The position numbers and the translations under genes were made by a program. Of a stretch of DNA of 53,581 bases, positions 1 to 53,581 are shown piece by piece. The stretch's first letter is position 1; each line of letters opens with the position of its first letter. The notes below the pieces were generated by a model that was not told the origin of the DNA, did not search any database, and worked only from the letters and a program-made list of their open reading frames with translations. Where the stretch lies: NCBI GenBank assembly GCA_024696635.1, contig JAILGP010000228.1, positions 1 through 53,581 of the forward strand, in the 5' to 3' direction. The stretch is from Eubacterium sp. (GTDB lineage: Bacteria > Bacillota > Clostridia > Lachnospirales > Lachnospiraceae).

Positions 1-474
1 GTATGCATTACCATAGATGGAGAAAGTTGCATATATGAGCCGGGAGAAGAATTTAGAATAATGCCGAATGTCCTGCATGAGATAAAACCTGTGGATGAGA
101 AACCTTATTCTATGATGGTTATGTGTATCAAGACTGATGCGGTTGTGGATGATGATAATCTGAAGGAACTACAGGATACCATTATGGAAAGACCGGAGAA
201 TATATACCTTATTGAGGAAATGGCGGATGACACTCAGGTCAGCCCATACCATATGATACGGAAGTTTAAGAAAGCATTTGGTCTGACCCCGCATCAATTT
301 CAGATACAGTGCAAGGTCAGAAAAGCTCAGAAACTGCTTGAAACAAACAAAAGCATCCCTGAAGTGGCTTATGAAGCGGGTTTTTGCGATCAAAGCCACT
401 TGGACAGATGCTTTCAGAAGATAGTTGGTATGACACCTAGTCAATATCAGAATGCGTTAGAAAATGATAATTAA
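1..474 (+). CDS. AraC-family regulator with N-terminal cupin, 5' truncated by the window edge
   Basis: The frame is open from base 1, so the gene begins before the window and an ATG at 61 is only internal. The visible part starts in the last strands of a cupin-like sensor domain, then a linker, then two helix-turn-helix units typical of AraC proteins: a first helix pair around IYLIEEMADDTQVSPYHMIR and the C-terminal signature ending GMTPSQYQNAL. It should bind DNA as a transcription regulator responding to a small ligand in the cupin pocket. The stop codon overlaps the stop of the convergent cupin gene inside a shared TTAA, and a cupin next to a cupin-AraC regulator suggests related ligands. 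The ligand cannot be read from sequence. Confidence 0.85.
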   Translation, partial: VCITIDGESCIYEPGEEFRIMPNVLHEIKPVDEKPYSMMVMCIKTDAVVDDDNLKELQDTIMERPENIYLIEEMADDTQVSPYHMIRKFKKAFGLTPHQFQIQCKVRKAQKLLETNKSIPEVAYEAGFCDQSHLDRCFQKIVGMTPSQYQNALENDN

Positions 475-860
475 CAAAGTGCAGGGAAAAACTTGGCAAA
501 CAGATATAATCCGTCTTTTCCTGCATGAACTTCATGGTGAATGGCTTTGGGCATTATAGATATGACCCCGGGTTCATAAACAAGTTCGTGACCATCATTG
601 ATACAGGTGCCATCGCCGGCAATCACTTCATGGGTTTCCAACTGAGTTTCATGAATGTGATCAAGAATGCTCTTGTTAGGAGCAATCCGGACAAGATGAT
701 AACTATACTCGCCATTTGTATCCTTTGAGGTAATGATGTGTTTCAATTCAACACCTTCAAATACCGGATGTTTTGACCAATTGATATCGGCGAATGAAAT
801 GGTTTTGTCCGGAAGACGCAACTGCCCATTGTTAAAGAATTCAAATACTTCAAGATTCAT
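471..860 (-). CDS. Small cupin-fold protein
   Basis: A 129-residue single-domain cupin. The cupin motifs are visible as HIHETQLETHEVIAGDG (metal-ligand-like His and Glu) and later the PKAIHHEVHAG strand. I place the start at 860 because AGGAGAA lies just upstream on this strand; the longer open frame to 947 adds a basic tail with no homology and no ribosome binding site. It converges on the AraC gene with overlapping stop codons. Such proteins bind or isomerise small metabolites or act as sensors; no substrate can be assigned. Confidence 0.8.
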   Translation of the reverse strand: MNLEVFEFFNNGQLRLPDKTISFADINWSKHPVFEGVELKHIITSKDTNGEYSYHLVRIAPNKSILDHIHETQLETHEVIAGDGTCINDGHELVYEPGVISIMPKAIHHEVHAGKDGLYLFAKFFPALC

Positions 861-1195
861 GTTAGTGTTCTCCTTTCGTTTTATGTTGTGATGATAGCAA
901 AAGGAGTTTTTTTTGAATTGGATAAAATTGCTATTGAATAATAACATTTTGAGAATGGATTATTATTTCATAGCATAGAGGCAATCATAGCTTTTAGACT
1001 CTTTAAGTAATAAAAAAAGCAATTTCAATAGGTGGTGACAGTGATACGATAGCATGCATGACGGGTGGAATAGATGAATGTTAATCATTAGACTATTATA
1101 TGTCTTTTTATTTTGCAAATAATTGGGTTATATGATACTATTCTGTGTTAGATAAATTTAACGTATACATAAATTTTTATATGAGGTGAATGCGT
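861..1195. other. Gene-free spacer between divergent cupin and methyltransferase genes
   Basis: A 335-base gap without a credible open frame. It must hold the promoters for the cupin gene (leftward) and the methyltransferase (rightward). Apart from one copy of a 40-bp direct repeat at 1071-1110 I see only AT-rich sequence. Confidence 0.6.
1071..1110 (+). repeat. 40-bp direct repeat, copy A
   Basis: Begins TAGATGAATGTTAATCATTA and ends in a T-run. It matches 2517-2556 at 38 of 40 positions by eye. The two copies bracket the two methyltransferase genes. Confidence 0.85.
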
Positions 1196-1843
1196 ATGAA
1201 AACATCAGAGCAGTATAAGAATCTAACTATAAGTGAATTTACAAAGGCTGCAGATAAATACGAGACAGACAATGCAGGTATTTATGAGATATGTCGAGAG
1301 GATTACCCATATATAGCTGAGGAACTATCAAAAGAAGAGTATACCGATTTACTTGATTGTGGATGTGGAACCGGTCCTATGATTTCTCTACTATATGAAA
1401 ATGATACTACAAAGAATTATACAGGTTTGGATATCACACCTAAAATGATTGAGGTTGCTAATTCCAAGAATCTGAAGGGCGTGAGATTTGTTGTTGGAGA
1501 CTGCGAGAATATACCATTTGAAGATAATAACTTCGATGTGATCATATGTTCGAATAGTTTCCATCATTATCCTAATCCACAGAGCTTTTTTAATAGCGTA
1601 AACAGAGTACTTAGACCAGGTGGAAGGCTGATATTGCAGGATTATACAGCTCCAAAGGCTGTCCTATGGCTGATGAATCATACTGAAATGCCATTGGCGA
1701 ATCTTATTGGGCATGGAGATGTGGCAGCATATTCTCTGGAACAGGTAAGAGGTTTCTGTCAAAATGCGGGCTTATTGGTAGAAAAACTGGAAAGAGGCAG
1801 GAAGTTCCGGCTTCATCTTGTTGCCAGGAAAAGAGGAAAGTGA
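1196..1843 (+). CDS. Class I SAM-dependent methyltransferase (UbiE-like)
   Basis: A 215-residue Rossmann-fold methyltransferase. Motif I is DCGCGTGPM, followed by the acidic loop GLDITPKM, the GDCENIPF motif II region and the RPGG motif of class I enzymes. An ATG at 1190 is in frame, but GAGGTG at 1183-1188 is only one base away from it and 7 bases from the ATG at 1196, so 1196 is preferred. It is followed after 37 bases by a second methyltransferase, and the pair is bracketed by a 40-bp direct repeat. The acceptor is unknown; the fold covers small molecules, lipids and quinones. Confidence 0.85.
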   Translation: MKTSEQYKNLTISEFTKAADKYETDNAGIYEICREDYPYIAEELSKEEYTDLLDCGCGTGPMISLLYENDTTKNYTGLDITPKMIEVANSKNLKGVRFVVGDCENIPFEDNNFDVIICSNSFHHYPNPQSFFNSVNRVLRPGGRLILQDYTAPKAVLWLMNHTEMPLANLIGHGDVAAYSLEQVRGFCQNAGLLVEKLERGRKFRLHLVARKRGK

Positions 1844-1880
1844 AATTATCAGATTATAATTTTGAAAAGGATGTGATGTT

Positions 1881-2471
1881 ATGTTTTGGGATAAAGTATC
1901 AGGTATATATGACTTGTATCAATTGTTGAATTTAAAGGCTAATAATGGTGCAGCAGCAATATGTGCATCTTTTTTATCAAGAGAAGATGTGGTTTTGGAA
2001 TGTGCCTGTGGTACAGGAATAATGACTAAAATTATAGCTCCTCATTGTAAAAAGCTGGTTGCAACAGACTTTTCAAGGAAAATGCTTCATAGAGCAAAAA
2101 ACAAATTAAGTAAATATCAAAATATTCGTTTTCGATATGCAGATATAACTGAATTAAAGTGCAAGGATGCCTGTTTTGATAAAGCTATAGCGGCTAATGT
2201 GATTCATTTATTGGATGATCCTGATAAAGCATTGTCAGAACTTTATAGAGTTGTGAAGCCTGGTGGAAAAATATTGATTCCAACATATTTATCTAAAAAA
2301 ACAAACTCATTAGAAAGGATTACGAAAATTTTTAATAAGATGGGTGCCAATTTTAAAAATGAATTTGATATTAACACGTATCAGCAATTCTTCGAGGATA
2401 GAGGGATTGTGGCGGAATATCATGTAGCAAGAGGATTAATTAGTTGCTGTGTGGCAGTTATAAGAGTTTGA
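1881..2471 (+). CDS. Class I SAM-dependent methyltransferase
   Basis: A 196-residue methyltransferase with motif I ECACGTGIM, acidic loop ATDFSRKML, a YADIT motif II region and KPGG. It is short for the family, with little beyond the core fold, so the substrate-recognition part is small. AGGATGTG precedes the ATG. It probably shares a transcript with the methyltransferase 37 bases upstream, but the two proteins are too different to be a recent duplication. Substrate unknown. Confidence 0.85.
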   Translation: MFWDKVSGIYDLYQLLNLKANNGAAAICASFLSREDVVLECACGTGIMTKIIAPHCKKLVATDFSRKMLHRAKNKLSKYQNIRFRYADITELKCKDACFDKAIAANVIHLLDDPDKALSELYRVVKPGGKILIPTYLSKKTNSLERITKIFNKMGANFKNEFDINTYQQFFEDRGIVAEYHVARGLISCCVAVIRV

Positions 2472-2516
2472 AAAAATGTTTTACGAATTAGGAGAAGTTG
2501 AACGAGTTCGCTATGG

Positions 2517-2556
2517 TAGATGAATGTTAATCATTAGACTATGATATGTCTTTTTT
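2517..2556 (+). repeat. 40-bp direct repeat, copy B
   Basis: Second copy of the element at 1071-1110. It ends in TTTTTT, and a TATAAT box at 2565-2570 follows, which could be the -10 of the aminopeptidase gene. Confidence 0.85.
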
Positions 2557-2625
2557 AATTGTGTTATAATACTTATCTAAGGCTTGAGTAATTAACTGCT
2601 ATGAATAATTGAGAGGAAAACTAAA

Positions 2626-3966
2626 ATGAGTAGAGAATATGCTGAAAAAATATTAGACCTTATAGATAAGTCACCTACGGCATTTCATGTTATTGAGAAT
2701 GCCAAGGCCATACTTGACTTGGGGGGCTTTGTAGGACTTAAGGAGTCTGAAGTATGGAAGCTTCAGGAGGGTGGTAAGTATTATGTGACAAGAAATGATT
2801 CGTCTTTTATAGCATTTACCATTCCAAAGTCTGATTATAAGGGCTATAGGATTATGGCAAGTCACAGTGATTCTCCATGTCCCAAGCTTAAGGAAAATCC
2901 GGAAAAACGTGATGCGGATTATGTGAGACTTAATGTTGAAAAATATGGAGGTATGCTACTTGCACCCTGGTTTGATAGACCACTTTCTCTTGCAGGAAGA
3001 ATACTTGCTAAAGATGATAAGGCTGAAGGTGGAATCAGATCTATACTGGTTAATCTGAAAAGGGATGTGGCGGTGATTCCTTCTCTTGCTATACATATGA
3101 ATAGAGAAGCAAACTCTGGATATTCATATAGCTTTCAGAAGGATATGCTTCCTATTGTCAGTGCTGTCAGAGCTTCAAAGAAAGATGAAAAGAAAGATGA
3201 AAATAAAACTGAAAATAAAACTGAAAGCTTAATGTCTTTGGTTGCTGAGGAAGCTGGTATCTCCGAGGATAGTATATTGGGAAATGACCTCTTCTTATAT
3301 GTAAGTGAGAAGGGTAAAGTATGGGGAGTAAATGATGAATTTATTGCCTCCTCCAGACTGGATGACCAGGAGTGTGTATGGTGCACCCTTGACGGTTTCC
3401 TTGATACTGCCAAGGCTTTAAAGGGTGAAGCTTCAGAGTATGTGAATATGTTATGTGTATTCGATAATGAAGAGGTTGGTTCAAGAACTAAGCAGGGAGC
3501 CGACTCAAACTTTCTGGAGAGTCTTATAGAAAGAATAAATGATAATCTTGGCAGAAGTAGAGAAGACTATTATACAGCTTACGCTAACAGCTTTATGATA
3601 TCAGCAGATAATGCCCACGCATTTCATCCTGCCCATCCAGATAAGTATGATCCGGTTCAGAGTTCAAAGATGAATGAAGGCATTGTACTTAAGTTCAGTG
3701 CAAGACAGTCCTATACAACTGATGCGGTGTCAGCTGCATATGTGAAGAAAATCTGTGAGGATGCCGGTATCCCATATCAGGTATTTGTTAATCATTCAGA
3801 TGAGCCGGGAGGAAGTACTTTAGGTAACATTTCTAACTCTCATGTATCTATCAATACTGCAGATATAGGACTTGCTCAGCTTGCCATGCATTCATCCTAT
3901 GAGACTGCGGGTGCAGAGGATGTGGAAGCACTTAGAGAGTTTGCGACTGCATTTTATAATGCATAA
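2626..3966 (+). CDS. M18-family aminopeptidase
   Basis: A 446-residue cytosolic di-zinc aminopeptidase that removes N-terminal residues, typically acidic or neutral, in peptide turnover. Family motifs seen in order: MASHSDSP (His80 and Asp82, zinc ligand and neighbour), SSRLDDQ, FDNEEVGSRT (catalytic and metal-binding Glu pair), SADNAHAFHP, and the late His in LAMHSSYETAG. Length fits the family. A lysine/glutamate-rich low-complexity insert lies near residues 190-203 between two core strands. GAGAGGAAA precedes the ATG, and a TATAAT at 2565-2570 may be its promoter. Confidence 0.93.
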   Translation: MSREYAEKILDLIDKSPTAFHVIENAKAILDLGGFVGLKESEVWKLQEGGKYYVTRNDSSFIAFTIPKSDYKGYRIMASHSDSPCPKLKENPEKRDADYVRLNVEKYGGMLLAPWFDRPLSLAGRILAKDDKAEGGIRSILVNLKRDVAVIPSLAIHMNREANSGYSYSFQKDMLPIVSAVRASKKDEKKDENKTENKTESLMSLVAEEAGISEDSILGNDLFLYVSEKGKVWGVNDEFIASSRLDDQECVWCTLDGFLDTAKALKGEASEYVNMLCVFDNEEVGSRTKQGADSNFLESLIERINDNLGRSREDYYTAYANSFMISADNAHAFHPAHPDKYDPVQSSKMNEGIVLKFSARQSYTTDAVSAAYVKKICEDAGIPYQVFVNHSDEPGGSTLGNISNSHVSINTADIGLAQLAMHSSYETAGAEDVEALREFATAFYNA

Positions 3967-4140
3967 TTTATTTACTATTCACGACAATTATTTAACCCTT
4001 TACAACTGAATTTCCGTATTAGCTCATCTCTTGTTGTAATATTCAATCATCAAAGAAATAAATTGCAGAGTAATTGAACTTTTGAACTAAATATGCTTGG
4101 TAAGTTAAAATGCAATGATTCATAGAGAGAGGATATTAAA

Positions 4141-4800
4141 ATGATAAATGTTAAGGGATGCAGCGTAACAATAATTAGTGATTTTTTAATGAGAAGTTTT
4201 AATAGTGAAAAAATACAGATAGAGGATAGCCTGAAAGAAAGTCTTACTCTTGATATGTTAAGAAGCTATGTAACTGAGGCAAATTCAGATTTTGTAAAAT
4301 ATGACGGACAGGTAGATAAAGGAAGGCGTGCAGGACAGATTTATGCTATCATAAAAAAGATTGATAAGCAGAAGAAGCTGATTGGTATTGCAGTTATAAA
4401 GAGGGTACCTGGAGCTCCTTCTACAAAGAAAGGACTTGAACGTATATTTGAAGATACCACAGATTCTTATGTGGTTACAGAAAAGTATTTTGCTTGTGGT
4501 TTTGAAAAGGAAGAAGAGTATTTTGACCAGTGTCTTATAAATCATTTCAAAGAAACGATTGGTTTAGGAATGATTAAAGAGGCAGAGTATTTTGATAAAT
4601 ATATTGTTCAGGAAGATAAAAAGACAATTTGTGTTTATACAATCGGGAAAGTATCATTTTTTATTCTAATGACCCTTATATGGGGAACTGCTTTTCATAA
4701 TATGGCCTTAGGAATTGTTTATGCAATGCTATTTTCTACATGCTTTACAACAGTTACTTCCAGAGTAAAATCTAAGGAACTTGATATGGGTGGATGCTGA
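4141..4800 (+). CDS. Uncharacterised protein with two C-terminal membrane segments
   Basis: I do not recognise this 219-residue protein. A soluble N-terminal part of about 170 residues, rich in Lys and Glu, is followed by two hydrophobic stretches around residues 172-205 and a short polar tail ending GGC. No signal peptide is present, so the large domain is probably cytosolic and anchored at the end. The region VKYDGQVDKGRRAGQIYAII-KKIDKQKKLIGIAVIK could be an acetyltransferase-like or ligand-binding sheet, but this is weak. AGAGAGGA precedes the ATG. A strong terminator overlaps its stop codon. Confidence 0.7.
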   Translation: MINVKGCSVTIISDFLMRSFNSEKIQIEDSLKESLTLDMLRSYVTEANSDFVKYDGQVDKGRRAGQIYAIIKKIDKQKKLIGIAVIKRVPGAPSTKKGLERIFEDTTDSYVVTEKYFACGFEKEEEYFDQCLINHFKETIGLGMIKEAEYFDKYIVQEDKKTICVYTIGKVSFFILMTLIWGTAFHNMALGIVYAMLFSTCFTTVTSRVKSKELDMGGC

Positions 4801-4820
4801 TGCAGCGTCCATCCTTTTTT
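4788..4820 (+). terminator. Intrinsic terminator overlapping the stop codon
   Basis: An 11-bp stem (GGGTGGATGCT with AGCGTCCATCC, two G-U pairs) around a 5-base loop that contains part of the TGA stop, then six Ts. The left arm encodes the last residues of the upstream protein. Confidence 0.85.
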
Positions 4821-4861
4821 GATTAAATATCAAGTATCCATTTTTGATTAAATATCAAGTA
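4812..4861 (+). repeat. Tandem 25-bp duplication downstream of the terminator
   Basis: Two adjacent copies, 4812-4836 and 4837-4861, sharing TTTTTGATTAAATATCAAGT. The duplication includes the terminator T-run. Confidence 0.85.
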
Positions 4862-4942
4862 TTGTATTAAGGAGTTGAAAATATTAGAATTATAATGTTT
4901 CTGTTGTAATGTTGTAGAAACGTATTTAAGGGAGTTTATAAT

Positions 4943-5380
4943 ATGGTTTTATCTAGATGTGGAATGAGATGTGATTTATGCCTGGTATATCGTCCTAATG
5001 TTGAAAAGGAAGACAGGCGTGCTGAGATAGTAGAGGTTTTTAAAAAGATATTTGATTCTTTTGAAGGGGATCCGGAAACCATTATCTGTGATGGCTGTAC
5101 CTGTCAAAAGGAAGATCCTATATTGCTTGACCCGGAATGTCAGGCAAGAAAATGTGTCATAGAAAAGGGCATTTTGCACTGTGGATATTGCGATAATTTT
5201 CCCTGTTCAAAATTCCCTGCCGAACCTTCCGATGAAGTATTAAAGCAGAAAATTGATGTTGAAGGACTGTGGACCTGGGAGGAAAATGCCCTCTTAGAGG
5301 CTTATCAATGTAAGAAGAATATGGAAGAATTCAAGAAATGCTTTGTGGAGGGGGATGGTTATGATAAAATAATATTATGA
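4943..5380 (+). CDS. DUF3795-type cysteine-rich protein
   Basis: A 145-residue protein with many cysteines in paired motifs: CGMRCDLC near the N-terminus, CDGCTC in the middle, and CGYCDNFPCSKFP later. This layout matches DUF3795 proteins, presumed metal or iron-sulfur binding proteins of anaerobes with no assigned reaction. AAGGGAG precedes the ATG by a normal distance. It has no signal peptide or membrane segment and appears to be transcribed alone. Confidence 0.75.
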   Translation: MVLSRCGMRCDLCLVYRPNVEKEDRRAEIVEVFKKIFDSFEGDPETIICDGCTCQKEDPILLDPECQARKCVIEKGILHCGYCDNFPCSKFPAEPSDEVLKQKIDVEGLWTWEENALLEAYQCKKNMEEFKKCFVEGDGYDKIIL

Positions 5381-5430
5381 TGAGATTTTGCTGGAGAATC
5401 AGTGATTAGCCGAACTTGAATTTATCGGAA

Positions 5431-5460
5431 GTTTACCAGAGGGACAGTCCTGTGGAAAAT
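5431..5460 (+). repeat. Decayed relative of the 33-bp palindrome
   Basis: Starts GTTTACCAGAGGGACAGTCC and ends TGGAAAAT. The outer arms resemble the 33-bp family, but the core reads GGGACAGTCC instead of GGGTCAGACCC. Confidence 0.5.
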
Positions 5461-5490
5461 TTGATGAAATAGTAAATGTAGGTGAGATAT

Positions 5491-7344
5491 ATGGTTAAAA
5501 AGCAATATACAATGAAAACTGCATATATTACAGCAGCCATTATCTTTGTAGTAATGTTATTATTACAGGCCTTTATTTTGTTTTGGGATAATACAAGAGA
5601 AGCGAAGAATACTACAAATGCTTATCTTAGGCAGACTGAAATAATTATTGAACGGTCTTCTTATGAGGGGGATTTTCTTTTGTCGTCCCTTAAGGAGGAT
5701 TATACGGTTCTTGCCAAGGCAGTATCTTATTATTTAGACCACAGTTCTAAGACGGATGCGGCTTATGATGAGGAGGAACTTAATACTATTTGCGCCTTGC
5801 TGTCCATTGATGAAATCCATATTTTCGATGAGAGTGGGAAAATCGTATCCAGTACCATACCGGATTATGTGGGGTATACCCTTGATTCTGGTGATCAGAT
5901 AAGGTATTTCCTGCCTATGCTGGATGATAAATCTCTTACCATGTGTCAGGATGTTACTCCAAATACGGCTGAGGGCAGGCCCATGGTTTATGCCATGACC
6001 TGGAATGAAAGCGGGACCCAAATGGTACAGGTGGGAATCAAGCCGGTCAGGCTTATGGAGGAATTGGAAGCCACTAGTGTACAGTCGACATTAGATGACA
6101 TTTCCCTGGATCATAATATGACTATTGTAGTTGCCGATGCATCTACATTTGAAGTTCTTGCAGCTAAAAACAGGTCCTATATAGGGAAGGGGTTAAATAC
6201 TATCGCAAATGTTACGACCTCCGAAAAAAATAACTGCTTTCATAAAGGGGTAAAGCTGGAGGACCAGTCGGGATATTATTATTGCAGCACTGGCTTTACT
6301 GAGGAATATTTTATATGTGTTTTTATGGACTATGATTATTTTGCAACAAGGACCATAGAAACCATTCTTCTTGTTTTATTTTACCTGTTAATTGCATTTC
6401 TCGTTATCATGATTGTAATCAGGCGTCTTCTGTCAACCCGCCAGGAGAATTATAGACATTTGCAGGTTTTCGAGTCTATGTCGGAGATTTATTATAGCCT
6501 TCATCTGGTGGATCTGAAGAAGAATTCGGTAATGGAATATTCCTCTAAAAATCATGTCAAGAAGGTTTTGGTCGAGAGCCAGAGTGGCAAGGCTGATGAG
6601 ATAATGGTTGGGATTATGAAGGCTACCATGAGCGACGAATATCTGGAACGGGGCTTGGAATTTTCGGATATGACAACTGTCGCTGAACGAATGAAGGATA
6701 AAAAAATCATTTCCATGGAGCTTCTTGGTAAAAATGTTGGCTGGATTCGTATGTCATTTATCACCTTTGAGGCGGTGGATGGTATTCCTACCAAAATTAT
6801 CATTGCTACCCAGATTATAGATGAAGAAAAGAAAATGGCAGAGAGCCTCTATGAAAAATCCTATGTGGATGAGCTTACCAGATGCTTCAATAGAAGAGCC
6901 TATAATTCCGATATTATTACATATAGGGAAAATCCGGAGGATAAGGATTTGGTCTATATTTCTTTTGATGTAAATGGTCTGAAAACGGTGAATGATGATC
7001 TTGGTCACGAGGCGGGGGATGAGCTGCTTATAGGAGCGTCCCAGTGTATGAATCATGCCTTTTCAAAGCACGGAAAAATATACCGAAATGGTGGCGATGA
7101 ATTTATCGGTCTTATTCACGCAGACAGCGATTTGATGAAGATGCTGTGTCAGGATTTTAATGATCAGCTTAAGTCTTGGAAAGGTAAAATGATAAATAGC
7201 ATTTCTGTTTCCTATGGATATGTTTTCTGCGACCAAGAAGAGGGCAGGACCATAGATGAAATCGCTGACCTGGCCGATAAGCGAATGTACCAGGCCAAAG
7301 CCGACTACTATAAAGAAAAAGGAATCGAGCGAAGGCGCACATAA
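5491..7344 (+). CDS. Membrane diguanylate cyclase with extracellular sensor domain
   Basis: A 617-residue protein predicted to make cyclic di-GMP. Order: one membrane helix (about 10-32), an extracellular region of about 250 residues resembling a double Cache sensor, a second helix (about 291-318), a PAS-like linker, and a GGDEF domain with an intact GGDEF at 534-538 and the upstream DELTRCFNRRA signature. The residues before GGDEF do not form the RxxD inhibitory site. A GTG at 5482 is in frame, but AGGTGAG sits directly before the ATG at 5491, which I prefer. A copy of the 33-bp palindrome starts on the last base of the stop codon. Confidence 0.9.
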   Translation: MVKKQYTMKTAYITAAIIFVVMLLLQAFILFWDNTREAKNTTNAYLRQTEIIIERSSYEGDFLLSSLKEDYTVLAKAVSYYLDHSSKTDAAYDEEELNTICALLSIDEIHIFDESGKIVSSTIPDYVGYTLDSGDQIRYFLPMLDDKSLTMCQDVTPNTAEGRPMVYAMTWNESGTQMVQVGIKPVRLMEELEATSVQSTLDDISLDHNMTIVVADASTFEVLAAKNRSYIGKGLNTIANVTTSEKNNCFHKGVKLEDQSGYYYCSTGFTEEYFICVFMDYDYFATRTIETILLVLFYLLIAFLVIMIVIRRLLSTRQENYRHLQVFESMSEIYYSLHLVDLKKNSVMEYSSKNHVKKVLVESQSGKADEIMVGIMKATMSDEYLERGLEFSDMTTVAERMKDKKIISMELLGKNVGWIRMSFITFEAVDGIPTKIIIATQIIDEEKKMAESLYEKSYVDELTRCFNRRAYNSDIITYRENPEDKDLVYISFDVNGLKTVNDDLGHEAGDELLIGASQCMNHAFSKHGKIYRNGGDEFIGLIHADSDLMKMLCQDFNDQLKSWKGKMINSISVSYGYVFCDQEEGRTIDEIADLADKRMYQAKADYYKEKGIERRRT

Positions 7345-7376
7345 TTTACCAAAAGGGTTTGACCCCTTTGGCAAAA
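7344..7376 (+). repeat. 33-bp palindrome, copy 1
   Basis: First base is the last base of the TAA stop of the upstream cyclase. Core reads GGGTTTGACCCC, one base off the usual GTCAGAC. Confidence 0.95.
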
Positions 7377-7520
7377 AATTAGTACAAAATCGAATGATAA
7401 ATTGTAGTAATATGGCAATTTATTATATTTTAAGTTTATAGTATAATGGAAATGTAATAGATGGAGAAAGGATTATAAAAAACAGAATAAAAGATGTTTT
7501 GTTGCAGGAGGATATAGACT

Positions 7521-9524
7521 ATGAGCAGAGTTAAAAATATTTGCCTTCTGACCAATATGTTGGACGAAACTCACGGAAGACAGGTGTGTAAAGGAGTATT
7601 TGCTCAGTGTAAAAAATATGGATATAGTGTTTCTGTTTTTGCATCTTTGAATGAATTTGATATATTTGAGAAGGAAATCCTGGAAGGGGAAAAAATAGTT
7701 TATAAGATTCCGGATTTTTCTCGTTTTGATGGTATTGTAGTCGACAGCGTTTCTTTTTTGGGGGGTATTGGAAAAAGGATTGAAGATGATATTTATCAGG
7801 ATATCATGGATTCAGGCGTACCAAGTGTATGTATAAGTGCACCGGTACAGGGCATTCACACTATAGAAAATAGTAACGAAGAGGCTTTACGTGTGATTTG
7901 CCGTCATGTTGTGGAAGAACATAAATGTAAAAAAATCTGTATTTTAACTGGAACTAAGGGCAATTCAGAGGCAGAGAATCGTCTTCTGGTATTGGTGGAC
8001 GAATTAGAAAAATTAGGTATTGAAACCCCAGAGGAATATAAAATCTATGGGGATTTTTGGTATGTAAGCGGAGAGAAGCTGGCTGATGACATAGTAGAAG
8101 GAAGGATTGAAAAGCCTGATGCTATTATAGCTGCCAGTGATCATATGGCCCTTGGAGTAATACAAAGATTCACATCTTTAGGTGTAAATGTACCGGATGA
8201 TATTATTGTTGTGGGCTTTGATCTGACAGAGCTTGGAATGATGGATAAGATACCGGTAACATCGATCAAATCTAATTTTGCTGAGTGTGCTGCAAATGCT
8301 ATCGATTACCTGGTTGGAAAGATTGATCCGGGTAAAGAGATATGTCCATATGTTGCAGATTATAAGAGTATGCTTCATATAGGTAAAAGCTGTGGCTGTC
8401 ATTATGAATTTAGAAATACCATGGATGATATCACTACTCTTATTTATAGAACTCATCATAATTTTTCACAGGTTGAAAAAGAAAATAGAGTTGATATTGG
8501 ACTACTTATGGAGAGTTTCATATTTGAACATTTGACTGGTTCGGATACACCAGAAAAATGTATCGAAAATATTTATGAAACAGCATATATTATTCTTCCA
8601 TTTGTGGATTTCTATCTTTGTCTAAGAGAGGACTGGATGGAAAATGAAATGAATATGTATCACGATTATCCGGATACCATGAAAATGGTATTGCGTCGTT
8701 CTAGTAATGAAAATTTGGATTTTTCTTCTGAGGAAGAGCCTGTTGTTTTCGACAGCTCACTGATGTTACCACAAATGTTTGATGAGGATGCAAGGCCGCT
8801 TGTTTATTACTATTCTCCTATACATTTTGGAAGTAATGGCTTTGGCTATGCTGTGCTTTGTTGTGAACTTGAAGATAATAAAAAGTTTAATCTGGTTTAT
8901 AGAAACTGGCTTAGATTTGTCGATAATGCTCTTGAAATGACCCGGGCTAAGCAGGCTCTTGCGGAGCTTTCGGTTAGAGATAAGATGACTGGTCTTTATA
9001 ACCGACGTGGAATGATGATCATTGTTGAAAATATGCAGAAGCAGATTACCGAGAATAAGAAAATGTTTATTGGTGTAATCGATATGGATGATCTTAAGGG
9101 TATCAACGACAACTACGGACATAACGAAGGTGACCGGGCTATTATTTGGTTAAGTCAGGCTGTGAAAGCATTTTCCAGGGAAAATGAAATCTGTGTCAGG
9201 GCTGGTGGCGATGAGTTCTACATTATTGGCCTTGGAGATTATGATGATTTCGATGTCGATGCTGAAAGTGAACGCTTCAATAACATTTTAAAAGAAATAA
9301 CCTCTGAAAATGATAAAGATTACAGACTCAAGGCTAGTATTGGATTTGCCATAGGCGATAAGGGCGACGCCAATAGCTTCGAGGCGATTCTTTCCCAGGC
9401 CGACGCCAATATGTATACCTGCAAGCAGAAACATAAGCTTTCCAGGAAAAAACCGGCGAACCTATCTCAAAACAGAGGTTCATCTGATTCGGTGGGAATA
9501 AACGCCCGAACCAAACAAGGTTGA
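7521..9524 (+). CDS. Cytosolic LacI-like sensor fused to a diguanylate cyclase
   Basis: A 667-residue protein. Residues 1-295 follow a periplasmic-binding/LacI sensor fold: start NICLLTNMLDETHGRQVCKG, then ICILTGTKGNSEAENR, AIIAASDHMALGVIQ and DIIVVGFDLTELG. There is no DNA-binding helix-turn-helix and no signal peptide, so ligand sensing is inside the cell. A middle region of about 200 residues of unknown type follows, then a GGDEF domain with GGDEF at 562-566 and KMTGLYNRRG. It should couple an internal sugar-like ligand to cyclic di-GMP synthesis. RxxE rather than RxxD occupies the inhibitory-site position. CAGGAGGA precedes the ATG. Domain assignment is firm; the ligand is unknown. Confidence 0.88.
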   Translation: MSRVKNICLLTNMLDETHGRQVCKGVFAQCKKYGYSVSVFASLNEFDIFEKEILEGEKIVYKIPDFSRFDGIVVDSVSFLGGIGKRIEDDIYQDIMDSGVPSVCISAPVQGIHTIENSNEEALRVICRHVVEEHKCKKICILTGTKGNSEAENRLLVLVDELEKLGIETPEEYKIYGDFWYVSGEKLADDIVEGRIEKPDAIIAASDHMALGVIQRFTSLGVNVPDDIIVVGFDLTELGMMDKIPVTSIKSNFAECAANAIDYLVGKIDPGKEICPYVADYKSMLHIGKSCGCHYEFRNTMDDITTLIYRTHHNFSQVEKENRVDIGLLMESFIFEHLTGSDTPEKCIENIYETAYIILPFVDFYLCLREDWMENEMNMYHDYPDTMKMVLRRSSNENLDFSSEEEPVVFDSSLMLPQMFDEDARPLVYYYSPIHFGSNGFGYAVLCCELEDNKKFNLVYRNWLRFVDNALEMTRAKQALAELSVRDKMTGLYNRRGMMIIVENMQKQITENKKMFIGVIDMDDLKGINDNYGHNEGDRAIIWLSQAVKAFSRENEICVRAGGDEFYIIGLGDYDDFDVDAESERFNNILKEITSENDKDYRLKASIGFAIGDKGDANSFEAILSQADANMYTCKQKHKLSRKKPANLSQNRGSSDSVGINARTKQG

Positions 9525-9533
9525 TTTACCCAA

Positions 9534-9566
9534 ATTTACCAAAAGGGTCAGACCCCAATGGCAAAT
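9534..9566 (+). repeat. 33-bp palindrome, copy 2 (left of a pair)
   Basis: Preceded by an 8-base fragment of the same element at 9524-9531 that starts on the stop codon of the upstream gene. The right arm has AAT instead of TTT, which breaks two pairs. Confidence 0.95.
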
Positions 9567-9584
9567 TAGATTGTACGCAATTGA

Positions 9585-9617
9585 ATTTACCAAAAGGGTC
9601 AGACCCCTTTGGCAAAA
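9585..9617 (+). repeat. 33-bp palindrome, copy 3 (right of a pair)
   Basis: Same orientation as copy 2, separated by 18 bases containing TTGTACGCAA, and preceded by TGA although no gene ends here. Confidence 0.95.
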
Positions 9618-9641
9618 AATGTAAAGGAGAGGTATTAGAAA

Positions 9642-10568
9642 GTGAAAAAGATTATAGCATTTGTATTAAGTATGGCTTTATTTGTGACAATGGCTGGATG
9701 CGGAACGACTTCCCCAAAGGAGGCGGATCAAAATGCATCTTCAGAGGCTGCAAATGTTGAAATCAATCCTGCTCTCATAAAGTCTGTGACTATTTATTGG
9801 GCGGATTTTGAATCGGGTGAATGGAACGAGCAGGAAAAATGGGAATATTCATATGAAAATAATTATCCCGTGTCCAAGGTTATATCCTATCCAGGTGTAG
9901 ATGAGAAGACTGAGATTAAATTTGAATATACCTTTGAAGGGGAAAATCCAGTTTCTATGGTTAAGTATGAAAATGGAACTAAGACCTATACTTCAGAATA
10001 CGTGAATGGAAGACTTTCTGTTAAAAGCCAGTATTTTGAGGATGGGGTTAGTACAAGACATCAGATTTATTCTTATGGAAATAATGATGATTTCTTTACT
10101 TCCATTCTTCATTCTTCACATGTGGCTGATGTTGAACCTGATATGCCTTATTACAACACTGAGGAAATTGATACTATCATGGTGACAAGTGAAAATGGCC
10201 TGCTTAAGAAAACTGTAAATGATGGTCTCTACACTAACTGGCTTGATGGAGAGGACAGAGAATGGATGAGATTTAATGGAACCTATACAGTAAATTATGA
10301 TGCTATGGGAATTGTAAATACTACTGAATGCACCTACAGGGATGAACAGGTGCCGGTTAATTATATATTCGATGTGACAGTAGCTGACGGCAGGGTTACT
10401 GAGGCTATAAGAAAGAGTGCCCAGCAGGGAAGCACTGAGGAAATAAATGAGTGCAAGGTGGTTTTTGAGTACACGGATATGGCCATAGATGCCGGAAGAT
10501 ATTCAAGAATGATAAATGATCATATTATGCCTGATGGCAACAGTTTTTATTATTATAACTGGTACTAG
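9642..10568 (+). CDS. Lipoprotein of unknown function
   Basis: A 308-residue exported lipoprotein. The signal peptide ends in the lipobox MAGC (Cys20), followed by a short Ser/Ala/Glu spacer. The mature part is rich in Tyr, Trp and acidic residues and shows a loose repeated beta pattern (WEYSYENNYPVSKVISYPG, then EYTFEGENPVSMVKYENG, then EYVNGRLSVKSQYFEDG), suggesting stacked hairpins as in YD-type or MORN-like surface proteins; no family is certain. It starts with GTG, with AAAGGAGAGG nine bases upstream. A terminator follows closely, so it seems to be a single-gene unit. Confidence 0.85.
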   Translation: MKKIIAFVLSMALFVTMAGCGTTSPKEADQNASSEAANVEINPALIKSVTIYWADFESGEWNEQEKWEYSYENNYPVSKVISYPGVDEKTEIKFEYTFEGENPVSMVKYENGTKTYTSEYVNGRLSVKSQYFEDGVSTRHQIYSYGNNDDFFTSILHSSHVADVEPDMPYYNTEEIDTIMVTSENGLLKKTVNDGLYTNWLDGEDREWMRFNGTYTVNYDAMGIVNTTECTYRDEQVPVNYIFDVTVADGRVTEAIRKSAQQGSTEEINECKVVFEYTDMAIDAGRYSRMINDHIMPDGNSFYYYNWY

Positions 10569-10590
10569 AATCAGAATACTTTATTCGGAA

Positions 10591-10619
10591 AAGATGGAGT
10601 TCTTACTTCATCTTTTTTT
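10591..10619 (+). terminator. Intrinsic terminator of the lipoprotein gene
   Basis: A 9-bp stem (AAGATGGAG with CTTCATCTT, one G-U pair), 6-base loop and seven Ts. Confidence 0.9.
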
Positions 10620-10852
10620 ATGGGAAATGTATTTGCCTGGCAATGCAATTAAAATGTATTAAATCACCAAAGTATAATTTGCTAATTATTTATATTTTAC
10701 ATAAAAACTTCTAAATCAAATGGTACCTGTTAGTTATACTTAAAATATATAATATATGTTTTACTGAACCCTTTTTTATGTTATATTATTGGGGTTACTG
10801 TATTTTTAGAAGTTTTATAAAATTTTTACAAGTACATATTAGAGGAGTTAGT

Positions 10853-12223
10853 ATGGGAATATTTGAACTATTACTTTTGGCTGTTGGACTTGCCATGGAT
10901 GCTTTTGCGGTATCTATATGTAAAGGGCTTTCGGTAAAAAAACTGACATTGAAGGAATGCTTGACTTGTGGTACATGGTTCGGTCTCTTTCAGGGAATGA
11001 TGCCCTTTATAGGATATCTGGTAGGATCTCGATTTGAAAAATGGATCAACATCGTGGCGCCTTGGGTGGCATTTACCCTCCTTAGTATAATAGGAATAAA
11101 TATGATCCGCGAGGCCTTTTCCGATGAGGAGGAAGAGGAGAAGGATGACTTTGGCGTAAAGACAATGTTTATGATGGCGGTGGCTACCAGCATTGATGCA
11201 CTTGCCGTGGGAATTACATTTGTCGCTGTACCAGTAAAGGTTTTTGAGGCGGGCAAGCTTCAAAATACCATATTAGCCGTTATTGTAATCGGTGTAGTTA
11301 CATTTATTATTTCAGCATTTGGTGTTAAAATTGGAAATGTATTCGGTACCCGTTATAGAGCGGGTTCGGAGGTGATGGGTGGTACGATCCTGATTTTTAT
11401 CGGACTCAAGACCCTGATCGGTTTCCTTGACAAGTCGGATGCCATGAGTGATTCGGATACGGTGTTTGGAATGCTGATTCCTCTTATTGGAACGGTGCTG
11501 GGCGCTGCATCTGTTTATATTCAAAAATGGAAGCTTTCTGACAGGCTGCGTGTTCTCATGGCCGGGGCAAGCTCGGGTATTATGTTTTCGGCGGCTGTCT
11601 GGGGAATGCTTGAACCTGCGGCTACCGGATTCAGCACTGGAGGAAATCGTGCGGTGATTCCTGTGTTTATATGTTTTTGTATTGGGGTGGCAGTTCAGTT
11701 CGCTCTGGATAGTCTGGTTCCACATACGCATGCATTTGTGGAAATCACGGAAGGACCAAAGTCAAATCTTAAGATTGAAACCAGGATGATGCTTACTGAG
11801 GTTATTCACCATATTCCAGAGGGACTTGCTCTTGGAGCTATCTATGCGGCACATTTTATGCAGACAAAATTCATACCTGCATCCACAGCCTTATTTCTGG
11901 CAATTGCAATCGCTGTCCAGAATTTCCCGGAGGCTATGTTCGTCTCCATGCCTGTTAAGGAAAAGGGAAATGGTAAAGGTAAAGCCTTTTTCATGGGAGT
12001 TATTTCCGGTGTTCCAATTCCCTTGGCTGCAGTATTTGTATTGATAATGATTATATTATTCCCGACCATTCTCCCATACGTTATGGCTATGGCTGGCGGG
12101 GCTATGATTTATTCAATAGTAGAAGAAATTCCGCTTATGGTTGGTGAAAAAGATAACGATGGCGGTGCATTTTCTTTTGTCATCGGATTCTCAATCATAA
12201 TGTTACTGATTTTCACAAGATAA
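10853..12223 (+). CDS. MntP manganese exporter fused to a ZIP-family transporter
   Basis: A 456-residue membrane protein with two complete transporter modules. Residues 1-195 are MntP-like, with the duplicated motifs VGLAMDAFAV (Asp16) and ATSIDALAVG (Asp115) and an acidic loop at 91-99. Residues 203-456 are ZIP-like (ZupT/GufA type), with the two metal-site motifs HHIPEG (319-324) and QNFPEA (356-361). MntP exports Mn(II) while ZIP proteins usually import divalent metals, so the pairing is unusual. Upstream in-frame codons reach 10778, but GAGGAG at 10842-10847 points to the ATG at 10853. No frameshift or stop is visible at the junction. I see no yybP-ykoY manganese riboswitch upstream. Confidence 0.9.
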   Translation: MGIFELLLLAVGLAMDAFAVSICKGLSVKKLTLKECLTCGTWFGLFQGMMPFIGYLVGSRFEKWINIVAPWVAFTLLSIIGINMIREAFSDEEEEEKDDFGVKTMFMMAVATSIDALAVGITFVAVPVKVFEAGKLQNTILAVIVIGVVTFIISAFGVKIGNVFGTRYRAGSEVMGGTILIFIGLKTLIGFLDKSDAMSDSDTVFGMLIPLIGTVLGAASVYIQKWKLSDRLRVLMAGASSGIMFSAAVWGMLEPAATGFSTGGNRAVIPVFICFCIGVAVQFALDSLVPHTHAFVEITEGPKSNLKIETRMMLTEVIHHIPEGLALGAIYAAHFMQTKFIPASTALFLAIAIAVQNFPEAMFVSMPVKEKGNGKGKAFFMGVISGVPIPLAAVFVLIMIILFPTILPYVMAMAGGAMIYSIVEEIPLMVGEKDNDGGAFSFVIGFSIIMLLIFTR

Positions 12224-12255
12224 TTTACCAAAAGGGTCAGACCTCTTTGGCAAAT
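12223..12255 (+). repeat. 33-bp palindrome, copy 4
   Basis: Begins on the last base of the TAA stop of the MntP-ZIP gene and ends 18 bases before the Nudix start. Confidence 0.95.
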
Positions 12256-12272
12256 TTTGGAAGGAGTTTTAA

Positions 12273-12854
12273 ATGGGACTTTTTAAGATTATAGATATAA
12301 GTGAAGCTGATTTTGGTTGTGAGGAGCGCCCGGATGGACCATATGCCTTGCTTAAGCTTGAGGACCAAAAGAGTATTGAGGTTTCAGAGAGATGGATATC
12401 TCAAAATGGAATCGAAGAGGGAAAGTACGTCTGGATTGATGAATCTGGAAATGTTATGAAAGCCATTAAGGTTGTGGCTGCCATTATCGTTGCGGATAAA
12501 AATGATCAAAAGATGCTTTTTTCAACCCAGAGGGGCTATGGAGAATTCAAGGATGGCTGGGAGTTTCCCGGAGGCAAGGTTGAGGAGGGCGAAAGTCCTG
12601 AGCAGGCTATAGTTCGTGAAATAAAGGAGGAGCTTGATACCTTGATCAAGGTAGAAAAATTTATAGATAAGATAGAATATGATTATCCTGATTTTCATCT
12701 TTCGATGGATTGTTTCCTGTGCAGCATACTAGAGGGTAATCTTGTTCTTAAGGAACATGAAGCGGCAAAATGGCTCAGTAAAGAGGACATAGATAGTGTT
12801 GATTGGCTGCCGGCTGATGTGACCATAGTTGAAAAGGTGAGAGAATATTTATAG
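12273..12854 (+). CDS. Nudix hydrolase (MutT-like) with N-terminal extension
   Basis: A 193-residue protein. Residues 66-193 are a MutT-like Nudix domain: FPGGKVEEGESPEQAI then VREIKEEL (box about 100-121) carries the metal-binding glutamates. The usual Gly after EEL is Asp. It probably hydrolyses a nucleoside triphosphate such as an oxidised purine nucleotide, based on the family. The first 62 residues form a small acidic beta-rich domain not found in standard MutT (about 130 residues), of unknown purpose. GGAGTTTT precedes the ATG. Palindrome copy 4 lies between it and the transporter gene. Confidence 0.9.
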   Translation: MGLFKIIDISEADFGCEERPDGPYALLKLEDQKSIEVSERWISQNGIEEGKYVWIDESGNVMKAIKVVAAIIVADKNDQKMLFSTQRGYGEFKDGWEFPGGKVEEGESPEQAIVREIKEELDTLIKVEKFIDKIEYDYPDFHLSMDCFLCSILEGNLVLKEHEAAKWLSKEDIDSVDWLPADVTIVEKVREYL

Positions 12855-13008
12855 ATAAGTATATGTAATTGGTTTAAGTAATTAAATAAGAGTTTTAAAT
12901 ATCTAATATATTGATGATTTTTTTTGCAATACAAAGTATAATAATAAAGAGATAATAAATAAATGTTTTTGGTGTGGGTTTATATATTTGATTAGTGAGG
13001 GTGCTGGC

Positions 13009-14040
13009 ATGAATATATTGCGAAAGGAAACCATTTTCATAAAGTATATGACGCTTTTTTTTGGTGCCTTTTTGCTTTTTACCGATGTGGTATTCCTGAC
13101 ATTTGGTATAATATATGACCTGCCTGCAATAAGGTATCTTATTTATATAAAGCTTGTTATTAATACAACTAATATATTTCTTATTATAAAAAAACACTAT
13201 CTCATATCTACAATAATTATATATACAGTTATTCTTGCTATGATGATTGTGGGAATTATAAGTCTTGGAACAGAACCCATGTTCCAGCTATATGCTTTGG
13301 GAATGCTTGCCTGTATAAGCTATAACAGCTATCTTCATAGTAGGGTTCTGAAAAAACATCTTCCCATGTTTCTTATGATTGCTATTCATGTTTTATCCTA
13401 TGTTGGGGTCTTTATATATGCCAGGACCTGCGAACCCCTTTATCAGATTCCAGAAAGTGGAGAAAATTTTCTTATAATTTTCAATTCACTTGCCTCTTTC
13501 GGTATCGTAATCCTTTATGTATATCTTTATTACTATGTTGCGATTAATTCTGAAGAAAAACTGGAAAAAATGGCCTTGATTGATAATCTTACTGGTCTTT
13601 ATAATAGACATTTCCTTCTGGCTTGTCTTGATAATAAAGAGAAAAATGCAAAGGAAGGCAGCTGGCTTGCAATTCTTGATATAGATGATTTTAAAAAGGT
13701 AAATGATACCTATGGCCATAACTGTGGAGATTATATTCTCCATCAGATTGCATTGATAGCTAAGGAAACCTGTAATGACTGTATTGTGTGCCGATGGGGC
13801 GGCGAGGAATTTATTGTTTATTCTGATAAGAAGGCCTGCGACCTAAGTGTTCTGGAAATGTTACGTAAAAAGATCGAGAATGGAGATTTTAAGTATGAAG
13901 GCAGATCGGTACATGTTACGGTTACAATAGGCATTTCCCAATATGATGAAAGTCTTTCCAATGATGCATGGATTTCCCGGGCAGATGAGAGACTATATTT
14001 AGGAAAGAAAAATGGAAAAAATCAAATTGTCGCTAGCTAA
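13009..14040 (+). CDS. Multi-pass membrane diguanylate cyclase
   Basis: A 343-residue protein with about six membrane helices in residues 12-178, then a GGDEF domain. The active-site sequence is GGEEF at 264-268, accepted for active cyclases, with LIDNLTGLYNRHF upstream. The membrane half resembles MASE-type sensors that detect something in or near the membrane. No RxxD inhibitory site is seen before GGEEF. An in-frame TTG at 12988 exists, but GAGGG seven bases before the ATG at 13009 decides the start. It is the third cyclase gene within 9 kb. Palindrome copy 5 abuts its stop. Confidence 0.9.
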   Translation: MNILRKETIFIKYMTLFFGAFLLFTDVVFLTFGIIYDLPAIRYLIYIKLVINTTNIFLIIKKHYLISTIIIYTVILAMMIVGIISLGTEPMFQLYALGMLACISYNSYLHSRVLKKHLPMFLMIAIHVLSYVGVFIYARTCEPLYQIPESGENFLIIFNSLASFGIVILYVYLYYYVAINSEEKLEKMALIDNLTGLYNRHFLLACLDNKEKNAKEGSWLAILDIDDFKKVNDTYGHNCGDYILHQIALIAKETCNDCIVCRWGGEEFIVYSDKKACDLSVLEMLRKKIENGDFKYEGRSVHVTVTIGISQYDESLSNDAWISRADERLYLGKKNGKNQIVAS

Positions 14041-14073
14041 ATTTACCAAAGGGGTCAGACCCTTTTGGCAAAT
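14041..14073 (+). repeat. 33-bp palindrome, copy 5
   Basis: Starts on the base after the TAA stop of the cyclase gene. Confidence 0.95.
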
Positions 14074-14139
14074 TTTGATGCTCTTATGATGGGGGAAAAT
14101 GCGATATAATAGTGTGTGGAATTGGATAGTAATATTACT

Positions 14140-14207
14140 TCAATAGAAGGATGGTTTCAATAGTAGGATGGTTTCAATAGTAGGATGGTTTCAATAGTAG
14201 GAATGTT
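14140..14207 (+). repeat. Four tandem 17-bp repeats
   Basis: Unit TCAATAGTAGGATGGTT in four copies with 1-2 changes, in the gap before the 116-residue gene. Confidence 0.9.
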
Positions 14208-14262
14208 TTGATAAAGAAAGGAATAAATCCCTTACCCTGAATGGGAAGCTGGATTATATAAA

Positions 14263-14613
14263 ATGATAATGAATATAGATAGTATTACACAGGAACTTGA
14301 TAGATTGTATCAATTTGAGATAAGTGAATATATTGCAAGATGTGATCAGCTTAAAAAATCCGGGTTTAAGATATACCGTAACTCTGCTGGTCAGCATAAG
14401 GTTGTCCTTGCAAATGCACAGGCAAGAAAGAGTCAGGAACAGCAATATGTTTATGATGAGAATCAAGGTAAAAGAGATAATGCTTTTACAAGAGCGAAGA
14501 AAGATAACATTTTCATAAGAGCGAAAAATAGGATTGTAAAGGGATATAATTCATTTCGCAGTGTCATTGGTTTTATAAAATATCTTTATTCCACTTACAG
14601 TAAAAATCAGTGA
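14263..14613 (+). CDS. Small basic protein, unknown
   Basis: A 116-residue protein that I do not recognise. It is helical and charged at the N-terminus (SITQELDRLYQFEISEYIAR), with a strongly basic middle and C-terminal half containing two related stretches, NAFTRAKK and NIFIRAKN, 11 residues apart. No signal peptide or clear membrane segment. No strong ribosome binding site is visible; a second ATG at 14269 is equally possible. That palindrome copy 6 starts on its stop codon, as at recognised genes, supports it being real. Confidence 0.55.
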   Translation: MIMNIDSITQELDRLYQFEISEYIARCDQLKKSGFKIYRNSAGQHKVVLANAQARKSQEQQYVYDENQGKRDNAFTRAKKDNIFIRAKNRIVKGYNSFRSVIGFIKYLYSTYSKNQ

Positions 14614-14645
14614 TTTACCAAAGGGGTCAGACCCTTTTGGCAAAT
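14613..14645 (+). repeat. 33-bp palindrome, copy 6
   Basis: Starts on the last base of the TGA stop of the 116-residue gene. Confidence 0.95.
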
Positions 14646-14724
14646 GTCTTGGCGAAAATCAGATTGCATTTTCACTGGGCTAGGTTTATTCTAGTAATAT
14701 ATGAATATGAAATGTAACGGCAAA

Positions 14725-14757
14725 GGCGTCGATACCAGGAGGTATTGGCGTCTTTTT
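14725..14757 (+). terminator. Terminator-like leader hairpin before the PEP/pyruvate-binding gene
   Basis: A 12-bp stem (GGCGTCGATACC with GGTATTGGCGTC, three G-U pairs), loop AGGA, then TTTTTGTTTT. It ends about 50 bases before the start codon. It could terminate upstream transcription or act as an attenuator. Related in sequence to the hairpin at 17577-17606. Confidence 0.75.
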
Positions 14758-14807
14758 GTTTTATGAGGTGATAGATGGTTCTGTAAAATATTACGAGGAG
14801 GTGTAAA

Positions 14808-17480
14808 ATGGCTGCTTTTGAGGAAACTAAATCTGGCATACCAATGATGGATGAAGCCCTGCAGAACATACGTTTGGGGGATAATGTTGTCTGGCAGGTT
14901 CCATCTCTGGATGAATTCAGGCTTGTGGCGGAAAAATTCGTGACCCAGGCCATAGCAGATAAGAGAAATCTTATTTATGTAAGGTTTGCTGAGCATGAAC
15001 CTATACTTAAGCCAAGAGAGGGGCTTAAGATTGCAAATGTAAATCTCTCCCACAGATTTGAGACGTTTACAGTGGATATCCATAATCTGATCGAAAAGGA
15101 GGGCGGGGATGCATTTTATGTATTTGACTGCCTGTCAGAGTTGGAGGCTGCCTGGGCCACGGATCTTATGATGGGCAACTTCTTTCATCTGACCTGCCCT
15201 TATTTATTTATACTGGATACCGTTGCATTTTTCCCTATAATCCGGGGACGGCATTCTTTTGATGCCATAGCCACAATCCGAGATACTACCCAGCTTTTTC
15301 TGGATGTATATTCTGATGAGGGAAATGCTGCTGATCAGATTTACGTTCGTCCTATGAAGGTTTGGAAACGCTATTCACCAACCATGTTCCAGCCCCATGT
15401 TCTAAGTAAGAAGGATTTTTCCTTTAAGGTCCTGGCTGATGGAACTGAGGTCAGCAGGTTTTACAGCATTATGAACAAGAGCACATTTAATGATGTGGAC
15501 CAGAACCAGGATAGCTGGGAGCGCTTTTTCAAATCCACCAGAAGAAAATACGAGTCGGGCCAGGACGTAAGTCAGGACTGCTCCCGTATGTGCAACATTA
15601 TGTTAACTCGTGACGAGAGGATGAGGACTCTTATAAAGGCTAATTTCAGGCCGGAGGATTATTTTGAGGTTCATTCCAGAATGGTGGGAACCGGCATGAT
15701 TGGTGGAAAGGCCTGTGGTATGCTCCTGTCCAGAAAAATTGTGGAGAACCACCGGCCGGATATTTATACACGCATTGAGCCCCACGATTCCTATTATATT
15801 GGGTCGGATGTATTCTATGCATTCATTGTGGACAATGGTTTCTGGGATCTAAGAATCCGCCAGCGTACCGAGGAGGGATATTTTGCCCTGGCTGATGAGT
15901 TTGCTGAGAAAATCATGGCTGGTAGTTTCTCATCCCGGGTGGAAAATGACCTTAGAAGAATCCTGGATTATTATGGCAATGACCCCTTCATCTGTCGTTC
16001 CAGTTCCATTTTGGAGGATGGCTTTGGAAATGCATTTGCCGGCAAGTACGAGTCGGTTTTCTGCGGTAATATGGGAAGTCCTGAGGATAGACTTCTTGAA
16101 TTTGAAAATGCAATTAAAACGGTTTACGCAAGTACCATGAGCGAGTCCGCCCTGGATTACAGGAAGAGGCGAGGCCTGGACAAGAGGGATGAGCAGATGG
16201 CCATTCTGGTTCAGAGGGTTTCAGGTTCCAGGTATGATGGTTTCTTCATGCCTTGCGCCGCGGGAGTAGGTTACTCCATGAGTCCTTATAGAATTGGAAA
16301 TGTAAAAGCAGAGTCAGGTATGCTAAGACTTGTTATGGGACTTGGAACTGCCGCTGTGGATAGGCGTACAGGCTCTTACCCCAGAATGGTTTCCCTGGAT
16401 GCTCCTTCCAAAATCATACATTCTACCATGGCGGACAGGCAGCAGTATTCCCAAAGAATAGTGGATGGAATCAGCCTTGTGTCAGGCCAGGTGGAGGGTT
16501 TTGATCCTCTGAAAATAAGTGAAAGCTTTCCGTATTATCAGAAGAAGCTTGTATATTCCCATAATACTGATACTGAGAGAATGTTCAGGGAGAGGGGGCA
16601 GAGAAGAGAGGTTCTTTATGTTTCCTGTGAGGGCCTTACTAAAAATGATGCTTTGATGAAGGATATGAAGGAAATCCTTGAACTTATACAGGAACATTAT
16701 GAATATCCGGTGGATACTGAATATACCATAAATATAGCCCAGGATGGAAGCTATGTGGTGGACCTTCTTCAGTGCAGGCCACTTCAGCTTACCCAGGAAG
16801 GCGATAGGGTGGACTTCCCAGATGACATTTCCAGGGAAAATATTCTACTTGAGACAAAGGGTGTATCCATGGGATTTTCCCGCAAGGTTAAGCTGGATGG
16901 GGTGGTATATATTGACCCTATTAAGTATTACAATATGCCTTACAAGAAGAAATATGATATAAGGAAATACCTTTCAAATGTAAATTGGTACTATAAGGGA
17001 AAGAATAAGAAGCTGCTTCTTCTCACGCCGGGTCGTATATGTACTTCCTCGCCGGAGCTTGGGGTGCCATCTGCCTTTGGAGATATTGGTGAATTTGGTG
17101 TAATAGCCGAGATTTCGGAATCCAAGGCGGGATATATACCGGAACTCAGCTATGGAAGCCATATATTCCAGGATCTTGTGGAAGCGGGGATTCTCTACAC
17201 GGCCGTATTTGAGGGTGCAAGCACACTGACCTATAATCCGGGGATTTTGACTGGCAATGACATTTGCCAGGAAAAAGGCAGGGAAGATGGCATAAGGAAT
17301 ATTACCAGCCTGATTATTGACATTTCCCCTGAAAACGAAGGAATCCTCAATGTCTACGACCTGTCCCAGGCTAATATGTATTTATACTACGACCTGACAG
17401 AAGAAAGGCTGCTAATTTACCAAAGGGGTCAGACCCCTTTGGCAAATTTTGGGGCAAATATAAATTTATTTGACAAGTAA
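14808..17480 (+). CDS. PEP/pyruvate-binding domain protein with degenerate RecA-like N-terminus
   Basis: An 890-residue cytosolic protein. Residues 1-230 resemble KaiC/RAD55-type ATPases (SGIPMMDEALQNIRLGDNVV), but VPSLDEF stands where a P-loop would be. Residues about 290-660 are the ATP-grasp-like nucleotide half of PEP synthase/PPDK: GGKACGM, then CRSSSILEDGFGNAFAG, ending LLQCRPLQL. The phospho-histidine and PEP barrel domains are absent, so it is not a pyruvate dikinase. A third domain carries LLTPGR and PELSYGSHIFQDL. The last 22 residues come from palindrome copy 7 and sequence beyond it. GAGGAGGTG precedes the ATG. It heads a set with ATP-grasp, alpha-E and transglutaminase-like genes. 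Confidence 0.85.
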   Translation: MAAFEETKSGIPMMDEALQNIRLGDNVVWQVPSLDEFRLVAEKFVTQAIADKRNLIYVRFAEHEPILKPREGLKIANVNLSHRFETFTVDIHNLIEKEGGDAFYVFDCLSELEAAWATDLMMGNFFHLTCPYLFILDTVAFFPIIRGRHSFDAIATIRDTTQLFLDVYSDEGNAADQIYVRPMKVWKRYSPTMFQPHVLSKKDFSFKVLADGTEVSRFYSIMNKSTFNDVDQNQDSWERFFKSTRRKYESGQDVSQDCSRMCNIMLTRDERMRTLIKANFRPEDYFEVHSRMVGTGMIGGKACGMLLSRKIVENHRPDIYTRIEPHDSYYIGSDVFYAFIVDNGFWDLRIRQRTEEGYFALADEFAEKIMAGSFSSRVENDLRRILDYYGNDPFICRSSSILEDGFGNAFAGKYESVFCGNMGSPEDRLLEFENAIKTVYASTMSESALDYRKRRGLDKRDEQMAILVQRVSGSRYDGFFMPCAAGVGYSMSPYRIGNVKAESGMLRLVMGLGTAAVDRRTGSYPRMVSLDAPSKIIHSTMADRQQYSQRIVDGISLVSGQVEGFDPLKISESFPYYQKKLVYSHNTDTERMFRERGQRREVLYVSCEGLTKNDALMKDMKEILELIQEHYEYPVDTEYTINIAQDGSYVVDLLQCRPLQLTQEGDRVDFPDDISRENILLETKGVSMGFSRKVKLDGVVYIDPIKYYNMPYKKKYDIRKYLSNVNWYYKGKNKKLLLLTPGRICTSSPELGVPSAFGDIGEFGVIAEISESKAGYIPELSYGSHIFQDLVEAGILYTAVFEGASTLTYNPGILTGNDICQEKGREDGIRNITSLIIDISPENEGILNVYDLSQANMYLYYDLTEERLLIYQRGQTPLANFGANINLFDK
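17415..17447 (+). repeat. 33-bp palindrome, copy 7 (translated)
   Basis: Lies inside the end of the preceding frame and is read as IYQRGQTPLAN. This copy has the best-paired arms, with only the A/C mismatch at position 5. Confidence 0.95.
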
Positions 17481-17518
17481 TTTGATATGTGATAAATTAC
17501 ATTTTGTAAATGAGAGCA

Positions 17519-17553
17519 AGGGCGTTCCTGTTTTTTAGGGACGTCCTTTTTTT
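17519..17553 (+). terminator. Intrinsic terminator after the PEP/pyruvate-binding gene
   Basis: An 11-bp stem (AGGGCGTTCCT with AGGGACGTCCT, two G-U pairs), loop of seven bases, seven Ts. Confidence 0.88.
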
Positions 17554-17576
17554 ATCAGAGATATAGATTAGGCAAG

Positions 17577-17606
17577 GGCGCTTATGCAAGGCATAGGCGT
17601 CTTTTT
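17577..17606 (+). terminator. Terminator-like hairpin in the leader of the ATP-grasp gene
   Basis: An 11-bp stem (GGCGCTTATGC with GCATAGGCGTC, G-U pairs), loop AAG, then TTTTTGTTTTT. The T-run stops about 12 bases before the ribosome binding site, so an mRNA starting upstream of the hairpin must pass through it. This favours attenuation or partial read-through. Confidence 0.75.
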
Positions 17607-17637
17607 GTTTTTCATCTGATAGATAAGGAGGATGGAA

Positions 17638-18963
17638 ATGAAATTTATGGAGCAACAGTTATTAAAGCATACTGATAAAATCAATGATTTGCTGGCCCGA
17701 TACGGAGTAAAATTTGGAATATATAAGAATAATACATTCAAGGAGCAATTATTTCCCTTTGATGCTATACCGAGAATTATAGATTTTTCCGAATTTAAAA
17801 TGTTAGAGAAAGGGCTGAAACAGAGAGTTTTGGCCCTTAATTTATTTTTAAGGGATATTTATTCTAAAAAGAATATCGTTAAAGATGGAGTGGTACCAGA
17901 GGATTTTATATTTGCATCATCCGGATATATGGCAGAATGCGAGGGGGTAATGCCTGTTAAAGGGGTTTATTCTCACATTTCCGGAATCGATCTGGTTAAG
18001 GGCAAAGATAATGAGTGGTATATCCTTGAAGATAATCTCAGGGTCCCATCGGGTGCATCTTATCCCATGATTGCAAGAGACCTTTGCAGGAAAAGCTCGC
18101 CAGAAACATTTCATAATACCAAGCTTCTGGATAATAGGAATTATGCGGACATGCTGAGGAAAACCATGGACTATGTGAATACAGGAGGTCATACCGTGAT
18201 CCTGACACCAGGCAGGTATAATGCGGCTTATTTCGAGCATTCCTACCTGGCGGAGAAAACAGGGGCCCACCTGGTAAGCGGTTCGGAATTATTTGTGGAA
18301 AATGATCTGCTTTACTACGTCAGCGCCAACGGGACCAAGGAGAAGGTTGGGGCGGTCTATCGCAGGATTTCCGATGAATATCTGGATCCCATGAACTTTA
18401 ATCCTGAGTCCCTGATCGGCATCCCCCATATATACGACGTTTTTAGGAAGGGAAATGTAGCCTTACTCAATGCTCCTGGAAATGGGGTGGCCGATGATAA
18501 GGGAATCTACTATTTCGTTCCTAAAATGATAAGGTACTATCTGGGCGAAGAAGCGATTTTGCAAAATGCACCGACATATCTTCCATTTTATGAAGAGGAT
18601 ATGAAATACGTACTGGAGCATTTTGATGATCTGGTCCTTAAGGATGTGGCTGAGGCAGGCGGCTATGGCGTTGTATTTGGAAATGCAATGTCAAAGGAGG
18701 AAAAGGAGAACTTTATTACCCTTCTTAAGGCTGAGCCGCGTAGGTTCATAGCCCAGGAGGTAATAGATTTCCAGGATCTTGATATTTTGGATGAAGGATG
18801 TATAGTTCCGAGAAAAGCGGATCTCAGGGCATTTGTCCTTATGGCAGATGAGCCACTGGTCTGGGCCAGCGGTCTGACCAGATTTTCGCGAAATCCAGAT
18901 TCATTTATTGTTAATTCATCTCAGGGAGGAGGTTTTAAAGACACATGGGTATTATCTCAGTAA
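17638..18963 (+). CDS. Circularly permuted ATP-grasp protein (COG2308 type)
   Basis: A 441-residue protein of the circularly permuted ATP-grasp family. Visible family blocks are LALNLFLRDIYSKKNIVKDG, the EDNLRVPSGASYPMIARDL stretch, YFVPKMIRYYLGEEA, and the late VLKDVAEAGGYG with FIAQEVI and PRKADLRAFVLM. The family is predicted, from genome context, to form amide or peptide bonds using ATP; substrates are not established. AAGGAG is one base from an ATG at 17632 and seven from the ATG at 17638, so I choose the latter. Its end overlaps the alpha-E gene by 19 bases, and ATP-grasp plus alpha-E plus transglutaminase is a recurrent trio. Confidence 0.88.
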   Translation: MKFMEQQLLKHTDKINDLLARYGVKFGIYKNNTFKEQLFPFDAIPRIIDFSEFKMLEKGLKQRVLALNLFLRDIYSKKNIVKDGVVPEDFIFASSGYMAECEGVMPVKGVYSHISGIDLVKGKDNEWYILEDNLRVPSGASYPMIARDLCRKSSPETFHNTKLLDNRNYADMLRKTMDYVNTGGHTVILTPGRYNAAYFEHSYLAEKTGAHLVSGSELFVENDLLYYVSANGTKEKVGAVYRRISDEYLDPMNFNPESLIGIPHIYDVFRKGNVALLNAPGNGVADDKGIYYFVPKMIRYYLGEEAILQNAPTYLPFYEEDMKYVLEHFDDLVLKDVAEAGGYGVVFGNAMSKEEKENFITLLKAEPRRFIAQEVIDFQDLDILDEGCIVPRKADLRAFVLMADEPLVWASGLTRFSRNPDSFIVNSSQGGGFKDTWVLSQ

Positions 18964-19610
18964 AACAAATTGATAATCTTTATTGGTTAGGAAGGTACAC
19001 GGAGCGGGTTTATACGACCCTTAGCATGTTTTCAAAGAGTTTTGACCTTATGATTGATGCTACGGATGAGGTTTATCCTAAATATTGCGAGGCCCTGGAT
19101 ATCCCTAACATTTATCAGTCCAAGGAGGATTTTCTCAGGCGTTATCCCTTTGACGAGTCAATACCGGATTCTATAATAAGTAATCTTAATCGTGCCTATG
19201 ACAATGCAATCGTCCTGAGGGAGACCATTGGCTCAGATGCCCTTTCATATATTCAGCTTTCTATCTATGCCATGAACAAGGCGGCAATGAGCAATTCTCC
19301 CCTTATAGAACTGCAGGAGATCTCGGATTTTCTTCTATCCTTCTGGGGCATAGTTGACGATCAGCTCGATGTGGACCAGATCAGAAATATAATCAAAGCC
19401 GGCAAGAGAATCGAAAGAGTTGACCTATATGCAAGGCTGGAGCTTGATAAAAGCCGGCTGGAAAGGGAGATTCACAGGATGATTCCAAGAGTTCTCAGGA
19501 GTGGCATGAAGTATAACCAGTCTGCATTAAACAAGGTGCGTGAGCTTATTAATGGAAATGTAATCGATTATGACCAGATTATTTCAAATGTTGAAGCGAT
19601 TGTAGGCTAG
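18945..19610 (+). CDS. Alpha-E domain protein (COG2307 type)
   Basis: A 221-residue, all-helical protein. The start MGIISVKQIDNLYWLGRYTE matches the conserved opening of alpha-E proteins (NLxWxGRYxER), and ELQEISDFLLSFWGIVDDQL fits the later helices. The family nearly always neighbours or is fused to circularly permuted ATP-grasp proteins and is thought to be part of the same ligase machinery. It overlaps the upstream gene by 19 bases; a GGGAGGAGG lies inside the upstream gene about 12 bases before the ATG, so translation is probably coupled. It is shorter than most members (around 300 residues), a point worth noting. Confidence 0.85.
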   Translation: MGIISVKQIDNLYWLGRYTERVYTTLSMFSKSFDLMIDATDEVYPKYCEALDIPNIYQSKEDFLRRYPFDESIPDSIISNLNRAYDNAIVLRETIGSDALSYIQLSIYAMNKAAMSNSPLIELQEISDFLLSFWGIVDDQLDVDQIRNIIKAGKRIERVDLYARLELDKSRLEREIHRMIPRVLRSGMKYNQSALNKVRELINGNVIDYDQIISNVEAIVG

Positions 19611-19637
19611 TGGAAATAATGACTAAGAGGAAGCAAG

Positions 19638-20432
19638 ATGGCATTTTTAAATTATGAATATAAAATGAAAATTATTTATTCCGAGCCAGTGGAGAAATGT
19701 TATTTCACCCTCAAGGCTATCCCGACTGAGGATTTCAGGCAAAGGAGTATATCCTATGAAATAAGTATGCTGCCTGATACCAGATATTCCAAGAGTATGG
19801 ATTCCTTTGGAAATATGCAGATCATAGGCAGTGTGGCTAGTCCTCATTCCGAATATGAATACACCATAAGGGGACTGGTCGAAACCCATAATACCAATAT
19901 TACAGGTGGAATTGATGAGAGCCTTCTGGGTATGTACAAGTATCCCTTTGGGAAGTGCAAGCCAGGACCTAACATAAATGAATTTGCAAGATTTTTAGAA
20001 GGTGAAATATCAAATTGCAAGTCGGATAAAGAAAAATGTATCAGAGTAATGAACATTTTAAATGAAAATATGATATATCAATCCGGAAGTACAAAGATAG
20101 AGACCTCTGCTGAAGAGGCCTTTTCCGGTCGTATGGGGGTATGTCAGGATTTTGCCCATATTTATATAACGGTACTAAGACTATTAGGCATTCCGGCAAG
20201 ATATGTTTGCGGCCTTATTGTCGGGGAGGGGGAGAGCCATGCCTGGGTTGAAGCCGCGTGTGATGGCAATTATATTGCATTTGACCCTACTCATAATAGG
20301 GAAATCATGGATGAATATATAAAGCTTGGAAATGGTAGAGATGCCTCAGACTGCACCATAAATAAGGGAGTCATGTGGGGCGGGGGAAATCAGACACAGA
20401 TAATTGAGGTTTATGTTGAGAAATATTATTGA
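19638..20432 (+). CDS. Transglutaminase-like cysteine hydrolase
   Basis: A 264-residue protein. The N-terminal half is a beta-rich domain typical of bacterial transglutaminase-like proteins found with ATP-grasp/alpha-E genes. The C-terminal half has an intact catalytic triad: Cys169 in GVCQDFAH, His201 in ESHAWVEA, Asp216 in AFDPTHN. No signal peptide, so it acts in the cytosol. The family can cleave or exchange amide bonds; here it probably acts on the product of the neighbouring ligase, either releasing or transferring it (inference). AGAGGAAGC precedes the ATG, 27 bases after the alpha-E gene. Confidence 0.9.
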   Translation: MAFLNYEYKMKIIYSEPVEKCYFTLKAIPTEDFRQRSISYEISMLPDTRYSKSMDSFGNMQIIGSVASPHSEYEYTIRGLVETHNTNITGGIDESLLGMYKYPFGKCKPGPNINEFARFLEGEISNCKSDKEKCIRVMNILNENMIYQSGSTKIETSAEEAFSGRMGVCQDFAHIYITVLRLLGIPARYVCGLIVGEGESHAWVEAACDGNYIAFDPTHNREIMDEYIKLGNGRDASDCTINKGVMWGGGNQTQIIEVYVEKYY

Positions 20433-20461
20433 TGAAGCCTGGGATTTGCCGGGACAAATAA

Positions 20462-20557
20462 GAAATCAGCAGGCCAGCGTTAAATAGTATGTGAATATAG
20501 GAAATCAGCAGGCCAGCGTTGAACAGCATGAGAATATATAAAATCAGAATGCCAATC
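20462..20557 (+). repeat. 39-bp tandem repeat, two and a half copies
   Basis: Units 20462-20500 and 20501-20539 both begin GAAATCAGCAGGCCAGCGTT; a decayed partial third follows to 20557. They fill the gap between the transglutaminase-like and hydrolase genes. Confidence 0.9.
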
Positions 20558-20587
20558 AAAATTCAAGGCAGATATAAGGAGTAAGAA

Positions 20588-21604
20588 ATGGTAGAGCTAG
20601 TGACATGGGTGGGGCTTCCAATCGATGAAAAATTAATGATAAAGAAGAACCGTCTTATGCCGGATGTAACAGAAAATATAAAGATTATAAAAACTGATGG
20701 CGAAGAAGATAGTGAAAGTCAAAGACAAGCTGATATGGAGCAAAGCAGGCTGAAACGTATCAGCATAGTTACCGGAATTCATGGTGATGAGCTTGAAGGA
20801 CAGTATGTATGCTATGAGCTTCAGAGAAGGATTAATCTGGAGAGGCATAATCTTAAAGGTATAGTTGATATATATCCGGCAATGAATCCCCTGGGTGTTG
20901 ATTCAATTACCAGGGGTATTCCTGCATTTGATCTGGATATGAACAGATTATTTCCTGGAAATAAGGATGGAAATATGACGGAATACCTGGCTGCAGGAAT
21001 AATGAATGATGTTATGGGATCTGACCTGGTTCTGGATATCCATGCAAGTAATATATATCTTACGGAAATACCCCAGATCAGGATAAATGAGCTGCATAAG
21101 GATTTTCTTCTTCCCATGGCGGAGCTTTCAAATGTGGATTTTATATGGGTCCATGGAGCAAGTACTGTCCTGAAAGCTACATTTGCCCATAGCTTAAATA
21201 GCGTGGGAACTCCTGTGCTTGTCTGTGAAATGGGAGTGGGAATGAGGCTTACCAGAGAATATGGGGACCAGCTTGTGAATGGAATATTTAACCTTATGAA
21301 GGAACTGGGAATATGGAAGGGCCAGGTGGAGAAGGTGAGAAGACCGATTATTTCACAGAATCCTGAGGATGTTATCTATTTAAATGCAAGTGCCAGCGGC
21401 CTTTTTGTGCCGGAGGTTAAACATGGAACGATTCTTAATAGGGGAGACCTGATAGGAAGAATAGTTAATCCTCTGGATGGAAGGGTTTTAGATGAGGTCA
21501 AGGCTCCTGATGAGGGAATGCTTTTTACAATAAGAGATTATCCCATTGTAGATGAAGGATCTCTGATGGGAAGAATATTAAAAAGAGAGGTTCTTGGTCT
21601 ATGA
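20588..21604 (+). CDS. Succinylglutamate desuccinylase/aspartoacylase-like zinc hydrolase
   Basis: A 338-residue M14-type deacylase. Zinc ligands are visible: His and Glu in GIHGDELEG and His in LVLDIHASN. The substrate-binding DMNRLFPG motif and the catalytic-type Glu in VLVCEMGVG are also present. The C-terminal 90 residues form a beta-barrel-like cap (SGLFVPEVKHGTILNRGDLI). The family removes acyl groups from N-acylated amino acids, so this enzyme could trim an amide made by the neighbouring ligase set (inference). AAGGAG precedes the ATG. It overlaps the next gene by four bases (ATGA), so the two are translationally coupled. Confidence 0.9.
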   Translation: MVELVTWVGLPIDEKLMIKKNRLMPDVTENIKIIKTDGEEDSESQRQADMEQSRLKRISIVTGIHGDELEGQYVCYELQRRINLERHNLKGIVDIYPAMNPLGVDSITRGIPAFDLDMNRLFPGNKDGNMTEYLAAGIMNDVMGSDLVLDIHASNIYLTEIPQIRINELHKDFLLPMAELSNVDFIWVHGASTVLKATFAHSLNSVGTPVLVCEMGVGMRLTREYGDQLVNGIFNLMKELGIWKGQVEKVRRPIISQNPEDVIYLNASASGLFVPEVKHGTILNRGDLIGRIVNPLDGRVLDEVKAPDEGMLFTIRDYPIVDEGSLMGRILKREVLGL

Positions 21605-22554
21605 AGAAGAAGATAATTTATGAAATAAAGGGACTATATAGAGACGATTTTAGAATTACTGGTTATGAATTTGGGAGTGGGAAGGAATCTGTATGTATAG
21701 TTGGAAACACAAGAGGAAATGAAATCCAGCAGATTTACTGCTGTTCCCAGCTGATTAAGAAGGTAAAACAGCTTGAGGAGGAGGGACGTATTAAGGATGG
21801 CCATAGGATTCTTATTATTCCATCTGCAAATCCTTATTCAGTCAATATTCAAAAAAGGTTCTGGCCAATAGATAATACAGATATTAACAGGATGTTTCCA
21901 GGCTATAATCTTGGAGAGACCACTCAGAGAATAGCGGATGGACTTTTCAGCAAAATTAAGGATTATGAATATGGAATACAGTTTACTTCCTTTTATATGC
22001 CGGGAGAATTTGTGCCTCATGTCAGATATATGAAGGAGGGCTTCACCAAAAAATCTGATGCTGAAAAATTTGGTCTTAAGTATATAGTAGAAAGAAAGGT
22101 AAGACCATATGATACAGCAACCCTTAACTATAATTGGCAAGTATGGAATACCAAGGCATTTTCCCTTTACATGAATACCACCTCTAAGATAAGTAAAAGC
22201 GGAGCGGGACAGGCTGTCCTTACTATAATGAACTTCATGGCAAATAGTGGGATCATCAAGTACTCCGCAATTGGTGAAAGGGATATCATAAGCCTTGATG
22301 ATACAGAACTCATATCTGTTAGAACCGCCAAGTCCGGATTCTACGAAGCCCTTGTTAAGGCCGGTGACATTGTGGAGGCGGGAACCCCGCTGGCTAACAT
22401 AATCAACCCCTACGAAGGTGACATACTAGAAACACTATATGCTCCCGTGAAAGGTACCATATTCTTCTGCCACACCGATCCCCTTACATATGCCAACACC
22501 GCCGTAATAAAACTCCTAATTTACCAAAGGGGTCAGACCCTTTTGGCAAATTAG
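21601..22554 (+). CDS. Aspartoacylase-like paralogue lacking the zinc site
   Basis: A 317-residue paralogue of the preceding hydrolase with the same fold order. The HGDE motif has become TRGNE (His to Arg), the DIHAS motif has become IQFTS (His to Phe), and the region equal to VLVCEMGVG lacks the catalytic Glu. DINRMFPG and the C-terminal cap (SGFYEALVKAGDIVEAGTPL) are kept. It therefore probably binds a ligand or its partner rather than hydrolysing. Its last 11 residues are encoded by palindrome copy 8, and its TAG stop begins on the last base of the repeat. Start overlaps the upstream stop in ATGA. Confidence 0.85.
   Translation: MKKKIIYEIKGLYRDDFRITGYEFGSGKESVCIVGNTRGNEIQQIYCCSQLIKKVKQLEEEGRIKDGHRILIIPSANPYSVNIQKRFWPIDNTDINRMFPGYNLGETTQRIADGLFSKIKDYEYGIQFTSFYMPGEFVPHVRYMKEGFTKKSDAEKFGLKYIVERKVRPYDTATLNYNWQVWNTKAFSLYMNTTSKISKSGAGQAVLTIMNFMANSGIIKYSAIGERDIISLDDTELISVRTAKSGFYEALVKAGDIVEAGTPLANIINPYEGDILETLYAPVKGTIFFCHTDPLTYANTAVIKLLIYQRGQTLLAN
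22519..22551 (+). repeat. 33-bp palindrome, copy 8 (translated, left of a pair)
   Basis: Read in frame as IYQRGQTLLAN at the end of the paralogue gene. Confidence 0.95.
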
Positions 22555-22569
22555 ATTGCGTACAATTGA

Positions 22570-22602
22570 ATTTACCAATGGGGTCAGACCCCTTTGGCAA
22601 AT
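22570..22602 (+). repeat. 33-bp palindrome, copy 9 (right of a pair)
   Basis: Same orientation, 18 bases after copy 8, preceded by TGA. The spacer contains TTGCGTACAA, the reverse complement of the core in the 9.5-kb pair. Confidence 0.95.
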
Positions 22603-22658
22603 CCTTATGGTAAATCTACCCTTGCCTACAATTCCTCATGAATGTATAATTTAATATT

Positions 22659-24548
22659 ATGAAGAGGATATTCAAGAAAAATATTATAGAGCGTAAGATA
22701 AATGATATGAAGCTGCGTAATAAAATGCTGCTTCTTTTTATCGTGTGCGTTCTTCTTCCTTTGCTGGTTACAGATGGTATTATTATTTATAATGTCTATA
22801 GAAATTATCAGTTTCAGAAAACTCAGGATGTTCGTAGTGATGCAGCAGCAGTTAAATATGATATGATAAATAATCTGGAGTATCCTGCTGCTCTTATCAG
22901 AAATTTGTATAAAAATACATATGTTGAAAATCTTCTGGACAGGCAGTACGATAGTCCTATGGATTATTATGATTCCTATTCTAAATTCATAAATAGTTCC
23001 GTATATGCTTCCTGGTCAAGTAATATCATTGAGTCGGTAGCCATATACGCCGACAATGATACCATTCTGAATGGTGGAATGTTCTACAGGCTGGATTCGG
23101 TTAAAGATGAAGAGTGGTACAAAATAGCTTCAAATAGTGAAAATATAATGCTTATGTTTGACCATAGTGGAGAGCTTCCGGAATCGTATAATACCAGAAG
23201 AATATACCTTCTCAGAAAACTCAACAATTCGCGAAATGATAAATGTGAAAAAATCCTGAAGATGGAAATAAATTATAGATCATTTCAGGATAAAGTCCTG
23301 AAAGAGAGCCTCAGTTCAGATGTTTATATATGTCAGGGTGATAGATTATTAATGACTAATGCAGGTGCGACAAATTACACTGCAAATTACAAGAAATTTG
23401 ATAAAAATACAAAGTATGACTATAGCTTTGAAATGAACCTATATGGTAATATTTTTACTGTATATGTAAAAAGTAATGATACGAGTTTTTTTGATGACAA
23501 TAGAGGTATATTTGGTATAGTTACTGTTCTTATTATTATAAATGTTATACTTCCTCTTTTTATGATCCATAGACTTGATACATCTGTTGCCCGAAGAATA
23601 ACTATACTTGATCTGGTTTTCGATCATGCAAATAAAGAAAATCTGGAGAAAGTGGAAAAAATAGATAACATTGAGGGAAATGATGAAATAGCTTCTCTCA
23701 TGAAAAACTATAATGTTATGGCCGATCGTCTGAACGATCTTATGCAGACGGTTTATATTAACAGGTTTAAAGAGCAGGAAATGAATATTGCCAGACAAAA
23801 TGCTGAACTACTGGCTCTGCATAGTCAGATAAATCCACATTTTCTATTTAACGCCCTGGAAAGTATCCGTATGCATAGTCTGATAAAGAGAGAGGATGAG
23901 ACTGCGGAAATGGTTGAAAATCTGGCGCTTATGCAAAGGGCAAATGTTGACTGGAAAAATGATACAGTTGACCTGGATGAGGAAATGGATACGGTTATAG
24001 CATATCTCAAGCTTCAGAAATACAGGTTTGGTGAAAGACTGCAGTATGATATTGATATAGAACCTGAATGTAATAAAATTATGATACCTAAACTATCTAT
24101 AGTTACATTTGTGGAAAACAGTATTATACATGGTATTGAAAACAAGGCCGAAACAGGATGGATATTCATTCGTATAAGCAAGGAAGAGGATGGAAGTCTT
24201 ATAGAAATAGAAGATACCGGTGTTGGTATGGATGAGCCTACCAGATTAAGACTTATAGCTTCTATGAATAATGCAAGCATGGATATTATAAAATCTCAGA
24301 AAAGTATCGGAATCATAAATGCTTGTATAAGACTTAAGATGATGACAAATGATAATGTCAGGTTTGATATGGAAACTGAAATGGGAGTGGGAACTACTAT
24401 TTCAATTAAGTTACTTGATCAGACTGAAGCAGTAGAGGAAAATGAAGAAGATGCAGCAGGCTCAATAAATGCAACAGGCCCGATAAATGCAACAAGCCCG
24501 ATAAATGCAACAAGCCCAATAGATGCATCAGCCAAAACAGATATATAA
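22659..24548 (+). CDS. Sensor histidine kinase, YesM/LytS type
   Basis: A 629-residue membrane kinase. A helix at about 22-44 and another at about 288-308 flank an extracellular Cache-like sensor. A HAMP-like stretch follows, then the His_kinase domain with SQINPHFLFNALES (His394 as phospho-acceptor) and an ATPase domain with NSIIHGIENK and GVGMDEPT. Partner is the response regulator 82 bases downstream. The C-terminus carries a run of INATSP units. No good ribosome binding site lies before the ATG at 22659, so an ATG at 22707 is a possible alternative. Context points to sensing xylo-oligosaccharides, perhaps through the binding protein. Confidence 0.9.
   Translation: MKRIFKKNIIERKINDMKLRNKMLLLFIVCVLLPLLVTDGIIIYNVYRNYQFQKTQDVRSDAAAVKYDMINNLEYPAALIRNLYKNTYVENLLDRQYDSPMDYYDSYSKFINSSVYASWSSNIIESVAIYADNDTILNGGMFYRLDSVKDEEWYKIASNSENIMLMFDHSGELPESYNTRRIYLLRKLNNSRNDKCEKILKMEINYRSFQDKVLKESLSSDVYICQGDRLLMTNAGATNYTANYKKFDKNTKYDYSFEMNLYGNIFTVYVKSNDTSFFDDNRGIFGIVTVLIIINVILPLFMIHRLDTSVARRITILDLVFDHANKENLEKVEKIDNIEGNDEIASLMKNYNVMADRLNDLMQTVYINRFKEQEMNIARQNAELLALHSQINPHFLFNALESIRMHSLIKREDETAEMVENLALMQRANVDWKNDTVDLDEEMDTVIAYLKLQKYRFGERLQYDIDIEPECNKIMIPKLSIVTFVENSIIHGIENKAETGWIFIRISKEEDGSLIEIEDTGVGMDEPTRLRLIASMNNASMDIIKSQKSIGIINACIRLKMMTNDNVRFDMETEMGVGTTISIKLLDQTEAVEENEEDAAGSINATGPINATSPINATSPIDASAKTDI
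24466..24540 (+). repeat. 18-bp coding repeat in the kinase C-terminus
   Basis: About four in-frame copies encoding INATGP or INATSP, the last degenerate (IDASAK). Confidence 0.85.
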
Positions 24549-24630
24549 AATGAAATATATATAGAATGAAACATATATAAAAATGAAACAAACAAATCAA
24601 ATTAAGTAGTAAAAGGAAAAGGAAAGAAAA

Positions 24631-26214
24631 GTGCTTAAAGTTTTATTTGTGGATGACGAACCCTATATTTTACAGGGATTTAAGGTACTGGTTGACTGGG
24701 AAAAAGAAAATTTTGAGATAGTCGGAATGGCTTCCAATGGAGTGGAGGCCCTGGAATTTCTTAAAAAGAATGAGGTTGATCTTATTGTTGCTGATATTAA
24801 GATGCCACTTATGAACGGTCTTGAGCTCCTGAAAACTGTAAAAGAGAATAATATATCAGATGCTTATTTTGTTATTCTGAGTGGTTTCAATGATTTTGAA
24901 TATGCCAAGGAAGCGATACATTATGGATGTTTAGATTATCTACTTAAGCCTGTAAAGAAGGTTGAACTTGTACAGATACTCAGGAAGATAAATGAAATGT
25001 CTGCAGCATCCAAGAAGAAGGATATGCATTATCATGATACAGAAACCGCTTATCTGCAGAGACATCTTATATCCCTTATTGTTGGTAGATATGACAATGT
25101 TAATCTTAATTATGTATTAGATAACATGAATCTGTCCGAAGGGGTAAGGTATGTTATTCTTGAGCTTCCTGATATAGATGGAAATGAAACTGATGAAGGA
25201 AGCGTAATGAAATACAGGCGTAAGCTGAATCAGGCGGCCAGTCAGATTCTGGGAGATGATGAAAATCATCTTATATATGACGTATCACTAAATAGCGATA
25301 TATATGATACAGGCTTTATTTACTGCGATTATATGGCATTGAACAGAGGTATGGATGATATAGGATTTCTTAATGATTTTCAGAAAAAGCTGGAAGAAGC
25401 TGTGGGGGAAAAGGTTAAGATCATATCTGGTAAAAAGGTGCCGGATATTTCTGCGATTTCCAAGTCCTATAGCTCTGCATTTATATTAAAATCCCAGGAA
25501 GTTTTCCATGAATCCAGACCAATTATTACCTATGAAAGGGAAATGAGCCTTAACTCCAATAAAACCAGACTTTGCAAGAATAGTCTGGATAATCTTATAG
25601 AAGCAATTGAAATAAATGATCAGGCCCGTATACATAAATGCGTTGATGAATTCTATGAAGATATAGCCGAGGGAGGGCTGGGCGATTCAGTCAGCCTTAA
25701 TATAAACTATCTTATATTCAGACTTATTCATATAGCGGTTGAACTTGATAGTGAGGTTAATCAGGAGGAGATTCTCCATAGGATCAGTGAAAACTCCTTT
25801 GAGGAAGGTATAAAACGAGGCAGTAGCAGGCATATGTGTAAATTCGTTTGCGAATATGCTGATTACCTGGCTCAGCTCAGGAAAAATGTTTCCGGTGGAA
25901 TAATGAAGGAAATAGAGGATGAAATCAAGGAACATTATAGTGAGAACCTCAGTCTTAAGAAATTAAGCGAGAAGTACTATATAAATAGTAGTTACCTTGG
26001 TACATTGTTCAACAAGAAGTTTGGTGTATCCTTTAAGGATTATCTGACAGATTATAGAATTAAAGAAGCTGCAAAGCTTTTGATAAATACTGATGAAAAG
26101 GTTGTTGATATTGCAGCCTCTGTTGGTTATAAAAATAGTGATTACTTTATCAGACGTTTTATAGAAATAATGGGAATGACACCTTCAAAATATAGGCGTA
26201 AAAATAAAGAATGA
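24631..26214 (+). CDS. AraC-type response regulator, YesN family
   Basis: A 527-residue regulator. Receiver domain: VDDEPYILQGF at the start, phospho-acceptor Asp55 in LIVADIKMP, and LLKPVKK. A long middle region (about 130-410) has no clear family. The C-terminal 100 residues are an AraC DNA-binding domain (LKKLSEKYYINSSYLGTLF, then GMTPSKYRR). It starts with GTG behind AAGGAAAG. With the adjacent kinase it should activate the binding-protein operon that begins 300 bases downstream, where matching direct repeats occur. Confidence 0.92.
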   Translation: MLKVLFVDDEPYILQGFKVLVDWEKENFEIVGMASNGVEALEFLKKNEVDLIVADIKMPLMNGLELLKTVKENNISDAYFVILSGFNDFEYAKEAIHYGCLDYLLKPVKKVELVQILRKINEMSAASKKKDMHYHDTETAYLQRHLISLIVGRYDNVNLNYVLDNMNLSEGVRYVILELPDIDGNETDEGSVMKYRRKLNQAASQILGDDENHLIYDVSLNSDIYDTGFIYCDYMALNRGMDDIGFLNDFQKKLEEAVGEKVKIISGKKVPDISAISKSYSSAFILKSQEVFHESRPIITYEREMSLNSNKTRLCKNSLDNLIEAIEINDQARIHKCVDEFYEDIAEGGLGDSVSLNINYLIFRLIHIAVELDSEVNQEEILHRISENSFEEGIKRGSSRHMCKFVCEYADYLAQLRKNVSGGIMKEIEDEIKEHYSENLSLKKLSEKYYINSSYLGTLFNKKFGVSFKDYLTDYRIKEAAKLLINTDEKVVDIAASVGYKNSDYFIRRFIEIMGMTPSKYRRKNKE

Positions 26215-26261
26215 ATTATATAAAATGCACATAGGAATTTATAATAATATAAAGTGATTTA

Positions 26262-26275
26262 AGAATTTGTATGGA
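26262..26275 (+). promoter_or_regulatory. Distal copy of the operator-like box
   Basis: AGAATTTGTATGGA, similar to the two boxes nearer the promoter, 114 bases upstream of the first of them. Confidence 0.4.
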
Positions 26276-26278
26276 AAA

Positions 26279-26323
26279 TGTTTCAATTTCACTAAATAAT
26301 GGTGGGTTGAAGCATTTTTTTTT
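26279..26323 (+). terminator. Probable terminator of the two-component genes
   Basis: Stem TGTTTCAA with TTGAAGCA (one G-U pair), a 20-base loop, then nine Ts. Confidence 0.65.
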
Positions 26324-26375
26324 GTGACAAATAATAAAAAAATGATAAAAATACTAAAAAAAATATACAAATTTA

Positions 26376-26438
26376 AGAATTTGTAGGGGTAACTGCTAGA
26401 ATTTGTCGTGGGAAATTTGAAAAGAAAGAAGATATAAT
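26376..26438 (+). promoter_or_regulatory. Promoter of the binding-protein operon with two direct-repeat operator boxes
   Basis: Boxes AGAATTTGTAGGGG (26376-26389) and AGAATTTGTCGTGG (26398-26411) lie 22 bp apart, on the same face of the helix. The second touches the poor -35 position (GGGAAA, 26410-26415), 17 bp before a perfect TATAAT at 26433-26438. This arrangement fits activation by an AraC-type regulator, most simply the YesN-like protein next door. Confidence 0.65.
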
Positions 26439-26512
26439 TAAGTTACACAAAAAACCTGAAAGATGGTTGAAAGATGGTTCATACTAAAAAAACAAAATTA
26501 AGGAGGTTAAGT

Positions 26513-28249
26513 ATGAGAATCAAGGCAAAGAAGCTTGGAGCCGTTGCTATGTCATGTGCAGTTATGATGAGCGCGCTCACAGGATGTGGAGGGGAAAAAG
26601 TAGAAGATACTCAGAGTACAGATACTAGTACAACTAGTGCAAGCTCAGAGACAGATTCTACTGCTTCCGGTGATTCAGAAGACAAGGCATCAGGAGATAT
26701 TAAGGAATTTGATATGTTCATTGCCATGCCTGGAGACGAAATCAATGATGACAACGAGATTCAGCAGATCATAGCTGAAAAGACTGGTTGTAAGGTAAAG
26801 GAAACATGGCTTACAGGTCAGACAGATGCTGAGGCAGTTGGTACTATCATCGCTGCTGGTGAGTATCCTGACTTCATCAATGGTGGAGAAGCTATGATGA
26901 CACTTTACGACAATGGAGTTCTTATTCCATGGGATGATTATCTTGATAACTATCCAAATCTGAAAGCTTTCTACACAGACGAAGAGTGGGATAAGTTCCG
27001 TATGGATGACGGACATATCTATTGGATGAATGTTTTTGGAAACACACTTGGCGAATCTAAGACTACAACTCATAATGATGAAGCATTCTGGGTACAGGCT
27101 AAGGTTCTTGCATGGGATAACTATCCAAAGATTGAAACTCTTGATCAATATTTCGATCTTCTTGAGAGATATGCTGAAGCTAATCCTACAACAGAGGACG
27201 GACAGACTGTAATTCCTTACACAATGCTTTGTGAGGACTGGAGATACTTCTGTATTGAGAATGCTCCTGAGTTCCTTGATGGATATCCAAATGATGGTTC
27301 TGTAATCGTTGATAAGGAAAACATGAAGGTTGTTGACTATAATACAACTCCTACAGCTGAGAAGTATTTTAGAAAACTTAACGAAGAGTATAACAAGGGT
27401 ATAATTGATACAGAGTTCGCTACTCAGACATATGATGAGTACATTGCAAAGCTTTCTACAGGTGCTGTACTTGGTATGTGTGATCAGAACTGGGATTTCA
27501 ACTATACAATCACAGACGTATTTAAGCAGTCAGGACTTGATGAGCAGGGATGCAACTACATTCCTCTTGGTCTTACAATCGAGCCAGGTATGGAGCAGAG
27601 ATGGCATACTTATGATGACACACTTAATATGTCAAGTGGTGTTGCTATCACAACTGATTGTGATGACATTGAAGCAGCATTCCAGTTCCTTGATGACTTA
27701 TGTACACAGGAAATCAGAGACCTCAGATTCTGGGGTGTTGAAGGTGTTGACTACAACGTAGACGAAGATGGACTTTTCTATCGTACAGAAGAGCAGAGAG
27801 CAAATTGGTCAGATCCTACTTACAAGGCTAGCCACATTTGTGATTACAGCTACATGCCTCAGTACCATGGTACATCTGAGGATGGAAAGAACGCTAACAA
27901 GCCAGAAGAGCAGACATCTGAATTCTTCGATACACTTGCACAGCCAGTTATCGACTGTTTCGAAGCTTACGGCGTAGATACATATCCAGAAATGATCGGA
28001 TCTGTTGTTGAATCTAATGGTCCTTGGTTCCCAATGTATTCATACTCAAACAACATGACATCTGCTACTCCAGGTGGTGTTGCATGGGTTAAGATGGGTG
28101 AAGTTAAGCATGAATGGCTTCCTAAGGTTGTTATGTCAGGTGACTTTGATTCTACATGGGCTGATTACATGAGCGCATATAGTGATACAAAGCCAGAAGA
28201 TTTCCTTGCTGAAATGCAGGAAGAGCTTGAAAGAAGAGCAGGACAGTAA
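26513..28249 (+). CDS. Extracellular solute-binding lipoprotein of an oligosaccharide ABC importer
   Basis: A 578-residue LplA-type binding protein. The signal peptide ends in the lipobox LTGC, followed by a Ser/Thr/Asp-rich linker (residues about 27-60) and then the two-lobed binding fold rich in Trp and Tyr. It should capture xylo-oligosaccharides or aldouronates and hand them to the two permeases downstream (inference from context). AGGAGG seven bases before the ATG at 26513 decides the start; the frame is open from 26474. Codons such as GCT, ACA, CTT and TTC are strongly preferred compared with neighbours, which suggests high expression. A terminator-like hairpin follows. Confidence 0.92.
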   Translation: MRIKAKKLGAVAMSCAVMMSALTGCGGEKVEDTQSTDTSTTSASSETDSTASGDSEDKASGDIKEFDMFIAMPGDEINDDNEIQQIIAEKTGCKVKETWLTGQTDAEAVGTIIAAGEYPDFINGGEAMMTLYDNGVLIPWDDYLDNYPNLKAFYTDEEWDKFRMDDGHIYWMNVFGNTLGESKTTTHNDEAFWVQAKVLAWDNYPKIETLDQYFDLLERYAEANPTTEDGQTVIPYTMLCEDWRYFCIENAPEFLDGYPNDGSVIVDKENMKVVDYNTTPTAEKYFRKLNEEYNKGIIDTEFATQTYDEYIAKLSTGAVLGMCDQNWDFNYTITDVFKQSGLDEQGCNYIPLGLTIEPGMEQRWHTYDDTLNMSSGVAITTDCDDIEAAFQFLDDLCTQEIRDLRFWGVEGVDYNVDEDGLFYRTEEQRANWSDPTYKASHICDYSYMPQYHGTSEDGKNANKPEEQTSEFFDTLAQPVIDCFEAYGVDTYPEMIGSVVESNGPWFPMYSYSNNMTSATPGGVAWVKMGEVKHEWLPKVVMSGDFDSTWADYMSAYSDTKPEDFLAEMQEELERRAGQ

Positions 28250-28266
28250 ATTATCTGAAATTATAA

Positions 28267-28309
28267 AAGAGGGGTACAGTCATAGAAATATGACTGTCTG
28301 CCCCTTTTT
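28267..28309 (+). terminator. Hairpin between binding-protein and permease genes
   Basis: A 9-bp perfect stem (ACAGTCATA with TATGACTGT) extended by six more pairs across a 2-base bulge, then TTTTT. It probably terminates partially, or protects the upstream mRNA, giving more binding protein than permease. Confidence 0.8.
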
Positions 28310-28328
28310 AAATCAGGAGAGATGAGTT

Positions 28329-29273
28329 ATGAGTAGAGCAAAAGCTGAAATAGTCAAACCACAAAAGGTAAGGTTTTCGGTTAAAGAAGTAAAAAGACAA
28401 TGGCCGCTTCTTATATGGGCTGGAGTATTCTTTATTTATGGAGTTGTTTTTCATTACTTACCACTTGCTGGTTGGGTAATGGCATTCCAGAATTACAAAA
28501 TCAAAGATGGATTACTCCATTCAAAATGGATAGGAATGGATAAGTTCAAATTCTTGTTCAGTGATGTCAACTTTATCAGAGACATCAGAAACACACTTGC
28601 AATGGGAATAATAAACCTGGTAGCAACATTTGTTATGGCAATCCTCTTTGCAATTCTCTTAAATGAGATCAGATCTAAGATAGGAAAGAAGACAATACAG
28701 ACAATTTCTTATTTGCCACATTTCCTTTCATGGATCATCGTTACTGGTATCCTTCATGATGCATTATCAGCATCTGGTATAGTAAATGAACTTCTTAGAA
28801 CACTTAATATTTCTGACGGAATTAACTTCTTCGCAGAACCAAAGTATTTCTGGGGCATAGTTGCATTTGCAAATGTTTGGAAAGAAACCGGATGGAATGC
28901 AATCATATATCTGGCAGCTATAACATCTATCGATACCGCTCTCTATGAAGCTGCAGAGATTGATGGTGCTGGAAGATGGGGTAAGATTAGACATATTACT
29001 CTTCCATCACTGAGACCAACTATTATGATACTTCTCCTTATGAACATTGGTAATGTTCTTAATGCCGGATTCGAGGTACAGTACCTCTTGGGAAACGGCC
29101 TTGTAAAGAGAGTAGCTGAAACTATTGATATCTATACACTTACTTGGGGAATTAGTCAGAATGACTATTCACTTGGTACGGCGGCCGGTATATTCAGGAG
29201 TGCGGTTTCTATTATCCTTATCCTGATTGCTAACTTTGTAGCAAGTAGAACCGGTGAAGATAAATTATTCTAA
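28329..29273 (+). CDS. lplB: ABC sugar permease, LplB type
   Basis: A 314-residue inner-membrane permease with about six helices. The cytoplasmic coupling loop EAAEIDGAGRWGKIRHITLP is the EAA motif that contacts the ATPase. The N-terminal cytosolic segment and WPLLIWAGVFFIYGVVFHYL match LplB/YtcP-system permeases for complex oligosaccharides. No ATPase gene is in the operon, as usual for this class, which shares an MsmX-type ATPase encoded elsewhere. It is 12 bases from the second permease. Confidence 0.92.
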   Translation: MSRAKAEIVKPQKVRFSVKEVKRQWPLLIWAGVFFIYGVVFHYLPLAGWVMAFQNYKIKDGLLHSKWIGMDKFKFLFSDVNFIRDIRNTLAMGIINLVATFVMAILFAILLNEIRSKIGKKTIQTISYLPHFLSWIIVTGILHDALSASGIVNELLRTLNISDGINFFAEPKYFWGIVAFANVWKETGWNAIIYLAAITSIDTALYEAAEIDGAGRWGKIRHITLPSLRPTIMILLLMNIGNVLNAGFEVQYLLGNGLVKRVAETIDIYTLTWGISQNDYSLGTAAGIFRSAVSIILILIANFVASRTGEDKLF

Positions 29274-29285
29274 GGAGGTTTAATC

Positions 29286-30239
29286 ATGTCTGAATCTAAT
29301 ACTGAATTAGGATATATTGATGGCAACAAGAAAGAAGATTTTTCTCCGAGTAGAGTGAAATATAAAAAGACTGTTGGTGATAGAATATTTGTTGTATGTA
29401 ACATAATATTCATGATCCTTTTCGTAGTTATTACTTTATATCCTATTCTTAATACACTTGCTATATCATTTAATGATGGTATTGATGCGGTAAAAGGTGG
29501 AATACATCTTATTCCTCGTAAATTTACACTTAACAACTACATGGTTGTGTTCAAACAGCAGAATCTTATAAGAGGTTTGGTAATATCTGTTTTAAGAACT
29601 GTGGTTGGTACAGGACTTGGCGTTGTAGCCAATGCGATCCTTGCCTTCCTTGTAAGTAGAAAGAGATTTTTACTTAAGAAGCCTTTAACAGTTTTCTGGG
29701 TAGTAACAATGTATGTAAATGGTGGTATGATTCCTGTACTTCTTCTTTACAAGAACTTACATCTTACAGGAACATTCTGGGTATATGTTATCCCAGGTAT
29801 GCTTGCAGCATTTAATATGTTAGTCATGAGAACTTTCATGGAAGGAATTCCTGATTCTCTTGAAGAAGCTGCACAGATGGATGGCGCTGGATATGCTACT
29901 ATATTCATCAAGATTTTATCACCACTTTGCAAGCCTATGTATGCAACAGTTGCACTGTTCATAGCAGTAGGACAGTGGAATTCATGGTTCGATACAATGC
30001 TGTATAACAGATTATCATCTGAATATACAACGCTTCAGTATGAACTTATGAAGCTCCTTTCATCAGTATCATCACAGTCAAGTAAAACTGACCCTAATAG
30101 TACAGAGGGCGCAAATCTTACACCTGTAGCTGTTCGTTCAGCTGCAACAATTGTAACAATGGCACCTATAGTATGTCTGTATCCTTTCCTTCAGAAGTAT
30201 TTCGTAACAGGACTTACAATCGGTGGTGTTAAGGAATAA
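29286..30239 (+). CDS. ytcP: ABC sugar permease, YtcP/LplC type
   Basis: A 317-residue partner permease. Six predicted helices and the EAA loop EEAAQMDGAGYATIFIKILS are visible; the C-terminus ends GLTIGGVKE, common in this subfamily. AAGGAGG lies before the ATG. With LplB it forms the membrane channel of the importer. The GH8 gene starts 20 bases downstream, so transport and first digestion step are on one transcript. Confidence 0.92.
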   Translation: MSESNTELGYIDGNKKEDFSPSRVKYKKTVGDRIFVVCNIIFMILFVVITLYPILNTLAISFNDGIDAVKGGIHLIPRKFTLNNYMVVFKQQNLIRGLVISVLRTVVGTGLGVVANAILAFLVSRKRFLLKKPLTVFWVVTMYVNGGMIPVLLLYKNLHLTGTFWVYVIPGMLAAFNMLVMRTFMEGIPDSLEEAAQMDGAGYATIFIKILSPLCKPMYATVALFIAVGQWNSWFDTMLYNRLSSEYTTLQYELMKLLSSVSSQSSKTDPNSTEGANLTPVAVRSAATIVTMAPIVCLYPFLQKYFVTGLTIGGVKE

Positions 30240-30259
30240 TTTTAACAGGGGAATTAGTT

Positions 30260-31405
30260 GTGGTTAATACAAATGAAATAGAGTATATTAATTATTTTGA
30301 GAAATTCGGTATATCCCAGGAAGAAGCTGACAAGCGTTGTCAGGAAATATTCAATACAATCTTCTACGGTTCAGAAGAAGAAAGCTTTTATCACCCCGCT
30401 GGTATTGACATGGGATATATGGAAGATACTGGTAATCACGATGCGCGCACAGAAGGAATGTCTTATGGCATGATGATGTGTGTGCAGACGGATCACCAGG
30501 AAGAGTTTAACAGACTTTGGAAATGGGCAAGAACATATATGTATCTGGATGAGGGACCTAATAAAGGTTACTTCGCCTGGTCTTGCCAGACTGATGGTAA
30601 AAAGAATTCCTATGGTGCAGCACCTGATGGAGAAGAGTTCTTCATAATGGCACTTATATTTGCAGGAAACAGATGGGGTAATGGTCAGGGTATATTTGAT
30701 TATCATACCGAAGCTAAAAATTTACTTCACACCTGTATCAATAAGGGTTATGATGGTACAGAAGGCCGCGCCATGTTTGATAGGGAAACGGGATATATCA
30801 AATTTATTACAGATGTTGATTTTTCTGATCCTTCCTATCATTTACCACATTTCTACGAGCTTTATAGCCAGGTTGCAGAAGGCGAAGATAAAGAATTCTG
30901 CAAGAAGGCAGCTAAAGCGAGTAGAGAATATTGGAAAAAAGCATGTAATGAAGTTACTGGATTCTCATCAGAATATGCAGAATATGATGGTAGTCCACAT
31001 CATGCTGATTATGAAGTATATGGAGGTAGACACGACTGGTATTTCAGTGATGCCTACAGAACAATACTTAACATAGCTCTTGATAGTATATGGTTTGGCC
31101 TTAGTGATTGGGCTAAAGAAGAAGGCGAGAAGTTGGCTGCTTTCTTCCAGAGACCTGAAAATCTTAATGACTGGAATCATATATATGAAGTAGATGGTAG
31201 AAAATTAGAGGAACCTGCTTTGCATCCGGTAGCCATTATTGCTACTAATGCATGTACGGGGGTACTTGCTCAAAATGATGCAACAGACAGGTGGGTAAAG
31301 TTATTTCTCGAAACACCACTTAGGTTAGGTGATAGAAGATATTATGACAATTGTTTATATTTCTTCTCATATATGATTCTTAGTGGAAATTACAAAGTTT
31401 ATTAA
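30260..31405 (+). CDS. GH8 reducing-end xylose-releasing exo-oligoxylanase
   Basis: A 381-residue cytosolic GH8 enzyme that cuts xylose from the reducing end of xylo-oligosaccharides. Key parts: Glu65 in ARTEGMSYG (general acid), Asp264 in YFSDAYR (probable base), and His322 in LHPVAIIA; these align by position with what I recall of the Bacillus halodurans Rex enzyme (E70, D263, H319). Length equals the Rex subfamily. No signal peptide. It starts with GTG behind AGGGGAA. Position directly after the permeases supports action on imported oligosaccharides. Confidence 0.9.
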   Translation: MVNTNEIEYINYFEKFGISQEEADKRCQEIFNTIFYGSEEESFYHPAGIDMGYMEDTGNHDARTEGMSYGMMMCVQTDHQEEFNRLWKWARTYMYLDEGPNKGYFAWSCQTDGKKNSYGAAPDGEEFFIMALIFAGNRWGNGQGIFDYHTEAKNLLHTCINKGYDGTEGRAMFDRETGYIKFITDVDFSDPSYHLPHFYELYSQVAEGEDKEFCKKAAKASREYWKKACNEVTGFSSEYAEYDGSPHHADYEVYGGRHDWYFSDAYRTILNIALDSIWFGLSDWAKEEGEKLAAFFQRPENLNDWNHIYEVDGRKLEEPALHPVAIIATNACTGVLAQNDATDRWVKLFLETPLRLGDRRYYDNCLYFFSYMILSGNYKVY

Positions 31406-31442
31406 AATAAAAAATAGTGAAGGTTTTCGAGGAGGTTATAAT

Positions 31443-32216
31443 ATGAGTTTTTTTAGATATGACAGTGATGTGATGTTGGCACTTGGAAGAGTGGTCGATC
31501 TGGTTTGGCTGAGTATACTATGTTTTGTATGCTCAATTCCAATTGTTACTTCAGGAGCTGCTGTATCTGCTAAGTATTATACCTCGATAAAACTTGAAAG
31601 AGGAGAGGCTCCGGGTGTTACCAGAGCCTTTTTCCATTCTTTCAAGGAAAACCTTAAACAGGATACAAAGATTACCTTAATTCTTATTCTTATATATGCA
31701 TTTTTTGCTACTGATTGGTATCTTGTTTTAAAGACCGATTCAGCTATGAATTCAGTCTTAATAGGAATGCTTGGTATATTCTCTGCAATGGTTGCAGTAA
31801 TAACCTTCTGTATATTCCCTCTTATGTCCAGATTTGAGATGAAGACCTTTGACGCCTTCAGAAATTCTCTTGTATTTGGAATAGTTCATCTTCCAAGAGT
31901 TATACTTGGAATATTTATGGCAATTATTCCTTACTTTATCAGTATCTGGTACTATAAATGGGCATGGCTTATATGGCTCTTTGTTCAGTGTGTGGCACTT
32001 TATTATAATACAAGATTTTTTGGCAAGCACTTTGATAAGCTGGAAGAGAAAACCTATGGCACTGTAAAAAGACCTGCAGAGGTTGTAAATGATGATGCTG
32101 AATTCTCTATGAATTTTGATGAATATGACGAGGCTCATAATATTAAGGTGAATGAAGAGACAGGTGAAGTTGAGAATATAGAAAATATAACCCAAGAAGA
32201 TAGTGAAGAGGAATAA
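31443..32216 (+). CDS. YesL-family membrane protein (DUF624)
   Basis: A 257-residue protein with four or five membrane helices (CFVCSIPIVTSGAAVSAKYY is a strong DUF624 block), then an acidic C-terminal tail from about 215 onwards. DUF624 proteins accompany YesMN/LplABC-type sugar loci, but their function is not known. GAGGAGG precedes the ATG at 31443; the frame open from 31383 overlaps the GH8 gene and lacks a ribosome binding site. The acidic tail (DDAEFSMNFDEYDEAHNI) could contact a partner. Confidence 0.85.
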   Translation: MSFFRYDSDVMLALGRVVDLVWLSILCFVCSIPIVTSGAAVSAKYYTSIKLERGEAPGVTRAFFHSFKENLKQDTKITLILILIYAFFATDWYLVLKTDSAMNSVLIGMLGIFSAMVAVITFCIFPLMSRFEMKTFDAFRNSLVFGIVHLPRVILGIFMAIIPYFISIWYYKWAWLIWLFVQCVALYYNTRFFGKHFDKLEEKTYGTVKRPAEVVNDDAEFSMNFDEYDEAHNIKVNEETGEVENIENITQEDSEEE

Positions 32217-32221
32217 ACTGC

Positions 32222-32893
32222 ATGATTCCTGGACTGACATTTAAAGAAAACGTAGAAGAAGAAAAAACTAAAATTAGTGAAATGACTAAGGAAGAAAAGA
32301 AGCAATACTTTAAGGATTATTATCTAAAAAAATGTATTGTAGCTTTGGTTGCCCTTATTCTGCTTATATGGTTTATTGTTGATATTAGTGGGAATTTTAA
32401 ACATCGTCTTTATACAGGAGGATTTGTTAATTCAGAGTTATCGGAAGAAGGACAGGCTTATCTGAATGAAGAATATATGGAATCCCTTGAAATTAGTGGG
32501 ATGACCAATAGGGTGGATCTTGCACCTGCTATTTTCTTAGATAAGGAGGATGCCCAGACATTTACAGTTTTTCAGGCGGAGCTTGCGGTTAATTCTTATA
32601 ACTTTATTGTAACTGATAAGATGGGTCTTGATTTTATTCTGGCTAAGGAATGTGCAGCCGATCTTGATCAGGTTTTAGATGAAGAACTAAAAAATAAGGT
32701 TGGAGATAAATTGGTCTTTGGAAAATTGGGTGAATCTAATACAGAAATTAAAGCCGCAATTGATATTAGTGATACAGCATTTGTGAAAGAGTATATTAAA
32801 TCGGGGGATAAAGTATATTTTGTGTTAACAGGAAAAGAAGAAGAATATGAATTAGGAATTGATGTTCTGAAATATATTTTAGATAAAAATTAA
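32222..32893 (+). CDS. Uncharacterised single-pass membrane protein of the xylan locus
   Basis: I do not recognise this 223-residue protein. A charged cytosolic N-terminus (about 36 residues, Lys/Glu rich) is followed by one membrane helix (IVALVALILLIWFIVDI) and an outside domain of about 165 residues of mixed alpha/beta character without cysteines. The start is five bases after the YesL stop, so the two are cotranscribed and probably work together. Ribosome binding is weak (GAGG about 11 bases upstream, inside the YesL gene). A role in anchoring or sensing at the importer is only a guess. Confidence 0.75.
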   Translation: MIPGLTFKENVEEEKTKISEMTKEEKKQYFKDYYLKKCIVALVALILLIWFIVDISGNFKHRLYTGGFVNSELSEEGQAYLNEEYMESLEISGMTNRVDLAPAIFLDKEDAQTFTVFQAELAVNSYNFIVTDKMGLDFILAKECAADLDQVLDEELKNKVGDKLVFGKLGESNTEIKAAIDISDTAFVKEYIKSGDKVYFVLTGKEEEYELGIDVLKYILDKN

Positions 32894-32895
32894 AC

Positions 32896-32958
32896 CTCTC
32901 TTTAGTTATAAAAATGAGTGTATCTAGTTTTTAGATATGCTCATTTTTAAAAAGAGAG
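32896..32958 (+). terminator. Long hairpin before the GH43 gene
   Basis: Inner stem of 16 bp at 32910-32948 (two G-U pairs, 7-base loop) with an outer 8-bp stem (CTCTCTTT with AAAGAGAG). The inner stem ends in a T-run, so it may end the importer transcript or act as an attenuator; the GH43 ribosome binding site follows within about 15 bases. Confidence 0.75.
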
Positions 32959-32981
32959 AGAATAAAAGGATATTTAGTATT

Positions 32982-34397
32982 ATGGTTGAAAGATTTATAG
33001 CAAAAAATCCATATCTGCCTTCATGGGAATATATTCCTGATGGGGAACCTTATGTTTTCGATGGAAGAGTATATGTATATGGATCGCATGATATTTTTGA
33101 TGGACAGACATTTTGTCTTGGGGATTATGTATCTTATTCAGCTCCTGTGGATGATCTGGGGAACTGGAGATATGAAGGGGTAATTTATAAGAAAACAGAG
33201 GATCCTCTTAATAAAGATGGAAGAATGTGTCTATATGCTCCTGACCTTACTAAGGGTCCGGATGGCAGATATTATCTTTATTATGTATTGGATAAGGTGA
33301 ATATAGTTTCTGTTGCTGTATGTGATAGTCCGGCAGGGGATTTTAAGTTTTATGGCTATGTTCATTATGAGGATGGAACTAAGCTTGGTGATAAGGAAGG
33401 CGACCAGCCTCAGTTTGATCCGGGACTTTTGACTGAAGGCGGCACAACATATTTATATACTGGCTTCTGCCCAAGAGGAGATAAATCCAGAACAGGTGCA
33501 TTTATGGTGGAGCTGGAATCGGATATGATCACTGTCAAAGAGGGGCCTAAGCTTATTGCTCCGGGAATTGAGAATCCAGATAAGGGTAGCTTTTATGGAC
33601 ATGAATTTTTTGAAGCTTCTTCTATCAGGAAAAGAGGAGATATGTATTACTTTATATATTCTTCTATATGGATGCACGAGCTTTGCTATGCAATAGGTAA
33701 ATCCCCTGCAGGTCCATTTGAATTTAAGGGAACTATTGTAAGTAATGCGGATATTGGAATATCGAGCTATAAGGAAAAGAATCTACCAACCATGTTTGGC
33801 GGTAATAATCATGGAAGTATGGTTGAGATTGGTGACAAATGGTACATATTCTATCATAGGCACACCAATGGAACCTGGTATAGCAGACAGGGCTGTGCTG
33901 AGGTCATTGATTTTAATGAGGATGGTACAATTCCTCAGGTTGAGATAACTAGTCAGGGCTTAAATGCCTGCCCTCTTGAGGGACTGGGTGAACATATGGC
34001 GTATACTGCATGTAATCTCTTTACTGATACTCCTACTCTTTATGTGGGAGAGCCTGGACTTCCTATGATTAAACAGAGATTAGATGAAGGAATGGAGAGG
34101 CCTCAAGCCTTTATTGCAGGAATTAAGGATAATACCACCATAGGTTTTAAATATTATGATTGTAAAGCTGTAAATGCTTTTTCAATCAAAACAAGAGGCT
34201 ACGGCGATGGAGTATTTGAATTAAGAACCAGTATTAATGGCGAGGTTCTAGGTTCAGTGGAGGTTCATAATGATAATGAGTGGACCAGCTATGAATGTAA
34301 TATAGATCTACCGGATGGTATCTACCCTATATATATTACATTTAAGGGTAGCAGCTCATCTCTTCAGATGCTGAGCTTTACATTATTGAGTAAGTAG
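32982..34397 (+). CDS. GH43 beta-xylosidase/arabinofuranosidase with C-terminal CBM6-like domain
   Basis: A 471-residue intracellular five-bladed propeller hydrolase. The three catalytic carboxylates fit Asp20 (WEYIPDGEPY), Asp146 (QFDPGLL) and Glu211 (HEFFEASSIR). A C-terminal beta-sandwich (about 345-471) resembles a CBM6 module and ends the protein. It should release terminal xylose or arabinose from imported xylo-oligosaccharides; sequence alone does not choose. The frame is open from 32937, inside the hairpin, but AAAAGGA points to the ATG at 32982. No signal peptide. Confidence 0.9.
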   Translation: MVERFIAKNPYLPSWEYIPDGEPYVFDGRVYVYGSHDIFDGQTFCLGDYVSYSAPVDDLGNWRYEGVIYKKTEDPLNKDGRMCLYAPDLTKGPDGRYYLYYVLDKVNIVSVAVCDSPAGDFKFYGYVHYEDGTKLGDKEGDQPQFDPGLLTEGGTTYLYTGFCPRGDKSRTGAFMVELESDMITVKEGPKLIAPGIENPDKGSFYGHEFFEASSIRKRGDMYYFIYSSIWMHELCYAIGKSPAGPFEFKGTIVSNADIGISSYKEKNLPTMFGGNNHGSMVEIGDKWYIFYHRHTNGTWYSRQGCAEVIDFNEDGTIPQVEITSQGLNACPLEGLGEHMAYTACNLFTDTPTLYVGEPGLPMIKQRLDEGMERPQAFIAGIKDNTTIGFKYYDCKAVNAFSIKTRGYGDGVFELRTSINGEVLGSVEVHNDNEWTSYECNIDLPDGIYPIYITFKGSSSSLQMLSFTLLSK

Positions 34398-34422
34398 TTG
34401 CTGAAATTTTAAGGGGGATGTT

Positions 34423-37353
34423 TTGGAAAATAAGGATTTGAAAGAATCATTTATTCTAAATGAGACTACAAGGGTCAGGTTTATAGCCTGTAAGGATGCG
34501 CCTTCGGGCATTAAGAAAATAGCTGGCAAGGTAGCAGAGGATGTGAAAAATGTTACTGATAGTGATTGTCAGCTAATGGAGGAAGGACCAGATTTTATTA
34601 AGGCTGATGCCCTTGCTACTGCCAATAAAAATAGCTTAGAGCATGCAGATAAAGATAGTCTGGCTGATATTGTAGATATTTATTATGGAATCGCTGGAGA
34701 ATGTAAATTCATTCAGGAATTAATAGAAATATATCAAATTGATATAAGTGGAGTTATTGGAAAAAGAGAGGTATATCTTTTCAAGCCCCTTGTGGACGAA
34801 AAGAAGATAATAATAATAGGTAGTGATAAGAGGGGTGCCATATACGGACTCTTCCATATTTCAGACTTACTTGGAGTTTCGCCTCTTGTTAATTGGTCAA
34901 ATGTTATTCCATCTAAGAAAAACCTTGAGATTTCTGAAGATATGTGCCATTTATCCAAGGAACCTTCGGTTAAGTATAGGGGTTTCTTTATAAATGATGA
35001 GTGGCCGGCCTTTGGAAACTGGTGCATGAAGAATTTTGGCGGAGTCAACTGCCAGATGTATGAGGGAGTATTTGAGATGCTCCTTCGTATGAAGGGTAAT
35101 TATCTGTGGCCTGCAATGTGGGCTTCATGTTTTGCTGAAGACGGACCAGGACTGAAGAGCGCTGAGCTTGCTGATGAGCTGGGTGTCGTTATGGGACTTT
35201 CTCATCATGAACCCTGCCTTCGTCATGGAGAGGAATATTCCCATGTGAGAGGCAAGGATTCTATATATGGAGATGCCTGGAATTTCAGGACCAATCGTGA
35301 AGGTATTACCAGATTCTGGAGGGATGGTCTTAAGAGAAATGGCCATCTGGAGAATATCATAACCATTGGAATGAGAGGAGAAAGAGACTCCAAAATCCTT
35401 GGGGAAGATGCCACATTAAAGGATAATATCGATTTACTGAGGGATGTTATAAAGACACAGAATCAGCTTATAAAAGAGGAAGTAAATGAAAAGCTTGATC
35501 AGGTTCCTCGAATGCTGGCTCTCTATAAAGAGGTAGAACCTTACTATTATGGAAATGAAAATGTAGAGGGACTTAAGAATTCAGAGGATTTAAGAGATGT
35601 TATTCTTCTCCTTTGTGATGATAATCATGGCTACGTAAGAAGTCTTCCAGATGAGGATATGCGAAAGCATAGTGGTGGTTTTGGAATGTATTATCATTTT
35701 GATTACCATGGAGATCCCATATCCTATGAATGGATAAACAGCACCTATCTTCCTGAGGTATGGGAACAGATGACCACCTGCTACGAGCATGGAATAAAGG
35801 ATCTTTGGATTGTAAATGTTGGAGATCTGGGCCTTCAGGAGATGCCTCTTAGTTATTTCCTGAGTCTTGCTTATGATTATGATACCTATGGAATTAATAG
35901 TCCTAATTCTACAGAGGATTATATAGAAAACTGGTTAAGGCTTCAGTTTGGTGGCGGATTCTCTGACAAAGATATAAATGAGCTTAAGGACATGTATGTT
36001 AAATATACAAGACTTGTGCATAACAGAAGGCCGGAGCACATGAATGATAAGGTATATCATCCTCAAAATTATTATGAAGCATCTCTTGTATTAAAGGATG
36101 TCCTGGAGGTTGAAAGAAAGTGTAAAGAATTGGCTGATAAATGCCCGGATATTTATAAGGACAGCTTTACTGAGCTTATTACCTATAATGTTCTGGGAGG
36201 AATGAATCTTATAAAGCTTTGGATATACAGGTCCTTTAATCATTACTTTGCTTCTATAGGAGCTGGAGCTGCCAATAAATATGGAGACCTGGTCAGGAAA
36301 TGCCTAGAGGTAGATGATCAGCTAAGAGATGAACTTCATAGGGCTGCTGATGGAAAATGGTACGGTTTCGGCCTGGCAGAACATATAGGATTTACAAACT
36401 GGAATGCTGAGGAGTCGGCTTATCCAATAATTGAAAATATAATTCCTGTCAGAAAGGGAGAAATCAGGGTTGGACTTATGGGAGAAACTGCTTCCACAAG
36501 CGGACAGGATTGGTCCTGTAAGAAGCTGTATATCAACCACTATCTGAATGTGGATGAGGATAGTCTTAAAGCTGTATTTTTCCTGGCATTAAGCGGTGAC
36601 AGGGAGGTTGAATATAAGGTTACAACCAGTGCAGATTTTGTAGAAATGAAGGCTTTAGATTCAGATGAAACAAATACAGGTGTAATCGAAAAATCTGTAA
36701 GCCCGGATAATCCTATTACATTTATAGAAGTAAAGCTTAAGAAAAAGGATCTGGCTTCTAATAATACAGCCCATATTTATATATCCTATGAAATTGGTAA
36801 TGTGGATATAGAGCTTAAACCATTATCTACTGATTACTATGTATGTGATGCTGAGAATTATAATAAAGAAGTAAGTGATGATAAGCATAAGCTTCTTTTA
36901 CTAAAGGATATAGGAAGAAGAGAAAGTGGTATTAAGTATCTTCCTGTTATAGAAAATATCGATTACAGATCAGGTTTAAATTATCTGCAATACGATTTTA
37001 ATATAGCAGAGGCTGGGGACTATAAGCTTGTATTTCAGCTGATGCCTAATAGTCCTTATGAATTTGGTAAGAAGATATATGTAGCTTATTCAGTTAATTC
37101 TGAAGATATAAATGATATAAAAACCTTACAGGTATTAAGTGATGAGTATGAACCTGGAGTAACTGATGATTGGAAAGAGGGAGTGCTTGACCATAGTCGT
37201 CTGGTTGAGGGAGTTGTAAGCCTTAAGGCAGGGCTTAATTCCATTAGATATTATGCGGCATCAAGGGAGAATGTTCTTGAAAGAATAATGGTGGTAAAAG
37301 AATCATTCAGTCTTCCTCAGTCCTATATGGGACCACCAGAAAATATCTTTTAG
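34423..37353 (+). CDS. GH115 alpha-glucuronidase
   Basis: A 976-residue cytosolic enzyme of the xylan alpha-1,2-glucuronidase family. Family blocks: KREVYLFKPLVDEKKIIIIG, RGFFINDEWPAFGNWCMKNF, MKGNYLWPAMWASCF, GLSHHEPCLRHGEEY and LWIVNVGDLGLQE. The final third is beta-rich, as in known GH115 structures. It removes glucuronosyl or 4-O-methylglucuronosyl branches, including internal ones, which GH67 enzymes cannot. It starts with TTG behind AAGGGGGA at a 4-base gap; an ATG just before is out of frame. Uronic acid released here leads to the next two genes. Confidence 0.93.
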   Translation: MENKDLKESFILNETTRVRFIACKDAPSGIKKIAGKVAEDVKNVTDSDCQLMEEGPDFIKADALATANKNSLEHADKDSLADIVDIYYGIAGECKFIQELIEIYQIDISGVIGKREVYLFKPLVDEKKIIIIGSDKRGAIYGLFHISDLLGVSPLVNWSNVIPSKKNLEISEDMCHLSKEPSVKYRGFFINDEWPAFGNWCMKNFGGVNCQMYEGVFEMLLRMKGNYLWPAMWASCFAEDGPGLKSAELADELGVVMGLSHHEPCLRHGEEYSHVRGKDSIYGDAWNFRTNREGITRFWRDGLKRNGHLENIITIGMRGERDSKILGEDATLKDNIDLLRDVIKTQNQLIKEEVNEKLDQVPRMLALYKEVEPYYYGNENVEGLKNSEDLRDVILLLCDDNHGYVRSLPDEDMRKHSGGFGMYYHFDYHGDPISYEWINSTYLPEVWEQMTTCYEHGIKDLWIVNVGDLGLQEMPLSYFLSLAYDYDTYGINSPNSTEDYIENWLRLQFGGGFSDKDINELKDMYVKYTRLVHNRRPEHMNDKVYHPQNYYEASLVLKDVLEVERKCKELADKCPDIYKDSFTELITYNVLGGMNLIKLWIYRSFNHYFASIGAGAANKYGDLVRKCLEVDDQLRDELHRAADGKWYGFGLAEHIGFTNWNAEESAYPIIENIIPVRKGEIRVGLMGETASTSGQDWSCKKLYINHYLNVDEDSLKAVFFLALSGDREVEYKVTTSADFVEMKALDSDETNTGVIEKSVSPDNPITFIEVKLKKKDLASNNTAHIYISYEIGNVDIELKPLSTDYYVCDAENYNKEVSDDKHKLLLLKDIGRRESGIKYLPVIENIDYRSGLNYLQYDFNIAEAGDYKLVFQLMPNSPYEFGKKIYVAYSVNSEDINDIKTLQVLSDEYEPGVTDDWKEGVLDHSRLVEGVVSLKAGLNSIRYYAASRENVLERIMVVKESFSLPQSYMGPPENIF

Positions 37354-37438
37354 TGTTTGAAGAAATAAATGATTATAGTAGTTAATTAAAATGCGTATAT
37401 AACATTTATAAATTAATAATATTATAGGAGATAATTGT

Positions 37439-38503
37439 ATGAAAATGTCATTTCGCTGGTATGGAACCGGCAATGATTCTGTATCTCTTGCGGACATTAA
37501 ACAGATTCCCGGAGTTGAAGAAATAGTGTGGGCTTTACACTATAAGCAACCCGGGGAAGTGTGGGAAATTGAGGAGATACAGAAGGTTAAGGATGAACTT
37601 GACCAGTACGGCTTCGGAATGGAGGTCGTTGAGTCTGTAAATGTTCATGATGATATTAAAACAGCAGGACCTAATAGGGAGCTTTATATAGAAAACTATA
37701 AGACGACCCTTCGTAATCTTGCAAAGTTTGGGGTTAAGGTGGTCTGCTACAACTTTATGCCGGTTTTTGACTGGACCAGAACAGACCTCTTTCATCCACT
37801 TCCAGATGGATCCACTGCTCTTTATTATGAGAAGGCTAAAATCAAGCAGGATCCTCAGGAGATGGCAGACTATATTCTTCGTGAATGTGAGGGGTATACA
37901 ATGCCGGGATGGGAGCCTGAAAGAATGGCTGTTTTAAATGATTTATTTAAAATGTATGAGAATGTAGATAAGGAAACCCTGTGGGATAATCTTAAGTATT
38001 TCCTTGAAAGTCTTATGCCTGTATGCCATGAAACTGGAATTAAAATGGCTATACATCCGGATGATCCACCATGGGATATATTTGGTCTTCCAAGACTTCT
38101 TGTTGATGCGGAGTCGGTAGACCGATTTGTAAAAATGGTTGATGATCCATATAATTGTCTGACATTATGCAGTGGTTCACTTGGATCTAATCCAGATAAT
38201 AACGTGGCAGATATAGTCAGACGTCATGCGTCCAGGATAGCATTTGCTCATATCAGAAATGTAAAGCATTACCCTAATGGTGACTTTAGTGAGACCTCTC
38301 ACAGAGACTGTGACGGTGATGTGGGAATACTTGATATAATCAAAGCCTATCATGACGCGGGCTTCGACGGTTATATAAGGCCGGATCACGGTAGACACTT
38401 GTGGGGGGAGAAATCCAGACCTGGTTATGGTTTATATGATAGAGCCCTTGGAATAATGTATATTCTTGGTGCCTGGGATATGCTAGATAAATTAGAAAAA
38501 TAA
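37439..38503 (+). CDS. uxuA: Mannonate dehydratase
   Basis: A 354-residue enzyme converting D-mannonate to 2-keto-3-deoxygluconate in glucuronate catabolism. Signature blocks: MSFRWYGTGNDSVSLADIKQ, CYNFMPVFDWTRTDL, MAIHPDDPPW, LCSGSLGSNPDNN, HIRNVKH and RPDHGRHLWGE, which contain metal ligands. Length is normal for the family. ATAGGAG precedes the ATG. It is followed closely by uxuB, giving the two-step fructuronate to ketodeoxygluconate route. Confidence 0.95.
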   Translation: MKMSFRWYGTGNDSVSLADIKQIPGVEEIVWALHYKQPGEVWEIEEIQKVKDELDQYGFGMEVVESVNVHDDIKTAGPNRELYIENYKTTLRNLAKFGVKVVCYNFMPVFDWTRTDLFHPLPDGSTALYYEKAKIKQDPQEMADYILRECEGYTMPGWEPERMAVLNDLFKMYENVDKETLWDNLKYFLESLMPVCHETGIKMAIHPDDPPWDIFGLPRLLVDAESVDRFVKMVDDPYNCLTLCSGSLGSNPDNNVADIVRRHASRIAFAHIRNVKHYPNGDFSETSHRDCDGDVGILDIIKAYHDAGFDGYIRPDHGRHLWGEKSRPGYGLYDRALGIMYILGAWDMLDKLEK

Positions 38504-38523
38504 TATTAGTGAGGTGGGAAACA

Positions 38524-40128
38524 TTGATATTAAATTGTGAAAGTATTAAAGGGGAAAAAAGTAAATGGAAGGAAGCGGGAATAAAGCTTCCTGGATATGA
38601 TATAGAAGGTGTCAGAAAAAATACTGAGAATAATCCTCAGTGGCTGCATTTTGGAGCTGGAAATATATTTAGGGGTTTTATTGCCGGCTTAGCAGATGAT
38701 CTTCTCGAAAAGGGACTTATGACTAGTGGTGTCATTGCGGCAGAAACCTATGATGGACAGATTATAGAGAAGATTTATGAGCCTTATGATATGCTTACAT
38801 TATCAGTAGGACTTAGGGCCAGTGGAGACAGTATTAAGAGTGTTACTGCAGGAATTGGCGGAGCCTTAAGGCTTGATCAAAATGATTTTACAAAGGTGAA
38901 AGATATAGCTATTAACCCATCTCTTCAAATGATTTCCTTCACTATTACTGAGAAGGGTTATGCCTGCAAGGATATGAAGGGAAAGATTCTGGCTGGCATA
39001 AATAATGATATTGAAGAGGGACCTGGTAATAACGTTACTGTTATGGGAATAGTAACCTCTCTCTTATATGAAAGATTTAAAAATGGTGCCTATCCAATTG
39101 CTCTTGTAAGCATGGACAACTGCAGCCAGAATGGTAAAAAGTTAAGGGACGCAGTTATCTTTATTGCTGAGAAGTGGAATCTTCGCGGACTTATAGAAAA
39201 GGACTTTATTGATTATATAAGTGACGACCATAAGGTTTCATTTCCATGGTCAATGATAGATAAGATCACACCAAGGCCTGATGAGAGAATTGCTGAGGAG
39301 CTTAAAAATCTTGGAGTTGAAGGAATGGACCCTATTGTCACGGAAAAGCATACCTTTATAGCTCCATTTGTAAATGCAGAAATTCCTCAGTATCTTGTGA
39401 TTGAAGATAAGTTTCCTAATGGAAGACCACCTCTTGAAAAGGCCGGAGTTTATATGACTGACAGAACAACGGTAAATAATGCAGAGAAGATGAAGGTTAT
39501 GACCTGTCTTAATCCCCTTCATACAGCTCTTGCTTTAGCTGGATGTATTCTTGGCTTTAAGAAAATATCAGACGAGATGCAGGACCCTGATCTTAAGAAG
39601 CTGGTTTATCAGCTGGGTGATGAGGGAATGAAGGTGGTTGTAAGTCCTGGAATAATTAATCCTAAGGACTTTATAAAGGAAGTTCTTGAGGAAAGACTTA
39701 CTAATCCTAATCTGCCTGATACTCCTCAAAGAATTGCTACTGATACCAGTCAGAAGCTTGCCATAAGATTTGGAGAAACCATTATCGGCTACACAGAACA
39801 GGGACAGGAAGATAATCTTAGGATTATACCATTTGTAATAGCTTCCTGGTTCAGATATTTAGTAGGTAAGGATGATATGGGTAATGATATGCCTCTTAGT
39901 CCTGACCCTATGCTGGATATGATGAATTCAGTTATGAAGGGAATTGATATTGGTAAGGATAATGATGGTGTTGTGGCAATCGACTGGATTCTTACAAATA
40001 TTGACCTTTTTGGATCTAATCTTATGGAGATAGATGGTCTTGCAGATAAGATAAAGAATTATCTTAAGGAAATGCTGAAAGAGCCCGGAGCTTATAGAAG
40101 GGTACTTCATGAATTAGTAAGTGAGTAG
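38524..40128 (+). CDS. uxuB: Fructuronate reductase (mannitol dehydrogenase family)
   Basis: A 534-residue NAD(P)-dependent oxidoreductase reducing D-fructuronate to D-mannonate. The nucleotide-binding start is WLHFGAGNIFRGF, and the catalytic helix region is EKMKVMTCLNPLHTALALAG. Position directly after uxuA supports the assignment over mannitol dehydrogenase. A GTG at 38509 is in frame, but GAGGTGG just after it fits a TTG start at 38524. The glucuronate isomerase (UxaC) and ketodeoxygluconate kinase/aldolase are not in the window. Confidence 0.9.
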   Translation: MILNCESIKGEKSKWKEAGIKLPGYDIEGVRKNTENNPQWLHFGAGNIFRGFIAGLADDLLEKGLMTSGVIAAETYDGQIIEKIYEPYDMLTLSVGLRASGDSIKSVTAGIGGALRLDQNDFTKVKDIAINPSLQMISFTITEKGYACKDMKGKILAGINNDIEEGPGNNVTVMGIVTSLLYERFKNGAYPIALVSMDNCSQNGKKLRDAVIFIAEKWNLRGLIEKDFIDYISDDHKVSFPWSMIDKITPRPDERIAEELKNLGVEGMDPIVTEKHTFIAPFVNAEIPQYLVIEDKFPNGRPPLEKAGVYMTDRTTVNNAEKMKVMTCLNPLHTALALAGCILGFKKISDEMQDPDLKKLVYQLGDEGMKVVVSPGIINPKDFIKEVLEERLTNPNLPDTPQRIATDTSQKLAIRFGETIIGYTEQGQEDNLRIIPFVIASWFRYLVGKDDMGNDMPLSPDPMLDMMNSVMKGIDIGKDNDGVVAIDWILTNIDLFGSNLMEIDGLADKIKNYLKEMLKEPGAYRRVLHELVSE

Positions 40129-40140
40129 TTTTTAATAATT

Positions 40141-40231
40141 TAATAGAGAAATGATTAATGATTTGATAGAGATATGATTAATGACTTAATAGAGCTTTAT
40201 CCATGACTTGATAGAGATATGATTAATGATT
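40141..40231 (+). repeat. Tandem 22-23-bp repeats
   Basis: Four units with the pattern TGATAGAGATATGATTAATG, the third degenerate, filling the gap between uxuB and the esterase gene. Confidence 0.88.
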
Positions 40232-40269
40232 TGATCAGTAATTTGTTTTTGAACATTAAGGGGAACAAC

Positions 40270-42186
40270 ATGCTAAAGTTATCAAGTGTTTTTAGTGATT
40301 GGATGCTGCTGCAAAGGGACACTGCAGATAATCTGGTCTGGGGATTTTCAGATAAAAATAGTAATGTAAAGGTTGCTATCATAGATTCAGGGACAGGTGA
40401 TAAAATTTTTGAGGCTGATACTGAGTCTGATAAAGATGGGTATTTCGAAGTCAGTCTCGATTCTTTTGAGGCTGGCGGAGATTATAAGCTTATAGTAAGT
40501 AGTGGTTTGGAGAATTTCACATATAATCATATAGCCTTTGGAGATATATTTATATGTGGCGGTCAGTCCAATATGGAATTACCACTGAATCGTACTCTGG
40601 AAAGATATGAGGAGGAGCTTAAGGAGGTTGATGACAAGAATATAAGATTCTTCCATGTTCCTGAAAAATATAATTTCCATCATACCGAGGATATGATTGA
40701 ATCTGGTAAATGGGAGTATGCTAAGTGCCCCCAGCTCCTTGATTTTGGTGCCCTTGCCTTTTTTACGGCAGCAGAGTTAAGAAAAAGAGAGGATGTGCCA
40801 ATTGGAATCTACAATACCTCTATTGGTGGAACTCCTATAAAGTCCTGGATCAGCGAAGAAACCATGAGGACCCTTGGATTACATTTGGATGAGTTCCTGG
40901 AGTGTCAGAATGATGAATATGTTTCTGAAACCATAGAAAGGGAACTTAAGGAGGACTCTGAGTGGAGAGAGACAGCTGACAAGGCCTTCGACCTTCCTCT
41001 TGATGCATGTCCAAAGGGTACGGTTAATATGCCTGGATTTTTTGAAGATATACCTGAGCTTGAGGGTAAGGTAATGGCCATATATATGCATAAGGACGTG
41101 GAGATTCCTGAGTCCTTTGTTAATCAGGATTGTAAGCTTTACCTTGGAGCTCTTATTGATTCAGATAAGACATATCTTAATGGTCAGCTGGTGGGGGAAA
41201 CTGGATATCTTTATCCGCCAAGAATATATAGGCTTTCACCTGGTACCTTAAAGGCGGGCATTAACCACATTGATATCAGGCTTCTAGTATTCAGGGACCA
41301 GGGTGGTTTTATGCCGGGAATGAATTATAAGATCAAGGCTTCTGACGGTCAGGAGGTATCCTTAGAGGGTAAGTGGGCCTATGAAATAGTAAAGGATATG
41401 CCATATCTGCCTAATCTTACATTTTTCTCCTACAAGGCAACTGGTGTATATAATGGAATGATTTATCCACTTAGAAAGCAGAAGAACAGGGGAATCTTAT
41501 TCTATCAGGGTGAGTCAAATGTAGATGATTATAAAACCTATAAGGAAGAATTCGAGGCCTGTATAAATGACTGGAGAAGGCTTTGGAATACGCCTGAGCT
41601 TCCATTTATCTTTGTTCAGATAGCCTCCTGGTGTGAGGGAAGAAGAGAATTTGGTGATAAGAGGGCTTATCTTACAGAGGAACAGCGTAAATGCACAGAG
41701 CTTCCTAAGACTGCTATGATTCAGGCCTATGATCTTGGGGAATATAATGATCTTCACCCAACTAATAAAAAAGAGCTTGGAAGAAGAATGGCTCTTGCTG
41801 TAGAGGATCTTGTATATGGAAAATGTAATTATATACCAGGCCCTGAGGCTATAGAAATTAAGTGGGGAGCTTTCAGAGAAGATGAAGGTAATATAGTGGT
41901 AGAGGTTTTATTCTCTGAAGACCTTATATTATCCCATGGTCTGGGAGTTATAGTTGATGATAAGCGTGATGAGGAAAACATAAGAGGTTTCTATTATATA
42001 AAGGATGGGAAGAGATTTGATGCGGAGGCTAAGCTTATTGGCTCTGACAAGGTTTTGGTTAAAATTCCTGATACGGCAGAGGCACTAAGCTATGCATGGA
42101 GTGATTCCTGTCTGGAAGCAAATCTTTATTCAAAGGATATACTTCCTGTGGTTCCATTTTATGCTTCACGTGGTTCTAATTTATAA
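40270..42186 (+). CDS. SGNH/SASA-type carbohydrate acetylesterase
   Basis: A 638-residue intracellular esterase. Blocks of the SASA (sialate O-acetylesterase-like) family are clear: FICGGQSNMEL with nucleophile Ser100, LFYQGESNVDDY, and the Asp-x-x-His pair in NDLHPTNKKELG. A beta-sandwich insert lies between the first two. In this context the substrate is most likely acetyl groups on xylo-oligosaccharides rather than sialic acid. The frame is open from 40219, but AAGGGGA precedes the ATG at 40270. No signal peptide. Confidence 0.87.
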   Translation: MLKLSSVFSDWMLLQRDTADNLVWGFSDKNSNVKVAIIDSGTGDKIFEADTESDKDGYFEVSLDSFEAGGDYKLIVSSGLENFTYNHIAFGDIFICGGQSNMELPLNRTLERYEEELKEVDDKNIRFFHVPEKYNFHHTEDMIESGKWEYAKCPQLLDFGALAFFTAAELRKREDVPIGIYNTSIGGTPIKSWISEETMRTLGLHLDEFLECQNDEYVSETIERELKEDSEWRETADKAFDLPLDACPKGTVNMPGFFEDIPELEGKVMAIYMHKDVEIPESFVNQDCKLYLGALIDSDKTYLNGQLVGETGYLYPPRIYRLSPGTLKAGINHIDIRLLVFRDQGGFMPGMNYKIKASDGQEVSLEGKWAYEIVKDMPYLPNLTFFSYKATGVYNGMIYPLRKQKNRGILFYQGESNVDDYKTYKEEFEACINDWRRLWNTPELPFIFVQIASWCEGRREFGDKRAYLTEEQRKCTELPKTAMIQAYDLGEYNDLHPTNKKELGRRMALAVEDLVYGKCNYIPGPEAIEIKWGAFREDEGNIVVEVLFSEDLILSHGLGVIVDDKRDEENIRGFYYIKDGKRFDAEAKLIGSDKVLVKIPDTAEALSYAWSDSCLEANLYSKDILPVVPFYASRGSNL

Positions 42187-42209
42187 AATTTAAGAAGAAG
42201 GTTAGATGT

Positions 42210-43553
42210 ATGTTAAGAGAAGTGAGTGTAAAGAATGGTAAGCTAAGGGGTCTTGCCTCGGCTGATCCCAGGGTTACCGTATTTAAAGGGGTTCCATATG
42301 CAGCACCACCAGTAGGAAAGAACAGGTGGAGACCGCCTCAGCCATTAGAGGATTGGGAGGGAACCTATCTTGCAAATGAATTTGCTCCTATATCAGTTCA
42401 GGATGTGCCTGGTCTGGGGGATGATGTATATTGTAAGGAGTGGCATGTAGACCCTGATATTCCAATGGATGAGGATTGTCTCTATCTTAATGTGTGGACT
42501 CCTGCTAAAAGTGAAGATGAGAAATTACCTGTTCTGGTATGGTATTTTGGTGGAGCCTTCCAGTGGGGCTATACTGCGGAAATGGAGTTCGATGGAGAGA
42601 AACTTGCAAGAAGAGGAATAATTGTTGTAAGTATCAATTACCGTCTAGCCCTGATGGGATTCCTTGCCCACCCAGAGCTTACAAAGGAAAATCCAGATGG
42701 ACCATGTAATTTTGGACTTCTTGATCAACAGGCTGGACTTCGTTGGGTAAAGGATAATATCCAGGCCTTTGGTGGTGATCCTGAAAATATTGTTATTGCC
42801 GGTCAGTCGGCTGGTGGTGCAAGTGTTATGCAGCAGCTTACCTGTAAGGCTAATAAGGATATAGTAAAGGGTGCAGTAATATTTAGCGGAATGATAGAGA
42901 TGGATGATCCGGATGGTGATATATTTGATCCTATCAGCCTTGAGGAAGCGGAAAAACGTGGTCAGGCCTTCTTTGATTATATTGGTGTTAAGACCCTTGA
43001 AGAAGCTAGAGCTATAGATGCATTTAAGCTTAGGGACCTATACGGGGACTATTCCAAAGATGGAATGGCTCTTAAGATGTTCCCCATAATCGATGGGGTA
43101 AACTATCTTGGAGATCCTTTGAAGAGACTTATTAATGGGGACTGTCCTGATGTGCCTATTATTAGTGGATATACCAGCGATGAATTTACATTTAATGGAA
43201 TAAATGTAGTTGAAAGGTCAATAAGAAACAGCCTTAATAAAGCGATTACAAAGGATAAGGAAGAGGGCAGGAAAAGATGCTTCTACTCCTACTGCTTTGA
43301 TCCTGATATACCAGGTGAAGACGACCCTGGAACATTTCACTCTGTTGACCTCTGGTTCTGGTTTGAAAGCCTTGGCAAATGCTGGAGACCATTCAGGGGA
43401 AGGCACTATGACCTGTCCAGAATAATGTGTAACTATCTTGCCAACTTTGTTAAGAATAAGAATCCCAATGGACTTGATGACGATGGGACCACCATGCCTG
43501 AGTGGAATCCATACGATCTGGCCCAGGATAACATTTTAAAACTAAGCACCTGA
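42210..43553 (+). CDS. Type B carboxylesterase
   Basis: A 447-residue alpha/beta hydrolase. The oxyanion WYFGGAFQWG block, the nucleophile elbow GQSAGGAS (Ser200) and the EDCLYLNVWTP block are textbook features of type B carboxylesterases; the later His lies in FHSVDLWFWFESL. It may remove feruloyl or acetyl groups from imported xylan fragments, but many small esters are possible. Starts 24 bases after the acetylesterase with AGAAGG before the ATG. It is the last gene of the xylan locus, and palindrome copy 10 starts on its stop codon. Confidence 0.88.
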   Translation: MLREVSVKNGKLRGLASADPRVTVFKGVPYAAPPVGKNRWRPPQPLEDWEGTYLANEFAPISVQDVPGLGDDVYCKEWHVDPDIPMDEDCLYLNVWTPAKSEDEKLPVLVWYFGGAFQWGYTAEMEFDGEKLARRGIIVVSINYRLALMGFLAHPELTKENPDGPCNFGLLDQQAGLRWVKDNIQAFGGDPENIVIAGQSAGGASVMQQLTCKANKDIVKGAVIFSGMIEMDDPDGDIFDPISLEEAEKRGQAFFDYIGVKTLEEARAIDAFKLRDLYGDYSKDGMALKMFPIIDGVNYLGDPLKRLINGDCPDVPIISGYTSDEFTFNGINVVERSIRNSLNKAITKDKEEGRKRCFYSYCFDPDIPGEDDPGTFHSVDLWFWFESLGKCWRPFRGRHYDLSRIMCNYLANFVKNKNPNGLDDDGTTMPEWNPYDLAQDNILKLST

Positions 43554-43585
43554 TTTGCCAAAGGGGTCAGACCCTATTGGTAAAT
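43553..43585 (+). repeat. 33-bp palindrome, copy 10 (arms swapped)
   Basis: Begins ATTTGCC and ends GGTAAAT, the outer arms of the reverse complement, but keeps the GTCAGAC core of the other copies. First base is the last base of the TGA stop. Confidence 0.95.
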
Positions 43586-43590
43586 TTTTG

Positions 43591-43636
43591 TTGACATATG
43601 TCAGATAAAGCAATATTATTATTGTGACATATGTCA
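43591..43636 (+). promoter_or_regulatory. Promoter with two TGACATATGTCA operators
   Basis: Perfect -35 TTGACA (43591-43596), 17 bp, then TATTAT (43614-43619). Two identical 12-bp palindromes TGACATATGTCA lie at 43592-43603 (over the -35) and 43625-43636 (over the expected start), 33 bp apart. This is a classic repressor layout for the gene starting at 43653. Confidence 0.85.
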
Positions 43637-43652
43637 GAAAAGAGGAAATGCT

Positions 43653-44396
43653 ATGTCAAGGAAACCTAGAAGCAGATCTATATATGCTTATCCGGATTTT
43701 TGGACTTTCGGTCCTGAGGAGACTCCTTCGGATACGATTATAATGACCCTTGATGAGTACGAGGCCATAAGGCTTATTGATAAGGAAGGCAAGACACAGG
43801 AAGAGTGCGCGGTTCTCATGAATGTGGCGCGAACCACAGTTACTAATATATATGATAGCGCTCGTCGTAAGATTGCTGATGCCATAGTTGAGGGTAAGAG
43901 ACTTGAGTTTAAGGGTGGAGCCTATCAGATAAGCCGTGGGTCAGAACTTACAATTGACAAGAAAGGAAGTAACATAATGAGAGTAGCAGTAACTTATGAA
44001 GATGGTCAGGTTTTTCAGCATTTTGGACACACAGAGCAGTTTAAGGTTTATGATATCCAGGATGGAAATGTAATTAATAGTCAGGTTATAGACACTAATG
44101 GACAGGGTCACGGGGCACTTGCAGGCTTCCTTAGCATGGCTGAGGTTGATACACTTATCTGTGGCGGAATTGGAATGGGCGCCCAGAGAGCTCTTGCAGA
44201 AGCTGGCGTTAAGCTTTATGGTGGAGTTCAGGGAAATGCAGATGACGCGGTAAATGCACTTATAAGCGGTAATCTTGATTTTGATCCTGATGCAAGATGT
44301 GATCATCATGGAGAGGGACATTCCTGTGGCGGACACGGTGAGGGACATTCCTGTGGCGGACATGGTGAAGGCCATTCCTGCGGTCATCATGAATAA
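43653..44396 (+). CDS. DUF134 DNA-binding domain fused to NifX/NafY-like domain with His/Cys tail
   Basis: A 247-residue fusion. Residues 1-100 are DUF134 (MSRKPRSRSIYAYPDFWTFG; helix-turn-helix TQEECAVLMNVARTTVTNIY). Residues 109-215 match the dinitrogenase cofactor-binding family (MRVAVTYEDGQVFQHFGHTE, LICGGIGMGAQRALAEAG), which binds metal clusters. The tail has three copies of GEGHSCGGH-like repeats rich in His and Cys. An internal ATG at 43977 with AAAGGAAG seven bases before it could also make the second domain alone. It probably senses a metal cluster and represses its own promoter through the two palindromes (inference). Confidence 0.88.
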   Translation: MSRKPRSRSIYAYPDFWTFGPEETPSDTIIMTLDEYEAIRLIDKEGKTQEECAVLMNVARTTVTNIYDSARRKIADAIVEGKRLEFKGGAYQISRGSELTIDKKGSNIMRVAVTYEDGQVFQHFGHTEQFKVYDIQDGNVINSQVIDTNGQGHGALAGFLSMAEVDTLICGGIGMGAQRALAEAGVKLYGGVQGNADDAVNALISGNLDFDPDARCDHHGEGHSCGGHGEGHSCGGHGEGHSCGHHE

Positions 44397-44400
44397 TTGA

Positions 44401-44475
44401 TTTAATATTAAATATAACTTGCCGATTTAATGTTAAATATAACTTGCCGATTTATTATTAAATATAAATTGCCGT
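44401..44475 (+). repeat. Three 25-bp iterons directly upstream of a promoter
   Basis: Exact 25-bp periods at 44401, 44426 and 44451, each starting TTTAATATTAAA or a close variant (a palindrome) and ending TTGCCG. The last base of the third copy is the first base of a TTGACA box. Confidence 0.9.
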
Positions 44476-44503
44476 TGACAAAATAATTTATTCTTGCTAG
44501 GAT
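44475..44503 (+). promoter_or_regulatory. Promoter of a candidate small RNA
   Basis: TTGACA at 44475-44480, 17 bp, TAGGAT at 44498-44503. The predicted start is near 44510. Confidence 0.65.
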
Positions 44504-44509
44504 GTATTG

Positions 44510-44598
44510 GTTCATCGGAGGGTGAGTTATTCTTAAGAAATAGCGAGCTGGATAAGATGTCTGGTTGAGAGACCAGATTCTTGTCCAGCTTTTATTTT
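44510..44598 (+). ncRNA. Candidate small RNA of about 89 bases
   Basis: It is bounded by the promoter at 44475-44503 and a strong terminator: left arm 44546-44565 (AGCTGGATAAGATGTCTGGT), right arm 44572-44590, one bulge and G-U pairs, then TTTATTTTT. No open frame of use is inside. I do not recognise a riboswitch class, and the next gene begins 240 bases later. It could be a free small RNA or an unusual leader. Confidence 0.55.
44546..44598 (+). terminator. Strong intrinsic terminator
   Basis: A stem of about 19 bp with one bulge and an apical loop around TGAGAG, followed by a T-rich run. It closes the candidate small RNA. Confidence 0.88.
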
Positions 44599-44840
44599 TG
44601 AAAGTGAAGAAAGCTAAATTATGTAAACCATAATCAAAGGGGTTAAACATATAAAAACAAAGGGAATGTGATAAATCGTAACATGGATTATGTAAACCAA
44701 GATAAGCACACTATAAAACCAAGATAAAGCACACCATAAAACCAAGATAAAGGCACCATAAAACCAAGAAAAAGACACCATAAAACCAAGATATTAACAT
44801 TTAATAAATCAAAATAAATATAAAATTAAAAGGAAATATT
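44599..44840. other. Gene-free leader of the MATE gene
   Basis: No open frame is credible. The notable content is the tandem repeat at 44694-44792; the remainder is A-rich, with AAAGGA as ribosome binding site for the MATE gene. Confidence 0.6.
44694..44792 (+). repeat. Tandem 22-23-bp A-rich repeats
   Basis: Four units of AAACCAAGATAAAGCACACC type plus a partial fifth, with small indels, just upstream of the MATE gene. Confidence 0.9.
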
Positions 44841-46202
44841 ATGGAAGACAGAATCGATTTTACAAAAGGAAAGATAGTATTACCACTTCTAAAATTCGCA
44901 GGACCAGTGCTTTTTGCCTTGTTTTTGCAAGCCATGTATGGAGCCGTAGACCTTATGATAGTTGGTAAATTTGCCAGCTCGGCAGATGTATCAGCAGTAT
45001 CCACAGGTTCTCAGATTATGATGACTATAACAAACCTCATCAGCAGCCTCTGCATGGGAATGACTATAATACTGGGGCAGAAGATAGGCGAGAAAAAAGC
45101 GGCGGAAGGTGGACGTATAATAGGAAGTGGACTTATGCTCTTTATGGTATTTGGTCTGGTTTTAACATTTGTCCTGCCCCTGATGTCACCACAGCTTGCT
45201 GGTATTATGCATGCCCCTGAGGAAGCCTTTGATCTTACATCCATGTATATAAAAATCTGCGGCGGAGGTGCTGTTGTAATTATTGCTTATAATCTTATTG
45301 GTGGAATATTCAGAGGAATCGGGGACTCAAATACCCCTCTTGTGACGGTAATGATTGCCTGTATTTGTAATATAGTAGGGGATTTGATTCTGGTTGCAGG
45401 TCTTCAGATGGGAACAGTAGGAGCTGCCATTGCAACGGTTGGGGCTCAGCTTATCAGCGTCCTTATCTCCCTCCTTCTTATTTCAAGAAAAAAACTTCCC
45501 TTTGAAATGCATTTGAATAATCTGAAATGGGACAAGAAAATTATAAAAAGAATTCTTCTAGTGGGCTCACCGATAGCTCTTCAGGATCTTCTGGTTGGAA
45601 TATCTTTCTTAGTTATACTTTCAATTGTAAATGCTATTGGTCTTATCCAATCTGCAGGCGTTGGAGTTGCTGAAAAAGTCTGTGCCTTTATCATGCTGGT
45701 GCCAGCTGCATTTATGCAATCCATGTCAGCATTTGTTGCCCAGAACAAGGGGGCAGGCAGATTTGACAGGGCTATCAAGGGCTTTAAGTCGGCAGTTTCT
45801 ATATCATTTTTATTTGGTATGCTTATGTTTTATATGGCATTTTTCCATGGGGATATGCTTGCTGGTATTTTTTCAAATGATGAAGTTGTCATTCTTGCTG
45901 CGGCAGATTATCTCAAAGCCTATGCCATAGACTGTCTGCTTACATGCTTTCTATTTTGTTTCATTGGCTTTTATAATGGGCTGGGCCATACCTCATTTGT
46001 CATGGTGCAGGGAATTATCGGTGCCTTTGCAGTCCGCGTGCCCGTATCATTTATCATGAGCAGGATGGCTGGGGTTACCCTGTTTCGTATAGGACTTGCC
46101 ACACCTTGCTCAACTGTAATTCAGATAGCTATATGCCTGGTTTTTCTCATATATATAAGGAGACACAACAATAAAATGGTAACGGTTCCCCATACTATAT
46201 AA
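44841..46202 (+). CDS. MATE-family multidrug/metabolite exporter
   Basis: A 453-residue membrane protein with about 12 helices in two related halves, typical for MATE exporters driven by Na+ or H+. The opening TKGKIVLPLLKFAGPVLFAL, then AVDLMIVGKFASSADVSAVS and FRGIGDSNTPL blocks are diagnostic. AAAGGA precedes the ATG. Substrate cannot be read. The upstream gap holds a candidate small RNA and tandem repeats, so regulation could be unusual. Confidence 0.92.
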   Translation: MEDRIDFTKGKIVLPLLKFAGPVLFALFLQAMYGAVDLMIVGKFASSADVSAVSTGSQIMMTITNLISSLCMGMTIILGQKIGEKKAAEGGRIIGSGLMLFMVFGLVLTFVLPLMSPQLAGIMHAPEEAFDLTSMYIKICGGGAVVIIAYNLIGGIFRGIGDSNTPLVTVMIACICNIVGDLILVAGLQMGTVGAAIATVGAQLISVLISLLLISRKKLPFEMHLNNLKWDKKIIKRILLVGSPIALQDLLVGISFLVILSIVNAIGLIQSAGVGVAEKVCAFIMLVPAAFMQSMSAFVAQNKGAGRFDRAIKGFKSAVSISFLFGMLMFYMAFFHGDMLAGIFSNDEVVILAAADYLKAYAIDCLLTCFLFCFIGFYNGLGHTSFVMVQGIIGAFAVRVPVSFIMSRMAGVTLFRIGLATPCSTVIQIAICLVFLIYIRRHNNKMVTVPHTI

Positions 46203-46492
46203 TCTTCTGTGCGGTATGAATAAGCGTGGTTTTTCTTTCTTTTTTCAAAAATATAATATAAATTTTTATAAGCGACGTATGAAAGTTTAAGTGATTTTAA
46301 TGACATAAACTGGCCTATAAAGAAAGCCTTTTAATAATAAAAATACATGGATATATATGGGTAAAACCATAAAGAAAATGTTAAAAATATGCCTTAGTCT
46401 GCTTGATTTAGGGGACAAATCAGAGTATTCTAAATAAATATAAGGAAGGGAAAATAATTGCGTAAAAATCGCAGGAAAAAAGGAGGACTAAA

Positions 46493-47002
46493 ATGAAGTT
46501 AGCAGTTATTTATGATTCAAAAACAGGAAATACCCAGCAGGCAGGTGAATGGATTGTCGAGGGTATGAATGGGATTCCCGGAGTCCAGGCAAAGGCATTC
46601 TCAATTGATGATGTGGACCAGGATTTTGTGAAAGAGGCAAAGGGAATCGTGGCTGGATCACCATCCTATGCAGCAGCAATGACACCGGCTTTACATGCAT
46701 GGCTTCTGGAGAATGGGGGTCAGCTTGGTTTTGCTGGAAAGCTGGGTGGAGCATATGCCACAGAACAGTTTACTCATGGTGGAGGAGAAAGCGTAATCCA
46801 GAATATTCTTACTATTGAAATGGTTAATGGTATGCTTTGTTATTCAAGTGGCGGCGCCTGCGGAGCTCCTTATATACACCTTGGCCCTATAGGTGTTAAT
46901 AATAACGTAGAAAAGCATAACGGTATGGATTATTATAAGGATTATTTTACGATCTTTGGAAAGCGTTTTGCTGATAAGGCCCTTGAGCTTTTCAATGACT
47001 AA
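46493..47002 (+). CDS. Flavodoxin-family protein
   Basis: A 169-residue FMN-binding flavodoxin-fold protein. The phosphate loop is YDSKTGNTQQ and the flavin-stacking region lies around GSPSYAAAMTPALHAW. GGGACGAPYI-like loops near residue 125 resemble WrbA-type oxidoreductases. It probably transfers electrons to a quinone or iron enzyme in the cytosol. AGGAGG precedes the ATG. The feo genes nearby make a link to iron or redox balance possible, but nothing proves it. Confidence 0.85.
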   Translation: MKLAVIYDSKTGNTQQAGEWIVEGMNGIPGVQAKAFSIDDVDQDFVKEAKGIVAGSPSYAAAMTPALHAWLLENGGQLGFAGKLGGAYATEQFTHGGGESVIQNILTIEMVNGMLCYSSGGACGAPYIHLGPIGVNNNVEKHNGMDYYKDYFTIFGKRFADKALELFND

Positions 47003-47033
47003 TAAATGACCAATAAATGATTAATAATTGAAA

Positions 47034-48002
47034 TTATTTCTTAAATTTAATACTGGTTTGTCTATATTCTAAAGGTCGCATGCCATAGTATTCTTTGAAT
47101 ATCTTGGCAAAGCGGCCTTGATTTGTGTAACCGCATAAATCTGCAATATCAAATATAGATATGTCTGTTTCGGCAAGCATTTTTGCTGCTTTTTTCAGTC
47201 TGGCAATTTTCATATATTCAGATACATTCATATCAAACATGATTTTAAAATACTTTTTTAAACTGCTTTGACTGATATTCAGTTCTTCCGATATTTGTCT
47301 AATAGAAATATGAACTGATAAATCCTGAGTTAGTCTTTTATGTACGGCCCTTGCGATTTCCATCTGCCCCTTAGTAAGATAAAGGGTGCTTGTATCATTT
47401 GCTAATTCGTTTTTGGAAAGAATTCTCAGGATTTTTAACATGTTAAGTTTGATTATGTATGGATCCTCATCCTTATCGCTATACATATCTAGCCAGATTT
47501 TCTGTACTTCACTATTAGCTTCCAGTATGAGAAGCCCATTATTATTTTTACTTAGATTATTTAAACAGTTAATATCTATTTGGAATTCATTTAGAATATC
47601 CCATGTTTCTTTTGTAAACAATTCTTCAATTATGCCAACCTCAAATCCAAGATAAAAATCTGAAGGGTAGAAGAAGGATTCCTTTACAACATATCCACCT
47701 ATGCTTATATTATTATCGGTCAAATATTTATATTTATCCCCGAATGCCTTAAATTCGCACCTTCCTGATAAGCAATAATTGATAACGATCATCTGTGTTT
47801 CTTTAGGAAATGTACCGGCATTTATATTTGTGGCATGTACCTCGTTCAGGAATAAATATATTCCAGGATAAAAAGGATAAAATGTATTAATGTAGTAGCC
47901 ATCTTCAACCTCTTTTCTTTTTACCGTGATTTTTTCAATATCTCTTGGAAAAATAGTAGATATAGTATTTATGGTATTTGGTTTTTCCTTGTCGTAGTTC
48001 AT
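47034..48002 (-). CDS. AraC-family regulator
   Basis: A 322-residue regulator with an N-terminal sensor of about 200 residues and a C-terminal AraC domain (IRQISEELNISQSSLKKYFK, then GYTNQGRFAKIFKEYYGMRP). It is transcribed away from feoA across a 144-bp gap, so it may control ferrous iron uptake. This regulator type is common next to iron or siderophore genes in clostridia, but the ligand is unknown. It converges on the flavodoxin gene. Confidence 0.88.
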   Translation of the reverse strand: MNYDKEKPNTINTISTIFPRDIEKITVKRKEVEDGYYINTFYPFYPGIYLFLNEVHATNINAGTFPKETQMIVINYCLSGRCEFKAFGDKYKYLTDNNISIGGYVVKESFFYPSDFYLGFEVGIIEELFTKETWDILNEFQIDINCLNNLSKNNNGLLILEANSEVQKIWLDMYSDKDEDPYIIKLNMLKILRILSKNELANDTSTLYLTKGQMEIARAVHKRLTQDLSVHISIRQISEELNISQSSLKKYFKIMFDMNVSEYMKIARLKKAAKMLAETDISIFDIADLCGYTNQGRFAKIFKEYYGMRPLEYRQTSIKFKK

Positions 48003-48112
48003 GGGTTTTCCTCTTAAAAAAAACAGTGCTCAAATGTCCTTTTTTATTCAAATTTGCATAGAAAGTTAATTTATTCTAACATATATTAGTTACCTGTATC
48101 AAATAGGAATTT

Positions 48113-48123
48113 TTAGTTACTAA
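48113..48123. promoter_or_regulatory. Palindrome TTAGTTACTAA before feoA
   Basis: An 11-bp odd palindrome. A second TTAGTTAC lies about 27 bases upstream in the same gap. Possible operator for the AraC regulator or an iron regulator; weak evidence. Confidence 0.35.
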
Positions 48124-48146
48124 AAAAAATAAAGAAAGGGAAAAGT

Positions 48147-48374
48147 ATGAATCTCACGGAATTAAAAAATGGACAAAGGGCCATAATAGTTAAGATTGAG
48201 GGTGATAGAAGATATCTTACCCGTATCACATCTATTGGTCTTAATGTTGGATGCAAGGTGGAAATGCTCCAGAACGTTAAGAAAAAACCACTACTTATTT
48301 ATGGAAGAGACACAATGATTGCACTTAATAAGGAAGAATCTAAAAGAATTCAGGTGGAGGTGGCTGCATCATGA
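48147..48374 (+). CDS. feoA: FeoA, ferrous iron transport SH3-like protein
   Basis: A 75-residue SH3-fold protein (TELKNGQRAIIVKIEG, TRITSIGLNVGCKVEML, GRDTMIALNKEESKRI) that supports FeoB. AAAGGG precedes the ATG. Its stop overlaps the feoB start by four bases, the usual arrangement. Size is standard. Confidence 0.95.
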   Translation: MNLTELKNGQRAIIVKIEGDRRYLTRITSIGLNVGCKVEMLQNVKKKPLLIYGRDTMIALNKEESKRIQVEVAAS

Positions 48375-50380
48375 CAGATAATAAAACTATAGCACTTTTG
48401 GGACAGCCTAATTCGGGTAAATCTTCAATTTTTAATAGTCTTACTGGTATGCATCAGCATGTTGGTAACTGGCCCGGCAAGACAGTAGAAAAGAAGGAAG
48501 GTACATTTGAATATAACAATGTAACATATACTATTGCTGACTTACCTGGTTCATACTCTCTTTCTGCAAACTCTGACGAAGAAATAGTAACAAGAGACTA
48601 TATAGTAAAGAAAGACCTTGATATGGTTTGTATTTTGGCAGATTCGTCCCAGTTGGAGAGAAGCCTTTATATGCTGGCTGATTTTGCAGGACTTAAAACT
48701 CCGGCTATGCTGGTTTTAACCATGGGTGATGTTGCCAAGGTTAAGGGTAAAAAAATAGATAGGGATGCTCTTTCTAAAAAGCTTGGTATAGAGGTCTGTT
48801 CTGTTATTGCTTATGATAAGAAAACATTTGATCCTTTTTACAAGGCGGTTGAGAATACTATTCAAAACAAGACATGTTTAAATGCAGAAGGACTTTATTC
48901 GTTTTTCAAAACCTCAGATGTGGCAGAGGAATATGAAGCAGCTCTTGAAGTTGGAGAAAAGCTTGCAGATTCCCGCCGTACAAAGGAATGGATTGCTTCT
49001 AAAATACTCGAGGATGATGAGCTTATTCTAAGAGAACTTAAAATAAATAATCTTGAGAAGACTGATTCTTCGGCCAAGACCACTCTTAGGGTGAGTGATG
49101 CAAGGTTCAATTGGATTGATCAGATTCTTGAGGGCTGCTTTACAAATGATAAGAAGCCTTCTGAACTTCTTACAAAATTTGATAGAAAGGCCATAGGACC
49201 TAGAACAGGAGTTTTAATTTCAATACTTATGATGATAGTTGCTCTTGTAGGGTCCATGGTTGTTGCATTTCCTTTTATGGGACTGGGTGGAAGCATTCCA
49301 ACAATATTAAATCCTCTGGTAGATGCTATTTCATCAGGTATTGGTATATCTGAAACTATTTCGCATTTTATTAAATCAACAGTAATTACATCCTTAGGAT
49401 GGGTTATATCAATGGTTGGATTTATTTTCGGCATGAGTTTTGTTTTCGGAATCCTGGAAGAGGTTGGTTATATGGCCAGAGTGTCCTATGTTTTCGATAG
49501 ATCCATGGGAAAAATCGGTCTTCAGGGTAAGGCTGTAATGCCTATGATCATGGGATTTGGTTGTACTATGGGTAGTGTTTCCGGTTCTAAGGTTATTGAT
49601 TCCTATGGACAGAAGATACTTACAATAGCAGTTGCCTGGGCTATTCCATGTGGCGCTACATTTGTAGTTATTCCAACTCTGGCAAATGAATTTTTTGGAA
49701 ACGTTGGTGGAATACTGGTTATGCTATTCATATTCCTTATAATGTTTGGTCATATTATTTTAACAGCAAAGATTTTTGGAAAGAAGCTTAATCCTGTGGA
49801 TAAGAGAACAGGAATGGTAATGGAAATGCCTCCTTATCATAAGCCTAGATGGGGATTCGTTTTAAAGAATTCTCTCATGCGTATGTGGGATGTATTTGTG
49901 AAGGCCTTCAGCATCGAGCTTGTTGTATGTATCATATTCTACTTCCTGAGTTATTCATCTTCAGGAATCGAGACGAGTATTTTATATAAGGTAGGACATA
50001 TTATAGAGCCGGTTTCTAAGTTCTTTGGAATGGGCTGGCAGACATTTATATCCTTCTTTGCAGCTATGCTTTCTAAGGAGGCGGTACTTGGTGTTTTGTC
50101 TGCTATATTTGCAAATACTGGTAATCTTACGGATTCTACAACAGGGCTTGCGGCTGCATCAGATAATGTTGCACAGTTAGTTGCTGCTTCTATTCCTAAG
50201 GCAGAGGCCCTTGCATTTATCATTGCAGTAACATTTAACATTCCATGTATTCAGGCAGTGGTTTCAACCTATAATGAAACTCACTCCGTAAAATGGACAG
50301 CCAGAATTGGAGGTTACTATGTCCTTACAGCCCTTGTTTTAGCTGCTATAGTTTATCATGTTGCAGCTCTCTTTATGTAA
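48371..50380 (+). CDS. feoB: FeoB, ferrous iron transporter GTPase
   Basis: A 669-residue membrane transporter. The cytosolic G domain has G1 GQPNSGKS (11-18), G2 Thr38, G3 DLPG (57-60). The G4 position, normally NxxD, reads TMGD (117-120). A helical spacer of about 100 residues is followed by eight or so membrane helices with the [10 protein letters not shown] and AIPCGATF gate motifs. It imports Fe(II). It overlaps feoA by four bases, and two small cysteine-rich genes follow. Confidence 0.95.
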
Positions 50381-50550
50381 GAACTTTGGGTAAATGCCAT
50401 AGTAGGAATTATATTAGTGAAGCTATTTTATAAGAAGCTATTTTATAAATAGAAATAATGGCTTATAAATTATGATTATGTTTTATAAGAGAAATATTGC
50501 GGGAAAATTTACATTTTTTAAATCATGATAAGGATGAAGAGGTAGATAAA

Positions 50551-50808
50551 ATGGATGATTTGATTTCATTAATAACTGAATCTGAAATGATTTCCATGGT
50601 GGAATTATCTGATAAGCTTAATATGTCCAAGGATATGATCCTGGCTAGGCTGGAGAGATATGAACAGCTGGGCTTCATTAAAAGAGTGGTAGAAAAGGGT
50701 ACTTCTTCATCCTGCTCCTGTAATTGTAATTCCTGCAAAGGCTGTAACATTTCAAAAGGACCTGACAAGCCCCTGGTTTATTGGATGAAAGGAGACCGCC
50801 TTAAATGA
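50551..50808 (+). CDS. FeoC-like winged-helix protein with cysteine cluster
   Basis: An 85-residue protein: a small winged helix (LSDKLNMSKDMILARLERYE) and five cysteines within 11 residues (55, 57, 59, 62, 65), fit for an iron-sulfur cluster or metal sensing. FeoC-like proteins associate with FeoB and may control it. GAGGT before the ATG at 50551 sets the start; the frame is open from 50497 without a ribosome binding site. Its end overlaps the next gene by four bases. Confidence 0.82.
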   Translation: MDDLISLITESEMISMVELSDKLNMSKDMILARLERYEQLGFIKRVVEKGTSSSCSCNCNSCKGCNISKGPDKPLVYWMKGDRLK

Positions 50809-51158
50809 AAATGATTGACATAGTAGTAATATTAATTGTTATTCTTTTGGTCTTTGTAATAATCTTTCCTATGATAAAGAAGATAGCTAATAGGGAAACC
50901 TGCTGCGGTACAAAGAGGGAAAAAACTCCTAGAAAGCATTTAAGTCATGTGGCAGGACAATACGTCCTTACCATTGAGGGGATGAGATGTAGTAATTGTC
51001 AGAGACAGGTTACCAATGCGATTAATGCTATTGATGGCTTATCTGCTAAAGTGAGTCTTGAAAATAATGAGGCAATCGTATCTTATGAAGATAAACCCCG
51101 TAAAGAAGAAGCCATAGAAGCTATACAGAAGCTGGACTTCCTAGCCTACCTAAAATAA
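50805..51158 (+). CDS. Membrane-anchored heavy-metal-associated (HMA) domain protein
   Basis: A 117-residue protein: one membrane helix at 5-25, a Cys-Cys pair at 33-34, then an HMA fold with the metal site GMRCSNC (Cys62, Cys65). The start resembles FeoB-associated cysteine-rich membrane proteins, while the rest is a copper-chaperone-like domain, an uncommon combination. Translationally coupled to the FeoC-like gene by ATGA. It probably delivers or senses a metal at FeoB (inference). Confidence 0.82.
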   Translation: MKMIDIVVILIVILLVFVIIFPMIKKIANRETCCGTKREKTPRKHLSHVAGQYVLTIEGMRCSNCQRQVTNAINAIDGLSAKVSLENNEAIVSYEDKPRKEEAIEAIQKLDFLAYLK

Positions 51159-51191
51159 ATTTACCAAAAGGGTCAGACCCCTTTGGCAAAA
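51159..51191 (+). repeat. 33-bp palindrome, copy 11
   Basis: Starts on the base after the TAA stop of the HMA gene. Confidence 0.95.
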
Positions 51192-51194
51192 ATT

Positions 51195-51236
51195 AAGAGC
51201 CCCGAATCGGAAGGGAGTGATCCAGGACTCTTTTTT
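51195..51236 (+). terminator. Probable terminator of the feo operon
   Basis: AAGAG...CTCTT stem with an added GC pair set across one mismatch, loop of about 22 bases and six Ts. It follows directly after palindrome copy 11. Confidence 0.6.
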
Positions 51237-51253
51237 ATGTGTATAATATAATT

Positions 51254-52252
51254 TTAGCGAGAAAATGCAGATGCCTGGTCGATAAGCATTAGCTCTTCTT
51301 CGGTAAAACTTATATTCTTGATAGCATTGATATTGTCAAGTATCTGTGAAGGCTTGGATGCTCCAACTAAAACACTTGTTACGATACCGTCTTTCAGAAT
51401 CCATGCAAGTGCCATTTCGGCAAGTGTCTGGCCACGATTTGCTGCGATTTCATTTAACTTTCTGATTCCGCTTATAGCATCGTCCGTTATATTCTTCTCT
51501 GATAAGAAACGTCCGTCTGTACGAACACGACTGTCTTCAGGAATTCCATTCAGGTATCTGTTGGAAAGCATACCCTGTGCAAGAGGGGAGAAGCAAATGA
51601 TGCCTTTTCCAAGCTTGTGAGATGTTTCCTTCAGACCATTATTTTCAACCGTTCTGTTAAGAATGTTATAGCAGTTCTGATTAATGATAAATGGAACCTT
51701 AAGGTCACTTAGTATGGCACATGCTTTTTCCAGTGTAGGACCATCGTAATTGGAAAGTCCAACATATAAAGCCTTACCACTGTCTACTGCTGTTTTAAGA
51801 GCACCCATGGTTTCTTCCAGTGGTGTCTCAGGATCCATTCTGTGATGGTAGAAAATATCTACATAGTCAAGTCCCATTCTCTTAAGGGACTGGTCTAGAC
51901 TTGCCAGAAGGTACTTACGGCTTCCGAAATCACCATAAGGTCCTGGCCACATATCATAACCTGCCTTGGTGGAAATAATCATTTCATCTCTATAAGGCAA
52001 GAAGTTTTCTTTCATGATTTTTCCGAAATTTTCTTCTGCACTTCCAGGCTTTGGTCCATAATTATTAGCAAGATCAAAATGTGTTATACCATTGTCAAAT
52101 GCAGTGCAGCACATATCTACCATATTGGAATAAAGGCTTGTATCACCGAAGTTATGCCATAATCCAAGTGATACAGCAGGAAGCTTAAGTCCGCTTTTTC
52201 CAACACGATTATATATCATATTGTCATATCTTGAATCCTTTGCGATATACAT
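51254..52252 (-). CDS. Aldo/keto reductase, YghZ type
   Basis: A 332-residue NADPH-dependent TIM-barrel reductase. Catalytic tetrad positions: Asp in THFDLANNYGP with Tyr in the same block, Lys in ISTKAGYDMWPGPYG, His in FYHHRMDP. The GYDMWPGPYGDFGSRKYL stretch is typical of the YghZ/AKR14 group, which reduces L-glyceraldehyde 3-phosphate and methylglyoxal. AGGAGG precedes the ATG. It faces a MerR gene with a MerR-type promoter between, so it is probably induced by a reactive aldehyde or similar signal. Confidence 0.93.
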   Translation of the reverse strand: MYIAKDSRYDNMIYNRVGKSGLKLPAVSLGLWHNFGDTSLYSNMVDMCCTAFDNGITHFDLANNYGPKPGSAEENFGKIMKENFLPYRDEMIISTKAGYDMWPGPYGDFGSRKYLLASLDQSLKRMGLDYVDIFYHHRMDPETPLEETMGALKTAVDSGKALYVGLSNYDGPTLEKACAILSDLKVPFIINQNCYNILNRTVENNGLKETSHKLGKGIICFSPLAQGMLSNRYLNGIPEDSRVRTDGRFLSEKNITDDAISGIRKLNEIAANRGQTLAEMALAWILKDGIVTSVLVGASKPSQILDNINAIKNISFTEEELMLIDQASAFSR

Positions 52253-52295
52253 AATGTCCTCCTTATTTAAATATTTGGTGTTTTTCTATTTACAA

Positions 52296-52326
52296 ATGAT
52301 ACAGGTTAAAGTACACTTTAAGTCAA
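52296..52326 (-). promoter_or_regulatory. MerR-type promoter with 19-bp spacer and dyad
   Basis: On the minus strand: -35 TTGACT (52326-52321), 19-bp spacer, -10 TATCAT (52301-52296). The spacer holds the dyad TTAAAGT-GT-ACTTTAA (52306-52321). An over-long spacer with an internal dyad is the hallmark of MerR-activated promoters. It drives the aldo/keto reductase. Confidence 0.9.
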
Positions 52327-52361
52327 GAGCTTTTTTAAAATTTTTTTTAAGGGTGATTAAA

Positions 52362-52844
52362 ATGGAAAAATATACAATATCGGAGGTTTCAAAAATATGT
52401 GATATTCCATCATCAACTTTACGTTATTACGAAGAATTAGGAATCATAAGTGATGTGGAAAGAGATAGTGGAGGTCAAAGACTGTATAGTCGTTCAAATA
52501 TTGATCGTATTGAGGCTATAGGATGCTTTAAGGGGGCTGGCATGACTATGGCGGAAATAAAGGCTTTTTTCAAATATGAACAGAATGAATATGAATCCAT
52601 TGATGATATGATGGAGCTGCTTAGGGGAAAGCAGGTTGAAGTGAAGGCTCAGTTTGCTCAATTATTTAAAGCATATAAGCATCTGCTTAGAAAACTGGAT
52701 TATTATGGTGCTATAGATAATTATATAAAAGGTGAAGAAGAACAATCTGAAAGACCAAGGTGGGGGGATTATGGATCAAGGGATTATTCTCAGGAGGCCT
52801 TTAACGATGTAGAAAATATATGTCAAAATTTATTTGAAAAGTGA
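52362..52844 (+). CDS. MerR-family regulator
   Basis: A 160-residue regulator: winged helix-turn-helix with YTISEVSKICDIPSSTLRYY and the YEELGIISDVERDSGGQRLY wing, then a long dimerisation helix. No cysteine metal site is evident, so it resembles the small-molecule MerR group that controls aldo/keto reductases. The frame is open from 52221, but AAGGGTG fits the ATG at 52362. Its operator lies in the shared 109-bp gap. Confidence 0.92.
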   Translation: MEKYTISEVSKICDIPSSTLRYYEELGIISDVERDSGGQRLYSRSNIDRIEAIGCFKGAGMTMAEIKAFFKYEQNEYESIDDMMELLRGKQVEVKAQFAQLFKAYKHLLRKLDYYGAIDNYIKGEEEQSERPRWGDYGSRDYSQEAFNDVENICQNLFEK

Positions 52845-52956
52845 TCCAACTGATCAAATAAAAATGTCATAAAATAATATTAATCTACAAAAGGCGGTCT
52901 TAAAAAATTTTTGATTTACTTGTATAAACTAAAAATATAATGAGGAGGTTATATTT

Positions 52957-53547
52957 GTGAGTGACGAGCAGATGAAGGATTTGGAAAAAGAATCCCACGA
53001 AAAAGAACCTAAAGAAACAATTTGGGAACATTGGTCTGGTAATACAGAGGTTTTTATAGGTACAATTATTCTTTTTTCGGTTATAACTATAATAGCAGGA
53101 TTTATTTCTTATCTGATGTTCAGTAGTCATATTATGTATAGCAGGGCTTCCTATAAATATGAAACTAATGGCTTACTTGTTGATATAGTTGAGTATCAGG
53201 ATCATGAGGAACGATGGAAGAAAAGTGATTTAAGTGGCAGTGATAAAGAAGGGGTCGTAGTTGAAGATTATAAGGTTTATGAGCTGACCTGGGAATATGA
53301 ATTTAATAATAAAATTGAGACTATTGTGCAATATAAGCGTAGGTTTAATTTGTCTGAGATAGGCGATACGAGGAAGCTTTATTTTTATAGTCAGGATGGT
53401 AAGACTTATAAAATTAAGCCATATAGCCGTCTTACAGATACAATTTCTATAGTATGTGGATTTTTATTTATAATTGGTCTATATATGATTATAAGAGTTT
53501 TGATTCAGAGAATTAAATTTATAAAAATGAAGAGAAGAGTAAAATAA
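52957..53547 (+). CDS. Two-helix membrane protein, possibly DUF3592-like
   Basis: A 196-residue protein with a charged N-terminal tail, a helix at about 33-55, an outside domain of about 105 residues (TNGLLVDIVEYQDHEERW, YKVYELTWEYEFNN, GDTRKLYFYSQDGKTYKI) and a second helix at about 165-188. This resembles the layout of DUF3592 proteins, whose function is unknown; the family call is tentative. It starts with GTG behind GAGGAGG. Confidence 0.75.
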   Translation: MSDEQMKDLEKESHEKEPKETIWEHWSGNTEVFIGTIILFSVITIIAGFISYLMFSSHIMYSRASYKYETNGLLVDIVEYQDHEERWKKSDLSGSDKEGVVVEDYKVYELTWEYEFNNKIETIVQYKRRFNLSEIGDTRKLYFYSQDGKTYKIKPYSRLTDTISIVCGFLFIIGLYMIIRVLIQRIKFIKMKRRVK

Positions 53548-53581
53548 TCGATTATCACTTAATCAGCGAAATAGAGTGATA

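Follow-up and report, generated by a model that had tools for sequence, protein, structure and literature searches.

The six genes at positions 14,808 to 22,554 of the window (the whole 53,581-nt stretch of Eubacterium sp. DNA analyzed here) most likely belong to a single nitrogen regulon while being split into two adjacent transcription units, gene 1 alone and the five-gene block CPG-AE-TG-H1-H2, with a role under nitrogen limitation. This role is considered likely because both units share a leader with genes of ammonia and glutamine metabolism. It is further supported by the regulon recovered with the leader model R1, by the co-occurrence of R1 sites with ANTAR genes, and by the induction of related genes through nitrogen limitation or NtrC in Pseudomonas and Burkholderia. 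Nitrogen control is a clue that was missing from the interpretation in the initial annotation, which had read the six genes as one make, trim and bind set.

All six open reading frames were confirmed on the forward strand. Gene 1 (14808..17480) encodes 890 amino acids. The block consists of CPG, a circularly permuted ATP-grasp protein (17632..18963, 443 aa, PF14403, E 1e-132); AE, an Alpha-E protein (18945..19610, 221 aa, PF04168, E 2e-21); TG, a transglutaminase-like enzyme (19638..20432, 264 aa, PF01841 and PF08379); H1, a zinc hydrolase of the aspartoacylase/AstE type (20588..21604, 338 aa, PF24827); and H2, a zinc-less paralogue of H1 (21601..22554, PF24827). The Pfam assignments (PPDK_N, CP_ATPgrasp_2, Alpha-E, Transglut_core and AstE_AspA_cat twice) agree with the ATP-grasp, Alpha-E and transglutaminase identities first proposed, and these three families occur together here in trio order. 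The common strand was correctly described, but the genes are not uniformly joined by overlaps or short gaps: 151 bp containing two terminator-like hairpins separate gene 1 from CPG, and 155 bp separate TG from H1. A dispersed palindrome is read through by the final ~21 codons of gene 1 and the final ~11 codons of H2.

Conservation of the block was estimated from crude ORF calling over up to ~9 kb per locus. Among 60 loci fetched through CPG alone (59 from Lachnospiraceae and one from the order; higher-scoring matches, with short or weak ones omitted), the order CPG-AE-TG-H1-H2 is kept in 51, and in 54 of 63 once three loci found via gene 1 are added; three of the nine exceptions stop at a contig end. 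The family label of these genomes rests on their named best relatives, mostly Lachnospiraceae. One carrier is the cultured strain Butyrivibrio fibrisolvens 16/4 (L100). The order also holds outside the family in L187, L189, L190 and L191, as well as in L184, where TG was detected by tblastn; Alpha-E in L185, L186 and L188 was recognized by eye after the search had missed it. Linkage of the hydrolase pair to the trio is thus strongly supported, whereas linkage of gene 1 is weak. Gene 1 or a piece of it lies near the block in 4/60 CPG loci, and the block lies near gene 1 in 3/80 best gene-1 loci, many of the examined stretches being short in both counts; in a fourth gene-1 locus, L088, H2 is visible at the edge of the stretch. 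The placement of gene 1 varies among upstream, downstream and divergent, and gene 1 is present in 18/52 genomes with CPG (>100 bits) versus 74/345 without it (E up to 1e-50, tallied by hand).

These counts bear on the reading of the locus as one six-gene make, trim and bind operon, which we consider very improbable. The exact six-gene order does recur in L062, and gene 1 precedes the block in L132 and L177. Most blocks, however, have no adjacent gene 1 and vice versa, and the gap contains, besides the two hairpins, a promoter-like site (TTGACA-17-TAAATT, 17470..17498, forward strand) that matches 10/12 consensus positions. The latter is weak evidence on its own, since the 9-kb region has 35 such sites where 25.8 would be expected. 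Because of the neighborhood counts in both directions and of the terminator-like and promoter-like sites in the gap, gene 1 was rejected as a block member; it is a separate unit, usually sited away from the block.

Cys169, His201 and Asp216 of TG, the triad first described as intact, are invariant in 57/57 aligned sequences. His65, Glu68, His152 and Glu214 of H1, which we take to be the zinc ligands and the catalytic Glu, are kept in 56/56, and H1 shares them with the AstE, aspartoacylase and DoeB hydrolases; its best NCBIfam match is DoeB (E 2e-18, far under the family cut-off). It differs from those enzymes in adjoining a catalytically dead paralogue. In H2 both zinc His are missing in 53/55 sequences (they are retained in L184 and L187) and the catalytic Glu in 55/55, whereas the Arg/Asn/Arg positions are retained in 55/55, so that the early reading of the pair as a zinc hydrolase and its zinc-less paralogue is borne out. 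AE is short, covering positions 6-165 of 294 of PF04168, and keeps E20-R21 and E157-R158 in at least 58/60 sequences. CPG matches the solved relative 3n6x, a putative glutathionylspermidine synthase with the same circularly permuted fold, over residues 8-442 of 443 (E 1e-115); the activity of 3n6x is itself only putative, and CPG has no fused amidase domain.

The initial annotation had called gene 1 a PEP/pyruvate-binding protein, which turns out to be a family name only. PPDK_N occupies residues 297-673, and no phosphohistidine or PEP-binding domain was matched in gene 1 by Pfam. The fold of PPDK_N is shared with the ATP-binding domain of PEP synthase and rifampin phosphotransferase (2ols, 5hv6), but gene 1 differs from PEP synthase and PPDK in lacking a match to those further domains and in carrying another domain in front. 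Residues 1-205 are modeled as a KaiC/RecA fold (Foldseek E 2e-10, TM 0.75, model pLDDT 82); unlike the KaiC ATPase, this predicted domain shows no Walker A P-loop past its first strand by eye in 8 and 57 aligned sequences, judged by the pattern that we assume for the motif. Lys301, Arg397, Glu638, Gln655 and Arg657, likewise shared with that ATP-binding domain, are invariant in 57 sequences. At least 571 relatives were found in the genome scan. The protein is probably an ATP-dependent phosphotransferase or a regulator tied to glutamate synthesis.

The two units have a common leader: a terminator-like hairpin in which the 5' arm is able to refold as a hairpin with an AANGNN hexaloop. One such hairpin precedes gene 1 (14716..14756, -21.3 kcal/mol, z -6.4) and two precede CPG (17512..17549, -22.4 kcal/mol, z -5.6; 17568..17605, -19.9 kcal/mol, z -5.5), all on the forward strand. 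Their R1 scores (39.3, 35.0 and 38.9 bits, respectively) are high by construction because the three are training sequences of the model. In an alignment of 30 hairpins, 8 of 14 pairs changed on both sides, and covariation was 0.631 versus 0.224 in shuffled alignments. The stem of the alternative hexaloop hairpin is paired in 85.3% of cells versus 71.3% shuffled, with covariation of 0.571 versus 0.299; the pairing percentage is partly due to selection, since the 30 leaders were hand-picked out of 72 passing a fold-and-pattern filter. A strict leader pattern matched four times in the 3.15-Mb genome, three times in the window and once before glutamine synthetase III, and its reverse matched nowhere in that genome. 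In 2.18 Mb of loci, a strict regular expression was found 21 times ahead of CPG, 14 times ahead of gene 1 and 18 times at other places; of these 18, several are opposite-strand readings or precede FUSC, C26 or amt genes. No Rfam family was matched at any leader in the window and 14 loci; off the leaders, the matches were two tRNAs and one glmS.

R1, a covariance model, was trained on the leaders of the block and gene 1 only, and its counts at these two places include the training sequences. It matches at most nine times per genome. The nine sites in the present genome are the three in the window, those ahead of glutamine synthetase III, an ammonium transporter with P-II, gltB and gltD, and the remainder flanking a divergent gene pair (RidA-like and LysR-like by eye). 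To describe the regulon, 41 loci from this genome and 16 others were chosen by hand among the listed R1 matches, omitting sites known to precede gene 1 or CPG and four of the five listed sites of genome G001. Their 66 matches were reduced to 61 by removing four on the opposite strand and one duplicate; one of the 61 has no called ORF, and a few ORFs look spurious (L259, L261). The 57 distinct ORFs that follow R1 sites in these 17 genomes include 12 glutamine synthetases, 10 ammonium transporters with P-II, 8 glutamate synthases, 4 CTP synthases (pyrG), 3 RelA_SpoT proteins, 2 proteins with amidotransferase domains (PurF by eye), and one each of CarA, NifH and AnfO. No R1 match was found upstream of CPG in 18/63 block loci, nor within 220 nt of gene 1 in 52/78 loci. 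In L127, L142, L145 and L176, an R1 site stands 3.9-5.7 kb upstream, ahead of genes for an amino-acid ABC transporter that continue into the block. Some gene-1 loci without R1 stand behind gltD or amt.

The hairpins might instead be ordinary terminators of the upstream genes, a local style without regulatory meaning. They are shaped like intrinsic terminators, and the number of terminator-like sites of all kinds in the 9-kb region is within chance (10 versus 7.1 ± 3.1 expected), with the leader hairpins as the three longest. This explanation is nevertheless highly unlikely given the few R1 matches per genome, the predominance of nitrogen genes downstream, and the promoter-like sites that precede the hairpins (9.4/12 versus 7.6 shuffled), with the -10 box ending 10-17 nt ahead of the hairpin in 29/50 sites having at least 8 matches. 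An early reading of the hairpins as terminators of gene 1 was dropped because of these promoter-like sites and the leaders of other loci.

As leaders, the hairpins resemble the targets of ANTAR antiterminators. An ANTAR gene was found in 43/49 genomes with R1 versus 2/12 without (P = 5e-6), an association that comes mostly from one genus; outside that genus the counts are 9/13 versus 2/11 (P = 0.02), R1 counts and ANTAR presence having been transcribed by hand from the search tables. In the present genome, the ANTAR gene follows glnA-like and carB-like genes (named by eye). A hexaloop hairpin is present at 109/151 elements, counted without a shuffle control; under a strict test, a hexaloop with A1 and G4 overlapping a terminator occurs in 20/60 and 23/79 leaders, where 0.1 and 0 are expected. 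As described in PMC3369931, the EutV and NasR targets have the same hexaloop with A1 and G4 over the 5' arm of a terminator, belong mainly to nitrogen genes like those behind the present leader, and include a eut consensus (AGCAANGRRGCUY) close to the leader sequence AGCAAAGGCGCUY. They carry two hairpins, whereas the leader has one in nearly all cases and, unlike them, sits close to the predicted transcript start. The two-hairpin form was rejected, as an upstream second hexaloop hairpin occurs in only 4/148 cases versus 1.1 expected. Two whole elements stand in tandem in some leaders. ANTAR binding is a prediction, backed by the co-occurrence in genomes. Transglutaminase, ATP-grasp and aspartoacylase are all absent from the main text of PMC3369931.

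The trio itself is known, and published data from Pseudomonas and Burkholderia place it under nitrogen control there. In P. putida, PP2685, PP2686 and PP2687 are 11.1-, 6.6- and 7.1-fold up in N-limited versus C-limited culture (PMC3325844), and PP_2688 and PP_2685 are higher by log2 3.99 and 4.44 on nitrate than on ammonium (PMC8050072). In a reporter test in the latter study, the PP_2688 and urtA promoters were responsive, and those of PP_2685 and glnK were nitrogen-agnostic. The B. cenocepacia cluster is 6.0- to 9.4-fold lower in an ntrC mutant (PMC5491218), and in marine metagenomes the trio domains show an association with urea genes (PMC3597751). The same three families are clustered in PP_2685-2688 of P. 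putida, together with Anbu, and in I35_5080-83 of B. cenocepacia. The block differs from these clusters in that two aspartoacylase-like genes follow the trio, Alpha-E is short, nitrogen control is predicted rather than in print, and a leader hairpin takes the place of NtrC/sigma-54. No link between the trio and aspartoacylase/AstE genes or ANTAR leaders was recognized in a search of open-access literature.

Anbu bears on a further explanation, in which CPG and Alpha-E would couple proteins to a small peptide or amino acid that TG and H1/H2 strip off or edit, with the tag serving protein turnover in nitrogen shortage. Peptide tagging by the trio with Anbu as the peptidase was proposed by Iyer et al. 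2009 (as cited in PMC5666114), and Anbu, a proteasome relative, is reported to be raised in N-limited P. putida, with expression unchanged in several other conditions. We regard protein tagging as unlikely here. Anbu is frequent though not universal beside the trio elsewhere, but a proteasome-family gene (PF00227) was found in 0/42 Lachnospiraceae genomes with CPG; eight other searched genomes have one match each, none beside CPG. The recurrent neighbors of the block are small-molecule genes (amino-acid ABC transporter, C26 amidase, FUSC-like protein). Enzymes of the aspartoacylase family, moreover, cleave small N-acyl amino acids. In L176 and L180, from one genus, a class-III aminotransferase and an Fe-ADH stand immediately 5' of the block; this suggests, as a lead, an AstC/AstE-like route for acylated diamino acids.

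The preferred reading is nitrogen salvage. Under nitrogen shortage, an antiterminator of the ANTAR type would hold the 5' arm of the leader as the hexaloop hairpin, so that the terminator would not form and the genes would be read. CPG with Alpha-E may then use ATP to form an amide at an amino or amine compound brought in from outside, TG may transfer or open this amide, and the zinc enzyme H1 may release the amino acid, with H2 as a catalytically dead partner that could still bind a carboxylate; the net outcome would be nitrogen recovery. Computation establishes the gene order, the active-site residues, the covariation of the hairpins, the common leader and the make-up of the regulon, whereas the response to nitrogen is, like ANTAR binding, a prediction. 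The chemical scheme, in which we infer both the substrates and the direction, is tentative; the make-and-trim part of the original proposal is compatible with the data, and its PEP part is wrong. Alternatively, the product of CPG could be an amide destined for export or storage, such as a signal, a compatible solute or a storage compound, that the FUSC-like protein exports and H1/H2 recycle; this seems doubtful. FUSC/ArAE-like genes occur in 12/64 block loci and 8/80 gene-1 loci, some matches being weak, and stand behind the leader hairpin in L174 and L178; against export, losing a nitrogen compound during nitrogen shortage would be wasteful, and amino-acid importer genes lie in 7/64 block loci.

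What is new is a trio without Anbu, paired with an active and a dead aspartoacylase-like protein. It is conceivable, and no firmer than the chemical scheme, that the trio is a general bacterial nitrogen-starvation salvage system working by ATP-dependent acylation followed by hydrolysis. In Clostridia, the aspartoacylase enzyme/pseudoenzyme pair would then replace Anbu; control would come from an ANTAR attenuator with a single hairpin, located at the mRNA 5' end and common to glutamine synthetase, ammonium transport, glutamate synthase and glutamine-using nucleotide enzymes; and the KaiC-fold/PPDK_N protein would act in the same nitrogen, perhaps ppGpp, circuit. In gut and rumen Clostridia, the leader groups the trio with genes for ammonia assimilation, a line of evidence separate from proteobacterial NtrC control, and therefore one defined condition can guide the search for the substrate. 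For Lachnospiraceae, the leader offers a genome-wide handle on nitrogen control and names further members, chiefly the KaiC-fold/PPDK_N protein.

The six open reading frames named in the initial annotation were all present, and their families were confirmed by Pfam. They comprise gene 1 (14808..17480, + strand), encoding a KaiC-fold and PPDK_N protein, and a block encoding a circularly permuted ATP-grasp protein (CPG), an Alpha-E protein (AE), a transglutaminase-like protein (TG), a zinc aspartoacylase-like hydrolase (H1) and its zinc-less paralog (H2). The CPG and AE genes share 19 bp, and H1 and H2 share 4 bp; the 155-bp gap between TG and H1 contains a 39-bp tandem duplication (87% identical, 20458-20535). 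The 151 bp that separate gene 1 from CPG contain two terminator-like hairpins (−22.4 and −19.9 kcal/mol), preceded by a promoter-like TTGACA/TAAATT site that reaches into the end of gene 1. A similar hairpin (−21.3 kcal/mol) lies 52 bp 5' of the gene 1 start codon. As classes, promoter-like sites (35 vs. 25.8 expected) and terminator-like sites (10 vs. 7.1 expected) in the 9-kb region are not clearly above chance; the three leader hairpins have the longest stems among its terminator-like sites (z −5.5 to −6.4). The arrangement is best read as two units, one being gene 1 and the other the five-gene block: of the single six-gene unit first proposed, the association of the hydrolases with the CPG-AE-TG trio stands, and gene 1 falls outside it.

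A dispersed palindrome of about 33 nt (ATTTACCAAAGGGGTCAGACCCCTTTGGCAAAT), single or paired 51 nt apart, was observed at 9534-9631, 12223-12269, 14041-14087, 14613-14659, 17415-17461 and 22519-22616. It covers the ends of gene 1 and H2, both tails gaining YQRGQT(P/L)LAN. Genome-wide, with at most two mismatches, it has 103 plus 95 matches, some sites being counted twice owing to the palindromic form, and its backwards control has none. At 10778-12223, a metal exporter of MntP type and a ZIP-like transporter (both named by eye) lie in a single ORF, and in-frame 18-bp tandem repeats at the end of a histidine kinase gene (24451-24540) give INATGPINATSP...

A set of 397 genomes was taken to represent the same family, Lachnospiraceae, on the basis of named relatives. 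Among them, 70 matched CP_ATPgrasp_2, 58 of them above the cut-off; a further search covered 99 relatives. All five block families occur in one order and on one strand in 51 of the 60 loci fetched around the better matches, or 54 of 63 when three loci found through gene 1 (L034, L062, L100) are added, which upholds the proposed linkage of the hydrolase pair to the trio. The nine exceptions include three loci that stop at a contig end, one without a separate TG and five that lack or have lost members. In L179 (10845-12671, block orientation), a 605-aa ORF at the place of TG and H1 matches H1 and is possibly a TG-H1 fusion. Four of eight loci from a phylum scan have all five genes, as does a fifth (L184) once TG was sought by tblastn; the remaining three show the trio with no hydrolases nearby. 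The proteasome-related Anbu is described as a frequent fourth partner of the trio elsewhere (PMC5666114). No proteasome-family gene was found in the 42 CPG-containing genomes of the family that were searched; thus Anbu is absent there, in contrast to the trio-plus-Anbu clusters of other bacteria.

Cys169, His201 and Asp216 of TG are retained in 57 of 57 sequences, and the four catalytic positions of H1 in 56 of 56; the roles of these residues, and of those in H2, we take to be the ones usual in their families. In H2, Arg replaces the first zinc His and the second His is missing in 53 of 55 sequences, the catalytic Glu is missing in all 55, and Arg109, Asn119 and Arg120 (H1 numbering) are retained in all 55. 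The H2 proteins of two loci from other families (L184, L187) still have both zinc His and have already lost the Glu. Such graded loss is consistent with H2 serving H1 as a catalytically dead partner in binding or regulation.

The gene 1 family is large, with at least 571 relatives in the genome scan; at E values up to 1e-50, relatives occur in 92 of the 397 genomes of the family. An AlphaFold model of the whole protein (57 sequences, pLDDT 82.7) matches the ATP-binding domain of rifampin phosphotransferase, and one of residues 1-205 (33 sequences, pLDDT 82.1) matches KaiC/RecA. No P-loop, phosphohistidine domain or PEP-binding domain was seen in the protein, which therefore should not be a PEP synthase. 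A shorter relative of about 640 aa (G183, G202, G246, G311, G420, G464, G481) aligns only from residue 231-258 onward, and thus seems to be without the KaiC-fold domain. Neighbors were counted in stretches around 80 gene 1 loci and 64 block loci, three loci being in both sets. GltB (9/80 vs. 0/64), GltD (7/80 vs. 0/64), an ammonium transporter (8/80 vs. 2/64) and a RelA/SpoT-like gene (7/80 vs. 3/64) were found near gene 1 and the block, respectively; common to both are a FUSC-like gene (12/64 block loci, 8/80 gene 1 loci) and a C26 amidase (4/64 and 2/80). One recurrent block neighbor (L145:7528-8856) is a single ORF that combines a haloacid-dehalogenase-like domain with a membrane part of the FUSC/ArAE type, and its relatives in L174 and L178 have a leader hairpin in front.

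One common element was found upstream of both CPG and gene 1, the hairpin CAAAGGCG(T/C)...(A/G)CGCCTTTT. A pattern and fold filter retained 72 of 139 leaders, from which 30 of clean form, the window's three among them, were hand-picked. Their alignment has 14 pairs, eight of them changed on both sides, with a covariation of 0.631 (0.224 when shuffled, at most 0.211 in slid versions). The outer stem is invariant, which is explained by a second fold in which flanking nucleotides pair across an AANGNN hexaloop with A1 and G4. For the hexaloop stem, which played no part in the filtering, 85.3% of cells are paired (71.3% shuffled) and the covariation is 0.571 (0.299 shuffled). The terminator-like and hexaloop folds are predicted to be mutually exclusive, as in an attenuator. 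Promoter-like sites 5' of 60 elements average 9.4 of 12 (7.6 in shuffles), and in 29 of the 50 sites with at least eight matches the -10 box is separated from the hairpin by 10-17 nt, so the hairpin probably lies near the transcript 5' end.

The strict leader pattern has four matches in the whole genome, the window's three and one before glutamine synthetase III, and none when read backwards. Counting this genome, 49 of 61 relatives carry sites recognized by a covariance model built from the 30 picked leaders (R1). Its nine sites here are the window's three and those at glutamine synthetase III, amt with P-II, gltB, gltD and a divergent gene pair (RidA-like and LysR-like, both named by eye). 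Across 41 loci fetched from 17 genomes, 57 distinct ORFs lie downstream of R1 sites, among which Pfam identifies glutamine synthetase (12), ammonium transporter with P-II (10), glutamate synthase (8), CTP synthase (4), RelA_SpoT (3), amidotransferase (2, PurF type by eye), and CarA, NifH and AnfO (one each); the rest are transporters, oxidoreductases, glycogen phosphorylase or without family assignment. None of these regulon genes was in the training set. The sites before nifH and the AnfO-type nitrogenase gene (L254, L253) are from G080, of another family of the order. An R1 match lies within 220 nt before CPG in 38 of 63 loci and before gene 1 in 26 of 78, counts that include training sequences and so are not independent. 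In L127, L142, L145 and L176, a site is found 3.9-5.7 kb upstream and precedes an amino-acid ABC transporter leading into the block.

The published mark of targets of the antiterminator domain ANTAR is a hexaloop with A1 and G4 beside a terminator, mostly before nitrogen genes, and the eut ANTAR consensus AGCAANGRRGCUY is close to our leader element (PMC3369931). An ANTAR gene occurs in 43 of 49 genomes with R1 vs. 2 of 12 without (P = 5×10−6), and outside the genus in 9 of 13 vs. 2 of 11 (P = 0.02); in this genome it sits after glnA-like and carB-like genes. Known ANTAR targets have two hairpins, whereas the leader here is nearly always single, an upstream hairpin being present in only 4 of 148 cases. 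On this evidence the leader would work like an ANTAR target, and it is not classed as one.

Several studies lend independent support to a role in nitrogen. In Pseudomonas putida, expression in N-limited relative to C-limited culture is increased for PP2685 (11.1-fold), PP2686 (transglutaminase-like; 6.6-fold) and PP2687 (7.1-fold) (PMC3325844), and PP_2685 and PP_2688 are up on nitrate vs. ammonium; the PP_2688 promoter gave a 3.7-fold reporter response, whereas that of PP_2685 was nitrogen-agnostic, as was glnK (PMC8050072). The Burkholderia cenocepacia cluster is NtrC-dependent (PMC5491218), and the trio domains are associated with urea metabolism in marine metagenomes (PMC3597751). To the contrary, Anbu operon expression was unchanged in several other conditions (PMC5666114).

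The best reading of the five-gene block is a nitrogen-limitation pathway. CPG would form an amide, presumably by ATP-dependent ligation, TG would handle this amide, and H1 would release the product with H2 as its binding partner, the substrate and direction being those we infer. The C26 amidase family includes gamma-glutamyl hydrolases, and a class-III aminotransferase adjoins the block in one genus. Together with the amino-acid importers and the C26 amidase, this aminotransferase suggests that amino or diamino compounds and N-acyl or gamma-glutamyl intermediates are involved. The kind of trio is already known and the variant is new; the place proposed for the block system in nitrogen control is specific enough to be tested.
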